This document shows positions 1 to 64,000 of a stretch of DNA of 64,000 bases, piece after piece (within the stretch, counting starts at the first letter, position 1; each line of letters opens with the position of its first letter). Below the pieces are notes generated by a model, which did not search any database, was not told the DNA's origin, and was given only the letters and a program-made list of their open reading frames with translations. This stretch comes from Gemmatimonadetes bacterium 2013_60CM_65_52 (GTDB lineage: Bacteria > Gemmatimonadota > Gemmatimonadetes > Gemmatimonadales > Gemmatimonadaceae): the NCBI GenBank assembly GCA_002215645.1, contig NGFI01000005.1, positions 612,678-676,677 on the forward strand. Reading direction: 5' to 3'. Both the position numbers and the translations under genes were made by a program.

Positions 1-1
1 G

Positions 2-1021
2 TTTCGCTTCTGTGCGGCGGAGGTACCAAGCTGGAATCCCATCTCCATCTCCGGCTACCATATCCGTGAGGCCGGCGCCACCGCGGTGCAGGAGCTCGCG
101 TTCACGTTCGCGAACGCCATGGAATACGTGGGAAGCGCAATCGGAGCCGGACTCCCCATCGATGGATTCGCGCCGCGGATCTCGTTCTTCTTCGCGGCGC
201 ACAACGACCTGTTCGAGGAAGTCGCGAAGTTCCGCGCCGCGCGCCGGCTTTACGCGCGCCTCATGCGCGAACGGTTCTCCGCGAGCGATGCGTCCTGCCG
301 ACTGCGATTCCACTCGCAAACGGGCGGCGTGACGCTCCAGGCGCAGCAGCCACTCAACAATGTCGTGCGCGTTACCGTCCAGGCCTTGGCTGCCGTCCTC
401 GGTGGCACGCAGTCGCTGCACACGAATGGGTTCGATGAGGCGCTCGCCTTGCCGTCGGCGGAGGCGGCGACGCTCGCGCTCCGCACGCAGCAGATCATCG
501 GCTACGAGAGCGGCGCGGCGGCCACGGCCGATCCCCTTGCTGGCAGCTACTACGTCGAGGAGCTCACCAACACGCTCGAGCGCCAGGCGCTGGAACTGCT
601 CGAGCGCGTGGACGCACTCGGCGGTTCCGCCGCGGCGATTCAAGCGGGGTTCTTTCAGGAGGAGATCGCCCGTTCCGCGTACGAGTTTCAACTGCGCGCG
701 GAACGCGGTGAGGCCACCATCGTCGGCGTCAACAGGTTTGCCGATTCCGCCGAACCGCCCATCATCCCAGCGCCCGATTACTCGGCGCTCGAGCGCGATC
801 AGGTGTCGCGCCTCGCACACCTCCGAGCGACCCGCGACAACGCGGAGGTGCAGCGCACGCTCGTGGCCTTGCGCTCCGCGGCGCCGGCGTACGCTGTTCA
901 ATCGGGCGACCGGCCGCCCCTCATGCCCGTGATCATCGACGCGGTACGCGCCCGGGCGAGCGTTGGTGAGATCAGCGATGCGCTCAGCGCGAGTTGGGGG
1001 ACGTACCGTCCGGGCACCTGA
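2..1021 (+). CDS. Methylmalonyl-CoA mutase family, large subunit (3' part)
   Basis: This is the C-terminal part of the catalytic TIM barrel of a coenzyme-B12-dependent acyl-CoA mutase; the gene begins upstream of the window. The reading frame is open from base 2 and carries the family motif ISISGYHIREAGA, whose histidine contacts the substrate thioester and corolla in methylmalonyl-CoA mutase. The protein stops at SWGTYRPGT, the usual end of the barrel, with no cobalamin-binding domain, so a separate small subunit is expected. The residues that separate methylmalonyl-CoA from isobutyryl-CoA mutases lie upstream and cannot be read. Role (family knowledge): interconversion of methylmalonyl-CoA and succinyl-CoA. 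A B12 uptake operon lies at 19.7-24.4 kb. Confidence 0.88.
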   Translation, partial: FRFCAAEVPSWNPISISGYHIREAGATAVQELAFTFANAMEYVGSAIGAGLPIDGFAPRISFFFAAHNDLFEEVAKFRAARRLYARLMRERFSASDASCRLRFHSQTGGVTLQAQQPLNNVVRVTVQALAAVLGGTQSLHTNGFDEALALPSAEAATLALRTQQIIGYESGAAATADPLAGSYYVEELTNTLERQALELLERVDALGGSAAAIQAGFFQEEIARSAYEFQLRAERGEATIVGVNRFADSAEPPIIPAPDYSALERDQVSRLAHLRATRDNAEVQRTLVALRSAAPAYAVQSGDRPPLMPVIIDAVRARASVGEISDALSASWGTYRPGT

Positions 1022-1134
1022 CATCGTTCGCGCGCGCCTGTTCCGCTGCGTCGATGTCACATTTATGGGCTTGTTCGGGACAGTAGCGGCGGCTACGTTT
1101 CACGGCTGGATGTAACCGCCTAAGTCCCCTATTC

Positions 1135-1518
1135 ATGCCAACTTACGAATTTCGTTGCCCAGAGGGGCACGACTTCGAAAAGTTCTACCGCACCATCAGC
1201 GGCGCCGAGTCGACGGCTACGTGTCCCGTGTGCGGTCGCGTTGCCGAACGCCGTATGTCGGCCACCGGCTTCGCGTTCAAGGGTTCGGGCTTCTATCTGA
1301 CCGACTACGGCAAGAACGCGCATCGCGGCACCGCGCCCGAATCGAAATCGGAATCGAAGTCGGAAGGAACGGCGGAAAAGGGGGAGAAGGCGGAGAAGTC
1401 CACAGGGGAGCCCAAGTCGACGCCGAGTGCTGAGTCATCCGCGCCGGCCGCGAGCAAGGCAGACGCGACGCCCGCCACCAAACCCGCATCCACCAGCAAG
1501 CCGAGCACGTCCGAGTGA
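1135..1518 (+). CDS. FmdB-family zinc-ribbon protein with long charged tail
   Basis: A 127-residue protein. Residues 1-65 match the FmdB/CxxC_CXXC_SSSS regulatory zinc ribbon: it starts MPTYEFRC, has a second knuckle CPVCG, and the typical FKGSGFYLTDYG segment. The first knuckle reads CPEGH, so one of the usual cysteines is replaced and a histidine may act as ligand. Residues 70-127 are low-complexity Lys, Ser, Glu, Ala and Thr, probably disordered. The gene overlaps argS by 4 bp (GTGA), so the two are translationally coupled. The family has no settled biochemical role; some members were proposed as regulators of formamidase or amidase genes. Confidence 0.85.
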   Translation: MPTYEFRCPEGHDFEKFYRTISGAESTATCPVCGRVAERRMSATGFAFKGSGFYLTDYGKNAHRGTAPESKSESKSEGTAEKGEKAEKSTGEPKSTPSAESSAPAASKADATPATKPASTSKPSTSE

Positions 1519-3170
1519 GCGCGGGCACCGACGCGCTTCGTCGTGAGCTCCAGCGCGCGGCGGCTGCGCTCGGCGCGTCCGGCGACATCGAGCCTCTGCT
1601 CGAGCGCCCGCGCGATCCCGCGTTCGGCGATTGGGCCACGAATCTCGCGATGGTGCTGTCGAAGCCCCTCGCGCGGAAGCCACGCGATCTCGCGCTCCAG
1701 TTGATCGACCGCATCGATCGCTCGGCGGCAGGCATCGCGGCCGCCGAAGTGGCCGGTCCGGGATTCATCAACTTCCGCATGGATGCGGGGATAGTCGCGA
1801 GGGGCATCGCGTCGCTCGTCGAGGCGGGGGAGACGTACGGCCGCTCGAACACAGGGGCAGCGCGTCCCGTGAACGTGGAGTTCGTGAGCGCCAATCCCAC
1901 CGGCCCTCTGCACGTCGGACACGGCCGCCAGGCCGCCCTCGGCGACGCCATCGCCGCGCTGCTCGAGTGGACCGGGTGGACGGTGTCTCGCGAGTTCTAC
2001 TACAACGACGCCGGCACGCAGATCGAGAATCTCGCACTCAGCACGCAGGCCCGGATCCATGAGCGGCATGGAAAGGCGTTGGCACTGCCCGAAGGCGGCT
2101 ATCACGGCGAATACATCGTCGACATCGCGGCGAGGTACGTCGAGGAGCATCCCGGAGACGCCACCGCTGAGAACCTCGATGCCATTCGTCGGTTTGCGGT
2201 GCGCGAGCTGCGCAAGGAGCAGGACCACGACCTCCAGGCGTTTGGCGTCGCCTTCGACACGTACTTCCTCGAGTCCTCGCTGTACGAGGACGGCCGCGTG
2301 GAGGCGACCCTGAACCGGTTGATCGAAGCCGGCCACGCATACGAGAAGGACGGCGCGCTCTGGCTGCGCACCACTGATTATGGCGACGATCAGGATCGTG
2401 TGATGCGCAAGAGCGCCGCGAAGGGGGGAACGTACACGTACTTTCTTCCCGACGTGGCGTACCACGTGACGAAGTGGGAGCGCGGCTTCACGCGCGCCAT
2501 CAACGTGCAGGGCGCCGATCATCACAGTACGGTCACACGGGTGCGGGCTGGGCTGCGGGCGCTCGACATCGGCATTCCCGAGGGATATCCCGAGTATGTG
2601 TTGCACCAGCTCGTGACGGTGCTTCGCGGCGGCGAGGAGGTGAAGATCTCCAAGCGCGCCGGCAGCTACGTGACGGTGCGCGACCTCGTCGATGACGTCG
2701 GGCGTGACGCCGTGCGCTACTTCTTTCTCATGCGGAAAGGGGACTCGCAGCTCTCCTTCGACGTGGACCTCGCGCGCAGTCAGAGCGAGGAGAATCCCAT
2801 CTATTACATCCAGATGGCGCACGCGCGGCTGTCGGGCATCTTCCGTGTGGGCGGAATCGACCCAGCCACCGTGACCGCGGATGGTGTGGATTTCGATCGA
2901 TTGGCGCTGACGGAAGAGACGGAGCTGATGAAGGCGCTGCTGGACTTTCCGGCGCTGGTGGAAGGGGCGGCGGCGGTGTTGGAGCCGCACCGGGTGGCCA
3001 CGTATCTGCACGACACCGCGGCACGCATCCATCTCTGGTACCACAAGGCACACGTGCTGAACGAGCCGGAAGAGATTACCCGCGCCAGACTGCTACTTGC
3101 TCGAGCCGCGCAGATTGTGGTGCGGAATGGCTTGATGCTCCTTGGAGTGTCAGTGCCTGACAGAATGTGA
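1515..3170 (+). CDS. argS: Arginyl-tRNA synthetase
   Basis: Class I aminoacyl-tRNA synthetase of 551 residues, a normal length for ArgS. It attaches arginine to tRNA-Arg in the cytoplasm. The ArgS N-terminal additional domain comes first. It is followed by the HIGH-type signature (ANPTGPLHVGHGRQAALGDA, about residues 133-152), and the KMSKS-type loop is present as KISKRAGSYV. The C-terminal DALR anticodon-binding helical domain occupies the last 110 or so residues. The GTG start at 1515 overlaps the stop of the fmdB-like gene. Confidence 0.97.
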   Translation: MSAGTDALRRELQRAAAALGASGDIEPLLERPRDPAFGDWATNLAMVLSKPLARKPRDLALQLIDRIDRSAAGIAAAEVAGPGFINFRMDAGIVARGIASLVEAGETYGRSNTGAARPVNVEFVSANPTGPLHVGHGRQAALGDAIAALLEWTGWTVSREFYYNDAGTQIENLALSTQARIHERHGKALALPEGGYHGEYIVDIAARYVEEHPGDATAENLDAIRRFAVRELRKEQDHDLQAFGVAFDTYFLESSLYEDGRVEATLNRLIEAGHAYEKDGALWLRTTDYGDDQDRVMRKSAAKGGTYTYFLPDVAYHVTKWERGFTRAINVQGADHHSTVTRVRAGLRALDIGIPEGYPEYVLHQLVTVLRGGEEVKISKRAGSYVTVRDLVDDVGRDAVRYFFLMRKGDSQLSFDVDLARSQSEENPIYYIQMAHARLSGIFRVGGIDPATVTADGVDFDRLALTEETELMKALLDFPALVEGAAAVLEPHRVATYLHDTAARIHLWYHKAHVLNEPEEITRARLLLARAAQIVVRNGLMLLGVSVPDRM

Positions 3171-3190
3171 ACCGTCAACCTCTCAATAGC

Positions 3191-4114
3191 ATGTCCGTTC
3201 TCGTCGTCGGTTCCGTCGCGCTCGATTCCGTAGAGACTCCATTCGGCAAGGCGGACAACGTCGTCGGCGGCTCCGGGACTTTTTTCTCCGCGGCCGCCAG
3301 TCTGCTCGCGCCCGTGCAGCTCGTGGGCGTCGTCGGCGACGACTATCCGCTCGAACAGCTCGAGCCGCTCCGCCAGCGCGGCGTGGACATGGCCGGTCTG
3401 GAACAGGTGGCCGGTGAGTCGTTTCGGTGGCGCGGCCGGTATCGTCACGATCTCAATTCCGCGGAGACGCTGGAGACGCATCTTGGCGTGTTCTCGCACT
3501 TCAGCCCGAAGATTCCGCCGCAGTTCCGCACGGCACCATTCGTCTTTCTCGCGAACATCGATCCGCGCCTCCAGCTCGACGTCCTGCAACAGGTGGAACG
3601 TCCAAAGCTCGTCGCCTGCGATACCATGAACTTCTGGATCGAGAGTCGGCGCCCGGATATCCTCGAGCTCATCAAGCACGTGGATCTCATTACGCTCAAC
3701 GACGGCGAGGCGCGGCAGCTCACGGACTGCTACAATCTCGTGAAGGCCGCACGCTGGATCATGGAGCGGGGCCCGAAGCTCGTCATCATCAAGAAGGGCG
3801 AGCATGGGGCGTTCATGTTCCGCGACCGCCACGTGTTTTTTGCGCCCGCCTATCCGCTCGAAGACGTCTTCGATCCCACCGGTGCGGGTGACTCGTTTGC
3901 CGGCGGATTCATGGGGTACATCGCGCAGACGGGCGATCTGAGTGACGCCAATCTGCGGCGAGCAGTGGTCGTCGGCTCCGCCATGGGCTCGTTTGCCGTC
4001 GAGAAGTTTTCGGTGCAGCGGCTGGTGGAGATCTCGAAGCAGGACGTCGAGTCGCGCGTCGCGGAGTTCAGGCGCCTCGTCGCATTCGAACAGGAAGGAG
4101 CGCTGGTGTCGTGA
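3191..4114 (+). CDS. PfkB-family carbohydrate kinase
   Basis: A 307-residue ribokinase/PfkB-fold sugar kinase. The N-terminal strand and substrate glycines read GSVALDSVETPFGKADNVVG. The C-terminal PfkB signature DPTGAGDSFAGGFMGYI carries the catalytic Asp of the GAGD anion hole. The substrate cannot be assigned; the gene sits between argS and purM, so a nucleoside or sugar is equally possible. I chose the ATG at 3191 because the conserved fold starts there. An in-frame GTG at 3167 overlaps the argS stop by 4 bp and is the alternative; neither has a clear Shine-Dalgarno sequence. Confidence 0.88.
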   Translation: MSVLVVGSVALDSVETPFGKADNVVGGSGTFFSAAASLLAPVQLVGVVGDDYPLEQLEPLRQRGVDMAGLEQVAGESFRWRGRYRHDLNSAETLETHLGVFSHFSPKIPPQFRTAPFVFLANIDPRLQLDVLQQVERPKLVACDTMNFWIESRRPDILELIKHVDLITLNDGEARQLTDCYNLVKAARWIMERGPKLVIIKKGEHGAFMFRDRHVFFAPAYPLEDVFDPTGAGDSFAGGFMGYIAQTGDLSDANLRRAVVVGSAMGSFAVEKFSVQRLVEISKQDVESRVAEFRRLVAFEQEGALVS

Positions 4115-5142
4115 GCGAGCGGGAGCCCCTCGACTACGCGGCGTCCGGCGTCGACATCGAGCGCTCGGATGCGGTCAAGCGTCGGATCCGCGACCTCGTC
4201 GAGTCCACGTTCACGGCAGGAGCGCGCGGCGCCTTCGGCGGCTTCGGCGGCATGTATCGGATTCCCGCCGAGCTGCAACGTCCCGTGCTCGTGGCAAGCG
4301 CTGATGGTGTCGGCACGAAGCTGCGCGTCGCCATCGACGCCGATCGGCACGACACGGTCGGCCACGATCTCGTGAACCACTGCGTCAATGACATTCTGGT
4401 GCAGGGCGCGCTGCCGCTGTTCTTCCTCGATTACGTCGCCGCGGGACACCTTGTCCCCGAGGTCATCGAGGCCGTGGTGCGCGGCGTGGCCGCGGGGTGC
4501 CGTGAGAACGGGTGCTCACTCGTCGGGGGCGAGACGGCCGAGATGCCTGGCATTTACACGCCGCCGGATTACGACCTGGCGGGTTTCATCGTGGGATGCG
4601 TCGAGGAGGAGGGGATCCTTGGCGCGGACCGTGTGGTAGAAGGCGACGTCCTCATTGGGCTCGCCAGCAACGGCCTCCATACCAACGGGTACTCACTCGC
4701 GCGGAAGATCGTGACGGAGCGCATGTCGCTCGGCGTGCATGATCCCTTTCCCGGCGAGGATGGCTCCGTGGCGGACGTGTTGCTTCGCGTGCACCGGTCC
4801 TATCTTGCCATTCTGAAATCAGTATTGGCGCGAATTCATGGAATGGCACACATTACGGGTGGTGGTCTGCCCGGGAACGTGAATCGGGCCCTACCGGATA
4901 CGCTCGACGCGGAAATCGATGCGGCGGGCTGGGAAGTGCCCAACCTCTTTCGGCAGCTCCAGGATGCGGGGGGAGTCTCTCGCGCCGAGATGTACCGAAC
5001 GTTCAACATGGGTGTAGGCATGGTCGTCATCACCGATGAAGCGAGCGCGCCGGCAATCGAGGCGAGCGCATCGTCGGCTCACATCGCATCGTGGCGGCTC
5101 GGGCAGGTTGTGCCGGGATCTGGCCAGGTGCGTATCGCTTAG
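4111..5142 (+). CDS. purM: Phosphoribosylformylglycinamidine cyclo-ligase (AIR synthetase)
   Basis: PurM, 343 residues, closes the imidazole ring to give aminoimidazole ribonucleotide with ATP in purine synthesis. Visible family features are the N-terminal start DYAASGVDIERSDAVKRRI, the glycine-rich GGFGGMYRIP, the SADGVGTKLRVAI segment, the conserved VNDILVQGALPLFFLDY, and GGETAEMPG. The GTG start at 4111 overlaps the PfkB kinase stop by 4 bp and is preceded by AAGGAG at about 4094, a good ribosome binding site. No other pur genes are nearby. Confidence 0.97.
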   Translation: MSEREPLDYAASGVDIERSDAVKRRIRDLVESTFTAGARGAFGGFGGMYRIPAELQRPVLVASADGVGTKLRVAIDADRHDTVGHDLVNHCVNDILVQGALPLFFLDYVAAGHLVPEVIEAVVRGVAAGCRENGCSLVGGETAEMPGIYTPPDYDLAGFIVGCVEEEGILGADRVVEGDVLIGLASNGLHTNGYSLARKIVTERMSLGVHDPFPGEDGSVADVLLRVHRSYLAILKSVLARIHGMAHITGGGLPGNVNRALPDTLDAEIDAAGWEVPNLFRQLQDAGGVSRAEMYRTFNMGVGMVVITDEASAPAIEASASSAHIASWRLGQVVPGSGQVRIA

Positions 5143-5150
5143 GAGAGAGC

Positions 5151-6164
5151 ATGAAGAAAGCCCTTTTCGTCGCAGCAGGATTCATGGTGTTCGGCGCCGC
5201 GAGTGCGATGGCGCAGGGCGGTGGTCTGAACGCCCCGACGTGCCCCAACGGCACGCAGAGCCAGCAGATCGCGCAGGACGCCTGCCAGCAGGCGTACGAC
5301 CTGTTTCAATTCCTCGCGCCGCAGCTGGGCACCGCCATCGCGGGTGGTAACGCCACGATCGGCCAGGGCTCCACGCTCGGTGGCTTCGGGCACTTTTCCA
5401 TCGGTGTGCGCGTGAACGCGGTGCAGGGCGCGTATCCAGACGTGACGACCTTCACGCAGCGCACCAGTGGCGCGTCGCCGGCGCGGACGCTGCCCACGAA
5501 GGATCAATTCATTCCATTCCCGACCGCCGACGCAGCAGTTGGCATTCTGGGCGGCATTCCGCTCGGCGTCACCAACGTTCTCGCGGTGGACGCGCTCGTG
5601 AGCGCCACCTACGTGCCCACGATCACGCAGAACAGCGTCACGGTGACGCCGTCGCAGAACCTCCAGCTGGGCTACGGTGGGCGTGTCGGCATTCTTCAGG
5701 AATCGATCGTGGTGCCGGGCGTGTCCGTCACGTACTTGAAGCGCGATCTCCCGACCATCTCCATGCAGGGGACGTCGGGGAACAACACGCTGAGCATCAA
5801 CAACGCGACGGTGAAAACGACCGCATGGCGCGCCGTTGTGAGCAAGAGCCTCGTGGTCTTTGGCTTCGCTGCGGGGGCGGGCAAGGATACATACGATGAG
5901 AAGGCGGACATCTCCGCCACCGTGAACAACATCGTCGGCATTCCTGGCGTCACGCAGGGTACCGCGCAGGTGCCGGGCACGTCGCAGTCGCTCGATCGCA
6001 CCACGTATTTTGGCGACATCTCGCTGAACCTGCCGCTCTTCAAGATCGTTGCTGAGGCGGGCCAGGTGTCGGGCGGTACCGTCAACACGTACAACAGCTT
6101 TTCGGCCGGCCGAGCGGACCGTTCCCTGCAGTACTACTCGGTGGGTCTGCGCCTCGGTTTCTGA
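5151..6164 (+). CDS. Secreted outer-membrane-like beta-barrel protein, function unknown
   Basis: A 337-residue protein that I do not recognise as a named family. It begins with a classical signal peptide (MKKALFVAAGFMVFGAASAMAQ) split here as MKKALFVAAGF and MVFGAASAMAQ. After a short segment with a Cys pair (TCPNG and DACQQ) it is rich in alternating polar and aromatic strands and ends in a terminal Phe (VGLRLGF), typical of outer-membrane barrels. AGGAGAGA at 5141-5148 gives a strong ribosome binding site for the ATG at 5151. It sits 8 bp after purM and 4 bp before ribD, so it is probably co-transcribed, though its role there is unclear. Confidence 0.7.
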   Translation: MKKALFVAAGFMVFGAASAMAQGGGLNAPTCPNGTQSQQIAQDACQQAYDLFQFLAPQLGTAIAGGNATIGQGSTLGGFGHFSIGVRVNAVQGAYPDVTTFTQRTSGASPARTLPTKDQFIPFPTADAAVGILGGIPLGVTNVLAVDALVSATYVPTITQNSVTVTPSQNLQLGYGGRVGILQESIVVPGVSVTYLKRDLPTISMQGTSGNNTLSINNATVKTTAWRAVVSKSLVVFGFAAGAGKDTYDEKADISATVNNIVGIPGVTQGTAQVPGTSQSLDRTTYFGDISLNLPLFKIVAEAGQVSGGTVNTYNSFSAGRADRSLQYYSVGLRLGF

Positions 6165-6168
6165 TGGT

Positions 6169-7266
6169 ATGACCGACGAAACGCGCGCAGCGGCGCCGGA
6201 TGACGCGGCGTTCATGCGCCGCGCGCTTTCGCTCGCCGAACGCGGATGGGGACAGACGGCGCCGAACCCGATGGTCGGCGCCGTCGTCGTTCGCGATGGC
6301 GTGGTCGTGGGCGAAGGCTGGCATGCGCGCTACGGCGCGGCGCATGCCGAACCGCAGGCGCTCGCTGACGCGGGCGAACGGGCGCGTGGCGCGACGATGT
6401 ATGTCACGCTCGAGCCCTGCAATCATCGGGGACAGACTCTGCCGTGCACCGACGCGATTCTCGCCGCGGGGATTCGCCGCGTGGTGGCCGCGACGCACGA
6501 TCCCCACACCATCGCGGCTGGTGGCGCCGAGCGCCTCAAAGCCGCGGGCATCGCCGTAGACATCGGGGTCGAGGAAGGGGCCGCACGTGAGTTCAATGCG
6601 TCGTTCTTCCATGCGCAGGCGTCGGACAGGACGTTCGTCCGGTTGAAGTTGGCTCTCTCCCTCGATGGCGCGCTCACGGATGCCGCGCGGTCCCATGCGT
6701 GGCTCACGGGTCCAGCTGCACGGCGCGAGGTGCACCGATTTCGCGCCGACAGCGATGCGGTCGCGGTGGGTATCGGGACCGTGTTGTCCGACGATCCGCT
6801 GCTCACCGTGCGCGATGTGGAAGCACCTCGAGTACCGCCGAAGCGCGTGGTCTTCGATACGTCGGCGCGGCTGCCGCTCACGTCGCGCCTCGTAAGGACC
6901 GCGCGGGAGACACCAACACTGGTGGTCTGCTGGGCGCCCGATCCCACGCACGCGGCGGCTCTCGAGCATGCCGGCGTGCGGCTCGTCCACGCGGCCACGC
7001 TGGCCGACGCGCTCGTCGCCCTGCGTGGCGAGGGGATTCGGTCGATGCTCGTCGAGGGGGGTGCCGCGCTCGCTGCGTCGGTGATACAGGAGCAGTTGGC
7101 CGACCGCCTGATTATCTTCCGGTCACCAATCGTGCTCGGCGCGGGCGCCCTGAATGCGTTCGCGGCGGTGCCGGCGGCGGCCGTGGAAACGGCCAGACGC
7201 TGGCGCGTGGTGGAGATGCGCCGCCTCGAGGATGACCAGATGACCGTGTTCGCGCCACCGGCGTGA
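6169..7266 (+). CDS. ribD: Bifunctional riboflavin deaminase/reductase RibD
   Basis: RibD, 365 residues, deaminates and then reduces the pyrimidine intermediate in riboflavin synthesis. The N-terminal deaminase domain shows the zinc site as HAEPQAL and PCNHRGQTLPC. The C-terminal reductase domain begins near residue 150 (FVRLKLALSLDGALTDA) and has the LVEGGAALAASVIQ substrate/NADPH motif. The ATG at 6169 is chosen because the deaminase fold starts shortly after it (AFMRRALSLAERGWGQTAPN); longer in-frame extension would overlap the preceding gene. First gene of a ribD-ribE-ribBA-ribH run. Confidence 0.96.
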   Translation: MTDETRAAAPDDAAFMRRALSLAERGWGQTAPNPMVGAVVVRDGVVVGEGWHARYGAAHAEPQALADAGERARGATMYVTLEPCNHRGQTLPCTDAILAAGIRRVVAATHDPHTIAAGGAERLKAAGIAVDIGVEEGAAREFNASFFHAQASDRTFVRLKLALSLDGALTDAARSHAWLTGPAARREVHRFRADSDAVAVGIGTVLSDDPLLTVRDVEAPRVPPKRVVFDTSARLPLTSRLVRTARETPTLVVCWAPDPTHAAALEHAGVRLVHAATLADALVALRGEGIRSMLVEGGAALAASVIQEQLADRLIIFRSPIVLGAGALNAFAAVPAAAVETARRWRVVEMRRLEDDQMTVFAPPA

Positions 7267-7286
7267 GCGGGTAGGAGCTATTTGAC

Positions 7287-7886
7287 GTGTTTACCGGAAT
7301 CGTGGACGACATCGGTGTCGTCGAGCGGGTGGAGCAGACGGCCGCTGGCCGTGAGCTTCGCATTGCGTCGCGCTACGAGGGACTCAGCCTCGGCGAAAGT
7401 GTCGCGATAAACGGCGCGTGCCTCACGGTGCGCGAGCACGGTGAGCGCTGGTTTTCCGTGGCCGCCGTCAGTACGACGCTGGAGCGTACCACGATTGGAG
7501 AATGGAAGCCCGGCTATCGGGTGAATCTCGAGCGCGCGATGCGGTTGGGAGATCGGCTTGGTGGCCACCTGGTTCAAGGCCACGTGGACGACGTGGCAAC
7601 GGTCATTCGCGTCGGTCGCCTGGGAGATGCACTGCTCATCGACCTCAGGCTGCCAAACGAGTTGGTGCCGTTGATGGTGCCGCATGGCTCCGTCGCCGTG
7701 GACGGTGTCAGTCTTACCGTGAACGCCCTTCCCGAGCCGGGGATTCTTCAGTTGTCCATCATCGAGTTCACGGCGCGTCATACCACTCTTGCGAGTCTCG
7801 TGGCGGGCGATCGCGTTCACGTCGAGGCAGACATGCTCGGCAAGTACGTGCGTCAGCTCGTTGCGCCATACCAGTTGTCATCCTGA
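7287..7886 (+). CDS. ribE: Riboflavin synthase alpha chain
   Basis: 199-residue riboflavin synthase, which dismutates two dimethyl-ribityllumazine molecules to riboflavin. It has the two tandem lumazine-binding repeats of the family: repeat one starts MFTGIVDDIGVVERVE, repeat two is seen near residues 98-190, with the signature GHLVQGHVDDVATV and DGVSLTVNALPE. GTG start at 7287, 20 bp after ribD; two bases before ribBA. No FMN riboswitch is visible upstream of the cluster. Confidence 0.96.
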   Translation: MFTGIVDDIGVVERVEQTAAGRELRIASRYEGLSLGESVAINGACLTVREHGERWFSVAAVSTTLERTTIGEWKPGYRVNLERAMRLGDRLGGHLVQGHVDDVATVIRVGRLGDALLIDLRLPNELVPLMVPHGSVAVDGVSLTVNALPEPGILQLSIIEFTARHTTLASLVAGDRVHVEADMLGKYVRQLVAPYQLSS

Positions 7887-7888
7887 AC

Positions 7889-9094
7889 ATGCCATTCAAT
7901 ACCGTCGAACAGGCGATTGCCGATATCGCGGCTGGAAAGCTGGTCATCGTGGCCGACGACGAAGACCGCGAGAACGAAGGGGATCTGATCTGCGCCGCGC
8001 AGCTCGTGACACCGGAGACGATCAACTTCATGATCAAGCGCGCCGGGGGCCTCATCTGCCTCGCGCTCCCGGGCGAACGCGCCGATCAACTCGATCTGCC
8101 CATGATGGCCGAGAGCAACATCGATGAGTATCGCACGGCGTACACGGTGAGCGTCGATGCGTCGCCGCGCTTTGGGGTGACCACCGGCATCAGCGCGCAG
8201 GATCGCGCCATCACGATTCGTACGCTTGTCGATCCCGCCACGGTGCCAGGAGACCTGCGCCATGGCGGGCACGTGTTTCCGTTGCGCGCGCGCGACGGCG
8301 GCGTGCTGCAGCGTGTGGGGCACACGGAGGCCGCAGTGGATCTCGCGCGTTTGGCCGGCATCTATCCGGCCGGCGTGATCTGCGAGATCCTGAACGAGGA
8401 CGGCAGCACCGCGCGCCGCCCACAGCTCGAGGAAGTCGCCGCACAGCATGGACTGACGTTCATTTCCGTGGCGCAGCTCGTTGCGCATCGGCTGAAGACG
8501 GAACGCCTCGTCCACCGCGTTGCGGAGGCGCGGCTGCCGACGGAGTACGGCACGTGGCGCATCGTAGGCTATCGCAACGACGTCGACCCGCACGAGCACG
8601 TCGCGCTGGTGTACGGCGACGTCGGCGACGGCGAGCGCACGCTCGTGCGCATGCACTCGAAGTGTCTCACGGGCGACGTGTTTCACTCCATGCGCTGCGA
8701 CTGCGGATGGCAGCTCGAGACCGCCATGAAGATGATTCAGGCCGAGGGGCGCGGCGTCATCGTGTATCTCGATCAGGAGGGCAGGGGCATCGGCCTCCTC
8801 AACAAGCTCAAGGCATATCAGCTTCAGGACGGTGGCGCCGACACCGTCGAGGCCAACGAGCAGCTCGGCTTCGCGCCCGATCTGCGCAACTACGGCATCG
8901 GCGCGCAGATCCTGCTCGATCTCGGGCTCCACTCCATCCGTCCCATCACGAACAATCCGCGCAAGATCGTGGGGCTCGAGGGGTATGGGCTCCGCGTCGA
9001 GGAGCGCGTGGCCATCGTCCAGCCGGAGAACACCGAGAACGCAGGGTACCTCGGCGTCAAGCGCGACAAGCTCGGCCATCTGCTCGCGTCCTGA
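7889..9094 (+). CDS. ribBA: DHBP synthase / GTP cyclohydrolase II fusion
   Basis: 401-residue bifunctional enzyme that supplies both precursors of riboflavin. Residues 1-200 are 3,4-dihydroxy-2-butanone-4-phosphate synthase, with the acidic loop DDEDRENEGDLICAA and HGGHVFPLRARDGGV. Residues 205-401 are GTP cyclohydrolase II, with the zinc site CLTGDVFHSMRCDCGWQLE and the DQEGRGIGLLNKLKAYQLQD signature. The start ATG at 7889 follows the ribE stop by two bases. Both active sites look intact. Confidence 0.97.
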   Translation: MPFNTVEQAIADIAAGKLVIVADDEDRENEGDLICAAQLVTPETINFMIKRAGGLICLALPGERADQLDLPMMAESNIDEYRTAYTVSVDASPRFGVTTGISAQDRAITIRTLVDPATVPGDLRHGGHVFPLRARDGGVLQRVGHTEAAVDLARLAGIYPAGVICEILNEDGSTARRPQLEEVAAQHGLTFISVAQLVAHRLKTERLVHRVAEARLPTEYGTWRIVGYRNDVDPHEHVALVYGDVGDGERTLVRMHSKCLTGDVFHSMRCDCGWQLETAMKMIQAEGRGVIVYLDQEGRGIGLLNKLKAYQLQDGGADTVEANEQLGFAPDLRNYGIGAQILLDLGLHSIRPITNNPRKIVGLEGYGLRVEERVAIVQPENTENAGYLGVKRDKLGHLLAS

Positions 9095-9099
9095 TCGAC

Positions 9100-9579
9100 A
9101 TGGCGGAATTCAACGGCACGCCGAACGGCGAAGGGCGTCGGTACGCGGTCATCGCGTCGCGATTCAATCATCAGATCACGAGCAAGCTTGCTGACGGTGC
9201 GATGGATGCCCTCGTCCGTCACGGGGCATCGTCCGACGACGTGGATCTCGTGTGGGTGCCCGGTGCGTGGGAGCTTCCGTATGCCGCTCGGCGCCTCGCG
9301 GCGACTGAACGGTACAACGCGCTCGTCGTCGTCGGCGCCGTCATTCGCGGGGAGACGCCGCACTTCGACTTCGTGGCGAACGCAGCGTCGCGCGGTCTCG
9401 CGGATGCCAGCACGGAATACGAGATCCCCATCGGCTTCGGCCTGCTGACGACGGACACGGTGGAGCAGGCGGAAGCGCGCGCTGGCGGCGACCACGGGAA
9501 CAAGGGGTGGGATGCGGCCATCGCCGCGCTGGAGATGTCGGACCTATTCGAAAGGCTCGATGGCGCGGACGAGGGTTGA
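9100..9579 (+). CDS. ribH: 6,7-dimethyl-8-ribityllumazine synthase
   Basis: RibH, 159 residues, condenses the RibD and RibB products to lumazine, the substrate of RibE. Typical motifs are ASRFNHQITSKL at the N terminus, VPGAWELPYAARRLA, VVVGAVIRGETPHFDFV and FGLLTTDTVEQAEARAGG. The ATG at 9100 lies five bases after ribBA, and the 3' end overlaps nusB by 20 bp. The ribH-nusB order is common across bacteria. Confidence 0.97.
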   Translation: MAEFNGTPNGEGRRYAVIASRFNHQITSKLADGAMDALVRHGASSDDVDLVWVPGAWELPYAARRLAATERYNALVVVGAVIRGETPHFDFVANAASRGLADASTEYEIPIGFGLLTTDTVEQAEARAGGDHGNKGWDAAIAALEMSDLFERLDGADEG

Positions 9580-9979
9580 GACCCGCGCGCGAGCGCGCGC
9601 GCTGCAGGCGCTGTACGCGTGGGACATGCGGGGAGGAAAAGAGCTCGAGCGGGTGGCGACCCAGGTGTGGGACGACATCGCCATCACGCCCGAGGAACGC
9701 GTCGTGGCCGCGCCGATCATTCGCCGTGTCGCCGCGCGCCAAAGCGACATCGACGCACAGCTCACGGAGGTGACCACCAACTGGCGCCTCGAGCGCATTG
9801 GGGCTGTCGAGCGCTGCGTGCTCCGCATGGCCGCCGCGGAGCTCATGATCGGCGAGACCCCGCCCAAGGTCATCATTCAGGAGTCCGTCACGCTCGCCGA
9901 ACGATATGGAAGCGGCGCGAGCGCCCGATTCGTGAATGGCGTGCTCGATGCCCTGGCCCGCCGAATGGGGCGCATGTAG
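9560..9979 (+). CDS. nusB: Transcription antitermination factor NusB
   Basis: NusB, 139 residues, an all-helical RNA-binding protein that works with NusE/S10 on boxA RNA in rRNA antitermination. It starts MARTRVETRARARALQALYA and keeps the helical segments WRLERIGAVERCVLRMAAAE and TLAERYGSGASARFVNGVLD. The start overlaps the ribH end by 20 bp, and its stop TAG shares a base with the GTG of the following glycosyltransferase. Confidence 0.95.
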   Translation: MARTRVETRARARALQALYAWDMRGGKELERVATQVWDDIAITPEERVVAAPIIRRVAARQSDIDAQLTEVTTNWRLERIGAVERCVLRMAAAELMIGETPPKVIIQESVTLAERYGSGASARFVNGVLDALARRMGRM

Positions 9980-11088
9980 TGCGACTGCTTCTCGTCAATT
10001 GGCAGGACCGCGACAATCCGCTGGCGGGCGGCGCGGAAATCCATTTGCACGAGATCTTTGGTCGTCTCGCGGCGCGTGGACATGAGGTCACGCTCTTGTG
10101 CGGAGGGTGGCCCGGTGCGGCCGTGCATGCAGCGCTCGACGGCATCGACGTCATCCGCGTCGGCACGCGGCATTCCTTTCCGTTTCTGGCGAGACGGGCC
10201 TTTCACGCTCGGCTGGCGGGCGCGCGGTTCGATCTCCTCGTGGAGGACGTCAACAAGATTCCGCTCTACACGCCGCGGTGGGGCGGACCGCCCGTCGTCG
10301 CGCTCGTACCACATCTGTTCGGCGGCACGGCGTTTCAGGAGCTCTCCGCGCCACTCGCATCTGCTGTCTGGCTCGCAGAGCGGCCGCTCGGTCCCGTGTA
10401 TCGTCGCGTGCCGTTCCAGGCCATCAGCATCAGTACGGCAGACGATCTGGCCGCGCGCGGCATCCCGCGCGACGCCGTGGAAGTCATCTATCCCGGAGTC
10501 GATACCTCGGGATACTCGCCGGATCCAAAAGAGCGCTCGGCGGCGCCTTCATTTGCATATCTTGGCCGGCTCAAGAAGTACAAGGGCGTGCACCTCGTGA
10601 TTCGCGCGTTCGCGGCCATGCGCCACCCTACGGCGACACTGGATGTGGCGGGCGCCGGCGACTACCGGCCAGCGCTCGAGCGGCTCGTGTCATCGCTTGA
10701 CCTTGGTGATCGCGTACGGTTTCTTGGGCGTATCGACGAGTCGGCAAAGGTCGCGCTGCTGCGCCGCTCGTGGGGACTCGCGTTCGCGTCGCCGAAGGAG
10801 GGCTGGGGTATCACGAATCTCGAGGCGGCCGCGTGCGGCACGCCGGTCGTCGCGTCCAATTCTCCGGGTATCCGCGAGTCCGTGCGCGACGGCGAGACGG
10901 GGTTCCTCGTGCCGCACGGCGACGTCAAGGCGATGGCGGCATCCATGGACACGCTGGCGTCGGACGTCGGTCTGGTTGCTCGCCTGGGTGGACGGGCGCG
11001 CCAATTCGCGGAAACGTTCACGTGGGAGCGCGCGGCAGCGGAAACCGAGCGGCACCTCGAGCGGATTCTTACCTCGCAACAGGGATGA
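9979..11088 (+). CDS. GT4-family glycosyltransferase
   Basis: 369-residue GT-B retaining glycosyltransferase. The N-terminal domain begins MRLLLVNWQDRDNPLAGGAE and continues with an acceptor-binding Rossmann half; the C-terminal GT4 domain shows FAYLGRLKKYKGVHLVIRAF, then the donor site SPKEGWGITNLEAAACGTPV with the E-x7-E motif. The acceptor and sugar are unknown; an envelope or exopolysaccharide sugar is likely. GTG start at 9979 overlaps the nusB stop by one base. It lies seven bases before hprK, so it may be co-expressed with the PTS. Confidence 0.87.
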   Translation: MRLLLVNWQDRDNPLAGGAEIHLHEIFGRLAARGHEVTLLCGGWPGAAVHAALDGIDVIRVGTRHSFPFLARRAFHARLAGARFDLLVEDVNKIPLYTPRWGGPPVVALVPHLFGGTAFQELSAPLASAVWLAERPLGPVYRRVPFQAISISTADDLAARGIPRDAVEVIYPGVDTSGYSPDPKERSAAPSFAYLGRLKKYKGVHLVIRAFAAMRHPTATLDVAGAGDYRPALERLVSSLDLGDRVRFLGRIDESAKVALLRRSWGLAFASPKEGWGITNLEAAACGTPVVASNSPGIRESVRDGETGFLVPHGDVKAMAASMDTLASDVGLVARLGGRARQFAETFTWERAAAETERHLERILTSQQG

Positions 11089-11095
11089 TGCTAGC

Positions 11096-12067
11096 GTGAC
11101 GGCGACTCTTCGCGTGGGAGAACTGTTCGAGCAGCTCCGTGAGCTGCTCGAGCTCGAGCACGTGCCGGGCACCAAGGGGTTGGATCGCGTGGTCCGTTCC
11201 TCCGACGTGTCCAGCCCCGGGCTGGCGCTCGCCGGATACGTCGCGCGCTTTCCCGCCGACCGACTCCAGGTGTTCGGCGAGACGGAAGTCACGTACCTGC
11301 GTTCGCTCGATGTCGAGACGCGCCGCGAACATCTGTCGAAGTTCTTCGCCTTTCCGATTCCGTGCCTCTTCGTCACGAAGAAGCTCGACCTTCCGGCGGA
11401 GGTCGTGGAGGAGGCAGTCCGAAGTGGCGTCGCCATCCTGCGGTCGACGCTCAAGACGAACGAGTTCTACACGCGCATCAAGCCCTGGCTCGAGGACGCG
11501 TTCGCGCCGCAGACCACGCTGCACGGCTCATTGGCCGACGTCTACGGTGTCGGGCTTCTGTTCATCGGGCAGAGCGGGATCGGCAAGTCCGAGTGCGTGC
11601 TCGATCTCGTCGAGCGCGGACACCGGATCGTTGCCGATGATCTCGTGCTCGCGCGTCGCCGTGGCAACGACATCCTCATCGGCCGCGGCCACGAGCTCCA
11701 GCGCCATTACATGGAGATTCGCGGCGTGGGGCTCGTGGACATTCCGGCCATCTTCGGCATCCGCGCGGTGCGCCAACAGAAGCGCATCGAGGTCGTCGTT
11801 CAGCTCGAGGAGTGGCGTCAGGGTGCCGACGTGGACCGTACCGGACTGGACGACCAGTACACGGACATTCTCGGTGTCTCCATTCCGCGTATTACCGTTC
11901 ATCTCAATCCCGGCAAGAACATCACCGTGATCGCCGAAGTCATCGCGATGCATCATTTGCTGAAGTGGAGCGGTATCGACCCGGCCGAGCGGTTCAACGA
12001 GGCGCTCATCAGACAGATGCGCGACAAGGCGGCCATCAACCGCTATCTCCGGGAAGACGATGAGTGA
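11096..12067 (+). CDS. hprK: HPr kinase/phosphorylase
   Basis: HprK, 323 residues, phosphorylates HPr on Ser46 with ATP or pyrophosphate and reverses the reaction. The N-terminal domain (to about residue 130) is followed by the kinase domain with the P-loop GQSGIGKS at residues 158-165, the DDLV acidic motif, and the HprK signature HYMEIRGVGLVDIPAIFGIR. The GTG at 11096 is the first start in front of the conserved LRVGELFEQL. The C terminus overlaps the EIIA gene by 8 bp. Its target serine is conserved in the HPr encoded 2.3 kb downstream in the same operon. Confidence 0.96.
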   Translation: MTATLRVGELFEQLRELLELEHVPGTKGLDRVVRSSDVSSPGLALAGYVARFPADRLQVFGETEVTYLRSLDVETRREHLSKFFAFPIPCLFVTKKLDLPAEVVEEAVRSGVAILRSTLKTNEFYTRIKPWLEDAFAPQTTLHGSLADVYGVGLLFIGQSGIGKSECVLDLVERGHRIVADDLVLARRRGNDILIGRGHELQRHYMEIRGVGLVDIPAIFGIRAVRQQKRIEVVVQLEEWRQGADVDRTGLDDQYTDILGVSIPRITVHLNPGKNITVIAEVIAMHHLLKWSGIDPAERFNEALIRQMRDKAAINRYLREDDE

Positions 12068-12452
12068 CATGCCGAAACGCGCCCTCGTCGCCGGCCATGC
12101 GGATTTCGCGGCCGGTCTCGTCTCCGCCGTGGAACAGATCACCGGACAGGGAGAGCAGCTGGTCCCGATTCAGGTCAATGGTTTGTGTGGCGACGAGATC
12201 CAGCAACTGCTTCGCGATTCCATGATGAAGCATCATGTCCGCATCATCTTCACGGATCTCCAGGCAGGAAGCTGTACGATGGCCGCGCGGAAGGTGCTCC
12301 GTGAAATCGAAGGCGGCGTTCTCGTGGCTGGCACCAACCTTCCGATGCTGCTGGACTTCGTCCTCTCCAGCGAGCCGGACGTCGGCGTGGCAGCCACGAC
12401 CGCGGCGGAGCGCGGCCGTGCTTCCGTCAGCGTACACGGAGCGCCCGCGTGA
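12060..12452 (+). CDS. PTS mannose-family EIIA component
   Basis: 130-residue EIIA of the mannose/fructose/sorbose PTS family. The protein begins with the strand ALVAGHADFAAGL, placing the phosphorylated histidine at His13, as in EIIA-Man. The TDLQAGSCTMAAR segment corresponds to the conserved second loop. It takes phosphate from HPr and passes it to EIIB. It is a single-domain protein, not fused to EIIB as in E. coli ManX. Start overlaps the hprK end by 8 bp and its stop overlaps EIIB by 4 bp. Confidence 0.93.
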   Translation: MSDMPKRALVAGHADFAAGLVSAVEQITGQGEQLVPIQVNGLCGDEIQQLLRDSMMKHHVRIIFTDLQAGSCTMAARKVLREIEGGVLVAGTNLPMLLDFVLSSEPDVGVAATTAAERGRASVSVHGAPA

Positions 12453-12937
12453 CCCTCGTGCTCAACCGCATCGACGACCGGCTGATTCACGGGCAGGTCG
12501 TGGTGGGGTGGGGGCAGCCGCTGGACGTCCGGTTCATCGTTCTCGTGGATGATGCCGTGGCAGCGAGCGATTGGGAGCAGGAGCTCTATCGCATGGGCGT
12601 CCCGCCGGAAATGGAGATCCGTTTTCACTCGGCCGCCGCGGCCGCTCCGCTCCTGGACGATTATCGCCTGGAATCGCGCGCCGGAATCCTCCTCACCGGC
12701 GACATCGGCACCATGCGCGCGCTCGTGGAGCACGGTGGTGTGCGCGACGTGAACCTCGGCGGCATCCACCATCGGGCCGGCCGCACGCAGCATCTGCGGT
12801 ACGTGTTCCTGACGCCGGAGGAGGAGAGGGCGCTTCGCGATCTTGCCGCGCACGGCGCGGTGGTGACCGCTCAGGACGTCCCGTCGACGCGCGCCGTTCC
12901 GCTTGACGAGCTGCTCGCCACTCGGGAACCATCGTGA
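12449..12937 (+). CDS. PTS mannose/fructose/sorbose-family EIIB component
   Basis: 162-residue EIIB. The signature RIDDRLIHGQVVVGWG places the phosphohistidine at His14. The NLGGIHHRAGR loop near residues 109-119 is the other conserved part of the fold. The protein accepts phosphate from EIIA and gives it to the sugar bound by EIIC/EIID. Overlaps of 4 bp on both sides show tight coupling. Sugar specificity cannot be read. Confidence 0.93.
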   Translation: MTLVLNRIDDRLIHGQVVVGWGQPLDVRFIVLVDDAVAASDWEQELYRMGVPPEMEIRFHSAAAAAPLLDDYRLESRAGILLTGDIGTMRALVEHGGVRDVNLGGIHHRAGRTQHLRYVFLTPEEERALRDLAAHGAVVTAQDVPSTRAVPLDELLATREPS

Positions 12938-13611
12938 TCGAGCTCGCTCCCATCGCGCTGCTTGGCGGACTCTTTGGCCTCGACGTCGTCTGCTTTCCGC
13001 AGATGATGTTCTCTCGGCCGCTCGTCGCAGCGACCGTTGCGGGCGCGTTTGCCGGCAATACCGCAACGGGCATGTTCGTCGGCGTGGCGATGGAGCTCAT
13101 CGCGCTTGCGACGCTTCCGTTCGGCGCCTCACGGTATCCCGAATGGGGCTCCGCGGCCGTCGTCGGCGGCGCGGTCGCCGCGGCGCTGGAGCCGGGGAAG
13201 CCTGGAGCTCTGACGCTCGGTGTACTGGCGGGCCTCGCGACGGCGTGGGCTGGCGGACTCTCTCTCGTGCAGTTGCGCATCTGGGTGGCGTGGCTCGCGC
13301 GGCGGCGGCGCCCCGCACTCGATGCCGGCTCGCGAGGCGCGGTGCTGAGTCTCCAGCTCGCCGGACTCACCGGCGATCTCGTTCGCGCTGCCGCGGTGAG
13401 CGCGCTCTCGTACGCCATGCTCTTTCCGGTTGCGCGCGCCGCGCAGGGCGTGTGGACGTTGAGTGACTCGGTCTCGCGATCGTTCGTGGTGAGCGTCGCG
13501 GCGGCCGTGGCGGGCACGGTGGCGTGGACGATCTTCCACTCGACGCGCGGCGCGCGGTGGTACTTCGCCGCCGGTCTGCTTATCGCGGTGCTGGGCTTGC
13601 TGGTGCGATGA
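12934..13611 (+). CDS. PTS mannose-family EIIC membrane component
   Basis: 225-residue polytopic membrane protein matching the EIIC of mannose-type systems (conserved segment QMMFSRPLVAATVAGAFAGN, then GVAMELIALATLPFGASRYP). It is somewhat shorter than ManY-type EIIC (about 265 residues). With EIID it forms the sugar channel. GTG start overlapping EIIB by 4 bp. It can be assigned by position as well as sequence. Confidence 0.88.
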   Translation: MIELAPIALLGGLFGLDVVCFPQMMFSRPLVAATVAGAFAGNTATGMFVGVAMELIALATLPFGASRYPEWGSAAVVGGAVAAALEPGKPGALTLGVLAGLATAWAGGLSLVQLRIWVAWLARRRRPALDAGSRGAVLSLQLAGLTGDLVRAAAVSALSYAMLFPVARAAQGVWTLSDSVSRSFVVSVAAAVAGTVAWTIFHSTRGARWYFAAGLLIAVLGLLVR

Positions 13612-14390
13612 CAGCCGTCCTCGACGCCGGCATGGCGCCGCACCCGCGGCTCTCGCCCATGACATGGGTGAGGATCTTTTCACGCATGCTCGCGATTCAG
13701 GGATCATGGAATTACGAGACCCTGATCGGCAACGGCATCGCGTTCTGCGTCGAGCCGGCGCTCCGGCAGTTGCCCGGTGGAATCAAGGCGCGCGAGTTCA
13801 AGGAGGCGCTCACGAGGGAGGGTGCCTACTTCAACGCGCATCCATACCTCGCGGCCGTCGCGGTCGGCGCGCTAGCTCGCGTGGAGCTCTCTGGTGTACC
13901 GCCCGACCGCATCGAGCGCTTCCGTACCGCGCTGTGCGGACCGCTCGGCAGCGTCGGCGACCGACTCGTGTGGGCTGGGTGGTTGCCTCTGTGTTCGCTG
14001 ATCGCGCTGCTGATCTTCGGCCTTGGAGGCGGGGCGTCCGTGGTGCTCGGGGTCTTTCTGGTACTCTATAATGCCGGCCACCTCGCGCTTCGCGTCTGGG
14101 GATTGCACGTTGGATGGACGCGCGGGTTGAACGTGGCGTCGGCGCTGGCGAATCCCGTGCTCCGGCAAGGTCCCGCGTACGTCGCCCGAGCGGCTGCCTT
14201 TGCCGCAGGAATCGCCGTGCCATTCACCGCGGCGCGGTTGCTGGGCCATCACGTCGCGCTGCTCGGAGTCGTCCTCGGCTCGGCGGCGCTCGGCGCAGCG
14301 GCGCTCGTCCGACTGCATGGTCGCGTGGAAGGCTACAAGCTCGCCCTCGTTCTGATCGCGTTGTTTGCCCTCGTCTCGGTGGCACGCTGA
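13608..14390 (+). CDS. PTS mannose-family EIID membrane component
   Basis: 260-residue EIID. The family start is clear: FSRMLAIQGSWNYETLIGNG and FCVEPALRQLPGG, followed by soluble helices and a C-terminal hydrophobic region with several membrane segments (from about residue 120). ATG at 13608 overlaps the EIIC stop by 4 bp, and its own stop shares a base with the HPr start. Confidence 0.92.
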   Translation: MTAVLDAGMAPHPRLSPMTWVRIFSRMLAIQGSWNYETLIGNGIAFCVEPALRQLPGGIKAREFKEALTREGAYFNAHPYLAAVAVGALARVELSGVPPDRIERFRTALCGPLGSVGDRLVWAGWLPLCSLIALLIFGLGGGASVVLGVFLVLYNAGHLALRVWGLHVGWTRGLNVASALANPVLRQGPAYVARAAAFAAGIAVPFTAARLLGHHVALLGVVLGSAALGAAALVRLHGRVEGYKLALVLIALFALVSVAR

Positions 14391-14656
14391 TGGCCGAACG
14401 CTCCGTGCAGATCCTCAACAAGAACGGGCTTCACGCGAGGCCCGCCGCCGAGATCGTCAAGGTCGCGGCGAAGTATCAGAGCGAGATCACCTTCGTACGC
14501 GACGAGACGGAAGTGAACGGCAAGAGCATCATGGGCGTGATGATGCTCGCCGCCGAGTGCGGTGCCACGCTGATGATTCGCGCGGACGGCACCGACGCCG
14601 AGGCGGCACTCGAGGCGCTCGCGGCGCTCATCGCGAACAAGTTCGGGGAGCGCTGA
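14390..14656 (+). CDS. ptsH: PTS phosphocarrier HPr with both regulatory phosphosites
   Basis: HPr, 88 residues. His15 lies in GLHARPA, the site phosphorylated by EI. Ser46 lies in NGKSIMGVMML, the site phosphorylated by HprK in low-GC Gram-positives and some other bacteria. Both sites are intact and both partner kinases are in the same operon. One-base overlaps at each end (TGATG) tie it to EIID and EI. Confidence 0.97.
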   Translation: MAERSVQILNKNGLHARPAAEIVKVAAKYQSEITFVRDETEVNGKSIMGVMMLAAECGATLMIRADGTDAEAALEALAALIANKFGER

Positions 14657-16428
14657 TGGATCGCAAGATTCAGGGCATTCCCGCGTCGCCCGGCATCGTC
14701 GTCGGCTATGTCCATCTGCTCCGCTGGGAGCTTCCGGACGTTCCGCAGCGCATCATTCCGGACGACCAGGTGCCGGCGGAGCTGGAGCGACTGGATGCTG
14801 CCGTCGCACGTGCGAAAGAGCGTCTCCGCCACGTGCGGGAGCGCGTCGAGGCGAGCGCCGGCCCGGAGGAAGCCGCGATCTTCGACGTGCAGATGTCCGT
14901 GCTCGAGGACCGCGAGCTCACGCGCGGCGTGCACGCGCTGGTGCGACAGAACATCGCGGCGGAAAAGGCGTTCGACCTCGTGATGCTCGAGTGGCGGACA
15001 CGGTTCAGCCGCCACTCCTCCCCCATGCTTCGCGAGCGCGTTGGCGACCTCACGGACGTGCACATCCGCGTACTCTCGTTGCTGCTCGGGCTTCCGGATC
15101 ACGATCCCGTGGAGCTTCCGCCGGGCGCCAAGGCCGTGCTGGTGACGCACGACCTGACACCGAGCATCACGGTGCAGCTCGACCGGCATTCCATCGTTGC
15201 CATCGCCACGGATGCCGGGACGCGGACGTCGCACGTCGCGATTCTGGCGCGCTCGCTCGGGCTGCCTGCCGTCGTCGGTCTCCGGACGGCGACGACCGAG
15301 TTGGCTGGCGGCGAGCGAGTGGTGCTCGATGGCAGCACCGGCATGTTGGCGATCAATCCGACCGACGAGGAGATCGAGCGGTATCACGAGCGGCAGCGCG
15401 AGGAGGAGATCGCGGAAGCGGCGCTGACGGAGCTCGCGGCGCTCGAAGCCATCACGCTCGACGGCGTGCGAGTCACTCTGCGCGCGAACGTGGACCTGCC
15501 CGACGAGGCGGAGGCCGCGGCGCGCAGCGGGGCGGAAGGCGTAGGGCTCATGCGCACGGAGTTTCTCGTCGTCGGGCGCGCGAACATGCCCGACGAGGAG
15601 GAGCAATACCGCGCCTACCGGCGCGTCATGGAGGCTTTCGCCGGAAAGCCCGTCGTGATCCGCACGTTCGACGTCGGCGGCGACAAGCTGCCGATGGGCG
15701 GATTTCCCTCCGAGCCAAACCCGTTTCTCGGCTGGCGCGCCATCCGGATGTGTCTCGATCAGCCGGAGCTCTTCAAGACGCAACTGCGTGCCCTGCTGCG
15801 CGCCGCCGTGCACGGTGACCTGCGTATCATGCTGCCGCTCATCGTGACCCTCGACGAAGTGCTCGCCGCGCGCAAGCTGCTCGATGAGGCGGGTTCGGAG
15901 CTCCGCGCCGCGGGCGTGGAACACCGCATCGACGTTCCACTCGGTGTGATGATCGAGACGCCGGCCGCGGCGGTGGCGAGCGACACGCTGACCCACGACG
16001 TGGACTTCTTCAGCATCGGGACGAACGATCTCGTCCAGTACACGCTTGCGGTGGACCGCGGCAACGCGAACCTCGCCCCGAGGTTCACGCCGCTGCATCC
16101 GGCCGTATTGCGGCTGATCAAGCGCACGGTCGAGGTGGCGGAGCTGGGCGACATCGACGTCGCCGTCTGCGGTGAGATGGCCTCGCAGCCGCTCATGGCG
16201 TTCGCGCTCATTGGCCTTGGCGTCCGTCAATTGAGCGTTGCGCCGCGCTCCGTGCCGCTGGTCAAGCGTATCATTCGCAGCGTAACCGTGGCCCATGCCA
16301 AGCTCGCGGCGTCCGCGGCTCTGCGCGCGCTGACGGCCGAGCAAGCGCGCCATGAGCTGGCAAGGCGTCTCGACGACACCGCGCAGAATTCGCCATATCT
16401 CTACGACGGGTTGCCCAGCGAAGGCTGA
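14656..16428 (+). CDS. ptsI: PTS enzyme I (phosphoenolpyruvate-protein phosphotransferase)
   Basis: EI, 590 residues, starts the phosphorelay by moving phosphate from PEP to HPr. The N-terminal domain starts IQGIPASPGIVVGYV. The phosphohistidine is His193 in GTRTSHVAILARSLGLPA. The PEP-binding barrel has GLMRTEFLVVGR, FFSIGTNDLVQYTLAVDRGN and the catalytic Cys in VAVCGEMAS. Last gene of the operon; a terminator follows at 16469. Confidence 0.97.
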   Translation: MDRKIQGIPASPGIVVGYVHLLRWELPDVPQRIIPDDQVPAELERLDAAVARAKERLRHVRERVEASAGPEEAAIFDVQMSVLEDRELTRGVHALVRQNIAAEKAFDLVMLEWRTRFSRHSSPMLRERVGDLTDVHIRVLSLLLGLPDHDPVELPPGAKAVLVTHDLTPSITVQLDRHSIVAIATDAGTRTSHVAILARSLGLPAVVGLRTATTELAGGERVVLDGSTGMLAINPTDEEIERYHERQREEEIAEAALTELAALEAITLDGVRVTLRANVDLPDEAEAAARSGAEGVGLMRTEFLVVGRANMPDEEEQYRAYRRVMEAFAGKPVVIRTFDVGGDKLPMGGFPSEPNPFLGWRAIRMCLDQPELFKTQLRALLRAAVHGDLRIMLPLIVTLDEVLAARKLLDEAGSELRAAGVEHRIDVPLGVMIETPAAAVASDTLTHDVDFFSIGTNDLVQYTLAVDRGNANLAPRFTPLHPAVLRLIKRTVEVAELGDIDVAVCGEMASQPLMAFALIGLGVRQLSVAPRSVPLVKRIIRSVTVAHAKLAASAALRALTAEQARHELARRLDDTAQNSPYLYDGLPSEG

Positions 16429-16468
16429 CCCATTTTCTTTCAATCATCGCCGTCAGATGACGGACCCG

Positions 16469-16503
16469 GGCCCGGCAGCATGGTGTCGGGCCTTCTTTCT
16501 TTC
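16469..16503 (+). terminator. Rho-independent terminator after ptsI
   Basis: A 9-bp stem (arms 16469-16477 and 16484-16492, one G-T wobble) with a 6-nt loop is followed by a T-rich run (TTCTTTCTTTCC). It closes the long run of overlapping genes ending in ptsI and leaves only about 15 bp before metK. Confidence 0.85.
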
Positions 16504-16517
16504 CTCTCCAACTGCTA

Positions 16518-17708
16518 GTGGGGAACCCCGCCGTGCATGATCGCAGTCTCTTCACATCTGAATCAGTCACCGAAGGGCATCCGGACAAGGTCGCCGATGC
16601 CATCTCCGATGCCGTGCTGGATTGCCTTCTCGAGAAGGATCCTGTTGCGCGCGTCGCCTGCGAAACCCTGGTGACGACCGGCCTCGCCGTCATCGCGGGC
16701 GAGATCACGACCAGCGCCTACGTACACCTGCCCGACGTCGTGCGCGACACGATTCGTCGCATTGGCTACACCGATGCAGGCTTTGGCTTTGACGCCAACA
16801 CCTGCGCGGTCATGAGCACCATCGACAAGCAGTCCGCGCACATCGCGATGGGTGTCGACACCGGCGGCGCCGGTGACCAGGGCATGATGTTCGGCTATGC
16901 GACCGATGAGACCGAAGAGTTGATGCCCATGCCGATCATGCTTGCGCATCGACTGACGAAGGCGCTCGCTGATCGGCGCAAGAATGGCGATCTCAAGTGG
17001 CTGCGCCCGGACGGCAAGTCGCAGGTGACCGTCGTGTACGAGGATGGCGAGCCGGTCGCGGTCGATACCGTCGTCATCAGCACGCAGCACGCCGACAACA
17101 TCAGCAACCCGAAGATCCACAAGGCGATCATCAGCGATGTGATCGAGGCGTCCATCCCGAAGGAGCTCCGCACCAAGAAGCCCAAGTACCACATCAACCC
17201 CACCGGCCGCTTCGTCATCGGCGGGCCACAGGGTGATTGCGGCGTCACGGGCCGCAAGATCATCGTCGACACCTACGGCGGCATGGGCCGCCATGGCGGC
17301 GGTGCCTTCAGCGGCAAGGATCCCAGCAAGGTGGACCGTTCTGCCTGCTACGCGGCGCGCTGGGTGGCCAAGAACATCGTTGCGGCCGGTCTCGCACGTC
17401 GTTGCGAGGTCCAGGTCGCCTATGCCATTGGCGTTGCACAGCCCGTGTCGATTCGCGTCGACACCTTCGGCACCCACACTGTGCCCGAGGCGCGCATTCT
17501 CCAGGCCGTGCTGGACAACTTCGACCTCACCCCCAAGGGCATCGCGCAGGCGCTCGATCTCCGCAAACCGATCTACAGCGCCACGTCGGCCTACGGCCAT
17601 TTCGGCCGCACTCCCGAAAAGATCGGCAGCGGTAAGAACGCCGCCACGTTGTTCACGTGGGAGCGCACCGACAAGGCCGCCGCGCTCCGCAAGGCGGCGC
17701 GCGCGTAG
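16518..17708 (+). CDS. metK: S-adenosylmethionine synthetase
   Basis: MetK, 396 residues, makes S-adenosylmethionine from methionine and ATP. Signatures include [20 protein letters not shown] at the N terminus, [12 protein letters not shown] for ATP binding, and [20 protein letters not shown]. The GTG at 16518 is the first start after the terminator; a second in-frame GTG at 16533 is possible. No SAM riboswitch fits in the short gap upstream. Confidence 0.97.
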
Positions 17709-17727
17709 CTCGTTGTCCGCCGATACA

Positions 17728-17743
17728 CCGGCGTTCTCGCCGG
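17728..17743. other. Short hairpin between metK and the nuclease gene
   Basis: A perfect 6-bp inverted repeat CCGGCG/CGCCGG with the loop TTCT lies in the 48-bp gap after metK. There is no T-run, so it may be a weak terminator or an RNA stabilising element. Confidence 0.35.
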
Positions 17744-17756
17744 AGTAGATTGTGGT

Positions 17757-18308
17757 ATGGTCGAAGTCTTCGTCTCGCGCCTGGGTCTCGACAGCACCAC
17801 CAGTTCGTATGTGGTGGTGCTTCAGGAAAAGCAGGGCGCGCGCCTTCTGCCCATCTGGATCGGCAAGCCCGAGGCGGAGTCCATCGTGCTCCACATGCAC
17901 AACGTGAAGCGCGTTCGCCCTCTCACCCACGACCTGATCAAAAGCCTCGTCGTGGGGCTTGGAGCCCAGCTCCGTCGCGCATACATCACGCGCGTCGAGG
18001 ACCGCACATACTTCGCGGAGCTCCAACTCCAGCGCGACGACGTGCTCGTGAACATCGACGCGCGTCCCTCGGACAGCATCGCGATCGCGCTGCGTCTCGG
18101 CGCCCCGATCTACGCCGCCGAGGAGCTGCTTCTCGATCCCGGCGATGAAGAGGCGGCGGACGAGGAGGCGGCATCACCGGACTTCGGCGGGCAGGAGTTC
18201 CTCGCCGAGAGCGCCACATCGCAGAGCGAAACGGAGCTGAGTGCCGAACAGTTGAAGCGGTACCTCGAGAATCTGCGGCCCGAGGACTTTGGCAAGTTCA
18301 ATCCGTAG
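17757..18308 (+). CDS. Bifunctional nuclease family protein (DUF151/BFN)
   Basis: 183-residue protein with the BFN domain in residues 1-125: LPIWIGKPEAESI, RPLTHDLIKSLVVGLG and NIDARPSDSIAIALRLGAPI are characteristic. Residues 130-183 are an acidic tail. Plant and Thermotoga members have DNase/RNase activity or are structurally studied, but the bacterial role is not settled. No Shine-Dalgarno is visible; TAGATT at 17746-17751 ends five bases before the ATG, so the transcript may be leaderless. The 3' end overlaps the next gene by 20 bp. Confidence 0.85.
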   Translation: MVEVFVSRLGLDSTTSSYVVVLQEKQGARLLPIWIGKPEAESIVLHMHNVKRVRPLTHDLIKSLVVGLGAQLRRAYITRVEDRTYFAELQLQRDDVLVNIDARPSDSIAIALRLGAPIYAAEELLLDPGDEEAADEEAASPDFGGQEFLAESATSQSETELSAEQLKRYLENLRPEDFGKFNP

Positions 18309-19476
18309 AGACCGGCGTCTCGCAACGCTGGTTCTGATCGGTCTCTCGTGCGCGCTTCAGCCGGCGCGCGCCCAACTGTCTGCGCCCGAGGGACCGCCTC
18401 GGCCAGCGACCGTCTCGGGGCGGTTGGTGACGCCCGGACCGACGTCGCCGATTCCCGTGAGCGGCGTCATGGTGACCGTGCACCGTGTCGGATCGGACTC
18501 GTCGGGCGCTGTGGATTCCGCGCGCACCGACGCGGCGGGACGATACACCGTCCGCTATCGTCGCTTTGGCGGAGACGATGCCGTCTACTTTGCCGCCGCC
18601 ATGTATCGCGGCGTCGCGTACTTCTCGGCGCCGCTGCGGGCTGCGCACATTGTCGGCGACGAGAGTGAAATCACGGTGTACGACACGACGTCGCGGCCCG
18701 TCGAGCTGCATGTGCGCGGACATCACGTTGTGGTTGGCGCGGCTCGTCCGGATGGAATGCACGACATCGTGGAAGTCTGGGAGCTCTCGAACGACGCGAC
18801 CGTCACCGTGGTCGGCCGGGATTCGCTCGCCGCCATCTGGACCGCACCGCTGCCGCGCGGGGCGACACGATTCGCCGGCGGCTCCGGAGACGTGACGAGT
18901 GGCGCACTCTCGGCGCGCGGCGACACCGTCCTGATGTCGGCGGCATTCGGTCCGGGCGTGAAGCAGGTCAGCTACACGTACGCGCTTCCGTCGTCGACCT
19001 TTCCCCTGGAGCTCCGAATCGATCGTCCGACGAGCGTGCTGGAAATCCTCGTCGAGGATCCCATGGGGCAGGTCACCGGAGGCGCGCTCGCGCCGACCGC
19101 CGCCGCAACTTCGCAGGGGCGCGTCTTCAAGCGATTTCTCGCGCAGGACGTCGCAGCCGGTGAGCGCGTCCTCATCCGGGTGTCCGCGACGACGTCGGCC
19201 GCGGCGCGCAGCAATACCCTGATCGCCGTCGCGGGCGTTCTGGTCGTCAGCATGGTCGCCGCATTGCTCCTGGCTTTGCGGCGCAATCAAGCGGATCGCG
19301 TCCGCCTGTTTGAGGCACCCGCGCAGCGCGAGGTGCTGCTCGCATCCATCGCGGCGCTGGACGCACGTCACGAGCGCGCGGACCCGGAGCTCAGCGCCGA
19401 CGCGTACGCGACGGAACGCGCGTCGCTCAAGTCACAACTGGCGGCGGCGCTTGCCGCGGAGCAAACAGCGCCGTAG
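18289..19476 (+). CDS. Secreted membrane-anchored protein with Ig-like/CarboxypepD_reg domain
   Basis: 395 residues, not assigned to a named family. A TTG at 18289 gives a signal peptide ending near QPARAQ. Residues about 40-110 resemble a carboxypeptidase-regulatory-like fold (PVSGVMVTVHRVG, TDAAGRYTVRYRR). A beta-rich extracytoplasmic middle follows, then a membrane segment near residues 308-328 (LIAVAGVLVVSMVAALLLAL), and a short charged tail with a coiled segment (LLASIAALDARHERADPEL). It could be a surface-exposed sensor or assembly factor; I cannot say which. Its stop codon overlaps the -10 hexamer of the riboswitch promoter. Confidence 0.65.
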   Translation: MASSIRRDRRLATLVLIGLSCALQPARAQLSAPEGPPRPATVSGRLVTPGPTSPIPVSGVMVTVHRVGSDSSGAVDSARTDAAGRYTVRYRRFGGDDAVYFAAAMYRGVAYFSAPLRAAHIVGDESEITVYDTTSRPVELHVRGHHVVVGAARPDGMHDIVEVWELSNDATVTVVGRDSLAAIWTAPLPRGATRFAGGSGDVTSGALSARGDTVLMSAAFGPGVKQVSYTYALPSSTFPLELRIDRPTSVLEILVEDPMGQVTGGALAPTAAATSQGRVFKRFLAQDVAAGERVLIRVSATTSAAARSNTLIAVAGVLVVSMVAALLLALRRNQADRVRLFEAPAQREVLLASIAALDARHERADPELSADAYATERASLKSQLAAALAAEQTAP

Positions 19477-19479
19477 TAT
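19451..19479 (+). promoter_or_regulatory. Sigma-70-type promoter of the B12 uptake operon
   Basis: TTGCCG at 19451-19456 and TAGTAT at 19474-19479 are separated by exactly 17 bp. The -10 hexamer begins on the TAG stop of the upstream gene. Transcription would begin near 19486, just at the 5' edge of the cobalamin riboswitch. Confidence 0.65.
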
Positions 19480-19486
19480 TCGCGCG

Positions 19487-19665
19487 ACAACTTAGCGCGA
19501 GCGGGGATACGGAAGCCGGTTTGATGCCGGCGCGGCCCCGCCACTGTATCGGGCATTTGCACGTGCACCCTCACACAAGCCACTGACTGCGGTCGGGAAG
19601 GCTGGGGGCGCGGCCCGGAGCCAGGAGACGACCCTGCTCGCGATTCGTTCACAGGTCCTCGGGGG
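19487..19665 (+). promoter_or_regulatory. Cobalamin (adenosylcobalamin) riboswitch
   Basis: The region has the ordered consensus elements of the B12 aptamer: a GGAAGCCGGT stem start at 19511, the conserved GCGGCCCCGCCACTGT block at 19531-19546, and the B12 box GCCAGGAGACGACC at 19620-19633. It lies in the leader of btuF-btuC-btuD-btuB, exactly where repression by cobalamin would be expected. Boundaries are approximate. Confidence 0.93.
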
Positions 19666-19713
19666 AGGGCTGGTGACGCCGCGCGCTTCGTCCACTGCGA
19701 ACGCGTCCGTTAC

Positions 19714-19740
19714 GGGCACTCTCTCACTTGGGAGGTGCCC
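19714..19740 (+). promoter_or_regulatory. Shine-Dalgarno-sequestering hairpin of btuF (riboswitch expression platform)
   Basis: GGGCACT at 19714-19720 can pair with GGTGCCC at 19734-19740 (one G-T wobble). The btuF ribosome binding site GGGAGG at 19730-19735 overlaps the 3' arm, and the start GTG follows at 19744. This suggests translational control by the upstream riboswitch. Confidence 0.55.
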
Positions 19741-19743
19741 GTC

Positions 19744-20640
19744 GTGTTTTTCGCCCGTCATTGCCGAACTGTCTGGCGGCTCGCGCTGCCCGCCGCAACG
19801 CTGCTCGCGTGCACGCGCGAAGCGGCTCCCGTTCGCGCGCCATTTACCGACGACTTCGGCGACACGCTCGGGACGAGCGCGGCGCCGGCGCGCATCGTCT
19901 CGCTCAATCCGGCCACGACCGAGATCCTCTACGCCGTCGGGGCAGGGGCGCGCGTCGTCGGCCGCACGACGTACGATGCCTATCCGCCGCGCGTGCGCGC
20001 CGTCACCGATCTCGGGCCGGGCCTTCGACCCAATGTCGAAGCAATCATCGCCACGCATCCCGATCTCGTCCTGCTCTACGCCAGCGAGGACAATCGCGAC
20101 GCGGCACGCCGTCTCCGCGCCGCGGGCATTCGCACCGCCGCTTTTCGCGTGGACCGCATTCGCGATCTCGCCCGCGTCACGCGGCTCGTCGGCCACCTTA
20201 CCGGCGATAGCGCGCAAGCATCGCGCACGATCGACTCGGTGAGCGTCACCCTGGCACACGTCCGCACCGCGACGGCGATGCTGCCGCACCCGTCGGTCTT
20301 CTGGCCTTTCTGGGAATCGCCACTCCTGTCGGTAGGCGGCGGGAGCTTCGTAAACGAGATGATCGAGCTGGCTGGTGGACGGAACGTCTTCGCCGAGCTG
20401 CCGCAGCCGTCGCCGCAGATCACGTTCGAGGAGCTCGTGCGGCGGGACCCCGATCTGATTCTCACGGGACCGTCCACGCGGCAGCGCATGCTGTCGGATC
20501 CGCGATGGCAGACGCTTCGCGCGGTCCGGGCGGGACACATTCTCGTCATCGATACCAGCATCGTAAACGGGCCTTCGCCCCGCGTCGGCGCAAACACCGT
20601 CGGCCTCGCCAGGCTGTTGCATCCCGAGGCGAAGCTCTGA
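19744..20640 (+). CDS. btuF: Cobalamin ABC transporter substrate-binding lipoprotein
   Basis: 298-residue periplasmic binding protein of the BtuF/FhuD class. The lipobox LLAC is seen after a short hydrophobic leader, so the protein is probably lipid-anchored. The family core includes RIVSLNPATTEILYAVGAG and VVGRTTYDAYPP; the C-terminal lobe has LLSVGGGSFVNEMIELAGG. The GTG at 19744 is favoured because GGGAGG is eight bases upstream; an earlier in-frame GTG at 19735 is the alternative. Cobalamin is assigned from the riboswitch and the operon. Confidence 0.9.
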   Translation: MFFARHCRTVWRLALPAATLLACTREAAPVRAPFTDDFGDTLGTSAAPARIVSLNPATTEILYAVGAGARVVGRTTYDAYPPRVRAVTDLGPGLRPNVEAIIATHPDLVLLYASEDNRDAARRLRAAGIRTAAFRVDRIRDLARVTRLVGHLTGDSAQASRTIDSVSVTLAHVRTATAMLPHPSVFWPFWESPLLSVGGGSFVNEMIELAGGRNVFAELPQPSPQITFEELVRRDPDLILTGPSTRQRMLSDPRWQTLRAVRAGHILVIDTSIVNGPSPRVGANTVGLARLLHPEAKL

Positions 20641-20641
20641 C

Positions 20642-21613
20642 GTGACGCGCATTCGCTGGGCGCTGCTCTGGCTCATTCTTGTCGTCGCGATAATGGGCGG
20701 TGTGATGGTCGGGACGATTCGTCTCGCGCCGGCGGACGTCGTCGACGGTCTGCTCGGTGTCGGTCACCCTACGACCGTCGCCGTGGTTCGCACGCTGCGG
20801 CTTCCTCGTGTCTTGCTCGCCGCGCTGGTGGGTGCCGGGCTCGCCGCGGCGGGAGCCGCGTTGCAGGGCGCCACGCGTAACAGGCTCGCGGAGCCGTATC
20901 TGCTTGGCGTGTCCGGCGGCGCCGCCGTCGGAGCGGTGCTTGCAGCCGCGCTGCATCTGTCACGCGTCATCGTTCCCCTCGCGGGGTTCGGTGGTGCGCT
21001 CGCCGCGGTTGCGCTCACCCTCATTGTGGCGCGAGCCGCCGGCGGTCGCGGCGATGCGCGGACGATTCTCATGGCAGGCGTCGTGGTCGGCGCGTTCGCC
21101 AACGCGGTCATCATGGTGGCGCTCGCGAATTCCGCGGCAAACGAGGTGCGCGGCGCGCTCTGGTGGATGATGGGATCCGCCAGCGATGCGAGCTGGGATC
21201 AGGTGTGCATCCTGTCGGGCTTCGTCGCCGTCGGTGTCGGAGCGCTGCTGGCGCTCGGCCGATCGATCGACGTTCTCGCCCTCGGCGACGACGCGGCGGC
21301 GGGACTCGGCGTCGACGTCGCGCGTGCGTCGCTTGCCGTCTACGTGTGCGGCGCGCTCCTGGCCGCGGGCACCGTCAGTGCGGCGGGGCTGGTGGGATTC
21401 ATCGGACTGCTCGTGCCGCACCTCGTGCGTCTCGCTGGCGCCCGCACACATCGGACCATCATCGGCGCAGCGGCGCTCGGCGGCGCTTCGCTCGTCGTGC
21501 TCGCTGATCTCATTGCGCGAACGGCGCTGCCTCCGGCGGAGCTGCCACTCGGCGCTGTCACAGCGCTCATTGGGGTTCCTTTCTTCTTCGCGCTCCTGCG
21601 CCGGCTCTCGTGA
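20642..21613 (+). CDS. btuC: Cobalamin ABC transporter permease (FecCD family)
   Basis: 323-residue FecCD-type permease with about ten membrane segments. Typical sequences are LRLPRVLLAALVGAGLAAAG, ATRNRLAEPYLLGVSGGAA and GLVGFIGLLVPHLVRLAGAR, the last being the loop that contacts the ATPase. GTG start one base after btuF. Its 3' end overlaps btuD by 4 bp. Confidence 0.95.
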   Translation: MTRIRWALLWLILVVAIMGGVMVGTIRLAPADVVDGLLGVGHPTTVAVVRTLRLPRVLLAALVGAGLAAAGAALQGATRNRLAEPYLLGVSGGAAVGAVLAAALHLSRVIVPLAGFGGALAAVALTLIVARAAGGRGDARTILMAGVVVGAFANAVIMVALANSAANEVRGALWWMMGSASDASWDQVCILSGFVAVGVGALLALGRSIDVLALGDDAAAGLGVDVARASLAVYVCGALLAAGTVSAAGLVGFIGLLVPHLVRLAGARTHRTIIGAAALGGASLVVLADLIARTALPPAELPLGAVTALIGVPFFFALLRRLS

Positions 21614-22410
21614 TTACCTATCGCGACGTTGGCGTGCGGTACGCGTCGCGCGACCGCGCCGCCCTACAGGGCGTGTCGTTCGAAGCGACGCGGGGCCGCA
21701 TCACCGCCGTGGTCGGGCCGAACGGCAGCGGAAAGAGCACGCTCGTGCGCGCGCTCCTGGGCAGCGTTCATCTCGAGACGGGGCGCATCGAGATCGACGG
21801 CACGCACATCGCCTCGCTCGCGCGGCGTGAGATCGCCTCGCGCGTGGCGGCGGTGACGCAGCGCGAGGACGTGGTGTTCCCCCTGAAGGTGCGCGAATAC
21901 GTGCAACTCGGGCGCTATCCACGGCTCGGCCTGTGGCGTTCCGTCTCCGCCGCCGACGTCGCCGCCGTCCGGCGCGCACTCGATCTGACCGGAGCGGACG
22001 CGTTTCTCGATCGCGCGTTGTCGCAGCTCTCGGGGGGCGAATGGCAGCGTGTCCGGCTCGCACGCGCGCTCGCGCAAGGCGGCGATGCGATCGTGCTCGA
22101 CGAGCCCACGACGTTTCTCGACGTCGGCCACGAGATGCACCTGTTCGAGCTCCTCGGACGCCTTGCGTCGGAAGGACACGCTGTATTGCTGGTGAGCCAC
22201 CAGCTCAATCTCGTCGCGCGCTTCGCCGCTCACATGGTGCTCCTGCACCACGGCCGTATCGAGGCCGCCGGCACGCCGGACGATGTAATGCAGGCCGGCG
22301 TGCTCGAGCGCGTTTATGAATGGCCACTCGTCATCACGCGCGACCCGGCGGTCGGCGCACCCACGCTCGTTCCTCTCCGCGCTCGCCCTCGCGGCGATCG
22401 CACCGTCTGA
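21610..22410 (+). CDS. btuD: Cobalamin ABC transporter ATPase
   Basis: 266-residue ABC ATPase. Walker A is GPNGSGKST, the signature is LSGGEWQRVRLARALAQ, and Walker B is IVLDEPTTFLD. The downstream H-loop is in LLVSHQLNLV. Operon position with btuC and btuF supports cobalamin uptake. Overlaps btuC by 4 bp; btuB begins 28 bp later. Confidence 0.94.
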   Translation: MITYRDVGVRYASRDRAALQGVSFEATRGRITAVVGPNGSGKSTLVRALLGSVHLETGRIEIDGTHIASLARREIASRVAAVTQREDVVFPLKVREYVQLGRYPRLGLWRSVSAADVAAVRRALDLTGADAFLDRALSQLSGGEWQRVRLARALAQGGDAIVLDEPTTFLDVGHEMHLFELLGRLASEGHAVLLVSHQLNLVARFAAHMVLLHHGRIEAAGTPDDVMQAGVLERVYEWPLVITRDPAVGAPTLVPLRARPRGDRTV

Positions 22411-22438
22411 CGTTCATCCTTCACGCGTACCGGCACTC

Positions 22439-24415
22439 ATGAAACACCACGCGCTCTCCCTCGCCCTCGTCGCATGCACGGCACCGCTCTCACTCGTCGG
22501 CGCACAGGTTGCGCGTGATACGGCACACGCGCCGACCATCGTCGTTACCGCCACCCGAACGCCGCTCAGCATCATGCGGTCACCTGCAACGGTCTCGGTC
22601 ATCAGCGGCGACGAATTGCGTCGCGAGGGCATCGTGTCGGTTGTCGACGCACTGCGGCATGTGCCCGGCCTCACCGTGGTCCAGACGGGATCGTACGGTG
22701 GCGCGACGTCGCTGTTCATCCGCGGCGGCGAGAGCAAGTTCGCGAAGGTTCTCGTCGACGGCGTCGCCGTCAACGACGCCGGGGGCGCGTTCGATTTCTC
22801 GTCACTCAGCACCGACAATCTCGAGCGCATCGAGATCGTGCGTGGGCCCGCGAGTGTTTTGTACGGCTCCGATGCGATGGCGGGCGTGGTGCAACTCTTC
22901 ACGAGGCGGGGCAGCGGTCCTCCGCGCATCGACCTGTCGGCGCGCGGAGGACGGTACGCCACATACGACGCAGACGCCGCCATTCGCGGCACCGATCACG
23001 GCGTGGACTATTCTGTCTCCGGCGCGCGACATAGCACGGACGGCATCCAGCTCTTCAACAGTGGGTTCAGGCAGAGCGTCGGTAGCGGAACGGTCGGCTG
23101 GCATGGAGCGGGCGCCGACGCTCGACTCACCGCGCGTTTCACCGACGACAACCTGCATTACCCCACGGACGGATCAGGTCAGGTGGTGGACAGCAATGCG
23201 ACCCGTCGAGACGACCGGCTCGTGCTGGGCTTCGACGGGGGGCTGCGGCTCTCCTCGGCGGCGACCCTTCAGCTCGCACTTGCATCGAGCGGCATTCACG
23301 CCATCTCCGACAATCAGCCGGACGGCCCCGCCGATACGCATGGTTACTACTACACGACCGGCGACCGCTCGTATCGCCGCAGCGCGGACCTCAGAATCAA
23401 CGCCACGCTGATGCAGGGCCTCGAGCTCACGACCGGCGCGCAAACGGAACGGCAATGGCAGACGAGTGCCACGCAGAGCAATTTCGGACCCTCGTCGTAC
23501 AGTGCGCGCCGCCGCAGCACGGGGTATTACTCGCAACTGCTGTACGGAGCCGACAACTACACCGCCACACTCGGCGGCCGCTTCGAGCACAGTCAGACGT
23601 TCGGCGACTTCTTCACGTATCGCGCCGCGGCCAACGTCAACCCGTTCATGGCGACTCGAGTCCACGCCAGCGCGGGCACGTCGTTTCGCGAACCGACCAT
23701 GCTCGAGAACTTCGGCGGCGGCTTCGTCATCGGGGACTCGACGCTCAGCCCCGAGCAGGCGCACAGCTTCGATGCCGGTATCGAGCAATCGCTCGAGCAG
23801 TGGGGCACGATCAGCGTCACCGGGTTCTGGAACTGGTTCAGTAACCTGATCGACTACAAGTACTCCGCCAAGGATCCCAACTACTTCAACGTCGCGAAGA
23901 CGAAGACCTCCGGCGCGGAGCTCGGCTGGAGCGTACAGCTTCCCGGCGGATTCCACGGCGACGCGTCCCTGACCTATCTCGACGCGAGAGTCGTTGATCC
24001 GGGCAAGAGCACGGCTGCCACGGCCGCATTTGCGCCGGGGGCGCGACTGCTTCGCCGGCCGATGCAGACGATGGACCTCGGTGCAGGCTATGGAACGGCG
24101 CGCGGCACCTTCGACGTACGCGTCCACCGATCGGGAACACGCGAAGACGTGTTCTTCGCACCCGACTTCTCGAGCAAGCGCGTCACCCTTCCGGCGTACG
24201 TTCGCACGGACGTTTCGGGTGAGCTGCCGCTGACTCCCGAGTCCGGACGCTCAATGACGTTGACGGCGCGCGTCGAGAATCTGTTCGACGTCCGGTACTC
24301 CGAGGTCGCCGGCGTCAACTATGATTTCTCGCGAACCGACGACGCGTCCATCAACCACACGGGCTATCGCGCACCGGGCCGCCGAGCGTTGCTCGGTCTG
24401 CGCCTCTCGCTCTGA
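22439..24415 (+). CDS. btuB: TonB-dependent outer-membrane cobalamin receptor
   Basis: 658-residue TonB-dependent receptor. It has a signal peptide ending LSLVGAQ, a TonB-box-like PTIVVTATRT, a plug domain with LRHVPGLTVVQTGSYGG and FIRGGESKFAKVLVDGVAVN, and a barrel that closes with a YRAPGRRALLGLRLSL-type terminal strand. The cobalamin substrate is inferred from the shared operon with a B12 riboswitch. The ATG at 22439 is chosen because a typical signal peptide follows immediately. Confidence 0.92.
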   Translation: MKHHALSLALVACTAPLSLVGAQVARDTAHAPTIVVTATRTPLSIMRSPATVSVISGDELRREGIVSVVDALRHVPGLTVVQTGSYGGATSLFIRGGESKFAKVLVDGVAVNDAGGAFDFSSLSTDNLERIEIVRGPASVLYGSDAMAGVVQLFTRRGSGPPRIDLSARGGRYATYDADAAIRGTDHGVDYSVSGARHSTDGIQLFNSGFRQSVGSGTVGWHGAGADARLTARFTDDNLHYPTDGSGQVVDSNATRRDDRLVLGFDGGLRLSSAATLQLALASSGIHAISDNQPDGPADTHGYYYTTGDRSYRRSADLRINATLMQGLELTTGAQTERQWQTSATQSNFGPSSYSARRRSTGYYSQLLYGADNYTATLGGRFEHSQTFGDFFTYRAAANVNPFMATRVHASAGTSFREPTMLENFGGGFVIGDSTLSPEQAHSFDAGIEQSLEQWGTISVTGFWNWFSNLIDYKYSAKDPNYFNVAKTKTSGAELGWSVQLPGGFHGDASLTYLDARVVDPGKSTAATAAFAPGARLLRRPMQTMDLGAGYGTARGTFDVRVHRSGTREDVFFAPDFSSKRVTLPAYVRTDVSGELPLTPESGRSMTLTARVENLFDVRYSEVAGVNYDFSRTDDASINHTGYRAPGRRALLGLRLSL

Positions 24416-24443
24416 GCATGTTGCCGGCGGTTATCTTCCGAGC

Positions 24444-25196
24444 ATGGCTTTGCTTGCCACGGATGCCATCGTCCTGCACGCGTTCGACTATCTCGAGTCC
24501 TCGAGAATCCTCCGCCTTGTAACGCGGGAGGGCGGCGTGCGCAGCGTCCTGGCCAAGGGCGCACGCCGCTCCTCACGTCGGTTTGGTGGTGGCCTCGATC
24601 TGTTCGCGCAGGGAACGGCGCATCTGTACACGAAGCCGGGGCGCGATCTGGACACGCTCGCCGGATTCGACATTGCACGCTCTCGGCCGGCGCTTGGCGA
24701 GGATCTCGGACGCTTCACGGGTGCCTCGGCCGTCGCTGAGCTCACGTTGCGATTTGGCGGTGAGGCCGCGGACGGCGGACTGTTCGACGCCGTCTCCAAC
24801 GCGTTCGACGCGATTGCCGTCGCAAGTGCCGGCTCCGCGAGCACCGCCACGCTCGCGAGTGCCTGGCGCGTTGTGGCCGAGTTGGGATTTGCGCCGGCCA
24901 CGGACATCTGTGGTGAGTGTCACGCCCCCATCGCGCCCGATGCGACGACGATGTTCAGCCACGCCGCCGGAGGAACGCTCTGCCAGCGATGCGGCCGCAC
25001 CGCACCGGCGGGGCGTCTTCTGCCACCCGACGCGCGACACACGCTTCGCCAGCTTCTCTATGGCGACGACTCGCTCACCCTCGACGAGCCGTCCGCCCGC
25101 GCGCACCAACGCCTGCTGCGCGAGTTCCTCGCGGAACATCTGAGCGACGGCCGCCCACTCAAGGCACTCGAGCTCTGGGAAGATCGTCGATGGTAG
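24444..25196 (+). CDS. recO: DNA repair protein RecO
   Basis: RecO, 250 residues, loads RecA on SSB-coated DNA with RecR in the RecFOR pathway. The N-terminal OB fold begins ALLATDAIVLHAFDYLESSR. A zinc finger is present with two C-x2-C pairs (CGECHAPI and CQRCGR). TATCTT at 24432-24437 ends six bases before the ATG with no ribosome binding site, so the mRNA may be leaderless. Confidence 0.93.
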   Translation: MALLATDAIVLHAFDYLESSRILRLVTREGGVRSVLAKGARRSSRRFGGGLDLFAQGTAHLYTKPGRDLDTLAGFDIARSRPALGEDLGRFTGASAVAELTLRFGGEAADGGLFDAVSNAFDAIAVASAGSASTATLASAWRVVAELGFAPATDICGECHAPIAPDATTMFSHAAGGTLCQRCGRTAPAGRLLPPDARHTLRQLLYGDDSLTLDEPSARAHQRLLREFLAEHLSDGRPLKALELWEDRRW

Positions 25197-25206
25197 CACA
25201 CCGCGC

Positions 25207-27060
25207 ATGATTCTCGGGACGGCCGGCCACATCGATCACGGCAAGACGACGCTCGTTCGCGCCCTGACCGGCGTGGACACCGATCGCCTGCCCGAAGAGA
25301 AGCGGCGCGGCATCACGATCGATCTCGGATTTGCTCCCCTCGCCCTCGATGGCGTGGGTCAAGTGGGCGTCGTCGACGTGCCTGGCCACGAAGCGTTCGT
25401 GCGTACGATGGTGGCCGGGGCGACGGGCATCGACTTCGCGCTGCTCGTCGTGGCCGGCGACGCGGGCGTCATGCCGCAGACGCGGGAGCATGTCGCAATT
25501 CTCTCACTGCTCGGCGTGCGTGCCGGCGTCGTTGCAATAACGAAGAGCGATCTCGCCGACGACGAATGGCTCTCGCTCGTGGAGGAAGACGTCGACACGC
25601 TGCTCGCGTCCACACCGCTCGCCGGGGCGGAGATCGTGCGCGTGTCCGGCGTTACCGGTGCAGGCATGGACGCACTGCGTGCCGCCCTTGCCAGCGCGGC
25701 AACTCGAATTGCTCAACGGCCCGCCCGCGATCTCTTTCGTCTCCCCGTGGATCGAGCGTTCACGGTGAAGGGAACCGGCACGGTGGTCACCGGCACCGTC
25801 TGGTCGGGCACGCTCGCGAGAGACGCGAGCGTCCGTCTGCTTCCATCGGACCGTGTCGTGCGCGTGCGCGGGCTTCAGGCGCACGGACGCGCGGTGGATG
25901 AGGTGCGCGCCGGCGAGCGCGCGGCCATTGCACTCAGCGGCGTCGACGTGGCAGACGTGCATCGGGGCGCAGTCCTCGTGCAGGGCGATGCATGGCGCGC
26001 CAGTCGTGTACTGCGCGCCGACGTCACTCTGCTCGGCGACGTCGACGCAGACATCGGCCCGCGCTCGCGCGTGCGGCTGCATCTCGGCACCAGCGACGTC
26101 GGCGCACGCATCGTGGTGCGCGATAGAGCGCTCACGCAGGGCACGCCCGCGTCCGCCCGCATCGTGCTCGACGAGCCGGTCGTCGCCCGCGGTGGAGATA
26201 GGTTCGTGCTGCGCCTGCCGTCCCCCCTCATCACGCTCGGAGGCGGTACCGTCACCGATCCGCACGCCCCCGGACGCGCGCGTGCATGGACTGCCGGTGA
26301 CCATTCGGCTGGCGGCGTGCTGTCCCGCATGCTGGAGGAGGCCGGCACGACCGGTCTGGAGATTCGAGATCTCTCCGTACGCCTCGGCGTGCTTCCCGAC
26401 GACGTCGACGCGCTGCTGCTGGAAGTGAATGCGTGGCGGGTGGGGAGCACGGCACTGGGCGACTCCGCGCGATCGAGCCTTTTCGCGGACGCGCAGTCGG
26501 CTGTGCGGGAGCATCATGGCGCACGTCCACTCGACGCGGGGATTCCATTGCAGTTGCTCCGCGCGAAGTTGCGCGCGACAGACGACATCGTGAGCGGAGT
26601 CGTCGAAGCGTTGGTGTCGCAGGGGGTGTTGGCGACGAGGCAGCGTGCCGTGTCGCTTCCGACGTTTTCTCCGTCGCTCGACGCCGCGCAGCTCGCCATG
26701 CGCTCCAAGGTGCTGGATGCGCTGCTGGGGGCGGGAAATGAACCGCCGGCACTGTCCGAGCTCGCTCGCGCGCTCGACGCGCCGGTTGCGTCCGTCACGG
26801 ACGTGGCCCGGTGGCTCCTGAGAGAGGGGACGCTCGTCGCGGTGGAGCCGGAGCGCTACTATCCGACAGAGTCGGTGGCCCGGCTCCGGGGGGCGCTTGC
26901 GTCCGGAATGGCCGGAGATCGAGAGTATAGTCCGGCGGAACTTCGGGATTTACTCGGGTTAACACGTAAGTTCCTCATACCCTTCCTAGAGTATTGTGAC
27001 CGTGAGGGTTACACGATTCGCGGCGGGCTCGGCAGGCGTCTGGCGCCGGCCAGGGAGTGA
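25207..27060 (+). CDS. selB: Selenocysteine-specific elongation factor SelB
   Basis: 617-residue translational GTPase. The G domain starts [20 protein letters not shown], has the switch [18 protein letters not shown] and [15 protein letters not shown]-Tu-like beta barrels follow, and the C-terminal third consists of winged-helix repeats ending with a [16 protein letters not shown] segment that in SelB binds the SECIS RNA. No selA, selD or tRNA-Sec gene is in the window, so use of selenocysteine cannot be shown here. Confidence 0.9.
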
Positions 27061-27090
27061 GGCAGCAGGCACGTAAGTCGAGACAATTCC

Positions 27091-27119
27091 TTGACATACG
27101 TCCCTTCGACACGTAATTT
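27091..27119 (+). promoter_or_regulatory. Strong sigma-70-type promoter before the sorting-domain protein
   Basis: A perfect TTGACA at 27091-27096 and TAATTT at 27114-27119 are separated by 17 bp. A GGAG site about five bases before the ATG at 27195 gives a ribosome binding site in a leader of about 68 bases. Confidence 0.75.
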
Positions 27120-27194
27120 CGCGATACGGCAGCATCCCTTTCCACCCCTTAACAGGAGCAGCACCAGGATCCTGTTTCGTCAGCCGGAGTAGCC

Positions 27195-27626
27195 ATGTAC
27201 CACCGCTGGGCAGCACTAGCGCTTGTGCTCGCCCTTTGTGCAGTTCCGACAAAGCAAGCGGCGGGACAGCAGTCGACCTCGCAGTCCCGTGAGCACAAGC
27301 AGTCGGGGAGCCTCGGACAGAACTATCCGAATCCCTTCAATCCGGAAACCGCCATCCCCTTCGAGATCACGAATTGCGAGGGGGCTGTCGGGCAACACAC
27401 GGTCAGCATCAAGATCTTCAATGTGTTGGCGCAACTCGTGGCCGTTCCGATTCTGGACGGTCCGGGCGTGCCTGTCTCCAACCTGAAGCTGGGTTGCGGA
27501 CAGTACACCGCACGCTGGTACGGCAAGGTCCTCAACTCGGGCCGCGAAGCCGCGTCAGGCGTGTACGTGTACGAGCTCATCGTGGACGGTGTGCCGTCGG
27601 CGAAGAAGATGTTCGTCGCAAAGTGA
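27195..27626 (+). CDS. Small secreted protein consisting of a T9SS-type/FlgD-like sorting domain
   Basis: 143 residues with a signal peptide ending AVPTKQAAGQ. The rest is a type-A sorting-domain-like or FlgD-Ig-like fold: GQNYPNPFNPETAIPFEI, VSIKIFNVLAQLVAVPIL, GVYVYELIVDG and a closing KKMFVAK. In Bacteroidota and relatives this domain is the C-terminal tail of large secreted proteins, but here it is the whole mature protein. A cysteine pair (NCEG and LGCGQY) could form a disulfide. It has its own promoter and terminator, so it is a single-gene unit. Role unknown. Confidence 0.75.
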   Translation: MYHRWAALALVLALCAVPTKQAAGQQSTSQSREHKQSGSLGQNYPNPFNPETAIPFEITNCEGAVGQHTVSIKIFNVLAQLVAVPILDGPGVPVSNLKLGCGQYTARWYGKVLNSGREAASGVYVYELIVDGVPSAKKMFVAK

Positions 27627-27654
27627 CCTGAGGTCGTCGACCTTGGCAGAACGC

Positions 27655-27692
27655 GAAGCGTCCGGACAGCCGTCCGGGCGCTTCGTCTCTTT
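27655..27692 (+). terminator. Rho-independent terminator of the sorting-domain gene
   Basis: A 13-bp stem (27655-27667 with 27672-27684, one T-G wobble) has a 4-nt loop and is followed by GTCTCTTT. Confidence 0.8.
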
Positions 27693-27730
27693 CGGCCATG
27701 TCGAGATGGCAGCGTCCATGCGGCACCACG

Positions 27731-27750
27731 GTTGCCGTGAGAACGGCAAC
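27731..27750 (+). promoter_or_regulatory. Hairpin in the clpB leader region
   Basis: GTTGCCGT and ACGGCAAC form a perfect 8-bp stem around GAGA, a GNRA-type tetraloop, 20 bp before the clpB start. It is not CIRCE. It may be an RNA control or stabilising element, or a protein-binding site. Confidence 0.5.
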
Positions 27751-27770
27751 ATGTCCTTACCTCGCACACG

Positions 27771-30386
27771 ATGATCAATCCAGACAAGCTCACGGTCAAG
27801 TCGGCCGAAGCGCTCAACGACGCGATGGCCGAAGCGCGCCGCAACGGCAATCCGCTCGTCTACGACGTCCACCTGCTGCTCGCGCTGCTCCAGCAGGACG
27901 AGAGCATCGTCGTGCCCGTGCTGCAAAAGCTCGGAGCGAGCGTTGCCGCGCTCCGTGAGCAGGTCCTCACGGAGATCGGCCGCTACCCGAAGCAGAGCGA
28001 CGCACAGCCCACGCTCGCGCGCGAGCTCAACGCGGTCCTCGATCGCGCGGAGAAGGAGGCCTCGAATCTCGGTGACGAATACGTCTCGACCGAGCACCTG
28101 CTCCTCGCGCTCAGTGACGTAAAGACCGAGAGCCGCACCCTGCTGAACAACGCCGGCGCGACGCACAAGGCGCTCCTCGGAGCGCTGGAGGCCGTGCGCG
28201 GCACCCATCGTGTCACCGATCAGACTCCGGAAAACCAGTACCAGGCGCTGCAGCGTTACACGCGCGACCTCACCGAGGCGGCGCGGAAGGGCAAGCTCGA
28301 TCCGGTCATCGGCCGCGACGAGGAAATCCGCCGCGTGGTCCAGGTGCTCTCGCGGCGCACCAAAAACAATCCGGTGCTCATCGGCGAGCCCGGCGTCGGC
28401 AAGACGGCCATCGTCGAAGGGCTGGCTCAGCGCATCGTGAACGGAGACGTCCCCGAGAGTCTCAAGAACAAGCGCCTGCTTTCACTCGACCTCGGTGCAC
28501 TCATCGCCGGTGCGAAGTTCCGCGGTGAGTTCGAGGAGCGGCTCAAGGCCGTACTCAAGGAGCTCACCGAGGGCGAAGGAAAGTTCGTCGTCTTCATCGA
28601 TGAGTTGCATACACTGGTGGGCGCCGGCAAGGCGGAAGGCTCCATGGACGCCGGCCAGATGCTCAAGCCGATGCTGTCGCGTGGTGAGCTGCACGTCGTC
28701 GGCGCAACGACGCTGGACGAATATCGCAAGTATGTCGAGAAGGACGCGGCCCTCGAGCGGCGTTTCCAGCCCGTGTACGTCGGCGAGCCGAGCGTCGAGA
28801 GCACGATTGCAATCCTGCGGGGTCTCAAGGAGCGCTACGAGGCGCATCACGGCGTTCGCATCACCGACGGCGCGGTCATCGCGGCGGCGACGCTGTCGCA
28901 CCGTTACATCGGCGACCGCTTCCTTCCCGACAAGGCCATCGACCTCCTCGATGAGGCGGCGTCGCGTCTGCGCATCGAGATCGATTCCATGCCGCAGGAG
29001 ATCGACGAGGTGGAGCGCCGCATCATGCAGCTCGAGATCGAGCGCACGGCGCTGCAGAAGGAGAAGGACCCCGCGTCCAAAGAACGGCGGCACACGATCG
29101 AGCGCGAGCTCGCCGAGTTGAAGGAGCGGTCCTCCGCGATGAAGGCACAGTGGCAGCAGGAGAAAGAGACGCTCGGCGCAGTGGGAAAGATCAAACAGCA
29201 GATCGATCAGGCGCGCATCGAGGCGGAGCAGGCCTCACGTCAGGGTGATCTCGCGCGCGCCGCGGAGATCAGCTACGGCCGCATTCCCGAGCTCGAGCGG
29301 CAGATGAAGGAGGCCGAAGCGAAGCTCGCGAGCCGCGACGGCCGCCCGCAGTTCCTGAAGGAGGAAGTCGGCGCGGAGGACATCGCGGAGGTGGTCGCGA
29401 AGTGGACCGGCATTCCGGTGACGCGCATGATGGAGGGCGAGCGCGAGCGGCTCACCAAACTGGATCGCGAGCTCGCGCGGCGCGTTGTCGGACAGGACGA
29501 GGCGGTGCAAGCGATCGCGAACGCGGTGCGTCGCTCGCGCGCAGGGCTTCAGGATCCGAATCGCCCCATTGGCTCATTCATCTTTCTGGGGCCCACTGGC
29601 GTCGGCAAGACGGAGACGGCACGCGCGCTCGCGGAATTCCTGTTCGACGACGAGTCCGCGATGGTGCGCATCGACATGTCGGAGTACATGGAGAAGCACG
29701 CCGTCGCTCGCCTCATCGGCGCGCCGCCCGGCTACGTGGGTTATGAGGAGGGCGGACAGCTGACGGAAGCGGTACGCCGCCGGCCGTACGCGGTCATCCT
29801 CTTCGACGAGATCGAGAAGGCACATCCGGACGTCTTCAACGTGCTGCTCCAGATTCTCGACGACGGGCGCCTCACGGACTCGCAGGGGCGCACGGTGGAC
29901 TTCCGCAACACCGTGATCATCATGACGTCAAACATTGGCAGTCACTACATCCTCGAGCACACGGGCGAGGACTGGGCGCTGATGGAGACGCAGGTGACGA
30001 GTGCGCTGCGCGCGCACTTCAAGCCCGAGTTCCTGAATCGTGTGGACGACATTGTCATCTTCCGCCCGCTCGGTCCCGAGCAGATCGAGCATATCGTGGA
30101 TCTTCAACTGGCGCGGTTCGAGAAGTTGCTCGCCGAGCGGAAGTTGTCGCTGGAGGTCACGCCGGAGGCGCGTGCGATCATCGCCGAGGAGGGATACGAT
30201 CCGGCGTTCGGTGCGCGGCCGTTGAAGCGCGCCATCCAGCGTCTCGTCCAGAATCCGCTCGCGCTTCAGATCCTCGAGGGGCGCTTCCAGGACGGCGACA
30301 CCATCGTCGTCGATCGCAAGGACGACGGAACGCTCTCTTTCAGCGTGGGCGAGCGCGTGGCTGCCGCGGTTCCCGCGCACGCATGA
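27771..30386 (+). CDS. clpB: ATP-dependent disaggregase ClpB
   Basis: 871-residue Hsp100 chaperone that pulls apart protein aggregates with DnaK. The N-terminal domain (about 1-145) has two Clp-N repeats. The first AAA domain has Walker A GEPGVGKT near residue 205 and a long coiled-coil M domain follows (about 410-520), which separates ClpB from ClpA/ClpC. The second AAA domain has [19 protein letters not shown] near residue 607 and the sensor-2 [11 protein letters not shown]. No CIRCE lies upstream. It overlaps tadA by 4 bp. Confidence 0.97.
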
Positions 30387-30868
30387 TCGAGGATGAACGG
30401 TGGATGCAGGTGGCCCTCGAGCAGGCGCGGCTTGCGGCTGCGATAGGCGAGGTGCCGGTCGGAGCCGTGATCGTCCGTGACGGCATCGAGATCGCCCGGG
30501 CGGGGAATCGCACCGTGCATGATCGGGATGCCACCGCGCATGCCGAGACGCTGGTCATTCGCGAGGCGGGCACGAGCCTTGGTCAGTGGCGGCTGGATGG
30601 CTGCACGGTGTATGTCACGCTGGAGCCGTGCTCCATGTGCGCGGGCGCCATGGTGCTGTCGCGCGTCGCACGCGTCGTCTTCGGCGCATGGGACGACAAG
30701 GCGGGCATGGCCGGCTCCGTCGGCGACCTGCTGCGGCATCCACGGCTGAATCATCGGCCGGAGGTGCGCGGCGGTGTGTGTGGCGAGGAGTGCGCTGCGG
30801 AATTGCGGGCGTTCTTCGCTGCGCGCCGAGCCCGCGATTGCGTTGACACTCCCGACGCGGTCGGGTAA
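30383..30868 (+). CDS. tadA: tRNA-adenosine deaminase TadA
   Basis: 161-residue cytidine/deoxycytidylate-like deaminase that makes inosine at the wobble position of tRNA-Arg(ACG). His53, Glu55 (HAE) and Cys83, Cys86 (PCSMC) form the zinc and proton-shuttle site. The [18 protein letters not shown] segment is typical of TadA. Start overlaps clpB by 4 bp. The 3' end contains a tRNA promoter. Confidence 0.94.
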
Positions 30869-30871
30869 ACT
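30843..30871 (+). promoter_or_regulatory. Promoter of the tRNA-Ser genes inside the end of tadA
   Basis: A perfect TTGACA at 30843-30848 and TAAACT at 30866-30871 are separated by 17 bp. The predicted start lies about eight bases before the tRNA-Ser(CGA) gene. Confidence 0.7.
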
Positions 30872-30885
30872 ACTGGGCTGTCTCC

Positions 30886-30972
30886 GGACAGGTGGCTGAG
30901 TGGTTGAAAGCACCGGTCTCGAAAACCGGCGTACCCGCAAGGGTACCGTGAGTTCGAATCTCACCCTGTCCG
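30886..30972 (+). tRNA. tRNA-Ser (anticodon CGA)
   Basis: Acceptor stem GGACAGG/CCTGTCC, anticodon stem CCGGT/ACCGG with loop CTCGAAA giving anticodon CGA, a long variable arm (GTACCC/GGGTAC) typical of serine tRNA, and a TTCGAAT T-loop. It reads UCG. CCA is not encoded. Confidence 0.95.
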
Positions 30973-31032
30973 CTTCGGGCAAGCCGTCGCGTCGCGGGCT
31001 TCCGTATTGTCGGCCTCGAGGCGTGTGTTCCC

Positions 31033-31119
31033 GGATCGGTGGCCGAGTGGTTTAAGGCGCACGCCTGGAAAGTGTGTGTACGTGAAAGCGTACCGTGAGT
31101 TCGAATCTCACCCGATCCG
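31033..31119 (+). tRNA. tRNA-Ser (anticodon GGA)
   Basis: Acceptor GGATCGG/CCGATCC, anticodon loop CTGGAAA giving anticodon GGA, a long variable arm (GTACG/CGTAC) and a TTCGAAT T-loop. It reads UCC and UCU. CCA is not encoded. It follows the first tRNA-Ser by 60 bp and may share its promoter. Confidence 0.95.
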
Positions 31120-31130
31120 CTTAGAACCGT

Positions 31131-31164
31131 GACCCCGCTTTGCCTCAAACGGCAGAGCGGGGTC
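31131..31164 (+). terminator. Terminator-like hairpin after the tRNA-Ser pair
   Basis: A 14-bp stem (31131-31144 with 31151-31164, one T-G wobble) with a 6-nt loop lies directly after the second tRNA. No T-run follows, so termination is inferred from position. Confidence 0.55.
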
Positions 31165-31189
31165 ATGTGCGTGTGGGCGCCCTTGCACG

Positions 31190-31218
31190 TTGGGCGCCCA
31201 TCGCGCGCGCGATATCTT
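31190..31218 (+). promoter_or_regulatory. Possible promoter of the acylase gene
   Basis: TTGGGC (31190-31195) and TATCTT (31213-31218) are 17 bp apart. The -35 is weak (three of six), but the -10-like TATCTT recurs before other genes here. Confidence 0.4.
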
Positions 31219-31253
31219 CTCGCCAGCTCAGGGCATCCATCGACCGAGGAATT

Positions 31254-33683
31254 GTGATACGCCGCTCCGCCGCGATCCGCACCACCATCGCCTTGCTCAT
31301 CCTGATGAGCGCGACGACGCGCGCACAGACGCCGCGCTCCGATACGCTCCGTGTCGCCGGACTCCAGCAACCTGTCGAAGTCCTGCGAGACCGTTGGGGC
31401 ATGTCGCACATCTACGCGGGCAACGAGCACGATCTGTTCTTCGCGCAGGGCTATTCGGCGGCGCGCGACCGCGGGTTCCAGTTCGAGATGTGGCGACGGC
31501 AAGCAACGGGGACGATGGCCGAAGTACTCGGCCGGCGCGAGCTCGATCGCGATCGCGGGGCGCGCCTCTTTCGGTATCGCGGCAGCCTGAGCGCGGAGCT
31601 CGCGCGCTATCATCCCCACGGCGCGGCAATCGTCGGCGCCTTCGTGGATGGCGTGAACGCATACGTCGAGCAGGCGTCACACGATCCGTCGCTCATCCCG
31701 GCCGAGCTGCGCATGCTTGGCATCACGCCGGGGCGGTGGACGTCCGACGTGGTGATCTCGCGGCATCAGGGACTTCTCGGCAACATCGAGGAGGAGCTCG
31801 CCTACGGGCGCTTCGTGGCGCATCACGGCGCGGCGCTCCTGAAGAAGGTGCAGTGGTTTCATCCGGGCCCCGGCGAGCCAACGCTCGACCTCGATGCGGC
31901 CGTGGACGGCACGGCGCTGGACGCACCCATCCTGGCGCTCTATGAAGCGTTCCGCGGACCCGTGCGCTTTCGTGCATCGGACATCGGTGTCTCCTATCGT
32001 GGCGACACGGCCACCGCGCGACGTCTGGCGCACCTCGACTCGGTGGCGGCCGACGACATGCGCTGGACGCAGCGCCGGGATATCGGAAGCAACAACTGGG
32101 TCGTGAGCGGCCAGCATACACTGAGCGGCCGCGCCCTCATGGCGAACGATCCGCATCGCTCGATAGCCGCGCCGTCACTCCGCTACTTCGTACATCTGAC
32201 CGCGCCCGGGTGGAACGTCATTGGCGGGGGGGAGCCTGTCATCCCTGGCGTCTCCATCGGACACAACGAGTTCGGTGCGTGGGGACTCACGATCTTCGCG
32301 ACTGACGGCGAGGACCTCTACGTCTACAAGACCAATCCGGCAAATCCTCGGCAGTATCGCTACAAGGAGACGTGGGAGACGATGCGCACCATTCACGAGA
32401 CGGTTGCCGTGAAGGGAGAGTCGGCCGCCGACCTCTCCCTGCGGTATACGCGTCACGGTCCGGTGGTGTACGAGGATACCGTGCGGCATCTTGCGTACGC
32501 GGTGCGCGCCGCGTGGCTGGAGCCGGGCGGCGCGCCGTACATGGCATCGCTGCGCATGGATCAAGCGCGGAGCTGGGATGAGTTCCGCGCGGCCTGCAGC
32601 TACAGCAACATTCCCGGCGAAAACATGATATGGGCCGATGTGAGTGGTAACATCGGCTGGCAAGCGGTGGGCATCGCGCCCATTCGCGCCAACTGGAGTG
32701 GTCTTGTGCCGGTTCCCGGCGACGGACGATACGAGTGGGCTGGATACCTGCCGATTCTCGAGAAGCCGCACGCCTTCAATCCGCCGGAAGGCTTCATCGC
32801 CACGGCAAACAACAACCTCACGCCGGAAACGTACCCGCATCGCAACGCCATAGGATGGGTATGGGCGGACCCGTATCGGTGGGCGCGCATCGGCGAAGTA
32901 CTGGGCTCCGGCCGGCGCGTGTCCACGATGGACATGATGCGTCTCCAGACTGATTACACCTCGTTGCCGGCGCGGTCGCTCGTTCCCCTTCTGGCGGGTC
33001 TCTCCTCCAGTGATGACGCGGTGGAGCGCGCACGACAATCGCTGCTCGCCTGGAACGATGTGGTCGACAAGACCTCGGTACCGGCCGGCATCTACGAGGC
33101 CTGGGTTCGCGCACTCGACGCAAGGGTGATCGACTTGGTGGTACCCGCGCCGGCGCGCGCGAGGGCGCGGGGTGTCCCCATGCACCGCATCGTGGAATGG
33201 CTCACGTCCCCGGGCGGAGACTTCGGCGCCAAACCGCTCGCGACGCGCGACTCGGTTCTCCTGACGAGCCTCGCTGCGGCAGTGGCGGATCTCACCACCC
33301 GATTCGGCGCTGACATGTCCGCGTGGGAGTGGGGGAAGTATCACCACGCCCTGCTCGCGCATCCGATGAGCGCAGCCCTGAACGCCGAGCAGCGTGCGCG
33401 CTTCGAGGTGGGGCCGTGGCCACGCGGTGGCGATGGAAATACCGTTGGCGCCACTGGCGCGGGCCCGAATCAGATGGCTGGCGCGTCCTTTCGTATCATT
33501 GTCGAGCCCGGCGACTGGGATGCGGCCGTCGGGACGAACACACCCGGACAATCGGGAGACGTGAACAGCCCGCACTACCGGGATCTGTTCGAGCTGTGGA
33601 AGAACGATCGCTACTTCCCCGTGAAGTACTCGCGAACAGCGGTGGAAGGCGTAACGGAAGCGCGGCTGACACTGCGTCCGTGA
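31254..33683 (+). CDS. Penicillin acylase family (Ntn-hydrolase) protein
   Basis: 809-residue secreted amidase of the penicillin-acylase/acylase family. It has a signal peptide (LLILMSATTRAQ). The pro-protein is expected to be cut before Ser279 (GSNNWVVSG), which becomes the catalytic N-terminal nucleophile of the beta chain. Other family segments are LMANDPHRSIAAPSLRYFVH and GVSIGHNEFGAWGLT. Substrates of relatives include beta-lactams and acyl-homoserine lactones; this one cannot be told apart by eye. GTG at 31254, with GAGGA just upstream, is favoured. Confidence 0.88.
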   Translation: MIRRSAAIRTTIALLILMSATTRAQTPRSDTLRVAGLQQPVEVLRDRWGMSHIYAGNEHDLFFAQGYSAARDRGFQFEMWRRQATGTMAEVLGRRELDRDRGARLFRYRGSLSAELARYHPHGAAIVGAFVDGVNAYVEQASHDPSLIPAELRMLGITPGRWTSDVVISRHQGLLGNIEEELAYGRFVAHHGAALLKKVQWFHPGPGEPTLDLDAAVDGTALDAPILALYEAFRGPVRFRASDIGVSYRGDTATARRLAHLDSVAADDMRWTQRRDIGSNNWVVSGQHTLSGRALMANDPHRSIAAPSLRYFVHLTAPGWNVIGGGEPVIPGVSIGHNEFGAWGLTIFATDGEDLYVYKTNPANPRQYRYKETWETMRTIHETVAVKGESAADLSLRYTRHGPVVYEDTVRHLAYAVRAAWLEPGGAPYMASLRMDQARSWDEFRAACSYSNIPGENMIWADVSGNIGWQAVGIAPIRANWSGLVPVPGDGRYEWAGYLPILEKPHAFNPPEGFIATANNNLTPETYPHRNAIGWVWADPYRWARIGEVLGSGRRVSTMDMMRLQTDYTSLPARSLVPLLAGLSSSDDAVERARQSLLAWNDVVDKTSVPAGIYEAWVRALDARVIDLVVPAPARARARGVPMHRIVEWLTSPGGDFGAKPLATRDSVLLTSLAAAVADLTTRFGADMSAWEWGKYHHALLAHPMSAALNAEQRARFEVGPWPRGGDGNTVGATGAGPNQMAGASFRIIVEPGDWDAAVGTNTPGQSGDVNSPHYRDLFELWKNDRYFPVKYSRTAVEGVTEARLTLRP

Positions 33684-33686
33684 CGC

Positions 33687-34988
33687 CTACTGCATGAAGA
33701 ACATCATGCCGCCTCCGTCGCCGCCGAAGCGCGGATTCACGACGTTGTTCAGCACCGACCCGAACGAATAGTTCAGACCCACGAAGAAGAACTGGCTGAA
33801 GCGCGTGCTCTGCTGCGTCTGCCGGAGCAGGGCGTCATCGCGCGTGATGGTCTCCTTCGGGATGTAGAACTGATCGTGAATCGCGTCGTAATTGCCGCTG
33901 AAGTTCACGCTCAGCCCCTTCACGATCCGCACGTTCGCACCGAGGGAATAGGTGATTCTGCGCCGGGCGAGATCGCTCAGGTAGCTCGTGGCGTCCACGC
34001 CGGCGTTCACGGAGCCCCATGTCTGCCGCTGACTGAACGCCGTCGAGAAGAGCTGCACGGGAAGCGTCTCCCTCAGCTTGTTGAACAGCGTCGTGTCGTA
34101 GTAGCTGAAGCTGCTGACACCGACGCCGTACTGGAACCGCAGTTGACGTCGCGTCGCATCGGCGTACGGGAAAAGGTCGTACTCCACGGCCGGCGTGATA
34201 CGCGCGGAGAAACGCTGATTCAGATAGGTGGAGGAGGTAAAGGATCCCTTCAGCCCCGCCGACCAGTGGTCGTCGAGGCTCTTCACCTGGAGTAGACTGG
34301 CGAAGTAGCTCCGTTGGATAAACACGGATTGCGTGCCGCCGAAGCTGAAGCGGCTCTCGCTGTAGTTCTCGTTCGCCGACACGGAGGTCTTCCACGCGTC
34401 GGTGACGCGATTGACCGCGACCTGCCCGTTGATGTAGACGCTCGAGTAACTCTCCTCGCGGAAGCCATTCCCGTTCGAGCCCAGCGTGAACACCCACGCG
34501 TTCCACGGATCACGCACGGGCGCCGTCGATGACGAGTCCTTGTTCGTGGCCGCCGTGAACGTGACTGCGAGACGCTCCGCCGCGCTAGTCCGAGCGAGAT
34601 AGCGGACCAACCCGAGCTGCAATGTGCGGGCGAGGCCACGCCGAGTCTCGTCGTTCGTGCTGGACTGTGGGGCGACGTACGACAGGGTGTCGCTGACACC
34701 CTCGAACTTGTGCTGGCCAATGAACGCCAGCGTGAAGAATGTGCCGCCCCCGCCGGTACGCTGGCTCGTTGCCAGCACGTGTACGTCGGCGGCCGTCCGC
34801 TCTCTGACCCAGTTCACGCTCACGATTTCCGTGCGGAAGAATTCTTCATCGCAGAAGAATCCGCTGCAGTCGAGAAACACGTTGAAGGCTCGTGCTGCCG
34901 GCTGGGCGCCGATGGCGTCGCGCGGCATCAGCAACGCGATCGCGGTGAGGGCAACACCAAGGAATGCACGGCGCAATGCGATCTCCAT
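33687..34988 (-). CDS. Secreted barrel-like protein, last gene of the padR cassette
   Basis: 433 residues with a signal peptide (MEIALRRAFLGVALTAIALL then MPRDAIGAQ). The mature part starts with a conserved-looking FNVFLDCSGFFCDEEF that has a Cys pair, then an anion-like beta-rich region of barrel character (RSYFASLLQVKSLDDHWSAG, FSYYDTTLFNKLRETLPVQL). It ends in a Gly- and Met-rich FGGDGGGMMFFMQ. I do not recognise a family. It starts by a one-base overlap with the upstream gene (TGATG), so all three cassette genes are co-expressed. Three bases separate its stop from that of the convergent acylase gene. Confidence 0.7.
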   Translation of the reverse strand: MEIALRRAFLGVALTAIALLMPRDAIGAQPAARAFNVFLDCSGFFCDEEFFRTEIVSVNWVRERTAADVHVLATSQRTGGGGTFFTLAFIGQHKFEGVSDTLSYVAPQSSTNDETRRGLARTLQLGLVRYLARTSAAERLAVTFTAATNKDSSSTAPVRDPWNAWVFTLGSNGNGFREESYSSVYINGQVAVNRVTDAWKTSVSANENYSESRFSFGGTQSVFIQRSYFASLLQVKSLDDHWSAGLKGSFTSSTYLNQRFSARITPAVEYDLFPYADATRRQLRFQYGVGVSSFSYYDTTLFNKLRETLPVQLFSTAFSQRQTWGSVNAGVDATSYLSDLARRRITYSLGANVRIVKGLSVNFSGNYDAIHDQFYIPKETITRDDALLRQTQQSTRFSQFFFVGLNYSFGSVLNNVVNPRFGGDGGGMMFFMQ

Positions 34989-36184
34989 CAGTAGTTGACG
35001 CGCTCGAGAGCGAGTGAACCTTCGACGACCGCCGCTCCGAACGTGCCGTGGCCAACGTTGACGGTCGCGCCGCCTGGGCGCACCATACAGTACGTGCCGT
35101 ACTCCTCGAGCGGGATCACATACACGCGCAGGCCGTTCCCCCGAGAGCACGCTGCGTCACCACGCAGAGTGATCGTGGGCGGTGCCTCGCCCTTCCGCCG
35201 CGGCAGGTACTTGAGCCAGAACGCGCCCTTCGGCAGCGACCACCTCAGCGTGTCGCCTCGCTCCAGCCGGACCGGTACTGCAACGAACCGCTGATCGGCC
35301 CGGAGTCCTTCCAGCGACCGCACGCGCTCGTGGACGATTACCTGCATCCCCGCGCTTCTATCCCCGACGTTGACGTCTACCATCGTCTGCCCCACCGCTC
35401 GCGGACGGATGGTATGTCCCACGATGACCGCGACCGAGCTGTCGTGCACCAGCGCCGCTCCTCGGAGTTGCATGACCGGGAGACCGTCAAATCCGATGGC
35501 GACGAACGGAAGGTCGCGTGGCCGATCGCCAGCGACGAAGTCAATCCAGTGACTCGCGCGCAACTCCTGCACGGGGCGACACAGGACGGCCACGTCGGTG
35601 GCGATCATGCCGAGCGACGCGCGCACCGTGGCCTCGCCATCCCACGTACACGTGACGACGCCCTGCGAAGAAACGGTGATCGGCGCGCCGGATATCCACT
35701 GATACTGCACGCCCTGCGACGCGAGCGGACGGTTTCGCTTGTCGAGCACGCGCATCTCGAGTTGAACGGCGTGCACGCTGTTGATGACGATACCGTCCGC
35801 CGGATTTGCAACGTTGGCCAGAAGTCGTGATGGCGGGCCATCGCGGAGCAGGACGGCGACCAGCGCGGCCGTCAGCATCAGCCCGATGCCCAGCAGCGCC
35901 GCGGCCAGTCGCAACCGCACCCGCGGCTCTCCCCTTCGGAGCACGCTTGTGATCAGGTGTGGCGCCGAGCGCACAACTTCGAGGCCAAGCCAAACGCGGG
36001 CGAGCATCCGGCCGTCGCGTGTCGCGCGAAGCGCAAACTCCTCGGCGAGGTCGCCAACCATGGCCTCCACCAACTCCGCGTCCAGACCAATCGCCACCAG
36101 CAGCCGCTCGTACATCGAGAGGTTGGTGCGCCGGTGGCCACGCGCGTCGGCGCCGAGCGCGCGAATACTTGCGAGTCGTCTCAT
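34988..36184 (-). CDS. Permease-prefix-like membrane protein with large extracellular domain, no permease
   Basis: 398 residues. Residues about 22-80 resemble the permease prefix domain found in PadR-linked MacB/FtsX-type transporters (LLVAIGLDAELVEAMVGDLA, EEFALRATRDG). A membrane helix follows near residues 105-125 (LAAALLGIGLMLTAALVAVL). The remaining 270 residues are a beta-rich, probably extracytoplasmic region with two Ig-like parts (QLEMRVLDKRNRPLASQGVQ and later). The permease domains that normally follow are absent. The ATG at 36184 overlaps the padR stop by 4 bp. Function unknown; a membrane sensor or co-receptor partner for PadR is possible. Confidence 0.6.
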   Translation of the reverse strand: MRRLASIRALGADARGHRRTNLSMYERLLVAIGLDAELVEAMVGDLAEEFALRATRDGRMLARVWLGLEVVRSAPHLITSVLRRGEPRVRLRLAAALLGIGLMLTAALVAVLLRDGPPSRLLANVANPADGIVINSVHAVQLEMRVLDKRNRPLASQGVQYQWISGAPITVSSQGVVTCTWDGEATVRASLGMIATDVAVLCRPVQELRASHWIDFVAGDRPRDLPFVAIGFDGLPVMQLRGAALVHDSSVAVIVGHTIRPRAVGQTMVDVNVGDRSAGMQVIVHERVRSLEGLRADQRFVAVPVRLERGDTLRWSLPKGAFWLKYLPRRKGEAPPTITLRGDAACSRGNGLRVYVIPLEEYGTYCMVRPGGATVNVGHGTFGAAVVEGSLALERVNY

Positions 36185-36513
36185 GCCGGCTCCGGACGAA
36201 CGCTTCCGAACCCGGCCCACAGCGCCGCGGTGTTCCGCTCGGCATCACGAAGCGCGCGAGCTCCTGCGCCGGTGATTGCATAGTGGCGCCGCGAACGGCC
36301 ACCGCGGAAGGGTTGTGGCTCGCCCGTGCGCGACTTGAGAACACCTTTGTCCTCGAGACGTTGGAGGGTGGTGTAGACCGCGCCGATGGAGTAATCCCGG
36401 CCGGTCCGTTCGGTGAGGTCTCGGCGGACCGCGAGCCCATATGCGTCGTTGCCGAGGCGCGCGACAGCGAGGAGGGCGGCGAGCTCGAGGCTTCCCAAGG
36501 TCAATGTGGGCAT
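36181..36513 (-). CDS. PadR-family transcriptional regulator
   Basis: 110-residue winged-helix repressor. It starts MPTLTLGSLELAALLAVARL and continues with the recognition helix YSIGAVYTTLQRLEDKGVLK and the wing GGRSRRHYAIT. Members bind as dimers to short palindromes. A palindrome overlaps its own promoter. The start at 36513 is favoured over an in-frame ATG at 36549 because PadR proteins begin near the LTLGSLE segment. Confidence 0.93.
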   Translation of the reverse strand: MPTLTLGSLELAALLAVARLGNDAYGLAVRRDLTERTGRDYSIGAVYTTLQRLEDKGVLKSRTGEPQPFRGGRSRRHYAITGAGARALRDAERNTAALWAGFGSVRPEPA

Positions 36514-36515
36514 AA

Positions 36516-36532
36516 GTTCTATTATGTAGAAC
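36516..36532. promoter_or_regulatory. Palindromic operator candidate at padR
   Basis: GTTCTA and TAGAAC (6 bp arms, 5-nt spacer) lie directly before the padR start and span the -10 hexamer. Palindromes of this size are typical PadR sites, so autorepression is likely. Binding itself is inferred. Confidence 0.5.
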
Positions 36533-36549
36533 AAATCGGCAGACCGCAA
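36521..36549 (-). promoter_or_regulatory. Probable leaderless promoter of the padR cassette
   Basis: On the minus strand a weak -35 TTGCGG (36549-36544) and CATAAT (36526-36521) are 17 bp apart. The -10 ends seven bases before the ATG at 36513, so transcription would start at or beside the start codon. Confidence 0.5.
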
Positions 36550-36632
36550 GCGGATGCGTTTACAGCTTTACCGTAACTTCAATGCCGCCAATTCCAGGCA
36601 CTACGCCCAAGTAGAAGGCGTTATAGAATGCG

Positions 36633-37463
36633 CTAATGGCTGATGGTGGCTTCTGCTTGTGCATGATAGGACCGATGTCCGGCGTTGTAGATCAACTCAA
36701 CGGTAGAATTCTGGCTTACGGCGGCGGCCAGGCCAGGATTCATCCAGCGGAGGCGCTCAATCGCTTTCGCGTGCCATCCGATAGGATCGCGGTCCCATAT
36801 CGGATTGTGATGTGCGACGATGTTTCGAAAGTCGCGCAAGTCGCTGAACGCGCGTCCAATGTCCGCTCGATTCTGTTTCGGTCTGGGACAGGAAGGAAAC
36901 CGCCGCCCGGCGGCGGGCCAAATCTGTGGGCCGTGGACATTCCCCTGTTCATACGGGCTGTCGCATAACCGCACCCAGAAGCCAAAGCTCAGACGGCTAA
37001 TCAAGTGTCCGGCCGTCCATTTTCGAGGATGCTTCGACATGGCGTTGAGAGCCTTCGCGACGTGTTCCTCCTCTCTTGCTTGAAGCATGGACGGCCTTGC
37101 CGTTAGCCAGCAGGCGACTTGCGTCGTCCTGTAAACACGCCTCGCCGTCGTCTCCGTGGCCGCATCGAAGATGGCATTTCGAAAGGTGACTTCGATGGCA
37201 TGGAGAATCGGATGAAACGCGGACGCCAACGCCAAATTCCATAGATATCTGGCTATCGCATCCGTCGAGGAGGTGTCGGACTCCAGGCTGTATGCCGCCA
37301 TGCGATCTTTGGAGAACGCCCGGAAGAGTTGTCGGTAGGTCAGGGGCGGCTTGGCCGTTCCGCTCGGAGGTGCCACGGAAGGCGTGTGTGATGGTTGAGG
37401 GAGAGGACTGCCCTCGACGACCCTCGAGCTCTTGACATCCGCCTCCAGCTGACTCAGATTCAT
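36633..37463 (-). CDS. Abi-like HEPN-domain protein
   Basis: 276 residues resembling the Abi-like (AbiD/AbiF, Abi_2) family. The N-terminal 45 residues are Pro/Ser-rich. Helical segments follow ([40 protein letters not shown]). The HEPN active-site pattern R-x4-6-H is present as RNIVAHH (Arg213, His218 and His219). Members of this group are abortive-infection or toxin RNases. Base composition looks lower in GC than the neighbours, which suggests transfer. Start at 37463 has GAGGA about eight bases upstream, but it lies inside a predicted hairpin. Confidence 0.75.
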
Positions 37464-37472
37464 TTCAGAATT

Positions 37473-37520
37473 CCTCGGGGAGTCCCATACCGCCGGAACA
37501 CGGGCGGCACGACTCCGAGG
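37473..37520 (-). promoter_or_regulatory. Structured leader hairpin over the abi ribosome binding site
   Basis: Arms 37473-37478 and 37481-37484 pair with 37511-37520 (10 bp with a 2-nt bulge), enclosing a second stem CCGCC/GGCGG (37490-37494 with 37503-37507). The Shine-Dalgarno GAGGA of the abi gene sits in the outer arm, so translation could be repressed by this structure. Confidence 0.5.
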
Positions 37521-37525
37521 TTACG

Positions 37526-37559
37526 AACTCCCGGCGCCACCCTCGTGGCGCCGGGAGTT
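37526..37559. other. Perfect 15-bp inverted repeat (terminator-like)
   Basis: Bases 37526-37540 and 37545-37559 are exact inverted repeats around the 4-nt loop CCTC. A short T-run follows on the plus strand, but no plus-strand gene ends nearby. It could be a remnant terminator or a regulatory hairpin of the abi leader. Confidence 0.6.
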
Positions 37560-37723
37560 TGCGTTTGGGGACGATCGTCACGCCGTTGCGATCAATCGTA
37601 CAGGGTCGAGCGTCCTTCCCGAGGACGACCGTCGCGCAGATAGTGGCGAAAAAACGCGGCGACGTGCACTGTCGTCCCCAGCGGATGGCGCCAGCTTCCG
37701 TCGACCTTGCCTCCCACGTGCTC

Positions 37724-39277
37724 ATGAAGAGAGCCGCCAACAGCAAGCGCATTATTGCCTGCGCTCTTGTCGCGCATCTGGCTCTCATCCGCCCAGTGGC
37801 GGCGCAATCCGCTCAGACGCTCATCATCAACGCGGATCAGGGACGCGACACGATCAGTCGTCACATCTACGGGCAATTCGCCGAGCATCTCGGCCGCCTG
37901 ATATACGACGGCATTTGGACGCGTGAGGGAAATGGACCCTGGCATGCGCGTGCGGACGTGGTGCAGGCGCTTCGCGCGATCAAGGTGCCGAACCTGCGAT
38001 GGCCCGGTGGGTGTTTCGCCGACTACTACCATTGGCGCGACGGAATTGGCCCGCGGGAGTCACGTCCCACCGTCGTGAACAGCAACTGGGGTGGCGTCAC
38101 GGAGGACAACGGCGTCGGTACGCACGAATACCTGGATCTCATCCGGCAGATCGGTGCCGAGCCGTTCATCGTCGGGAACGTCGGGAGCGGCAGCGTGCGC
38201 GAGATGCAGGAGTGGTGGGAGTATCTCAACCACCCGGGCAAGAGCCCGATGGCGGATCTTCGGCGCGCAAACGGGCATCCGGAACCGTGGAACGTGCGCT
38301 TCTGGGGCGTGGGCAATGAGAGCTGGGGCTGCGGCGGCAACATGCGTGCGGAGCGCTACGCCGACGAGTTCCGTCGTTACGCGAGCTTTCTACCTGGGTA
38401 TGGTAGCGTTCGCCCCTTTCGCATCGCCACCGGTCCCAGCGACGACGGCTATGCGTGGATGGAAGTCTTGATGCGCGACGCCGGCTTCATGATGGACGGC
38501 ATCGACCTGCATCATTACTTGCTGACCGGAAGTTGGGCGAAGAAGGGCAAAGCCACAGACTTCTCCGAGGCCGAGTGGGCCGAGCTGCTCCAGAAGGCGA
38601 CCGGTTTCGACGAGCTGCTCGCGCGTCACTCCGCCATCATGGATCGGTACGACCCGCGCAAACGCGTCTGGCTCGTGGTTGGTGAATGGGGGACGTGGCA
38701 TCAGGGTGAGCCGGGAAGCAATCCCGCATTCCTCTACCAGCAGAACACGCTGCGCGACGCGCTGGTGGCCGCCGTCTGTCTCGACGCATTCAACAAGCAC
38801 GCCGACCGCGTGCGCATGGCGAACATCGCGCAGGCTGTGAACGTGCTGCAGGCGATGATTCTGACGCAGGGCGACCGCATGCTGCTGACGCCGACGTACC
38901 ATGTCTTCGAGATGTATACCGCCCACCACGATGCCGTGCGCCTGCCAATCGCGTTCGATGCCGGGGTGTACACGTACGGCGACCGATCGATGCCGGCAGT
39001 GAGCGCAACGGCGTCGCGAGATGCGAATGGACGGATCCATCTCACGCTCACGAACGTCGACCCGAACCAGGCGCGAGCGATCAGGGTCGAACTGCGGGGT
39101 CAGACCGCGAACACGGTCACCGGACGCATCCTGACCGCGGATCGAATGAATGCCCACAACACGTTCGACGCGCCGGATGCGGTGCATCCCGCGCCCTTTA
39201 CGGACGTCCGGCTCTCTGGCGGCATCATTTCGGTGCAGTTGCCGCCAAAGTCACTCGTGGCACTCGAGCTCAAGTGA
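37724..39277 (+). CDS. GH51 alpha-L-arabinofuranosidase
   Basis: 517 residues, secreted (hydrophobic leader [17 protein letters not shown]). It is a family-51 glycoside hydrolase that releases arabinose from plant hemicelluloses. Motifs are [38 protein letters not shown], the acid/base Glu199 in [13 protein letters not shown], and the nucleophile Glu321 in VVGEWGTWH. The C-terminal beta-sandwich follows. No ribosome binding site is clear at 37724; the start is chosen for the signal peptide. Confidence 0.93.
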
Positions 39278-39290
39278 GTCCGACGAATTA

Positions 39291-39388
39291 AACGCTGGTC
39301 AGGGCGACCGCTGACATTGCTAAGACAACGGCGCCTATTGTGACGATTGACGTAGGCGCCAGCATCATGAGTTGTCTTAGCCAGCGTT
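39291..39388. repeat. Large imperfect inverted repeat
   Basis: Three paired blocks occur in mirrored order: AACGCTG (39291) with CAGCGTT (39382), GCTAAGACAAC (39319) with GTTGTCTTAGC (39371), and GGCGCCTA (39330) with TAGGCGCC (39353). Unpaired inserts of 21 bp (left) and 10 bp (right) sit between blocks, and the loop is 15 bases. It may act as a terminator for the GH51 gene or be a mobile-element remnant. Confidence 0.8.
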
Positions 39389-39466
39389 ACGTGTGGTTGA
39401 CGGCACCGAAGTTACGGCAGATCTTCGTCATAAGGGCGGACCAATAAAACCAAGGCGATCTGTCAC

Positions 39467-42391
39467 GTGTCGAGACTCCTTCTGGCAATGCGATCTTCTT
39501 ACCATGCAATTTTACTGGTCGCGGCAAGCATTGTAGTCACCACGTGCTCGGATGCGGCCAGCGGGCCGCGTTCACCATCTGGTGCGGAACTCGTTCCGGG
39601 ACATATCGTCCTTACCGCGCAGCTCTCCCCGCTGGCGGCCCGCGCCCTTGCCGTCCTTGTGGCGAGCGGAATAGACGTGAAGGAGATCCATGTTCGGTTG
39701 ACGGCGCCACAAGAAGGCACACGCGATACTGTCATCGTATCTCCGATGTTTCAGGGCTCAGTTCGCATCGATATCCCTGTCCAGATACGAAGCACGGACC
39801 AGTCCTTTGCGGCGTTGATCGAGCTTCGCGCTACCGATCACTTGATACTCTTTTCCGGAACGCAGCTTGTGACGGTTCGCGGCGCGAATTCCGCGCTTCC
39901 GGTGCCGATTCTCACCGTCGACTATGCTGGACCGGGCAGGTCGGCTGAGACGGTAACCCTCTCGCCCTCGGATATGACTGTAGTGGGCGTATCCACAATC
40001 ACGTACACCGTGAGTGTACTCGACGCGACAGGTCAGATGGTGTCGAGTGTGCCACTGCAGTGGGCGTCGAGCGACACCTCGATCGCCACGATCGCTTCAA
40101 TGGGTAGTGCCAATGCGAACGCGCAGGCGCGTGGCAAACGTGGCGTCACGACACTGAGTGCAACCACACCGCTCGGCGTTCGGGGAAGTGTGAAATTGTC
40201 AGGCGTGCCAGTGGCAACGCACCTCGTTTTGGTCGGTGGCGAAGGGCAGACTGGCGTGGCCGGCAGCGCGCTGGCGGCGCCCATGGTGGTCGAGGTGCAG
40301 GCCGCAGACAATTTGCCCGTGCCCGGAGCGGTGGTGAACTTTCGTGCGATGACGCCTGGAGGCAGCGTGGCCAACGCTTCGAGTGTCGCCGATACGTCCG
40401 GTCGCGCGGCTACCAAAATGCTCTTGGGAAAGGGCGGAGGACCCTATCGCTTCGAGGCCTCCTCGGGTCGGACGGAGCCCGTAGTTGCGTCGGCGTCGGC
40501 CACGCCGGCTCCTGCGGCGGCCATCACCATCGTCTCGGGCGATGGACAAGTGGACTCAACGTCGACCAGACTCGTTATTCCGCTCGTCGTAAGAGTTACC
40601 GATCAGTATGGTGGCCCCGTTGACGCGCAGGCGGTGAATTGGCTGAAAGTCACGGGTAGTGGGCTCCTTGGTTCTGCGAGCACGACTACCACCAGCGATG
40701 GAACCGCCAGCAATATTTATGTGCTTGGCAGTCTCCCTGGTGGCGATGTAGTGAGCGCAACGGTTCCTGGTGTCGGTGGGGCCTCGGGCGCGGTGCAATT
40801 TTCCGCCACGACGCTTCAACGCGGTGTCGCCACGCTTTCGATTGCTAGGGGCGGTCAACAGACCGCGGTGGTCGGCACGGCTGTAAGCGTTCCGCCGAGC
40901 GTCCTGGTGAAAGACGCGAACGGCCTCCCGGTGCCAAACGCGCCTGTCGTCTTCGGCGTGGCAAGGGGAAGCGGTCGTGCGACTGGCCTCATAGCCACAA
41001 GTAACGCGGCGGGTATTGCGACGCTTGGATCATGGACGCTCGATACGATTGCCGGGATGAACACGCTGACGGCAACGACGGGAGCGGTCAGCGCGGCAAT
41101 AACGGCTACCGGGATCGCGGGGGCCGCAACGCAGATCCTGGTTGCCTCAGCTCCAACAGCGCTGACGGTGGGCATCATCGCGAACTTCGCCTTCCAGGTT
41201 GCGGATGCCTACGGAAACCCCGTCGCACGTTCTGGAATTCCCCTGATCGTGTCGTGGTGGTGGCTCAACGGCCCACGAGGTTCCGGGGGACCAGCGACGA
41301 CCAATGCGCAGGGTATTGGCACGTTCTTTATGTCCCCCTCACCGGCCGTACCTTGCACTTTCGTCATCTCGGCTCCTGGTCTCACCACGAACACCTTTAC
41401 CCTGCCGGCCGTGGCAGGCGCGCCGGCGGCTATCTACTTCAAAGCATCTATGTACGGCACGAATTTGAGCGGGCTGCCGTTCGCGCACCAGCCAGTCGTG
41501 CAGATCACGGACGATGGACTCAATCCGGTGAACGCGCCCGGATTCATTGTTTCGGCGGTCCTTGACACAAGTGGCGGCTTGTCAAACGGCACGTTAGGCG
41601 GTAAGACGACGGTCACGTCTGATGCAACCGGCGCCGCCGCGTTCACCGACCTCTCGATCACGGGCGCGCCAGGACTTTATGGTGTGAGCTTCAAGGTTCC
41701 CGGCCTGAGGTCTCCCACACCCTCGGGGGCTCTCCTGATCGATCTTGCAGCAACCACTATCGCGGAAAGCGCTGGGAACAACCAATCGGCTCAGGCTGGC
41801 AGTCCCGTACTGGTACCACCGGCAGTACTTGTGACCGACCGCAATGGGGCTCCTCGAGCCGGTACCATCGTCTCCTTCACCTTCACGACGGCCGATTCAG
41901 GCGGACGGATTTCTAACGGCTTCACGACCGGATCAGCGGTAGCAGTCCAAACCAACGCCTCTGGCATCGCACAGCTCACGCGTTGGTCGCTTGGATTTAC
42001 GGCCGGAGTCAAATCGCTCTCCGCCACACCGTTGAATCCACTTAACGGGAGTCCGGTGACTTTCACAGCCACTGCTGTTCCTGGACCCGGTGTGGCACTG
42101 CGCTTCATTACGCCGCCGCCCCCAAATGCAACGAGTAGCATCCCATTCGGACCGCAGCCCGCAGTGCAGCTCACGGACGCCTACGATAATGCCGTGAAGA
42201 CGGCAGGCGTAGTGATCTCAGCCGCGATTGCGAGTGGAGCAGGCGTACTGTCGAACTCTACGGCGATCACCAACGCGGTAGGGGTCGCGACATTCAGCTC
42301 TCTCACGATGACGGGGACGGGCAGTATCATCCTGTCGTTCGCGGGGCCGGGCTACAGCACGCTGTCGTCGGGTACCATCGTGGTCCACTAG
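39467..42391 (+). CDS. Long secreted Ig-like (Big-type) repeat protein
   Basis: 974 residues. A signal peptide ends near VVTTCSDAA, with a possible but weak lipobox. The rest is about eight beta-sandwich repeats of 85-110 residues, resembling Big_1/Big_2 bacterial Ig-like domains, for example QAADNLPVPGAVVNFRAMTP, VRVTDQYGGPVDAQAVNWLK, VLVKDANGLPVPNAPVVF and VLVTDRNGAPRAGTIVSFTF. No anchor or enzymatic domain is seen. Such proteins are usually surface adhesins. AAGGCGA lies 11 bases before the GTG at 39467; ATG at 39488 is an alternative. GC content appears lower than in neighbouring genes. Confidence 0.75.
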   Translation: MSRLLLAMRSSYHAILLVAASIVVTTCSDAASGPRSPSGAELVPGHIVLTAQLSPLAARALAVLVASGIDVKEIHVRLTAPQEGTRDTVIVSPMFQGSVRIDIPVQIRSTDQSFAALIELRATDHLILFSGTQLVTVRGANSALPVPILTVDYAGPGRSAETVTLSPSDMTVVGVSTITYTVSVLDATGQMVSSVPLQWASSDTSIATIASMGSANANAQARGKRGVTTLSATTPLGVRGSVKLSGVPVATHLVLVGGEGQTGVAGSALAAPMVVEVQAADNLPVPGAVVNFRAMTPGGSVANASSVADTSGRAATKMLLGKGGGPYRFEASSGRTEPVVASASATPAPAAAITIVSGDGQVDSTSTRLVIPLVVRVTDQYGGPVDAQAVNWLKVTGSGLLGSASTTTTSDGTASNIYVLGSLPGGDVVSATVPGVGGASGAVQFSATTLQRGVATLSIARGGQQTAVVGTAVSVPPSVLVKDANGLPVPNAPVVFGVARGSGRATGLIATSNAAGIATLGSWTLDTIAGMNTLTATTGAVSAAITATGIAGAATQILVASAPTALTVGIIANFAFQVADAYGNPVARSGIPLIVSWWWLNGPRGSGGPATTNAQGIGTFFMSPSPAVPCTFVISAPGLTTNTFTLPAVAGAPAAIYFKASMYGTNLSGLPFAHQPVVQITDDGLNPVNAPGFIVSAVLDTSGGLSNGTLGGKTTVTSDATGAAAFTDLSITGAPGLYGVSFKVPGLRSPTPSGALLIDLAATTIAESAGNNQSAQAGSPVLVPPAVLVTDRNGAPRAGTIVSFTFTTADSGGRISNGFTTGSAVAVQTNASGIAQLTRWSLGFTAGVKSLSATPLNPLNGSPVTFTATAVPGPGVALRFITPPPPNATSSIPFGPQPAVQLTDAYDNAVKTAGVVISAAIASGAGVLSNSTAITNAVGVATFSSLTMTGTGSIILSFAGPGYSTLSSGTIVVH

Positions 42392-42417
42392 CCGGAGCTG
42401 AATGGGTTCGTGATGTT

Positions 42418-42443
42418 GGACCGAGAATCCGAGGCTCGGTTCC
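42418..42443 (+). promoter_or_regulatory. Hairpin upstream of pyrR (terminator or PyrR-site-like)
   Basis: GGACCGAG (42418-42425) pairs with CTCGGTTCC (42435-42443, one bulged T) around a 9-nt loop AATCCGAGG. The loop region reads like the PyrR RNA-binding consensus with three bases missing. It also fits a terminator for the upstream repeat gene. Confidence 0.4.
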
Positions 42444-42475
42444 ATTTCGGTGCATGCGCTGCGATATTGATCGCC

Positions 42476-43018
42476 ATGCCCGATCGCCAGTCCATCGTCC
42501 TCGACGCGCGAGCCATGGATCGCACGCTGCGTCGAATGGCTGACGAGATCGTCGAGTTGAATGACGGAACCGACGATCTCATCCTCGTCGGAATTCAGCG
42601 CCGCGGTGTCCAGCTCGCGGCGCGCATCGTATCCAGCATCAATGCGCGAGAGGGTGTCGAGGTGCCGACAGGCGCGCTCGACATCACGCTGTACCGCGAC
42701 GACCTCCAGACCGTCGGTCCGCGCCCCGTGGTGGGCGCTACCGACCTGCCGTGGGCGCTCGACGGCAAGGCGGTGATCATCGTCGATGACGTGCTGTACA
42801 CCGGGCGGACAATCCGTGCCGCACTCGACGAGCTCGCCGACTTCGGACGTCCTCGGCGCATCGCACTCGCCGTGCTCATCGATCGCGGAGGCCGCGAGTT
42901 GCCCATTCAGCCAGACGTTGTGGGCAAGACGGTGGAGGTGGGACACAACCAGCGCGTGGACGTGCTGGTGTCGGAGCTGGACGAGAAGGACGCCGTGATC
43001 ATCGCGGAGCGCCAATGA
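42476..43018 (+). CDS. pyrR: Bifunctional pyr operon regulator / uracil phosphoribosyltransferase
   Basis: PyrR, 180 residues. The PRPP-binding signature [20 protein letters not shown] and the family segments [16 protein letters not shown] and [13 protein letters not shown] are clear. In Bacillus and Mycobacterium it binds pyr mRNA in response to UMP. The ATG at 42476 is chosen because the phosphoribosyltransferase fold begins just after; GATATT at 42463-42468 ends seven bases upstream. First gene of pyrR-pyrB-pyrC, overlapping pyrB by 4 bp. Confidence 0.93.
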
Positions 43019-43977
43019 GCGTCGGTCCGCTCGGCAAGGACCTCCTCGGCCTCGAGCCGCTGAGCGCTGATCAGATTCGACTCATTCTCGACACCGCGGA
43101 ACCGTTCAAGGAAATCAGCGAACGCACCATCAAGAAGGTGCCGACGCTCCGCGGCAAGACGATCGTCAACCTGTTCTTCGAGGCATCCACGCGCACGCGC
43201 GTGTCGTTCGAGTTCGCGCAGAAGCGACTCTCGGCCGACACGGTGAACGTTGCGGCCTCAGGCTCAAGCGTGAGCAAGGGCGAGACGCTGGTGGACACGG
43301 CGCGAAACCTCGAGGCCATGCGCATCGACATGGTCGTCATTCGCCACGGCGCATCGGGCGCGGCGCAGTTTCTCGCCGAGCGTATCGAGTCGAACGTCAT
43401 CAATGCTGGCGACGGGACGCATGAGCACCCGACGCAGGGGCTGCTCGACATGCTGACCCTGCGCGATCACTTCGGCAAGATCGAGGGACTCAAGGTCTGC
43501 ATCTGCGGCGATGTGCTCCACTCGCGCGTCGCGCGGTCGAACATCTGGGGTCTCAAGAAGCTGGGGGCGGACGTCGCTGTATGCGGTCCGCGCTCGCTGC
43601 TCCCGAATGCCATCGACGCCTTCGGCGTCACGGTCTTCGACCGCATCGAAGACGCCATTCAGTGGGCTGATGCACTCAATGTGCTGCGCCTCCAGCTCGA
43701 GCGAATGCAGCGTGGGTACATCCCGTCGCTGCGCGAATACAATCGCGTCTTCGGCGTCTCGCGCGAGCGGCTCGCACGAGCGCCGAGGGACGTCCTCATC
43801 CTTCATCCGGGCCCGATGAATCGCGGCGTCGAGATCGATTCCGACGTCGCGGACGGCCCGCAAAGCGTGATCCTCAATCAGGTGACCAACGGCGTGGCCG
43901 TGCGCATGGCGGTGCTCTATCTGCTCTCGGGCGGCCGTCCGGAGCTCGCCGAAGCGGCGAAGGGCGGACAACGATGA
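43015..43977 (+). CDS. pyrB: Aspartate carbamoyltransferase catalytic chain
   Basis: PyrB, 320 residues, forms carbamoyl aspartate. The carbamoyl-phosphate site is [18 protein letters not shown], and the [17 protein letters not shown] segment and [11 protein letters not shown] are also family marks. No regulatory PyrI follows. Overlaps of 4 bp on each side. Confidence 0.97.
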
Positions 43978-45275
43978 CTGGACGCGCGGTGCTGCTTCGC
44001 GGCGGGCGATTGATCGACCCGTCCCAGCGGCTCGACGAGACGGGCGATCTGCTCATCGAGAACGGGACAATTGCCGGCATCGGGCGAGTGGGCGAGGTGC
44101 GCCGAGATGGTGATGCGCTCGAGACGATCGATTGCGCGGGCCGCGTGATCTCGCCCGGCTTCATCGACGTCCATTGTCACCTGCGGGAGCCCGGGCGCGA
44201 AGAGGTCGAGACGATCGCGACGGGTGCGCGCGCCGCGGCGGCTGGCGGATTTACGGCTGTGTGCGCGATGCCGAACACCGATCCCGTCACGGACAATCAG
44301 GCGGCAGTCGGATTCATCATCAGTCAGGCGAGAAAGGCGAATGCGTCTCGCGTCTATCCCATCGGTGCCATCTCCATCGGCGAGATGGGCGAGACGCTCG
44401 CGGAGTTTGGAGAGATGGTGGCGGCCGGGGCCGTCGCGGTGAGCGACGACGGCAAGCCCGTGGCGAGTGCACAGCTCATGCGGACGGCGCTGGAGTACGC
44501 GCGCACCTTCGGGATTCCCGTGGCGGATCACTGCGAGGAGCCGACGCTCGCGCGCGACGGCGTCATGAACGAAGGCATCATCAGCGCCAGGTTGGGCCTC
44601 CGCGGTATTCCCGCCGAGGCCGAAGAGATCATGGCCATCCGCGACATCCTGCTCGCGCGCCGCACCGGGGGCCACATCCACCTGTGCCACATGAGCACGA
44701 AAGGCTCTGTGGAACTCATTCGGTGGGGAAAGGAGCGAGGTATCAACGTCACCGCCGAGGTCTGCCCGCACCACCTCTCGCTGACGGAGGATGCGGTGGA
44801 GGGCTACGACACCAACGCGAAGATGAATCCTCCGTTGCGTACCGCCGAGGACGTCGCGGCGCTGCAGCAGGGCGTCAAGGACGGAACCATCGATGTGATC
44901 GCCACGGATCATGCGCCGCATCATTACGACGAAAAGGAGCGCGAGTTCGCTGATGCGCCAAACGGCATCGTCGGGCTCGAGACGGCGCTCGCCGTCAATC
45001 TCACGTGGCTCGTCAAGAGCGGAATCGTCGACTTGCCGTTGCTCGTGGAGCGCATGTCCTGTGCGCCCGCGCGCTTGTTCCGGCTACCGGGCGGCTCGCT
45101 TCAGCGTGGGGCCGCGGCCGACGTCACTGTTTTCGATCCCGAGGTGGAGTGGACCGTTGACGCGTCGAGCTTCCGGTCGAAGGGGCGTAACACGCCGTAC
45201 GCCGGCATGACGTTGCGCGGGCTCGTGGAGTGCACGCTGGTGGACGGGCGCGTGGTTTACCGACGCGACCGCTGA
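43974..45275 (+). CDS. pyrC: Dihydroorotase
   Basis: Amidohydrolase of 433 residues that closes carbamoyl aspartate to dihydroorotate. The metal motif is [16 protein letters not shown], the bridging-lysine region is replaced as in class I PyrC, and later metal sites are in [22 protein letters not shown], and [14 protein letters not shown]. Translationally coupled to pyrB. Confidence 0.95.
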
Positions 45276-45290
45276 CGGTGGCGGGCGTAA

Positions 45291-45318
45291 TGGACGACGC
45301 GTCCCCCGAGGGTATCTT
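45291..45318 (+). promoter_or_regulatory. Possible promoter of the coiled-coil zinc-ribbon gene
   Basis: TGGACG (45291-45296) and TATCTT (45313-45318) are 16 bp apart, just after pyrC and 18 bases before the next start. Confidence 0.4.
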
Positions 45319-45336
45319 TGTCGCGGGAGAACCCGC

Positions 45337-46377
45337 ATGAAGAAGGACGACAGCCGACGCGAGTCGGGAAGCAGGGGATCGAGCGCGGTCAACACCGTCA
45401 GCGTCCTGATGGAGGAACGGCGGAAGTTCGAGGCGTGGATCAAGGCGTTGGACGACCGCCGCGAGTCCACGCCGGACCACGTCTTTCAGCGCGTGCACGC
45501 GGATTACGAGGCGCGCCTGGAGCAGGTCATCGCGCAGCTCGGTGAGCACGCCGACGGCCTGCGACGCGAGATCGAGACGCTGTCGTCGCAGCTCTCCACC
45601 CTGCGGAATGACCATCAAAAGGCCACGGACGAGCGCGCGGAAGTCGAGTTGCGCGCGCATGTCGGAGAAGTGTCGTCGGAAGACTGGCAGCGCATGTCGG
45701 CGGAGAGCGACGCGCACCTCGGCGATCTGGCCTCCAAGCAGCAAAGCGTGGAGCAGGAGCTCGCGCGGATGCGACAGTTCCTCGATGATGCGGCGCGTCA
45801 GCCTTCGGCGACGACTCCGGTCGAGAGTGCGCCGGCGGTCTCCGGCGTGTCGCGGTCGGAACCACCTTCGGCGGCGACGTCGTTCGAGCCGCGCCATAGC
45901 AAGGAGACCCCTGAGCAGCGTCAGCTCGCAATCGACGACGTTGCTTCGGCGTCCACCGCGTCAGCGCAGGCAGCTCCAGGGTCGCCAGCGCCCGCCGCAT
46001 CCCCGGAGGCACCGCGGCGCCAAACCGGCTTCGACGAGCTGACATTTCTGCGCTCCGTCGTGGATGCGCCTGCCGGACCGGTGGAGCCCGCGCCGCTTGA
46101 CGAGCCGGACGAAGCGACGAAGCGGTCCAGCTTTGCGCGCCGCTCGAGCGAAGAGGCGATCGTCAACCTCAGTGACGAGAGCAACCTCCCGATTGGCGTG
46201 CCGGAGGAGAGGCCTCGCGATTCGGCGCCCACGCCGAGGCACACCCCCAGCGCGCTCGATCCGGTCACGGACATGACCGAGAGCAACAAGACGCTCAAGT
46301 GCGGCGAGTGTGGGGCGATGAACTATCCCACCGAGTGGTACTGCGAGCGGTGCGGCGCGGAGCTGGCGTCGCTCTGA
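45337..46377 (+). CDS. Coiled-coil protein with C-terminal zinc ribbon
   Basis: 346 residues, not a named family. Residues about 25-150 are a long charged helix that should form a coiled coil (VLMEERRKFEAWIKALDDRR, and EVELRAHVGEVSSEDWQRMS). A low-complexity, acidic, proline-rich linker covers residues 155-315. The C terminus ends in a four-cysteine zinc ribbon: CGECGAMNYPTEWYCERCG. A ribosome binding site GGGAGA precedes the ATG. Confidence 0.75.
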   Translation: MKKDDSRRESGSRGSSAVNTVSVLMEERRKFEAWIKALDDRRESTPDHVFQRVHADYEARLEQVIAQLGEHADGLRREIETLSSQLSTLRNDHQKATDERAEVELRAHVGEVSSEDWQRMSAESDAHLGDLASKQQSVEQELARMRQFLDDAARQPSATTPVESAPAVSGVSRSEPPSAATSFEPRHSKETPEQRQLAIDDVASASTASAQAAPGSPAPAASPEAPRRQTGFDELTFLRSVVDAPAGPVEPAPLDEPDEATKRSSFARRSSEEAIVNLSDESNLPIGVPEERPRDSAPTPRHTPSALDPVTDMTESNKTLKCGECGAMNYPTEWYCERCGAELASL

Positions 46378-46417
46378 AGTCCGGTTCCGCCTTTCTTCGT
46401 AATCTGTGCATTCACTC

Positions 46418-46450
46418 AAAAAAGAACGCCGGGCTCGTGGCCCGGCGTTC
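46418..46450 (-). terminator. Rho-independent terminator of rpsT
   Basis: An 11-bp perfect stem (46424-46434 with 46440-46450) around a 5-nt loop. On the minus strand it is followed by six T residues (46423-46418). It lies just downstream of rpsT. Confidence 0.9.
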
Positions 46451-46471
46451 GTAAATGCAGGAGGACTGGAC

Positions 46472-46714
46472 TCAGGCGGTGGCCGCGTGCTTTGCCATGC
46501 GGCTCTTGACGCGGGCGGCGGTGTTCTTGTGAACGAGACCTTTGCGCGCGGCGCGGTCGAGAAGACTAACGGCTTGCGTCCGCTCGTCGGCGGATGCGCC
46601 AGGAACCTTGGCCTTCTTGAGCGCGGAGCGAAGGGCGGACCGCTGGGCGCGGTTGCGCACGGTCGCGGCGCGCGTTTTCCGCATGTTCTTCTTCGCGGAT
46701 GCGATATTCGGCAC
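46472..46714 (-). CDS. rpsT: 30S ribosomal protein S20
   Basis: S20, 80 residues, Lys/Arg/Ala-rich helical protein binding 16S rRNA. Start sequence MPNIASAKKNMRKTRAATVR is typical. The start codon is GTG with GGAG eight bases upstream. Its own promoter and terminator flank it. Confidence 0.96.
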   Translation of the reverse strand: MPNIASAKKNMRKTRAATVRNRAQRSALRSALKKAKVPGASADERTQAVSLLDRAARKGLVHKNTAARVKSRMAKHAATA

Positions 46715-46764
46715 GAACAGATCTCCGGAATGCAGTAAAAAGTCGCGGGGGTCGCGAGTCGAGA

Positions 46765-46793
46765 AAGCTACCGGTAGAGAGGAGCGAAGTCAA
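46765..46793 (-). promoter_or_regulatory. Sigma-70-type promoter of rpsT
   Basis: On the minus strand TTGACT (46793-46788) and TAGCTT (46770-46765) are separated by exactly 17 bp. Confidence 0.7.
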
Positions 46794-46809
46794 GCTGCGA
46801 CAGTGCTTT

Positions 46810-47619
46810 ATGCTGCGACGGCGCTTTACTCTCCCGTGGTGCGCCGCTACCTTACGCGCGTTCGCACCCCAGGAGCCACCGCTGGGGGTATTCGACGCCC
46901 CTCGCCTGGCCCCGTTGCACACTCTCCAGACCATTCTCCTCGTTGCGCCCGTTCTGTTGTTCTCGGTGATCGCGCACGAGATCGCGCATGGGTACGCGGC
47001 GCTGCGGCAGGGCGACCGCACGGCACTGGAGGCGGGCCGCCTGAGTTGGAATCCGCTCAAGCACATCGACCCGTACCTCACGATCCTCCTGCCGTTGATC
47101 ATGCTCACGGGATCGACGTTGGCCGGCCGCTCGGTGGTGTTCGGCGGAGCGAAGCCGGTGCCTGTGGATCCGCGCAATTACAAGAATCTCCGCAGCGGCG
47201 ACATCATCGTGTCTCTGGCTGGCGTCGCGACGAACCTCTTCATCGCCGTCATCTGCGCGGGGCTCATAGTCGTCACCGGCCTGGCAGCGCGCGTGGCGCC
47301 CGCCCTGGGCGACACCATCGGCATCCTCCAGGCGATGTTCACCGTGGGCGTGATGCTGAACTTCGGACTCATCGTCTTCAACCTGCTGCCGATTCCACCG
47401 CTCGACGGGTCGCACGTGATGAAGTACCTGCTGCCTCGCCCGCTGGCCATCCAGTACGTGCGCTTCGGCCGCTATGGGCTGCTCGTGCTCATGCTGCTGG
47501 TCTTCATGGGCGGCGGCATCCTTCGCGCATGGTACACGCCCGCGTTCATCGCGACGCAGCGCGTGTTGGCTGGAGTCGAGCCGTACCTCGTTCCCGCGGC
47601 GGGGCAATGGTTGCAGTGA
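46810..47619 (+). CDS. Site-2-type membrane metalloprotease (M50 family)
   Basis: About 269 residues, six or so membrane segments. The zinc site is VIAHEIAHGYAALRQGDR (HExxH), and the third ligand motif is PIPPLDGSHVMKYLLP. Family members cleave within the membrane or act in sporulation and stress signalling. It precedes scpA-scpB as in many bacteria. The start is uncertain: ATG at 46810 or a TTG at 46914 closer to the first conserved helix. Confidence 0.9.
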   Translation: MLRRRFTLPWCAATLRAFAPQEPPLGVFDAPRLAPLHTLQTILLVAPVLLFSVIAHEIAHGYAALRQGDRTALEAGRLSWNPLKHIDPYLTILLPLIMLTGSTLAGRSVVFGGAKPVPVDPRNYKNLRSGDIIVSLAGVATNLFIAVICAGLIVVTGLAARVAPALGDTIGILQAMFTVGVMLNFGLIVFNLLPIPPLDGSHVMKYLLPRPLAIQYVRFGRYGLLVLMLLVFMGGGILRAWYTPAFIATQRVLAGVEPYLVPAAGQWLQ

Positions 47620-48374
47620 CGGACGGCGTGTCGCCCGCTGCCCGGTTCGGCGCGGACGGCGAGGCGCCGCCGGCGTTCGTCGTCGAGCTGACGGAATTCT
47701 CGGGACCGTTGGACCTGCTCCTCTCGCTCATTCGCGAGGAGCAGCTCGACATCTACGACATTCCCATCGCGCGCGTCGCGGAGCAATTCGTCGCGCGCAT
47801 TCGCACGTTGCCGCTCAACGACGCCGCGGAATATCTCGAGATGGCGGCGCGCCTCCTGCGCATCAAGGCGCAGATGCTGTTGCCACGAAACGAAGACGGC
47901 GAAGCGTGGGAAGATCCGCGTGCGGAGCTCGTGCGCCGTCTGCTCGAGTACCAGCAGATGCGGGAAGTGGTGGACGTGCTCGAGCGCGCCGGCGAGGAGC
48001 GCCGGAGCCGCTTCGCGAGAGCGTATATTCCCCAGGCGCCCGCGCCACCCGAAGCTCCGCTGTCGCTCTCGCTGAGCGAGCTCCTCGCCGCCGTGGATCG
48101 CATCCTTCGCGTCACGCGGGATCCGTCCATGCACGACGTCATCGCGCGTCCCGTGGACGTGCCCGGCGCGATCACGGTCATTCGGGCGCTGCTCGCCATT
48201 CGCGCGCATGCACTCTGGTCCGATCTCGTCGCCAGAGACGCGGAGCCATGGCAGGTGCTGGCGACGCTGCTCGGATTACTCGAGATGGCGAAGCTGGGTG
48301 AATGCCGCATCCTGCAACCTCGACCGTTTGCCAACGTGGAGATCACGAGTGACGCCGCTAGCGAAGCTGCTTGA
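47607..48374 (+). CDS. scpA: Segregation and condensation protein A
   Basis: ScpA, 255 residues, the kleisin of the SMC-ScpAB complex that organises the chromosome. Family start is FSGPLDLLLSLIREEQLDIY, with an AAEYLEMAARLLRIKAQML segment and a C-terminal winged helix. ATG at 47607 overlaps the M50 gene; GTG at 47616, which gives a 4-bp overlap, is equally likely. Confidence 0.94.
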   Translation: MVAVTDGVSPAARFGADGEAPPAFVVELTEFSGPLDLLLSLIREEQLDIYDIPIARVAEQFVARIRTLPLNDAAEYLEMAARLLRIKAQMLLPRNEDGEAWEDPRAELVRRLLEYQQMREVVDVLERAGEERRSRFARAYIPQAPAPPEAPLSLSLSELLAAVDRILRVTRDPSMHDVIARPVDVPGAITVIRALLAIRAHALWSDLVARDAEPWQVLATLLGLLEMAKLGECRILQPRPFANVEITSDAASEAA

Positions 48375-48891
48375 GGCGGCGCTGTTTGCCAGCGCCCGCC
48401 CAATTCCCGCCGATGAGCTTGGAGCGCTCGAGCCCGAGGCGTCGAAAGCGGCTGTCGCGGCTGCGCTCGAGGAGCTGCGCGAGCATTACGACGTGGACGG
48501 ACACGGTATCGAGCTGGTGGAGATCGGCGGTGGATGGCAGATCCTCACGCGGAGCGAATACACGGAGGCGATCGAGCGAGCCCAACTTGCGGCTCGCCCT
48601 GCTCGGCTGAGCGGCGCAGCGTTGGAGACGCTGGCGCTCATCGCGTACCGTCAGCCCATCGGTCGGGCGGAGATCGAGGAGATCCGGGGCGTGTCGGTCG
48701 GCTCCGTGCTCAAGTCGCTCCACGAGCGCGGGCTCATCGACGTCGTTGGGCGCGGCGAAGGGCTCGGACGTCCGCTTCTGTACGGGACCACGCCGATCTT
48801 CCTCGAGTATTTTGCGCTGCGGCATCTCGAGGAGCTTCCCCGGTCGGACGAGCTGGCCGTCGCACTCCGCGCCGAGCCGCGCGCGCTGTGA
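48349..48891 (+). CDS. scpB: Segregation and condensation protein B
   Basis: ScpB, 180 residues, two winged helices that dimerise and bind ScpA. Characteristic are KLLEAALFASARPIPADELG, and ALETLALIAYRQPIGRAEIE followed by EIRGVSVGSVLKSL. The GTG start overlaps the scpA end by 26 bp, and the stop shares a base with rluB. Confidence 0.94.
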   Translation: MTPLAKLLEAALFASARPIPADELGALEPEASKAAVAAALEELREHYDVDGHGIELVEIGGGWQILTRSEYTEAIERAQLAARPARLSGAALETLALIAYRQPIGRAEIEEIRGVSVGSVLKSLHERGLIDVVGRGEGLGRPLLYGTTPIFLEYFALRHLEELPRSDELAVALRAEPRAL

Positions 48892-49601
48892 TGTCGCCGC
48901 CGATGCGCATCCAGCGCGCGCTCGCACGCGCCGGAGTGCTCTCTCGGCGAAAGGCGGAGGAGCTCGTCTCGCAGGGTCGGGTCACCGTGAATGGCACCGT
49001 CGCGCAGATCGGACAGTCGGTGGATCCCGCGCGCGACGTCATTGCCGTGGACGGCAAGCGCATTGGCGCGCCTGTGGCGGTGGAGTGGTTCGTCCTCAAC
49101 AAGCCGGCCGGCGTGATCACGTCGAAGCACGACCCGGAGGGTCGCCGCACGGTGTTCGATCTCGTTCCCGAGCGGCCGGGCCTGACCTATGTGGGCCGTC
49201 TCGATTTCCTCACGGAAGGCGTGTTGCTGTTCACGACGGACGGTGCGGCGGCGCATCGGCTCACGCATCCCAGCCACGAAGTCGAGCGGACATATGTGGT
49301 CTCCGTCGAAGGCGCCGGCGACGTGGCGGCGGACGAGATGCGCGCCGGCGTGACGCTCGATGACGGCTTGGTGCGTCCCCGAAAGGTGCTGGCGGCAAAG
49401 ATCGGCCGCGGCAGGTGGGAGCTGCGCATCACGATCGCGGAGGGAAAAAATCGCGAGGTGCGGCGCTTGTGCGAGGCCGTCGGGCTCGTAGTGGACCGAC
49501 TCGTGCGTAGCAGCTTCGGTCCCGTCGAGCTTGGCGATCTGGCTCCCGGCAAGGTGCGGCCATTGACGAAGAGCGAGCGGCTGGCGCTGGAGCGCCTCTA
49601 G
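48891..49601 (+). CDS. rluB: Ribosomal large subunit pseudouridine synthase (RluB/RsuA family)
   Basis: 236 residues: an N-terminal S4 RNA-binding domain (RIQRALARAGVLSRRKAEEL) followed by a pseudouridine synthase domain. The catalytic Asp is in VGRLDFLTEGVLLFTTDG, and ITIAEGKNREVRRLCEAVGL is the other conserved segment. The scpB-rluB order is common. The precise target site of the enzyme is inferred. Confidence 0.9.
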   Translation: MSPPMRIQRALARAGVLSRRKAEELVSQGRVTVNGTVAQIGQSVDPARDVIAVDGKRIGAPVAVEWFVLNKPAGVITSKHDPEGRRTVFDLVPERPGLTYVGRLDFLTEGVLLFTTDGAAAHRLTHPSHEVERTYVVSVEGAGDVAADEMRAGVTLDDGLVRPRKVLAAKIGRGRWELRITIAEGKNREVRRLCEAVGLVVDRLVRSSFGPVELGDLAPGKVRPLTKSERLALERL

Positions 49602-49678
49602 CCGGCGGGAGCATTGAAGGTTTGCGGGTGTAGTGTCCTCGAGAGCCGGCTCACCGAACAACCGACCTCCTCGTTCCC

Positions 49679-50649
<971 letters not shown>

Positions 50650-50653
<4 letters not shown>

Positions 50654-51543
50654 GCGCGAGCGTCCCTCCGGAGATTCTCCGGCAGGTGAAGCTGCTGGAG
50701 CTGCGAACACGAGGCCTGGTGAATTCGCTCTTCACGGGCGAGTACCGGTCGGTGTTCAAGGGGCAGGGCATGGAGTTTTCCGAGGTGCGGGAGTATCAGG
50801 CCGGCGACGAGGTGCGCTCGATCGACTGGAACGTCACGGCGCGGATGCGAAAGCCGTACGTGAAGCGCTACATCGAGGAGCGCGAGCTCACCGTCATGCT
50901 CGCCGTGGACCTCTCGGGCTCGGAGCGTTTCGGCACTCGGGGCCGATTCAAGAGCGAGCTCGCGAGCGAGCTCGCCGCCGTGCTCGCGATGTCGGCCATT
51001 CGGAACAACGATCGCGTGGGCGCCCTGCTGTTCACCGACCGCATCGAACACGTGGTGCCGCCGCGCAAGGGACGCCGTCACGCGTTGCGGCTCATGCGCG
51101 ATCTGTTGGCGTTCGAGCCCGCCGGACGGGGCACCGATCTCGCGGCCGCCCTGGAGTACATCCAGAAGATGCTGGCGCACAAGGCGATCATCTTCGTCGT
51201 GTCGGACTTCCAGTCGTCGGAGCTCGAGCAGCCGCTCAAGCTGCTGGCCCAGCGGCACGACGTCGTCGCCGTCACGGTAGACGACGCAACCGAGCAGACG
51301 CTTCCCGACGTGGGCCTCGCGCGGTTCATCGATCCGGAGACGGGGCGCACCATCGACGTCAACACGAGCGACGCCCGCGTTCGCGCGCGATTTGCAGAGG
51401 CTGTTTCGGAGGAGCTCGCGAACCGCCGGCGGTTGCTGCGGAGGCTCGCCATCGACGAGATCCCGATTCACACGGACGGCGGCGTGGTGGATCCGCTGAT
51501 CCGGTTCTTCCGTACGCGCGAAACGAGGACGCGGCATCGGTGA
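50650..51543 (+). CDS. DUF58 / VWA-like protein of the Bat operon
   Basis: 297 residues. The DUF58 signature GQGMEFSEVREYQAGDEVRS followed by IDWNVTARMRKPYVKRYIEE is clear, and the VWA-type metal site reads VDLSGSERFGTRGRFK. The GTG start overlaps moxR by 4 bp. Together with MoxR it is a conserved pair of unknown biochemical role. Confidence 0.9.
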
Positions 51544-52499
51544 GACGCGACGACGCGTGTGTTGCAGCCTTCCTTGCCATCGCGGCGGCACCGCTGGAAC
51601 AATCGGCGGCGCAACAGCCGGACATCCCGGTGCAGGCGGGCGCGACACTCGAACGCGACACGGTCACAGTCGGCGACGTATTTCGCCTGGCGGTCCGCGT
51701 GCACGCGCCGAAAGGCGCGACGATCAATTTTCCCACTGCCGTGGACTCGCTCGGTCCGGTGCAGGCGCTCGAGCCGCCGTCGGTGCGCGATGGTTCAGAC
51801 ACGGCGCGTGCGGCCGATCGGATCGCCGTGTATCGCATGGCGGCATGGGACGTCGGCCGATTTCCCATCGCCCTCGGCGACGCTGTGGTGCAGACGGATG
51901 CCGGCGACCGGCGTGTCACACTGGAGCTGCCGTCCATTGTCGTCCGGACCGTGCTCCCGAAGGACACGGCGCTCCGAGTCCCGAAGCCCGCGCGTCCACT
52001 CATCGCGCCTCGTGCGCCGATGCCGTGGTGGTGGTGGGCGTTGGGTGCGCTCGCCGCGTTACTCGTGGCCGGCATCGCGCGGTGGTGGGCGCGGCGACGC
52101 GCGCGCGCACCGCTGCGTACGGGAGATCCGTACCTCGACGCGCGCAAGGCGTTCGAGCGCATCGAGCGGCTTCGTCTCATTGAAGCGGGGGAGTTCGGCC
52201 GATACGCCGCGCTGATGACTGATGTGGTGCGTCGCTACCTGAGCGAACGACTGGAGGATGTCACGCTCGCCATGACGACGCGCGAGCTCCTTGCGGCGGC
52301 GCGTGGAGCGCCCACGGTTTCGTTCGATCAGCTCGAGGAGCTGCTCGAGGCGGTGGATCCGATCAAGTTCGCGGCTGCAGCCCTTACCGCCGATCGCGCA
52401 CGCGCTCTCGGCGCCACGGCACAGGGCATCGTTCGAGACGAGCATGACCGCGCCGAAGCGGCTCGTGCGGTCGCAGCGCCGACGGAGCGCGCAGCATGA
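51540..52499 (+). CDS. BatD/DUF4381-like membrane protein
   Basis: 319 residues. A signal-like N terminus is followed by a beta-rich periplasmic domain (about 28-160), a Trp-rich membrane helix (WWWWALGALAALLVAGIARW) and a cytoplasmic helical domain with LMTDVVRRYLSERLEDVTLA. Its place between DUF58 and BatA is typical of DUF4381 proteins in Bat loci. GTG start, 4-bp overlaps at each side. Confidence 0.75.
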   Translation: MRRDDACVAAFLAIAAAPLEQSAAQQPDIPVQAGATLERDTVTVGDVFRLAVRVHAPKGATINFPTAVDSLGPVQALEPPSVRDGSDTARAADRIAVYRMAAWDVGRFPIALGDAVVQTDAGDRRVTLELPSIVVRTVLPKDTALRVPKPARPLIAPRAPMPWWWWALGALAALLVAGIARWWARRRARAPLRTGDPYLDARKAFERIERLRLIEAGEFGRYAALMTDVVRRYLSERLEDVTLAMTTRELLAAARGAPTVSFDQLEELLEAVDPIKFAAAALTADRARALGATAQGIVRDEHDRAEAARAVAAPTERAA

Positions 52500-53488
52500 T
52501 CGACATCGGACTCGTCCAGTTCGCGTCACCCTGGTGGTTGCTGCTGCTTCTGCTGCTTCCAGTGTGGTGGCTCATTGCGCGGCGCCGCACGCCCGCGGCC
52601 ATCGTATTTTCGCGAGTCGCGGTGCTCGCTCGCGGGCCGCGTGCGGGACGCGGCTTCACACGCGCTCTTGCCGCCTTGCGCAACCTTGCGCTCGCGTGCG
52701 GCATCGTCGCGCTCGCGCGTCCGCGCTCCGGCGCGCACGCCGAAATCAAGACGAGCGAGGGCATCAACATCGTCATCGCCTTCGACATCTCGAGCTCGAT
52801 GCTGGCGCTGGACTTCCAGCCGCAGAACCGGATCGAGGTGGCGCGTGCGAAGATCAAGCAGTTCGTCGCGCAGCGGACGTCCGACCGGATTGGCATCGTC
52901 GCCTTCTCGGGCGAAGCGCTCACCCAGGTGCCGCTCACCACCGACTATCCCGTGGTGCAAGCGGCACTCGACAATCTCCAACCGGGACAGCTCGAGGACG
53001 GCACTGCGATCGGGACGGCGATCGCCACGGCGGCGAATCGACTCAAGGACGCGCCGGGACGATCGCGGGTGATGATTCTGCTCACCGACGGCGTGAACAA
53101 TCGCGGCTCCATCGACCCGCGCACCGCCGCAAAGGCCGCATCTGCCTTCGGGATTAGGATCTATGGAATTGGCGTCGGTACCGAGGGAATGGCGCCCGTG
53201 CCCGTGGGGCGCGGACTCTTCGGGCTGCGCTATGAGATGCAGCGCGTGGAGATCGACGACGCGCTGCTCACCGACATCGCGAAAGCCACGGGCGGCCGGT
53301 ATTTCCGCGCGCGAGATCCCGCAACACTCCAGCGCATTACCGAGCAGATCGATGCGCTGGAGCGTACGCCAGTGCGCAGCCGGACGTACGTGCGCTACAC
53401 GGAGCTCTTCCGCTGGCCGCTCGGCATCATGCTGGTCGCGCTTGCGTCAGAGCTGCTGCTCGTCGCGTGGAAGGGGCCGCTGCCATGA
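52496..53488 (+). CDS. batA: BatA: VWA-domain membrane protein
   Basis: 330 residues. It starts with a membrane segment, then a von Willebrand factor A domain with the metal site FDISSSMLALDFQPQNRIEV, and ends in a membrane helix (YTELFRWPLGIMLVALASEL). Bat proteins are linked to aerotolerance and envelope integrity in Bacteroidota and relatives. Overlap of 4 bp with both neighbours. Confidence 0.88.
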   Translation: MIDIGLVQFASPWWLLLLLLLPVWWLIARRRTPAAIVFSRVAVLARGPRAGRGFTRALAALRNLALACGIVALARPRSGAHAEIKTSEGINIVIAFDISSSMLALDFQPQNRIEVARAKIKQFVAQRTSDRIGIVAFSGEALTQVPLTTDYPVVQAALDNLQPGQLEDGTAIGTAIATAANRLKDAPGRSRVMILLTDGVNNRGSIDPRTAAKAASAFGIRIYGIGVGTEGMAPVPVGRGLFGLRYEMQRVEIDDALLTDIAKATGGRYFRARDPATLQRITEQIDALERTPVRSRTYVRYTELFRWPLGIMLVALASELLLVAWKGPLP

Positions 53489-55164
53489 GCATCGAGTGGC
53501 TGGAGATGCCCTATCTGGTCGCGCTCGCGATCGTGTTGCCGCTCGTATTCGCCCTGCTACTGCGGCGGTCCTACAGAAGTCGCGCGCATCGCTTGGAGCG
53601 ATTCGGGGCGTTGGACGTTGTCCGTCGGCTGCTCCCTGCCTCGGCGCTGAGTGGCACCGGGTGGCGTGCGGTCCGGCTCGGGCTTGTATCCGCGTTCGCT
53701 GGTGTTGCGCTCGCCGGGCCGCGATGGGGGCAGGAGCGCTCGGTCGTGCAATCGAGCGGAGTGGATGTCGTTCTCGCAGTCGATGCGTCGCTCTCGATGC
53801 TTGCGCAGGACGAGAAGCCCAGCCGTCTGGAACGAGTGAAGCAGGAGATTCGGCGGCTCCGTGCCATGAGCCCGGGCGATCGCGTCGGCCTCCTCGCGTT
53901 TGCGGGCAGAAGCTACGTGCTCACGCCGATCACGGTGGATGGCGGCGCGCTGGATCTGTTTCTGGACAACCTCGATCCCACCATCGTCGGTCAGGGGGGC
54001 AGCTCGATCGCCTCGGCAATCACGCAGGGCACCAGTCTCCTGTCGCTTACCAAGAGTGGGGCCGACCGCGCGCTCGTCGTGTTCAGCGATGGGGAGGGAT
54101 TCGAGCCGCAGGACGAGCTCGTGACGGCCGCCAAGAAGGCAGCCGACAATAACGTGAGTCTCGTGACCGTCGGCTTTGGTACTCCGCAGGGCACGACGAT
54201 TCCCATCAAGGATCCGAACGGCGCCCCGACCGTAAAGCGAGACGAGAACGGACAGGTCGTGGTGACCCGGTATCATCCGGAGCTGCTCCAGTCGGCGGCC
54301 ACGGCGGCGAACGGCACCTTCATTCCGGCCGAGGCCACGGACAAGGCGACGAGGATCAAGTCGGCACTGTCGCGACTTCGGACGGTGGCGCGCTCGACGC
54401 AGGCCGGCGAGTTGCTCGCGCCACGGTATCAGTGGTTCCTGCTGCCGGCGCTGTTGCTTCTATGGCTGGACACGGTCCTCACCGGCCGCCGAGGTCGGCG
54501 GCGCCGGGCTGCCGCGTCAGCGGAGACAGCGGTTGCGGCGGCACTCCTCGTCGCAGTAAGCGTGACCGCGTGCACTCCGCCGCGAGAGGCGATGGACGGC
54601 GCCGCGGCGTACACCGCCAAGGACTACCGGCGAGCCGCTCAGCTCTTGGGCGAAGTGGTTCGAAAGGGCGACCAGTCTCCGGGCGCGATCTACAACTACG
54701 CCACGGCCCTCATCGCGATCGATTCGACCGTTGCAGCGGCCGAGTTGCTCGAGCGCGTTGCGGGACACACTGACGCGGAGACGCAGTATCGCGTACGGTT
54801 CAATGGTGGTCTTGCCCACCTCATCAACGGCCGGGCGAGTCAGGGCGATTCCGCGTCGGAACAGTTCAAGGCGGCGCTCGCGGCCTACAAGCGTGTGCTC
54901 CTGCAACGGCCTGACGACTTCGACGCAAAATGGAACTACGAGCTGGCGCTCGAGCGACAGAAGAAGGGTGGTGGGGGGGGCGGCGGCGGACAGTCGAACG
55001 CTGCGCCAGCGCCTTCGCGCCAGGAACCGAAGCCTCAGCCAACACTCGCGCAACGCCAGGCGGAGCAGCTCCTCGGCAGCGCGCAGCGCGAAGAGCGCGA
55101 CGTCCAGAGCAAGAAGTTGAAGCAGAACAGGCCCGAGCCTCCGCCAGGCGGAAAGGACTGGTAG
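53485..55164 (+). CDS. BatB-BatC fusion: VWA domain plus TPR domain
   Basis: 559 residues. Residues 1-330 are BatB-like (membrane segment, then VWA site AVDASLSMLAQDEKPSRLER). A membrane helix near residue 320 is followed by a C-terminal TPR domain with AAAYTAKDYRRAAQLLGEVV and KAALAAYKRVLLQRPDDFDA, then a Gly-rich linker. In Bacteroidota BatB and BatC are separate. A Cys (VSVTACTPP) near the helix could be lipidated if exported, but position argues against it. Confidence 0.85.
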   Translation: MSIEWLEMPYLVALAIVLPLVFALLLRRSYRSRAHRLERFGALDVVRRLLPASALSGTGWRAVRLGLVSAFAGVALAGPRWGQERSVVQSSGVDVVLAVDASLSMLAQDEKPSRLERVKQEIRRLRAMSPGDRVGLLAFAGRSYVLTPITVDGGALDLFLDNLDPTIVGQGGSSIASAITQGTSLLSLTKSGADRALVVFSDGEGFEPQDELVTAAKKAADNNVSLVTVGFGTPQGTTIPIKDPNGAPTVKRDENGQVVVTRYHPELLQSAATAANGTFIPAEATDKATRIKSALSRLRTVARSTQAGELLAPRYQWFLLPALLLLWLDTVLTGRRGRRRRAAASAETAVAAALLVAVSVTACTPPREAMDGAAAYTAKDYRRAAQLLGEVVRKGDQSPGAIYNYATALIAIDSTVAAAELLERVAGHTDAETQYRVRFNGGLAHLINGRASQGDSASEQFKAALAAYKRVLLQRPDDFDAKWNYELALERQKKGGGGGGGGQSNAAPAPSRQEPKPQPTLAQRQAEQLLGSAQREERDVQSKKLKQNRPEPPPGGKDW

Positions 55165-55171
55165 AGTCGCC

Positions 55172-57514
55172 ATGATCGGGCTGCTCGTGCTCGCGCAGCT
55201 CGTGGCGGTGGCGCACGCGCCTGACACGGCGAGCGCATGCGCTCCCGTGGACGTGACGGTAGCGGCGCGCGCGCCTGGTGCGGTGCCGCCGCGCATCTCG
55301 ATGGGCTCGGCCTCGGGCGTGCAGTTTCTCAGAAGCTCCGAGGCGACGCGCATCGACCGCACCGGCGCGGGCATGACGGCGTTGACCGAGGCCACGTTCG
55401 TCATTGCCGCTCGCGGGACGGGGCGAATCTCGCTGCCGGTGTTCACCGCGTCGGCTGGCGCCCTTCGCACGACGGCGTCGCCCGGCGCCATCGCCGTCCA
55501 CGCGCAGCAACAGGAGCTCGCGCCCTCGGTGCTGGTGCGGGCATCCCTCGACCGCGGCGGGCGACCCACTGATACGCTCTTCGTAGGCGAGCAGGTGGAT
55601 TATGTCGTCGACGTGTACCTCAACGAGCCCGCGCGTCAGCGGCTTCGCCGCAATCCGACCTTCTTTCCGCCCGAGATGCCGGGTGTGCTCGCGTATGATC
55701 TCGAGGCGCCGACGGGTGTAACGCGCACCGGACGCCGCTGCTACGAGACGCTTTCGTATCGCCGAGCGCTGTTTCCGTTGTTTGCCGGCCGGTCGTCAAT
55801 CGCGCCCGCGGCACTCACATACTCGCTGCCGCTGTCGACGTCCTTCTTCTCGCGTGAAGAGACCTTCGAGCTCCGCACCGACAGCGTACGCTTCGTCTCG
55901 CGCGACGTTCCGGCCGAACGACGACCCGCGGCGTTCACGGGTGCCGTCGGCGCGGTGTCGGCAACGTCTCGTCTGTCCGCTCCGCGCACGCGCATGGGTG
56001 ACCCAGTCGTCCTCACGCTTCGTATCGAGGGCACCGGTAACGTGAAGCTGTGGCCGCGGCCGGCTGTGCGAGTTCCGTGGGGCTCCGTAGCCGATGGCGG
56101 TGAGCGCGTGGTCGTCGATACGACCCAAGCGCGCGTTCGCGGTTCGAAGGAGTTCGATTGGCTCGTCACCCCACGGCTGGCGGGACGTCGGGAAGTGCCC
56201 GCGATTCAGTATCCATACTTCGACGTGGACAGGACGCGGTACGATAGCGCGGCGGCCCCGCCGTTGACGCTCGACGTTGCGTCGGGGGCGCTCGCCGCGG
56301 TGGACACGACACCGGCATCGAGGCTGGGAATCCGACGCTCTCTGCGACCGGAAGTGCCGCCGCCATTGACCGATCGGGCGTGGTTCTGGCTCGCCTTGGT
56401 GGCGGCGCCACTTCCGGCTGCCTTCCGGGGTGCAAGCCGGGCGCGACGCCAGCTTGCGCAACGCCAGGCAGCTGCGCGGCGCCTGCGGAACGCGAGCGAA
56501 CGCGGTTCGTCCCTTGACGCGCGTGAGCTCCGATTGCTGTTGCTTGCATGCGTTGCCGAGCGAGTTCCGGACGCCACCGGGGTTTCGCGTCCGGATGCGG
56601 TCGAGCGCACGCTCCGACTGAACGGCGTCACCGCCACCACAGCGGCCGCCACCGGAGCGATGCTGCGCGAGCTTGAATCGGCCGCATTCTCGGGTGCGGG
56701 GAGTCTCGCGGCGCCCGCGGTGCGAGCGGTGGATGGTCTCGTCGCCGCCATCGATCGGGAAGCTGAGAAGCCCGCGTCGAAATGGGCCGTCGGCGTCGCC
56801 ACCGGGATGCTCATGGTGGTGGCATTGCTCGCGGCGAACGCGGCGCTTCCCAGTGGCACTGCCGACACGTTTGCCCAGGGCGTACGCGCGTACGATGATC
56901 GCGGGTTCGCGACGTCGCAGCATCTATTCGGACGCGTGGTCTCACGCGCGCCGCGCTCGGAGGACGCATGGGCGAATCTTGGCGCGGCCGCGTGGGCCCG
57001 CGGCGACAGTGCCGCCGCCGGCCGAGCGTGGCAGCGCGCGCTCCGACTCGATCCGCTCGACGACGAGACGCGCGATCGCCTCTCCTCCGTTCAATCCTCG
57101 GCGATCCGTTCCCCGGGCTATGTGGCGCCAGTTCCCGTCAACGCGCTGGCCGCCGCCGCGCTGGTCGTGTGGCTCGCCGCGTGGGCGATATTCACGCTGC
57201 AATCGGAATCTGGAGTGCAGCGACGGCGCGCACTCAGCGGCGGCGCCATGACACTGGGCGTGCTCCTGGTGCTCGCGTCGCTCGAAGCGCGTGACCGGCT
57301 CGACGTGAGAGGACTTGCCGTCCTCCGGGACTCACGGCGCCTCGTCGACGCACCCGGCTCGGTTACATCGACGGGGAGCGCGTCGGCGGGCGAAACTGGC
57401 GTGGTTGGCGCTCGTGAAGGTCCGTGGGTTCGAATCGTGTTCGACGGAACGCGAGCGGGGTGGGTACCCGGCGCGAGCGTTCTGCCTCTCGACGCACCGC
57501 CGCTCGGCGATTGA
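55172..57514 (+). CDS. BatD-BatE fusion: beta domains plus TPR and SH3
   Basis: 780 residues. A signal peptide leads to BatD-like beta-sandwich domains (residues about 20-400), with FVGEQVDYVVDVYLNEPARQ and TLRIEGTGNVKLWPRPAVRV. A membrane helix and charged region follow, then a TPR unit (SEDAWANLGAAAWARGDSAA), two further helices and a C-terminal SH3-like domain (GVVGAREGPWVRIVFDGTRA). TPR plus SH3 is the BatE architecture, so this looks like a BatD-BatE fusion. It ends 33 bp before mutL. Confidence 0.82.
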   Translation: MIGLLVLAQLVAVAHAPDTASACAPVDVTVAARAPGAVPPRISMGSASGVQFLRSSEATRIDRTGAGMTALTEATFVIAARGTGRISLPVFTASAGALRTTASPGAIAVHAQQQELAPSVLVRASLDRGGRPTDTLFVGEQVDYVVDVYLNEPARQRLRRNPTFFPPEMPGVLAYDLEAPTGVTRTGRRCYETLSYRRALFPLFAGRSSIAPAALTYSLPLSTSFFSREETFELRTDSVRFVSRDVPAERRPAAFTGAVGAVSATSRLSAPRTRMGDPVVLTLRIEGTGNVKLWPRPAVRVPWGSVADGGERVVVDTTQARVRGSKEFDWLVTPRLAGRREVPAIQYPYFDVDRTRYDSAAAPPLTLDVASGALAAVDTTPASRLGIRRSLRPEVPPPLTDRAWFWLALVAAPLPAAFRGASRARRQLAQRQAAARRLRNASERGSSLDARELRLLLLACVAERVPDATGVSRPDAVERTLRLNGVTATTAAATGAMLRELESAAFSGAGSLAAPAVRAVDGLVAAIDREAEKPASKWAVGVATGMLMVVALLAANAALPSGTADTFAQGVRAYDDRGFATSQHLFGRVVSRAPRSEDAWANLGAAAWARGDSAAAGRAWQRALRLDPLDDETRDRLSSVQSSAIRSPGYVAPVPVNALAAAALVVWLAAWAIFTLQSESGVQRRRALSGGAMTLGVLLVLASLEARDRLDVRGLAVLRDSRRLVDAPGSVTSTGSASAGETGVVGAREGPWVRIVFDGTRAGWVPGASVLPLDAPPLGD

Positions 57515-57540
57515 CCATCGTGCGTCATCTCGGGTAGCAT
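57511..57540 (+). promoter_or_regulatory. Sigma-70-type promoter of mutL (leaderless)
   Basis: TTGACC (57511-57516) and TAGCAT (57535-57540) are separated by 18 bp. The -10 ends seven bases before the ATG at 57548, so the mRNA probably starts at the start codon. The -35 begins at the batDE stop. Confidence 0.65.
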
Positions 57541-57547
57541 TCCCCGG

Positions 57548-59329
57548 ATGGCACGCATCGCGGTCCTTTCCTCTGCCGTCGCCGACCAGATCGCCGCGGG
57601 CGAGGTGGTGGAGCGGCCGGCGTCTGCCGTGAAGGAGCTTGTCGAGAACGCCCTCGACGCTGGTGCGCAAGCCATCGAGATCGCCGTCGAAGACGGTGGG
57701 CGACAGCTCATTCGCGTCAGTGACGACGGATGCGGCATGGAACGCGACGACGCGCTGCTCGCCCTCGAGCGGCATGCCACCTCCAAGATACGGAGCGCCG
57801 CCGATCTCGTCGGCGTCCGCAGCTTCGGATTCCGCGGCGAAGCGCTCCCCGCGATCTGTTCCGTGAGCCATCTCGTGATCGAATCGGCCGCGGCGGATGG
57901 TGCGGGGACGGCTGTATACGCGGCCGGTGGCAGTGTGACGGACGTGCGTGACGTCGCGCGTCGGCGCGGCACGACGGTCAGCGCCGCGCGGCTGTTCTAC
58001 AACGCGCCTGCCCGCCAGAAATTCCTGCGTGGCACTCGGTCCGAATGGCGGAGCGTCCTCGAGGCGATGACCAGCATCGCGCTCAATCGGCGCGACGTGC
58101 GCTTCTCGCTCACGCACGACGGCAAGGTGGCGTTCACGTTGCCTGCCGCGCGCACGCTGCGCGATCGTGTCGCGGCTCTCTGGGGCGCCGGCGCGGCAGA
58201 CCGGCTGCTCGACGTCGAGGACGTACGCGGAGCCATTCACGTGAGCGGACTCGCGGAGCGTCCGTCGGACGTCGGCACCGCGAGCCGCAGGACATTCCTC
58301 TCCGTCAACGGCCGAGTCGTTCGGGACACGGGGATCATCCGCGCTGCGGAGGCGGCATACCGGTCAACACTGACCGCGGGCCTCAGGCCGTCGCTCCTGC
58401 TGAACGTGATCGTGCCCGCCGAGAGCGTGGACGTCAACGTTCATCCCGCCAAGGCGGAAGTCCGCTTCCGCGATCGCTGGATCGTCGAGCGCGCGGTGGA
58501 AGACGCCGTCCGCCGCGCACTCGGCACCTTCGACGCAAGCGCTTCGCTCGGTGTTCGCACATGGTCGCCGGGCGGCGCGTGGACGAGACCTGGTGCGGAC
58601 GTGGAGCTGTTGCGACCCGCTTCACGAGAGATGGACGGGCTGTTCCAGCCCGTGAGCGGTGAAGAAGACGACGTGCCGTTCGCCGCACGGCCTGGCGACA
58701 TGCCCCCTGAGCCGGCCTTCCCTGCGCTCGTGGCAGCGACCGAAGTGGCGATGGACGTCATCGTGCCCCCGCTGCTTCAGCTGCGACGCACGTACATCAT
58801 GTTCGAGCACGACGACGGCGTCGTCCTCATCGACCAGCATTCCGCGCACGAGCGCGTTCTTTACGAGCGGTTCATGGGCATGCTCGAGCGCGGAGAGGCG
58901 CCGTCGCAACGCCTGTTGTTTCCGCTTACGCTGCATCTCACACCGGCGGAAGGCGAAGCGTTCGAGGCCAATCGCACGTTGCTCGCCACCCTGGGGTTCG
59001 AAGTGGAAGGCTTCGGCGGCAGTACGTTGCTCGTGCACAGTGTGCCGATGCCACACCCGCGCTTCGACGCGGAGCGGTGTCTGCGTGAAACGCTTGCGAC
59101 GCTGGCCGGAGACCGCGACGCCGCGGCACACGCGCGTCATGAACGACTCGCGGCGACGGTCGCATGCAAGGCGGCCGTCAAGGCGGGTGACGAGCTCTCG
59201 CAGGGCGAGATGCGGGCCCTCTTCGTTTCGCTCGCCGAGACGCGACTGCCGGCGCACGACGTCCACGGGCGGTCCACGATCGTGCAGCTCTCCTGGCCCG
59301 AGCTCGAGCGTCGCTTTGGCAGACAGTAG
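57548..59329 (+). CDS. mutL: DNA mismatch repair endonuclease MutL
   Basis: 593 residues. The GHKL ATPase has VVERPASAVKELVENALDAG and SFGFRGEALPAICSVSHLVI. The C-terminal nuclease domain contains the endonuclease motif as DQHSAHERVLYE near residue 429 (usual DQHA with Ala replaced by Ser) and ACKAAVKAGDELSQGEM. This indicates a nicking MutL, as in bacteria without MutH. Its stop overlaps the miaA start. Confidence 0.95.
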   Translation: MARIAVLSSAVADQIAAGEVVERPASAVKELVENALDAGAQAIEIAVEDGGRQLIRVSDDGCGMERDDALLALERHATSKIRSAADLVGVRSFGFRGEALPAICSVSHLVIESAAADGAGTAVYAAGGSVTDVRDVARRRGTTVSAARLFYNAPARQKFLRGTRSEWRSVLEAMTSIALNRRDVRFSLTHDGKVAFTLPAARTLRDRVAALWGAGAADRLLDVEDVRGAIHVSGLAERPSDVGTASRRTFLSVNGRVVRDTGIIRAAEAAYRSTLTAGLRPSLLLNVIVPAESVDVNVHPAKAEVRFRDRWIVERAVEDAVRRALGTFDASASLGVRTWSPGGAWTRPGADVELLRPASREMDGLFQPVSGEEDDVPFAARPGDMPPEPAFPALVAATEVAMDVIVPPLLQLRRTYIMFEHDDGVVLIDQHSAHERVLYERFMGMLERGEAPSQRLLFPLTLHLTPAEGEAFEANRTLLATLGFEVEGFGGSTLLVHSVPMPHPRFDAERCLRETLATLAGDRDAAAHARHERLAATVACKAAVKAGDELSQGEMRALFVSLAETRLPAHDVHGRSTIVQLSWPELERRFGRQ

Positions 59330-60230
59330 CAGCGCTCCAATTCGCGTCATCTGTGGACCGACAGCGGCGGGCAAGAGCTTCGCCGCGATGTGGTTTGCGG
59401 AGCGCGCTGACGTCGGAATCGTGAGTGCCGACTCCCGACAGCTCTATCGCGGATTTGACATCGGAACGGCCAAGCCGTCGCCGGCAGAGCGTGCGCGCGC
59501 CCAGCACTACGGCGTCGACGTGCTCGAGCCCACGCAACGCGCGTCGGCCGCGTGGTGGGCGCGGAGCGCCGACGCCTGGATCGATGAAATCGAAGCATCC
59601 GGACGCCTGCCACTCGTAGCCGGCGGCACGGGACTGTATCTTCGCGCGCTGTTCGGCCCATTGTTCGAGGAGCCTCCGCTCGATGCGGAGCGACGTACGG
59701 CGCTCGATGGCGTGTTGTCATCGTATCCCACCGAGACACTTCGTGCTTGGGTGCAGGAGCTCGATCCGATCCGGTCTCGACTCGGCCGTACGCAATTGCT
59801 GCGCGCCATCGAGATCGCGCTGCTCACCGGGCACCGCGTCTCCGCGCTGCACGAGTCTCATCGGCGACCGGCGCGGCGAAGGGCTCGCTATCTCGTGATC
59901 GATCCCGGACCGTTGCTCGCCACCGCCATTACGGCGAGGACACAGGCTATGATGCGAGGCGGATGGCGCGAGGAGGTTCGTGGCTTGATGCAGGCCGTGC
60001 CCGGCGACGCCCCCGCGTGGAACGGAACCGGTTATCGAACGATACGTGCGCTGGAGCAGGGCCTGCTTTCCGAAGCGGAAGCCGAGCGGCAAATCCTCGT
60101 CGAGACGCGGCAGTATGCAAAACGGCAGCGCACATGGTTCCGTCACCAGCTAGCGGGCGAGCACGTGACCAGATTGAGCACGACGCAACCAGATTGGGCC
60201 GAGCGAGCGATGGCATGGTGGAGGGAGTGA
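59316..60230 (+). CDS. miaA: tRNA dimethylallyltransferase
   Basis: MiaA, 304 residues, adds a dimethylallyl group to A37 of tRNAs reading UNN codons. The P-loop is CGPTAAGKSFAAMWFAE and the next motif SADSRQLYRGFDIGTAKPSP. The downstream VAGGTGLYLRALFGPLFEEP is also typical. The TTG at 59316 is the best start; the family start VICGPTAAGKS lies ten residues further in. Overlaps mutL by 14 bp. Confidence 0.94.
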   Translation: MADSSSAPIRVICGPTAAGKSFAAMWFAERADVGIVSADSRQLYRGFDIGTAKPSPAERARAQHYGVDVLEPTQRASAAWWARSADAWIDEIEASGRLPLVAGGTGLYLRALFGPLFEEPPLDAERRTALDGVLSSYPTETLRAWVQELDPIRSRLGRTQLLRAIEIALLTGHRVSALHESHRRPARRRARYLVIDPGPLLATAITARTQAMMRGGWREEVRGLMQAVPGDAPAWNGTGYRTIRALEQGLLSEAEAERQILVETRQYAKRQRTWFRHQLAGEHVTRLSTTQPDWAERAMAWWRE

Positions 60231-60234
60231 GCGC

Positions 60235-61371
60235 GTGAAGATCGGCATTACGTGTTATCCCACGTACGGCGGTTCCGGTGCGGTCGCGACGGAGCTCGGA
60301 ATCGCGCTGGCACAGCGCGGAAACGAGATCCACTTCATCACGTACCAGCAGCCGTTTCGCCTGCCTGCGTTTCTCCCGCGCATCTACTTCCACGAGGTGG
60401 ACGTCGGGCGCTATCCCCTCTTCGAGTACCCGCCGTACGATCTGGCGCTGGCCGTTCGCATGCACGAGGTAGTGCTCCGTCACGACCTCGATCTGCTCCA
60501 CGTGCACTATGCCATTCCGCACGCGACGAGCGCCTGGATTGCGCGCGAGATGCTGGAATCCACGAGGCCGGACATCAAGGTGCTGACGACGCTGCACGGC
60601 ACCGACATCACCATCGTGGGGCAGGACCCGTCGTTCCACGCCATCACGAAATTCTCCATCGAGAAATCGGATGGCCTCACCGCCGTCTCGCACTACCTGA
60701 AGGCGGAGACACAGTCGGCGTTCGGATGCGCGGGGTGCAACATCGAAGTCATTCCCAACTTCATCGACCCCGAAGTGTTCGACCGCGCGCGTTACGAGCC
60801 GCAGCTTCGCGACGAGGCACGCGGGCGAAAAGTGCTCATGCACATCTCCAACTTCCGGCCGGTCAAGCGCGTCAAGGACGTCGTGGGCATCTTCGCGCGG
60901 GTCACGCAGGAGATTCCGAGCATTCTCGTCATGGTTGGCGACGGCCCCGATCGCGTCGTCGCGGAGGAAGAAGCACGGCACCTTGGCATCTCGGACGACG
61001 TTTTCTTCCTCGGCAAGCTCGAGGCGGTGGCGCCGTTGCTGGCAAGCGCAGACCTCTTTCTGCTGCCGACCAACAGCGAGTCGTTCGGCCTCAGCGCTCT
61101 GGAGGCGCTCGCGACGGGCGTGCCAGTGATCGGTGCGCGAGCGGGCGGACTGCCGGAAGTCGTCCGCGACGGCGAAACGGGCGCGCTGTGCGAGCCTGGG
61201 GACGTCGAGGGCATGGCGAGCGCCGCGCTTGCGCTGCTCAAGGACGCCGAACGATGGGCCAGGATGAGCCAACTCGCCGCCGAGGACGCACGCGCGCGCT
61301 TCTCCAAGAATGAGGTCGTGGCTCGGTATGAGGAATTCTACCGGCGTTACAAGCCCTCAGCCCGCTCCTGA
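60235..61371 (+). CDS. bshA: BshA-like N-acetyl-alpha-D-glucosaminyl L-malate synthase
   Basis: 378-residue GT4 glycosyltransferase close to BshA: GITCYPTYGGSGAVATELGI at the N terminus, HVHYAIPHATSAWIAREML, LTTLHGTDITIVGQDPSFH, and LLPTNSESFGLSALEALATG at the donor site. BshA starts bacillithiol synthesis by joining GlcNAc to L-malate. bshB and bshC are not in the window. A GGAGGG site about eight bases before the GTG supports the start. Confidence 0.87.
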   Translation: MKIGITCYPTYGGSGAVATELGIALAQRGNEIHFITYQQPFRLPAFLPRIYFHEVDVGRYPLFEYPPYDLALAVRMHEVVLRHDLDLLHVHYAIPHATSAWIAREMLESTRPDIKVLTTLHGTDITIVGQDPSFHAITKFSIEKSDGLTAVSHYLKAETQSAFGCAGCNIEVIPNFIDPEVFDRARYEPQLRDEARGRKVLMHISNFRPVKRVKDVVGIFARVTQEIPSILVMVGDGPDRVVAEEEARHLGISDDVFFLGKLEAVAPLLASADLFLLPTNSESFGLSALEALATGVPVIGARAGGLPEVVRDGETGALCEPGDVEGMASAALALLKDAERWARMSQLAAEDARARFSKNEVVARYEEFYRRYKPSARS

Positions 61372-61437
61372 TCGCGCGGCCCGGGCGGCGCGCTATCTTT
61401 CCCGCTCGCTCGCAGGGCTCACCGCAGACACGCCGCC

Positions 61438-62202
61438 ATGTCCCTCCTTCAGGCTGTCATTCTTGGCATCGTCGAAGGCATCACCGAGTTTCTGCCCGTC
61501 TCCTCGACGGCACATCTCATTCTCGCAAGCGCCGCGCTGCGCCTGCACGAGACGGAATTCGTAAAGAGTTTCATCATCATCATTCAGCTGGGCGCGATCC
61601 TCTCGGTGGTGGTGCTGTACTGGAAGAAGTTCTGGGACTGGCAGGTGCTCTCGAAGCTCGCGGTGGCGTTCATTCCCACGGGCCTCATCGGCATCACCGT
61701 ATACAAGGCTCTGAAGACCTACCTGCTCGGCAACATGACCGTCGTGCTCCTCTCACTGCTCATCGGCGGCGTGCTGCTCGTGCTGTATGAGCGGCTCAAG
61801 CGGCATTCCGAGGAGGAAGTGGACCTGGCGCACGTCACATACGGCCGCGCGTTCCTCATCGGTCTCTTCCAGTCGGTGGCGATCATACCGGGCGTGTCGC
61901 GTTCGGCGGCCACCATCGTGGGCGGAACGCTCATCGGCGTACCCAAGCGCACGATCGTGGAGTTCTCGTTCATGCTGGCGGTGCCGACGATGCTCGCGGC
62001 CACCGGGCTGGAGCTCTTCAAGAGCCACGCGGCGCTGAGCGGAAACTTCGGGATCCTCGGTGTGGGCTTCCTCGTCAGCTTCATCACTGCGTACGCGGCC
62101 GTGAAGTCCTTTCTCAATTACATCAAGCGTCACGACTTTGCGGCGTTCGGTTGGTATCGCATCGCCCTCGCGGTCGCGTTCTACCTTGTCTTCGTCCGCT
62201 AG
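61438..62202 (+). CDS. uppP: Undecaprenyl-diphosphatase UppP (BacA)
   Basis: 254-residue integral membrane phosphatase that recycles the undecaprenyl carrier in wall synthesis and gives bacitracin resistance. The signatures are VEGITEFLPVSSTAHLILAS and IIPGVSRSAATIVGGTLIGV. TATCTT at 61394-61399 may be a -10. Overlaps birA. Confidence 0.95.
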   Translation: MSLLQAVILGIVEGITEFLPVSSTAHLILASAALRLHETEFVKSFIIIIQLGAILSVVVLYWKKFWDWQVLSKLAVAFIPTGLIGITVYKALKTYLLGNMTVVLLSLLIGGVLLVLYERLKRHSEEEVDLAHVTYGRAFLIGLFQSVAIIPGVSRSAATIVGGTLIGVPKRTIVEFSFMLAVPTMLAATGLELFKSHAALSGNFGILGVGFLVSFITAYAAVKSFLNYIKRHDFAAFGWYRIALAVAFYLVFVR

Positions 62203-62953
62203 CACCGGCGGTCCGCGCTTCGACGGCCTGTCCGCCTCGGAGCTGGCGAGGCGCCTCGAGCTGCCACGCGTCGACCTCTTCGACGAAGTCACGTCGACGC
62301 TCGACATCGCGCACCGAATTGCGCCGCAGGCACCGTCAGGCACGCTGGTCATCGCCGAGTCGCAGTCGGCAGGGCGGGGACGGCATGGCCGGCGATGGAC
62401 GTCGGCGGCGGGGGCGGGACTCTACATCACGATGATCGAGCGGCCGGTGGATACCCAGGCGCTCGACGTGCTCGCGCTCCGATGCGGCCTTTACGCCGCC
62501 GAGGCGCTGTCTCCACTGGCGGACGGCCACGTGCTGGTGAAGTGGCCGAACGACCTCTATCTCGATGGCGGGAAGCTCGCGGGCATTCTCATCGAGACGC
62601 GGTGGCGCGGCACCTCGCCCGAGTGGGTGGCCATCGGATTCGGGCTCAACGTACGCGCGCCCGATCTGACGGATGCACGGGGGCTCTCCGCAGACGTCTC
62701 CCGAATCGAAGCTCTTGATCGGCTCGTCCCCGCGCTGCGCCGTGCGAGCGCCGCACGCGGCTTTCTCACGCCGGCCGAGCGCAACGCGTGGCGCGATCGG
62801 GATCTTGCCGCCGGCCGCGAGGTAACTGAGCCATCCACAGGGACGGTGCGCGGCATCTCGCCTGCCGGTGAGCTGCTCGTGGACTCCGGCGGTGTCGTGA
62901 CGTCCCATCGTTCCGGCTCTCTCATCTTTGCCGCGCCCATCACATGCTCCTGA
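62186..62953 (+). CDS. birA: Biotin-[acetyl-CoA-carboxylase] ligase
   Basis: 255 residues. The biotin-binding loop is GRGRHGRRWTSAAGAGLYIT and the catalytic segment is VLVKWPNDLYLDGGKLAGIL. There is no N-terminal DNA-binding domain, so it is a group I, non-regulatory ligase. The TTG at 62186 overlaps the uppP end and is chosen for length; the 3' end overlaps coaX by 10 bp. Confidence 0.93.
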   Translation: MSSSASTGGPRFDGLSASELARRLELPRVDLFDEVTSTLDIAHRIAPQAPSGTLVIAESQSAGRGRHGRRWTSAAGAGLYITMIERPVDTQALDVLALRCGLYAAEALSPLADGHVLVKWPNDLYLDGGKLAGILIETRWRGTSPEWVAIGFGLNVRAPDLTDARGLSADVSRIEALDRLVPALRRASAARGFLTPAERNAWRDRDLAAGREVTEPSTGTVRGISPAGELLVDSGGVVTSHRSGSLIFAAPITCS

Positions 62954-63717
62954 CCTTCGACGTCGGCAATACCGAAACGACCCTCGGCCTGTTCGACGGC
63001 GATACGCTTCGCGCGCATTGGCGAATGCTCACGGAAGCACCGCGCAGCGCGGACGAGGTGGGTGTGCTCCTGCGCGGGCTCATCGCTGGAGCCGACGTCC
63101 CCCTCGCGGAGGTGCGCGGCGTCGCCATTGCTTCCGTCGTGCGAGGCATGGCCACGCATCTCGCGGAGGCGTGCCGCGCGTGGCTTCCGGTCGAGCGTCT
63201 GGAGATCTTCGACGCGACGTCTTCGCTGCCCATCACGTTGGCGGTCGACGAGCCGCTCACCGTCGGCGCCGACCGCATCATCAACACACTCGTCGCCAGC
63301 CGCCACTACGCACGCGATGCCGTCGTAGTGGACCTCGGTACGGCCACAACGTTCGATTGCATCACGAAGGATGGTGTCTTCCTGGGAGGCGTCATCGCGC
63401 CCGGCGTGCGGACGGCCGCCGAGACGTTGTTTCGGCGCACGTCGAAGCTGCCAATGCCGGAGCTGTCGCCGCCGCCCCGTACGATCGGCACGCGGACGGA
63501 GGATTGCATCAAGGCCGGCGTGATGTTCGGCAATGCGGAACTGGTGGACGGAATCGTGCGCCGCATTCTCGCGGAGTGGCCGCGGCCCGATACGCCGATC
63601 GTCGTCGCGACGGGCGGCCTGGCCGAGCTTTTTGCCCCCGTGTGCCGCAGCTTCGACGAGGTCGATCCCTACCTGACGCTGAAGGGCCTCTCCCTCGCGT
63701 TCAACCTCGTGGGCTGA
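62944..63717 (+). CDS. coaX: Type III pantothenate kinase
   Basis: CoaX, 257 residues, phosphorylates pantothenate in the first step of CoA synthesis. It has the N-terminal ASKHA motif FDVGNTETTLGLFDGD, the AVDEPLTVGADRIINTLVAS segment and VVDLGTATTFDCIT. birA-coaX order is common. Overlaps birA by 10 bp. Confidence 0.95.
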   Translation: MLLTFDVGNTETTLGLFDGDTLRAHWRMLTEAPRSADEVGVLLRGLIAGADVPLAEVRGVAIASVVRGMATHLAEACRAWLPVERLEIFDATSSLPITLAVDEPLTVGADRIINTLVASRHYARDAVVVDLGTATTFDCITKDGVFLGGVIAPGVRTAAETLFRRTSKLPMPELSPPPRTIGTRTEDCIKAGVMFGNAELVDGIVRRILAEWPRPDTPIVVATGGLAELFAPVCRSFDEVDPYLTLKGLSLAFNLVG

Positions 63718-63720
63718 CAC

Positions 63721-63753
63721 GCAACTAGTTGCGCCACAATGACTTATGTGGCG
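63721..63753. other. Two inverted repeats between coaX and the groES promoter
   Basis: A perfect 12-bp palindrome GCAACTAGTTGC (63721-63732) runs directly into CGCCACA/TGTGGCG (63732-63738 with 63747-63753, 8-nt loop). They may terminate coaX transcription (no T-run) or serve as a regulator site before groES. Confidence 0.45.
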
Positions 63754-63776
63754 TAAAGTTGCACCGGCCGCTCCCC

Positions 63777-63805
63777 TTGCCACACCGCCGGTGAATGGCT
63801 AAGAT
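63777..63805 (+). promoter_or_regulatory. Sigma-70-type promoter of groES
   Basis: TTGCCA (63777-63782) and TAAGAT (63800-63805) are 17 bp apart. The expected transcription start falls inside or just before the CIRCE repeat. Confidence 0.7.
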
Positions 63806-63813
63806 TGGGGTTG

Positions 63814-63840
63814 TTAGCACTCTCGCCTGATGAGTGCTAA
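63814..63840. promoter_or_regulatory. CIRCE operator (HrcA site)
   Basis: TTAGCACTC and GAGTGCTAA are perfect inverted repeats with a 9-nt spacer, identical to the CIRCE consensus. It lies between the promoter and groES and predicts HrcA repression released by heat. Confidence 0.95.
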
Positions 63841-63894
63841 GAGGCATGACCACCAAGTTCACCACCAGAATCGAATCACGGAGGCGCTCGACCT

Positions 63895-64000
63895 ATGGCG
63901 ACCAAGAGTGCGGCCGGCGCGAACATCAAACCGCTGGCTGACCGGGTAGTCGTGAAGGCATCCGAGGAGACCGAGCAGATGCGCGGCGGTCTCTACATCC
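63895..64000 (+). CDS. groES: Co-chaperonin GroES (5' part)
   Basis: The first 35 codons of GroES: after an N-terminal extension (MATKSAAGAN) it reads IKPLADRVVVKASEETEQMR followed by GGLYI. GGAGG at 63880-63884 is the ribosome binding site. The gene continues past the window and is presumably followed by groEL. Confidence 0.94.
   Translation, partial: MATKSAAGANIKPLADRVVVKASEETEQMRGGLYI

Follow-up and report, generated by a model that had tools for sequence, protein, structure and literature searches.

Sorting domains are commonly regarded as disposable address labels, and in those of the T9SS (CTDs) the part of most weight for export is motif D/E with its terminal Lys. To our knowledge, the T9SS has hardly been studied in the phylum considered here. 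Type-A CTDs have been reported to be necessary and sufficient for export (PMC10202324). In RgpB, replacement of the Lb3b4 glycine by Arg blocked export and replacement by Pro was harmless, according to a second study (PMC11285876). A literature search on stand-alone CTDs and on T9SS, CTD and FlgD proteins in Gemmatimonadetes showed, in the excerpts returned, no paper on the protein described below. This protein is encoded in a stretch of 64,000 nucleotides of a Gemmatimonadetes genome (hereafter the window) and consists of a signal peptide and a single Ig-like domain of the T9SS type-A CTD kind. In what we take to be the simplest account, to which we give an even chance, such a CTD became detached from its cargo in an ancestor of the class and is now an independent envelope protein.

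A single-copy gene between selB and clpB

The coordinates of the gene, of its neighbours and of its signals are collected in Table 1. The whole product, signal peptide and one CTD-like domain, takes up 143 aa, so that the mature protein is indeed one domain, as the initial annotation had proposed. An AxA-like cleavage site is present in 105/110 orthologues; a lipoprotein was ruled out, a usable lipobox being absent and the Cys at residue 15 not conserved. Motifs D/E are present in the window protein (SGVYVY, plus a KKMFVAK end with the motif E pattern). As for the surroundings, region 19735-27060 holds a vitamin B12-type uptake cluster, whose genes were assigned by eye from their open frames as binding protein, permease, ATPase and TonB receptor and which leads into recO and selB; tandem tRNA-Ser genes (cga, gga; 30886-31120) lie 3' of tadA.

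Table 1. Features of the locus, in window positions
Feature	Position	Strand	Remarks
selB	25207..27060	+	Upstream neighbour
-35 box TTGACA	27091..27096	+	Perfect; read directly
-10 box TAATTT	27114..27119	+	Family form TAnnTT; 17-nt spacer after the -35 box
Conserved 5' leader	27145..27189	+	Alignment of 59/93 leaders
Ribosome binding site GGAG	27186-27189	+	
Stand-alone CTD-like gene	27195..27626	+	Stop codon included; ATG start, 143 aa
Predicted Sec signal peptide	27195..27266	+	About residues 1-24; putative AAG-Q cleavage, from the sequence
Ig-like CTD-fold domain	27294..27623	+	Residues 34-143; AlphaFold2 and structural matches
Cys61	27375..27377	+	One of the two Cys of the mature protein
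Ala79	27429..27431	+	Position of the Lb3b4 glycine in ordinary CTDs
Cys101	27495..27497	+	Likely disulfide partner of Cys61 (putative bond)
Terminator hairpin and T-rich tail	27653..27692	+	Hairpin itself 27653-27686
clpB	27771..30386	+	Downstream neighbour

A single-copy stand-alone orthologue was found in 49/60 relatives. Of these loci of the order, 48/49 have recO or selB upstream (the contig of the exception, L056, does not cover the upstream part), and 44/49 have clpB downstream inside the flank retrieved. Among the 11 relatives without a match, the gene is truly absent from G031, G054 and G055, where selB or recO stands directly beside clpB, and the other eight cannot be judged (clpB is at a contig edge in G053, and seven assemblies have no clpB orthologue). 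In G031 (locus L066), of genus g23 in family f1, selB and clpB are the genes directly adjacent. Gene and SprA are both missing from genus g23 (12 listed genomes).

Searched across the phylum, a profile built on the 49 orthologues matched 307/395 genomes (E <= 0.001). Elsewhere in the class, in further families and orders, selB or recO again precedes the gene at 19/19 strong loci; among the remaining four loci of this set, a weak selB match was seen at two and none at the other two. As for another class of the phylum, two of its genomes yielded 35 and 22 profile matches, nearly all ending long frames. Among the best 80 CTD matches across FCB phyla, 5 are in frames shorter than 220 aa, and only L144, itself an orthologue, consists of signal peptide and CTD alone; since these best matches are mostly in longer frames, ordinary CTDs are tails.

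Promoter, leader and terminator conservation

The perfect TTGACA promoter claimed by the initial annotation was confirmed, as were its good ribosome binding site and the gene's own terminator. An unaltered TTGACA occurs at the matching place in 54/93 genomes of the order versus 2.9% of shuffled upstreams, at about -96 to -140 and mostly near -105. By group, it was found in 43/74 genomes of the family, 11/19 of the rest of the order and 0/17 of other orders, which mostly carry TTGACC in its place. The generic promoter scan omits this site because TAATTT agrees with the E. coli TATAAT at only 3/6 positions; in an organism-type search, TTGACA-17-TAnnTT with at most one mismatch was met 4 times in the window versus 0.27 expected, the promoter of this gene being the sole exact match among the four. 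The promoter profile comprises 59/92 rows (spacer 17, full length, order only), which were scanned for TTGA and xAxxxT, and independent evidence comes from the remaining columns only; outside the search pattern, C precedes the -35 box in 92% of the rows and T occupies the first -10 position in 97% (n=59).

The leader runs from a CACC-like start through AGGAG (27154-27158), CCTG (27171-27174) and TTCGTCAG to the GGAG of the ribosome binding site; its two GGAG boxes, separated by about 30 nt, are common to the 59 aligned genomes together with the CCT box and TTCGTCAG, a conservation that is overstated because these 59/93 rows were partly chosen for a visible motif. Shortly 5' of the ribosome site, GT[CT]A[GA] is present in 58/74 genomes of the family, 8/19 of the rest of the order and 0/17 of other orders. 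A structured RNA leader was ruled out, given that RNAalifold predicts no pair and that no Rfam family was found for the leader (one chance-level match falls over the terminator), and the element is conserved in sequence only. A 19-mer of the leader has one exact copy genome-wide, and a genome-wide motif was also ruled out, with 3 further places at 3 mismatches versus 2 in the control. This order-wide leader may have a role in regulation or in enhancing translation. At the other end of the gene, the folding energy of 27640-27700 is -36.3 kcal/mol (z -5.8), and a stem of at least 10 bp is found downstream in 57/110 orthologues versus 3.8% of shuffles. The generic terminator scan of the window gave nothing at this hairpin, probably because its T tail is short.

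Identity of the domain

The domain had been described as T9SS/FlgD-Ig-like, a label of which the first half stands and the second does not. Its scores are 16.3 bits with TIGR04183 (cut-off 23) and 16.1 bits with PF18962 (cut-off 27), both weak and below cut-off, and FlgD_ig (PF13860) found no match in the window protein even at E <= 1. PF18962 is matched at E <= 0.01 by 21/49 orthologues, and the closest sequences to the window protein are T9SS CTDs; a PDB sequence search returned only the RgpB CTD, at E 0.72. To judge by sequence, the domain is real though weak by profile, and CTD-like rather than FlgD-like. An AlphaFold2 model, for which the window protein was aligned to 43 related domains, has a pLDDT of 81.9 overall and of at least 90 across most of residues 70-140; this model and its matches to PorU and PorZ CTDs predict a seven-strand Ig-like sandwich. 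The top structural match is the PorU CTD (6za2; Z 10.3 over 94 residues, rmsd 2.5, 18% identity), and the PorZ CTD (5m11) matches with Z 9.2. The Ig folds of FimC/PapD match the model about equally (Z about 9-10), and therefore the PorU match shows fold, not function. With Foldseek, nothing in the PDB matched at E <= 0.001.

Departure from ordinary CTDs

The ordinary CTDs used for comparison come from other FCB lineages (43/80 loci were aligned, L144 being counted with the family and the other 42 as CTDs); their motif A and D columns are conserved by choice, because they were found by patterns on these two motifs. The Lb3b4 glycine is present in 1/111 family members versus 42/42 ordinary CTDs, residue 85 is Pro in 101/111 members versus Leu in 37/42 CTDs, and the stretch from motif A onwards to the end has a median length of 110 in the family versus 85 in the CTDs (about 25 residues longer). 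One branch divides the family from the CTDs (SH-aLRT 90) in a tree of 46 + 42 rows, which took in 46 of the 111 members. The mature part has exactly two Cys in 72/74 members of family f1 and 15/19 others of the order, and none or one in other orders (n=17). This paired pattern within the order fits a disulfide, which in the window protein would join two enlarged loops. The Ala at the Lb3b4 site of this protein may be tolerated, since the change from Gly to Pro was harmless in RgpB. Motif D/E plus the terminal Lys is retained in most members.

Association with SprA

A check for T9SS genes in the window genome, as suggested in the initial annotation, found SprA (TIGR04189, 644 bits versus a cut-off of 200) and a PorV-family barrel (PorV_fam, 101.9 versus 90; the PorV equivalog itself reaches just 40 of 250). 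The PorV-family gene (L087:1967-3043, + strand) adjoins an era-like GTPase gene and no recognised T9SS gene. Among the 60 relatives, SprA was found in 41, window genome included, and PorV-family proteins in 45, namely 40/41 SprA-positive and 5/19 SprA-negative ones; the gene is kept in 13 of these 19. In the class (n=389 genomes; twelve weak matches were scored as gene-negative and 6 genomes of the other class omitted), 238 genomes have gene and SprA, 51 the gene only, 36 SprA only and 64 neither, which gives strong gene matches in 238/274 SprA-positive versus 51/115 SprA-negative genomes (Fisher p 3e-17, uncorrected for descent). The SprA of G381 is a contig-edge fragment, which makes the gene-only genomes 50, not 51. 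When the window genome's own SprA was used as query, 33/34 SprA-negative genomes were still negative. In family f6, nearly all of whose sampled genomes are of this kind, 13 carry the gene and no detected SprA, six of them having been retested with the window genome's SprA; in G299, also of f6, both are present. The gene associates with SprA, yet it often outlives SprA. An alternative T9SS without recognisable SprA may exist in gene-positive, SprA-negative genomes.

On the best ClpB tree (76 of 110 rows, with G381 scored as SprA-negative), at least 11 changes of the SprA label are required, 5 of which are forced by well-supported branches. The gene is under purifying selection also where SprA was not found, with dN/dS of 0.05, 0.08, 0.12 and 0.18 in SprA-less genome pairs, in line with 0.00-0.28 in the other pairs (14 pairs). 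The earlier description of a purposeful gene is supported. There is a hint of quicker evolution in SprA-less genomes, entangled with descent. As raw counts, a terminal K is found in 67/82 SprA-positive versus 5/28 SprA-negative members. A loss of the terminal Lys tracking the loss of SprA is not borne out by 5 independent ClpB-tree pairs (median p 1), of which on average 1.6 went the same way, 0.4 the opposite way and 3.0 were unchanged. Members L123, L129 and L131 of family f6 have an Arg-rich basic tail after the domain, which is absent from most other members.

Whole-genome scans with FlgD_ig and TIGR04183 gave many weak matches in unrelated long frames, which were not taken as counts of cargo. 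The window genome has a second, weak CTD match (L248:2092-3579, - strand; C13, about 207600) in the tail of an approximately 500-aa frame; this frame adjoins an SMC-like gene, holds a signal peptide-like stretch inside and has an ordinary LRGNRVRTL motif with the glycine kept. Its product is likely a real T9SS cargo.

Alternative explanations

The link with SprA could mean that the protein is a true T9SS cargo shrunk to its tag, which passes SprA and ends up as a minimal surface protein, either displayed or released, a role that the initial annotation had also offered and that is possible. Such a cargo would agree with the SprA and PorV-family genes of the genome, with the predicted CTD fold and the PorU and PorZ CTDs among its top matches, with the motif E pattern of the protein's end, with the reported necessity and sufficiency of type-A CTDs for export (PMC10202324) and with the presence of the gene in most SprA-positive genomes of the class. 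We consider it rather unlikely, as purifying selection persists where SprA was not found, the Lb3b4 Gly is lost and the profile scores are under the cut-offs. Alternatively, a free CTD might act in trans, occupying PorV/SprA or the ring, gating the translocon, or replacing the PorU/PorZ CTDs in the attachment complex. A non-cleaved CTD, that of PorU, is the top structural match, the gene is associated with SprA and its expression signals are conserved, all in keeping with this role; it is nevertheless improbable, because the gene is present in many more SprA-negative relatives than PorV-family proteins are, and the similar scores of the FimC/PapD chaperone folds make the PorU match one of fold only. 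A cargo or in-trans role accounts for the association with SprA, not for the retention without SprA. That the protein competes with or loads the secretion machinery, as had been suggested, is unsupported as stated, given that the gene is kept without SprA and the Lb3b4 glycine is replaced.

Two further origins carry very little weight. Derivation from the flagellar hook-cap protein FlgD is highly improbable: the earlier FlgD-Ig wording and the Ig-like nature of both domains speak for it, but PF13860 is unmatched and the nearest sequences are T9SS CTDs. The tail of a larger protein, severed by a frameshift or an assembly error, would suit a domain that is normally a tail; its probability is practically nil, an upstream frameshift or assembly origin being ruled out by the 49 stand-alone orthologues with their own promoter, leader and signal peptide.

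The detached CTD may, in a fuller form to which we give slightly less than an even chance, have been exapted as a free-standing core envelope protein of Gemmatimonadia that gave up the recognition glycine, acquired a disulfide as well as a conserved promoter and leader of its own, and in several lineages has persisted beyond the T9SS. The gene-SprA association, the lack of both in genus g23 and the retention of motif D/E and Lys count against the detached-CTD reading, as do a possible T9SS without recognisable SprA and the possible tolerance of Ala at the Lb3b4 site. To judge by conservation, a housekeeping-type promoter would drive a monocistronic mRNA that carries the conserved leader; Sec would export the protein and signal peptidase cut off about 24 residues. 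In the periplasm the protein is predicted to fold into a CTD-like Ig sandwich, which in Gemmatimonadales the paired Cys would lock by a disulfide between the enlarged loops, and the mature protein would serve the outer envelope as a small module for binding or structure. With its C-terminal Lys motif retained, the protein may still bind SprA/PorV or be exported where these are present; and since the gene is under selection in lineages without detectable SprA, its core job would be independent of the translocon. If true, a class-wide, single-copy sorting label retained without its translocon would be a label turned into a functional protein. The protein also offers a small natural CTD for probing SprA/PorV recognition.

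Comparison with known systems

With the Ig domain of FlgD (PF13860), the window protein has the Ig-like fold class in common and no profile match. The periplasmic chaperones FimC/PapD have an Ig-like fold too and score close to the best matches, but the window protein is one-domain and no sequence relation to them was found; no usher or pilin genes were seen in the parts read. The non-cleaved CTDs of PorU and PorZ are the best structural matches and of similar length. In contrast with the PorU sortase and PorZ, the window protein has no domain beyond the CTD-like one, and the extra loops of its model lie between strands 2-3 and 4-5, whereas those of PorU/PorZ lie between strands 5-6 (as reported in PMC11285876). 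Finally, as in the T9SS type-A CTDs of RgpB, HBP35 and CPG70, the protein has a NYPNPFNP start, an Ig-like sandwich and the WDG, SGxY and KKM..K motifs. On the other hand, it differs from them in its scores below both profile cut-offs, in the extra length of some 25 residues, in the Cys pair, in the replaced Lb3b4 Gly and the change of Leu85 to Pro, in belonging to a family kept without SprA, and in standing alone instead of at the end of a longer cargo.

Follow-up and report, generated by a model that had tools for sequence, protein, structure and literature searches.

Layout of the locus

Three overlapping genes lie on the minus strand at positions 33687-36532 of the window—that is, the whole 64,000-nt stretch of DNA analysed, which belongs to a host genome of 4.2 Mb—and the named relatives of the locus are metagenome-assembled genomes (MAGs) of Gemmatimonadaceae and Gemmatimonadales. 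A preliminary description had called the three genes as padR, a 398-residue protein and a 433-residue protein, and these calls are confirmed. The features are as follows.

36511-36550, minus strand: promoter/operator-like element, CTTGCG-N8-ATTTGTTCTACATAATAGAAC-TT-ATG, conserved DNA before padR
36181-36513, minus strand: padR, standalone PadR-like winged-helix repressor of 110 aa, ATG at 36513
34988-36184, minus strand: gene 2, 398 aa, with a prefix domain (about 24-84), a transmembrane (TM) helix (87-112) and an ectodomain (118-398) that combines tandem Ig-like domains with C-terminal beta structure
33687-34988, minus strand: gene 3, 433 aa, a secreted protein, probably a beta-barrel of the outer membrane; its family is widespread and unnamed

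The padR stop and the gene 2 start overlap by 4 nt (ATGA), and the gene 2 stop shares one base with the gene 3 start (TGATG), an arrangement that suggests a translationally coupled operon. The padR product matches the PadR winged helix-turn-helix (wHTH) profile of Pfam above its cut-off (PF03551, E=2.2e-13) and the NCBIfam profile padR_acidobact below it (TIGR03433, E=2.4e-7).

A shared ancestral position for the cassette was considered and rejected: in the congener sequence examined, the acylase orthologues have no cassette behind them, and its chromosomal position appears to be specific to the source genome. Directly upstream of the operon, on the same strand, lies an Abi_2-like gene (36633-37463; PF07751, E 5e-7) with a third-position GC of 0.66, compared with about 0.8 in its neighbours; it is possibly a recent acquisition. 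Elsewhere in the window, an ORF run on the plus strand (12060-14390) resembles, by eye, EIIA/EIIB/EIIC/EIID of a mannose-type PTS.

Gene 2 and its linkage to padR

An AlphaFold2 model of gene 2, built from an 8-sequence alignment (mean pLDDT 80.8), places three prefix helices at residues 24-31, 36-57 and 59-84, a TM helix at 87-112 and an all-beta ectodomain at 118-395. Foldseek matches the model to tandem Ig domains, such as those of SbsC and LigA, and the weak Big-like matches of Pfam on the ectodomain are consistent with that result; the large extracytoplasmic beta domain of the preliminary description is thus borne out by the model, and is Ig-like. The TM helix is preceded by an arginine cluster, the protein has no signal peptide, and neither alignment of Ig-type homologues shows any variation at Cys179 or Cys202; all of this is consistent with an N-in topology and an oxidised ectodomain. 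Full-length Ig-type homologues, which occur in several other genomes, are 33-50% identical and keep invariant residues and cysteines throughout. Near gene 2, on the plus strand (39467-42391), a 974-aa protein with a lipobox-like N terminus carries several Big_1 Ig-like domains.

The N-terminal region had been likened to the prefix domain normally attached to MacB/FtsX-type permeases. Residues 28-72 match the NCBIfam profile perm_prefix_2 (NF038404) at 18.2 bits (E=0.0023); the prefix fragment alone reaches E=3e-4, and the window protein scores 18-21 bits overall, below the curated cut-off of 35, whereas all 13 prefix-bearing homologues match the profile (best E 1.4e-12). The likeness therefore stands for the family, where the match appears to be real, and not at cut-off for gene 2 taken singly. 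The absence of the permease also held: no permease family (FtsX/MacB) is matched after the prefix, where one TM helix and the beta ectodomain are found instead. A PDB sequence search with the prefix returned nothing credible. The contig search yielded no match with gene 2 as a single sequence and 11 loci with the alignment as query.

Within the family, padR lies directly upstream of every prefix-bearing gene 2 homologue found, usually with the ATGA overlap; these loci comprise the full-length Ig-type genes and five in which the prefix is followed by a multi-TM domain, with further loci from the operator search described below. The padR homologues that precede gene 2 homologues are 60-76% identical. 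A survey of 121 Gemmatimonadota genomes with NF038404 gave 17 positive genomes, and in 29 of the 30 best loci padR was directly upstream on the same strand; most of these loci encode MacB/FtsX permeases. Since the source genome has only five PadR genes, this linkage is far beyond chance. Loci in the same phylum that contain a HAAS domain likewise lie behind PadR.

Very short prefix ORFs behind padR, extending about 50-70 aa past the match (L133, L138, L147, L148 and L120), were found in other genera and in one Pyrinomonadaceae MAG, and are either minimal prefix proteins or frameshifts. One homologue of the gene 2 ectodomain (L070 / G082:C18), possibly a decayed copy, is aberrant at its N terminus, and the PadR found with it is divergent and encoded on the other strand.

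The DNA upstream of padR is conserved as well. The consensus element, CTTGCG-N8-ATTTGTTCTACA, contains the palindrome GTTCTA-N5-TAGAAC, which is perfect at this locus (GTTCTA-CATAA-TAGAAC, 36516-36532; hairpin z=-2.7) and immediately precedes the padR ATG (36513-36511). The element occurs once in the whole 4.2-Mb source genome with up to 3 mismatches allowed, in a pattern search of a kind that would miss degenerate PadR sites elsewhere in the genome. Among 179 family genomes, 19 sites were found, and all 19 lie directly before a padR/prefix gene pair (in the L169 and L172 operons the prefix gene was recognised by eye from the reading frames); the reversed control pattern gave one match in the same search. 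The right half of the element is partly conserved across the 19 sites, and T28, which lies outside the search pattern, is invariant in them. The distance from element to ATG varies between 19 and 22 nt, and therefore it is the DNA, not a coding frame, that is conserved; for the same reason, since the frame to the ATG is variable, the idea that the conserved residues before it (LFY..) belong to a longer N terminus of the protein was rejected. Together with the strict coupling of padR, this operator-like element argues for the PadR control that had been suggested earlier.

Behind this constant padR, prefix and operator, the C-terminal parts differ: ten are Ig-like, eight are multi-TM and one is a bare TM segment (L169). 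Because these domains are exchangeable, it is padR and the prefix that make up the conserved functional core. The weakly supported padR+prefix tree is compatible with the Ig type having arisen once, inside the multi-TM type. Ectodomain homologues with lipobox-like N termini also occur free-standing in related genomes, without padR or prefix (L073, L075 and L076), which suggests that the Ig-type receptor arose by fusion of such a protein to the prefix.

Mechanism, alternatives and the place of gene 3

On present evidence, it is fairly probable that padR and its membrane partner form an autoregulated operon, with the prefix domain linking the membrane protein to PadR. The steps that follow are inferred, from the binding of this PadR to DNA and its contact with the prefix to the sensing of a ligand and the sense in which the operon responds. 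PadR would bind the palindrome GTTCTA-N5-TAGAAC, a site that overlaps both the padR promoter and the start of the gene, and would repress padR, gene 2 and, in the source genome, gene 3. Gene 2 would span the membrane once, N-in, with its cytosolic three-helix prefix coupling to PadR and its Ig-like ectodomain facing the periplasm. A change at the ectodomain or in the membrane would alter the prefix domain, which would then capture or alter PadR and relieve repression; the operon would then yield more receptor and, here, the gene 3 envelope protein. Against this scheme, the prefix may serve in stability or targeting, with gene 2 acting as a plain effector, and if PadR has no target beyond the operon, any benefit of the two-gene versions has to come from gene 2. 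Of the earlier suggestion of envelope sensing under PadR, the regulatory part is supported, and the sensing itself is plausible.

Gene 2 may instead be no more than an envelope effector under PadR repression, such as an Ig-like protein that is produced under stress and sits at the surface or binds the cell wall. In that case, the prefix would be a non-signalling relic of a permease ancestor, and PadR would sense a cytosolic small molecule, as the PadR proteins LmrR and LftR themselves do. The free-standing ectodomains with lipobox-like N termini favour such an effector, since they imply that the ectodomain can act without PadR, and the autoregulated PadR operons of Listeria, as described in PMC6624303, encode TM proteins without a demonstrated receptor role. 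However, no part of gene 2 other than the prefix is common to every architecture (Ig, multi-TM, bare TM and MacB), and the prefix almost always follows padR, whereas one would expect a relic to disappear and the ectodomain to stay; we regard this alternative as unlikely, if still the one to be taken most seriously.

A larger unit had been proposed in the preliminary description, namely a sensing or export module formed by all three genes. The gene 3 product begins with a signal-peptide-like segment, and the N-terminal Cys pair noted earlier (C41 and C46) proves invariant in 23 family members; the protein is probably an outer-membrane beta-barrel. The barrel assignment itself is less firm, in that weak profile similarity is confined to relatives: among the 23, seven match DUF6089 (best 0.005), four match T9SS PorG (best 0.008) and two match DUF481 (best 0.03), and gene 3 itself has no DUF6089/PorG-type profile match. 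Its single-sequence structure model (pLDDT 29.3) is unusable, and PDB sequence searches with gene 3 and its family gave nothing credible. It thus shares with DUF6089, PorG and DUF481 outer-membrane proteins a secreted, beta-rich pattern and, through some relatives, a weak profile similarity, but all of the matches are very weak.

Homologues of gene 3 occur in 70 of 148 family genomes, and a paralogue elsewhere in the source genome is 47% identical. The start and stop codons overlap, as they would in co-transcribed and translationally coupled genes, and several sister operons do carry a co-directional gene for an extracytoplasmic protein in third place, so a dedicated module in which the single-pass and secreted barrel-like proteins form an envelope-spanning sensing or export complex deserves consideration. 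Yet no PadR or gene 2 lies beside gene 3 homologues in any of 48 other loci examined, and a congeneric homologue that is 73-74% identical (L006) is located elsewhere, among different neighbours. The third genes of the sister operons are, moreover, unrelated: the next gene encodes an S41 peptidase in L110, a beta-lactamase-fold protein in L113 and another predicted secreted protein in L111, and L064, L115 and L116 have no co-directional third gene. Gene 3 thus fails the test of conserved adjacency to padR and gene 2 that the preliminary description itself had set; a three-gene complex is very unlikely, and nothing points to export. Because its family is widespread and stands beside PadR in 0/48 other loci, gene 3 is best seen as a lineage-specific addition—a local passenger, probably co-transcribed with padR and gene 2 in the source genome—and the conserved unit is two genes, padR and gene 2.

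The least probable reading takes gene 2 for a MacB/ADOP permease that has decayed or been truncated and has no function of its own: a prefix typical of MacB/FtsX-type permeases would fit such an origin, but this is contradicted by the full-length Ig-type homologues, in which reading frame and architecture are conserved and invariant residues and cysteines are retained, and by an ectodomain that is confidently folded in the model and unrelated to permease sequence.

Relation to known PadR systems

The autoregulated receptor operon favoured here has its closest parallel in the HAAS-PadR dyad, which has been proposed as an alternative to two-component signalling (mSystems 2024, PMC11237479). As in that system, a standalone gene for a PadR-like wHTH protein adjoins a gene for a membrane protein with an N-terminal helical domain, predicted to comprise three helices, behind which varied membrane or sensory domains, including FtsX/MacB, are fused (PMC11237479); here, padR overlaps gene 2 by 4 nt, and this arrangement is conserved in the homologues. 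The HAAS domain is characterised there by three consecutive helices, of which the third is kinked and carries a GxP motif (PMC11237479). Three helices are likewise predicted for the gene 2 prefix, but the third has a conserved proline (P75, in R-x-x-P-H) and no GxP, and Pfam finds no HAAS match. Profiles PF22564 and PF08006 did not match any of the 13 prefix-bearing members at E<=1; a PF08006 search that gave no matches anywhere, controls included, is uninformative. Comparison by hhalign with seven HAAS-like sequences from the phylum gave a plausible register at a probability of 0.5% (E=0.12), which leaves homology to HAAS unsupported. Extracytoplasmic Ig domains on a single TM helix, too, are not among the architectures named in the portion of that account available to us (PMC11237479). 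By analogy, the padR-gene 2 pair would work like a HAAS-PadR dyad while being a variant and not a member of it.

Two other groups offer partial parallels. The perm_prefix_2 transporters and acidobacterial-type PadR-permease pairs (NF038404, TIGR03433) have the same prefix and the same padR-prefix order (29/30 best loci), but in gene 2 an Ig-type ectodomain takes the place of the permease. In Listeria, the PadR repressors LstR and LltR (Lmo0599) mainly control their own operons, which encode TM proteins (PMC6624303); these are Firmicutes systems with other membrane partners, and neither perm_prefix_2 nor an Ig ectodomain is reported in the relevant sections of that study (PMC6624303).

The components are thus of known kinds, and what seems new, relative to the sources cited here, is the architecture, the near-invariant link to padR and the single-site operator; the phrase "permease prefix domain" was not found in the literature searched. 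Whatever is fused behind the so-called permease prefix (a permease, a multi-TM domain, an Ig receptor or a bare TM segment), the prefix is nearly always found after padR, which argues for a signalling adaptor and not a part of the transport machinery. More tentatively, and with somewhat less than even confidence, we propose that coupling to PadR is the dedicated role of permease prefix domain 2, a domain either distinct from HAAS or very remote from it, in a modular form of one-step transmembrane signalling from receptor prefix to PadR, that Gemmatimonadaceae swapped the permease or multi-TM part for an Ig-type ectodomain, and that the receptor operon is the only regulatory target. Judged by its sequence, padR with its single-pass Ig-type membrane protein looks like a small self-controlled envelope sensor, and it offers a very small testable system, with one repressor, one receptor and one operator per genome. 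If this is true, a receptor-like branch would be added to the PadR-based alternatives to two-component systems.
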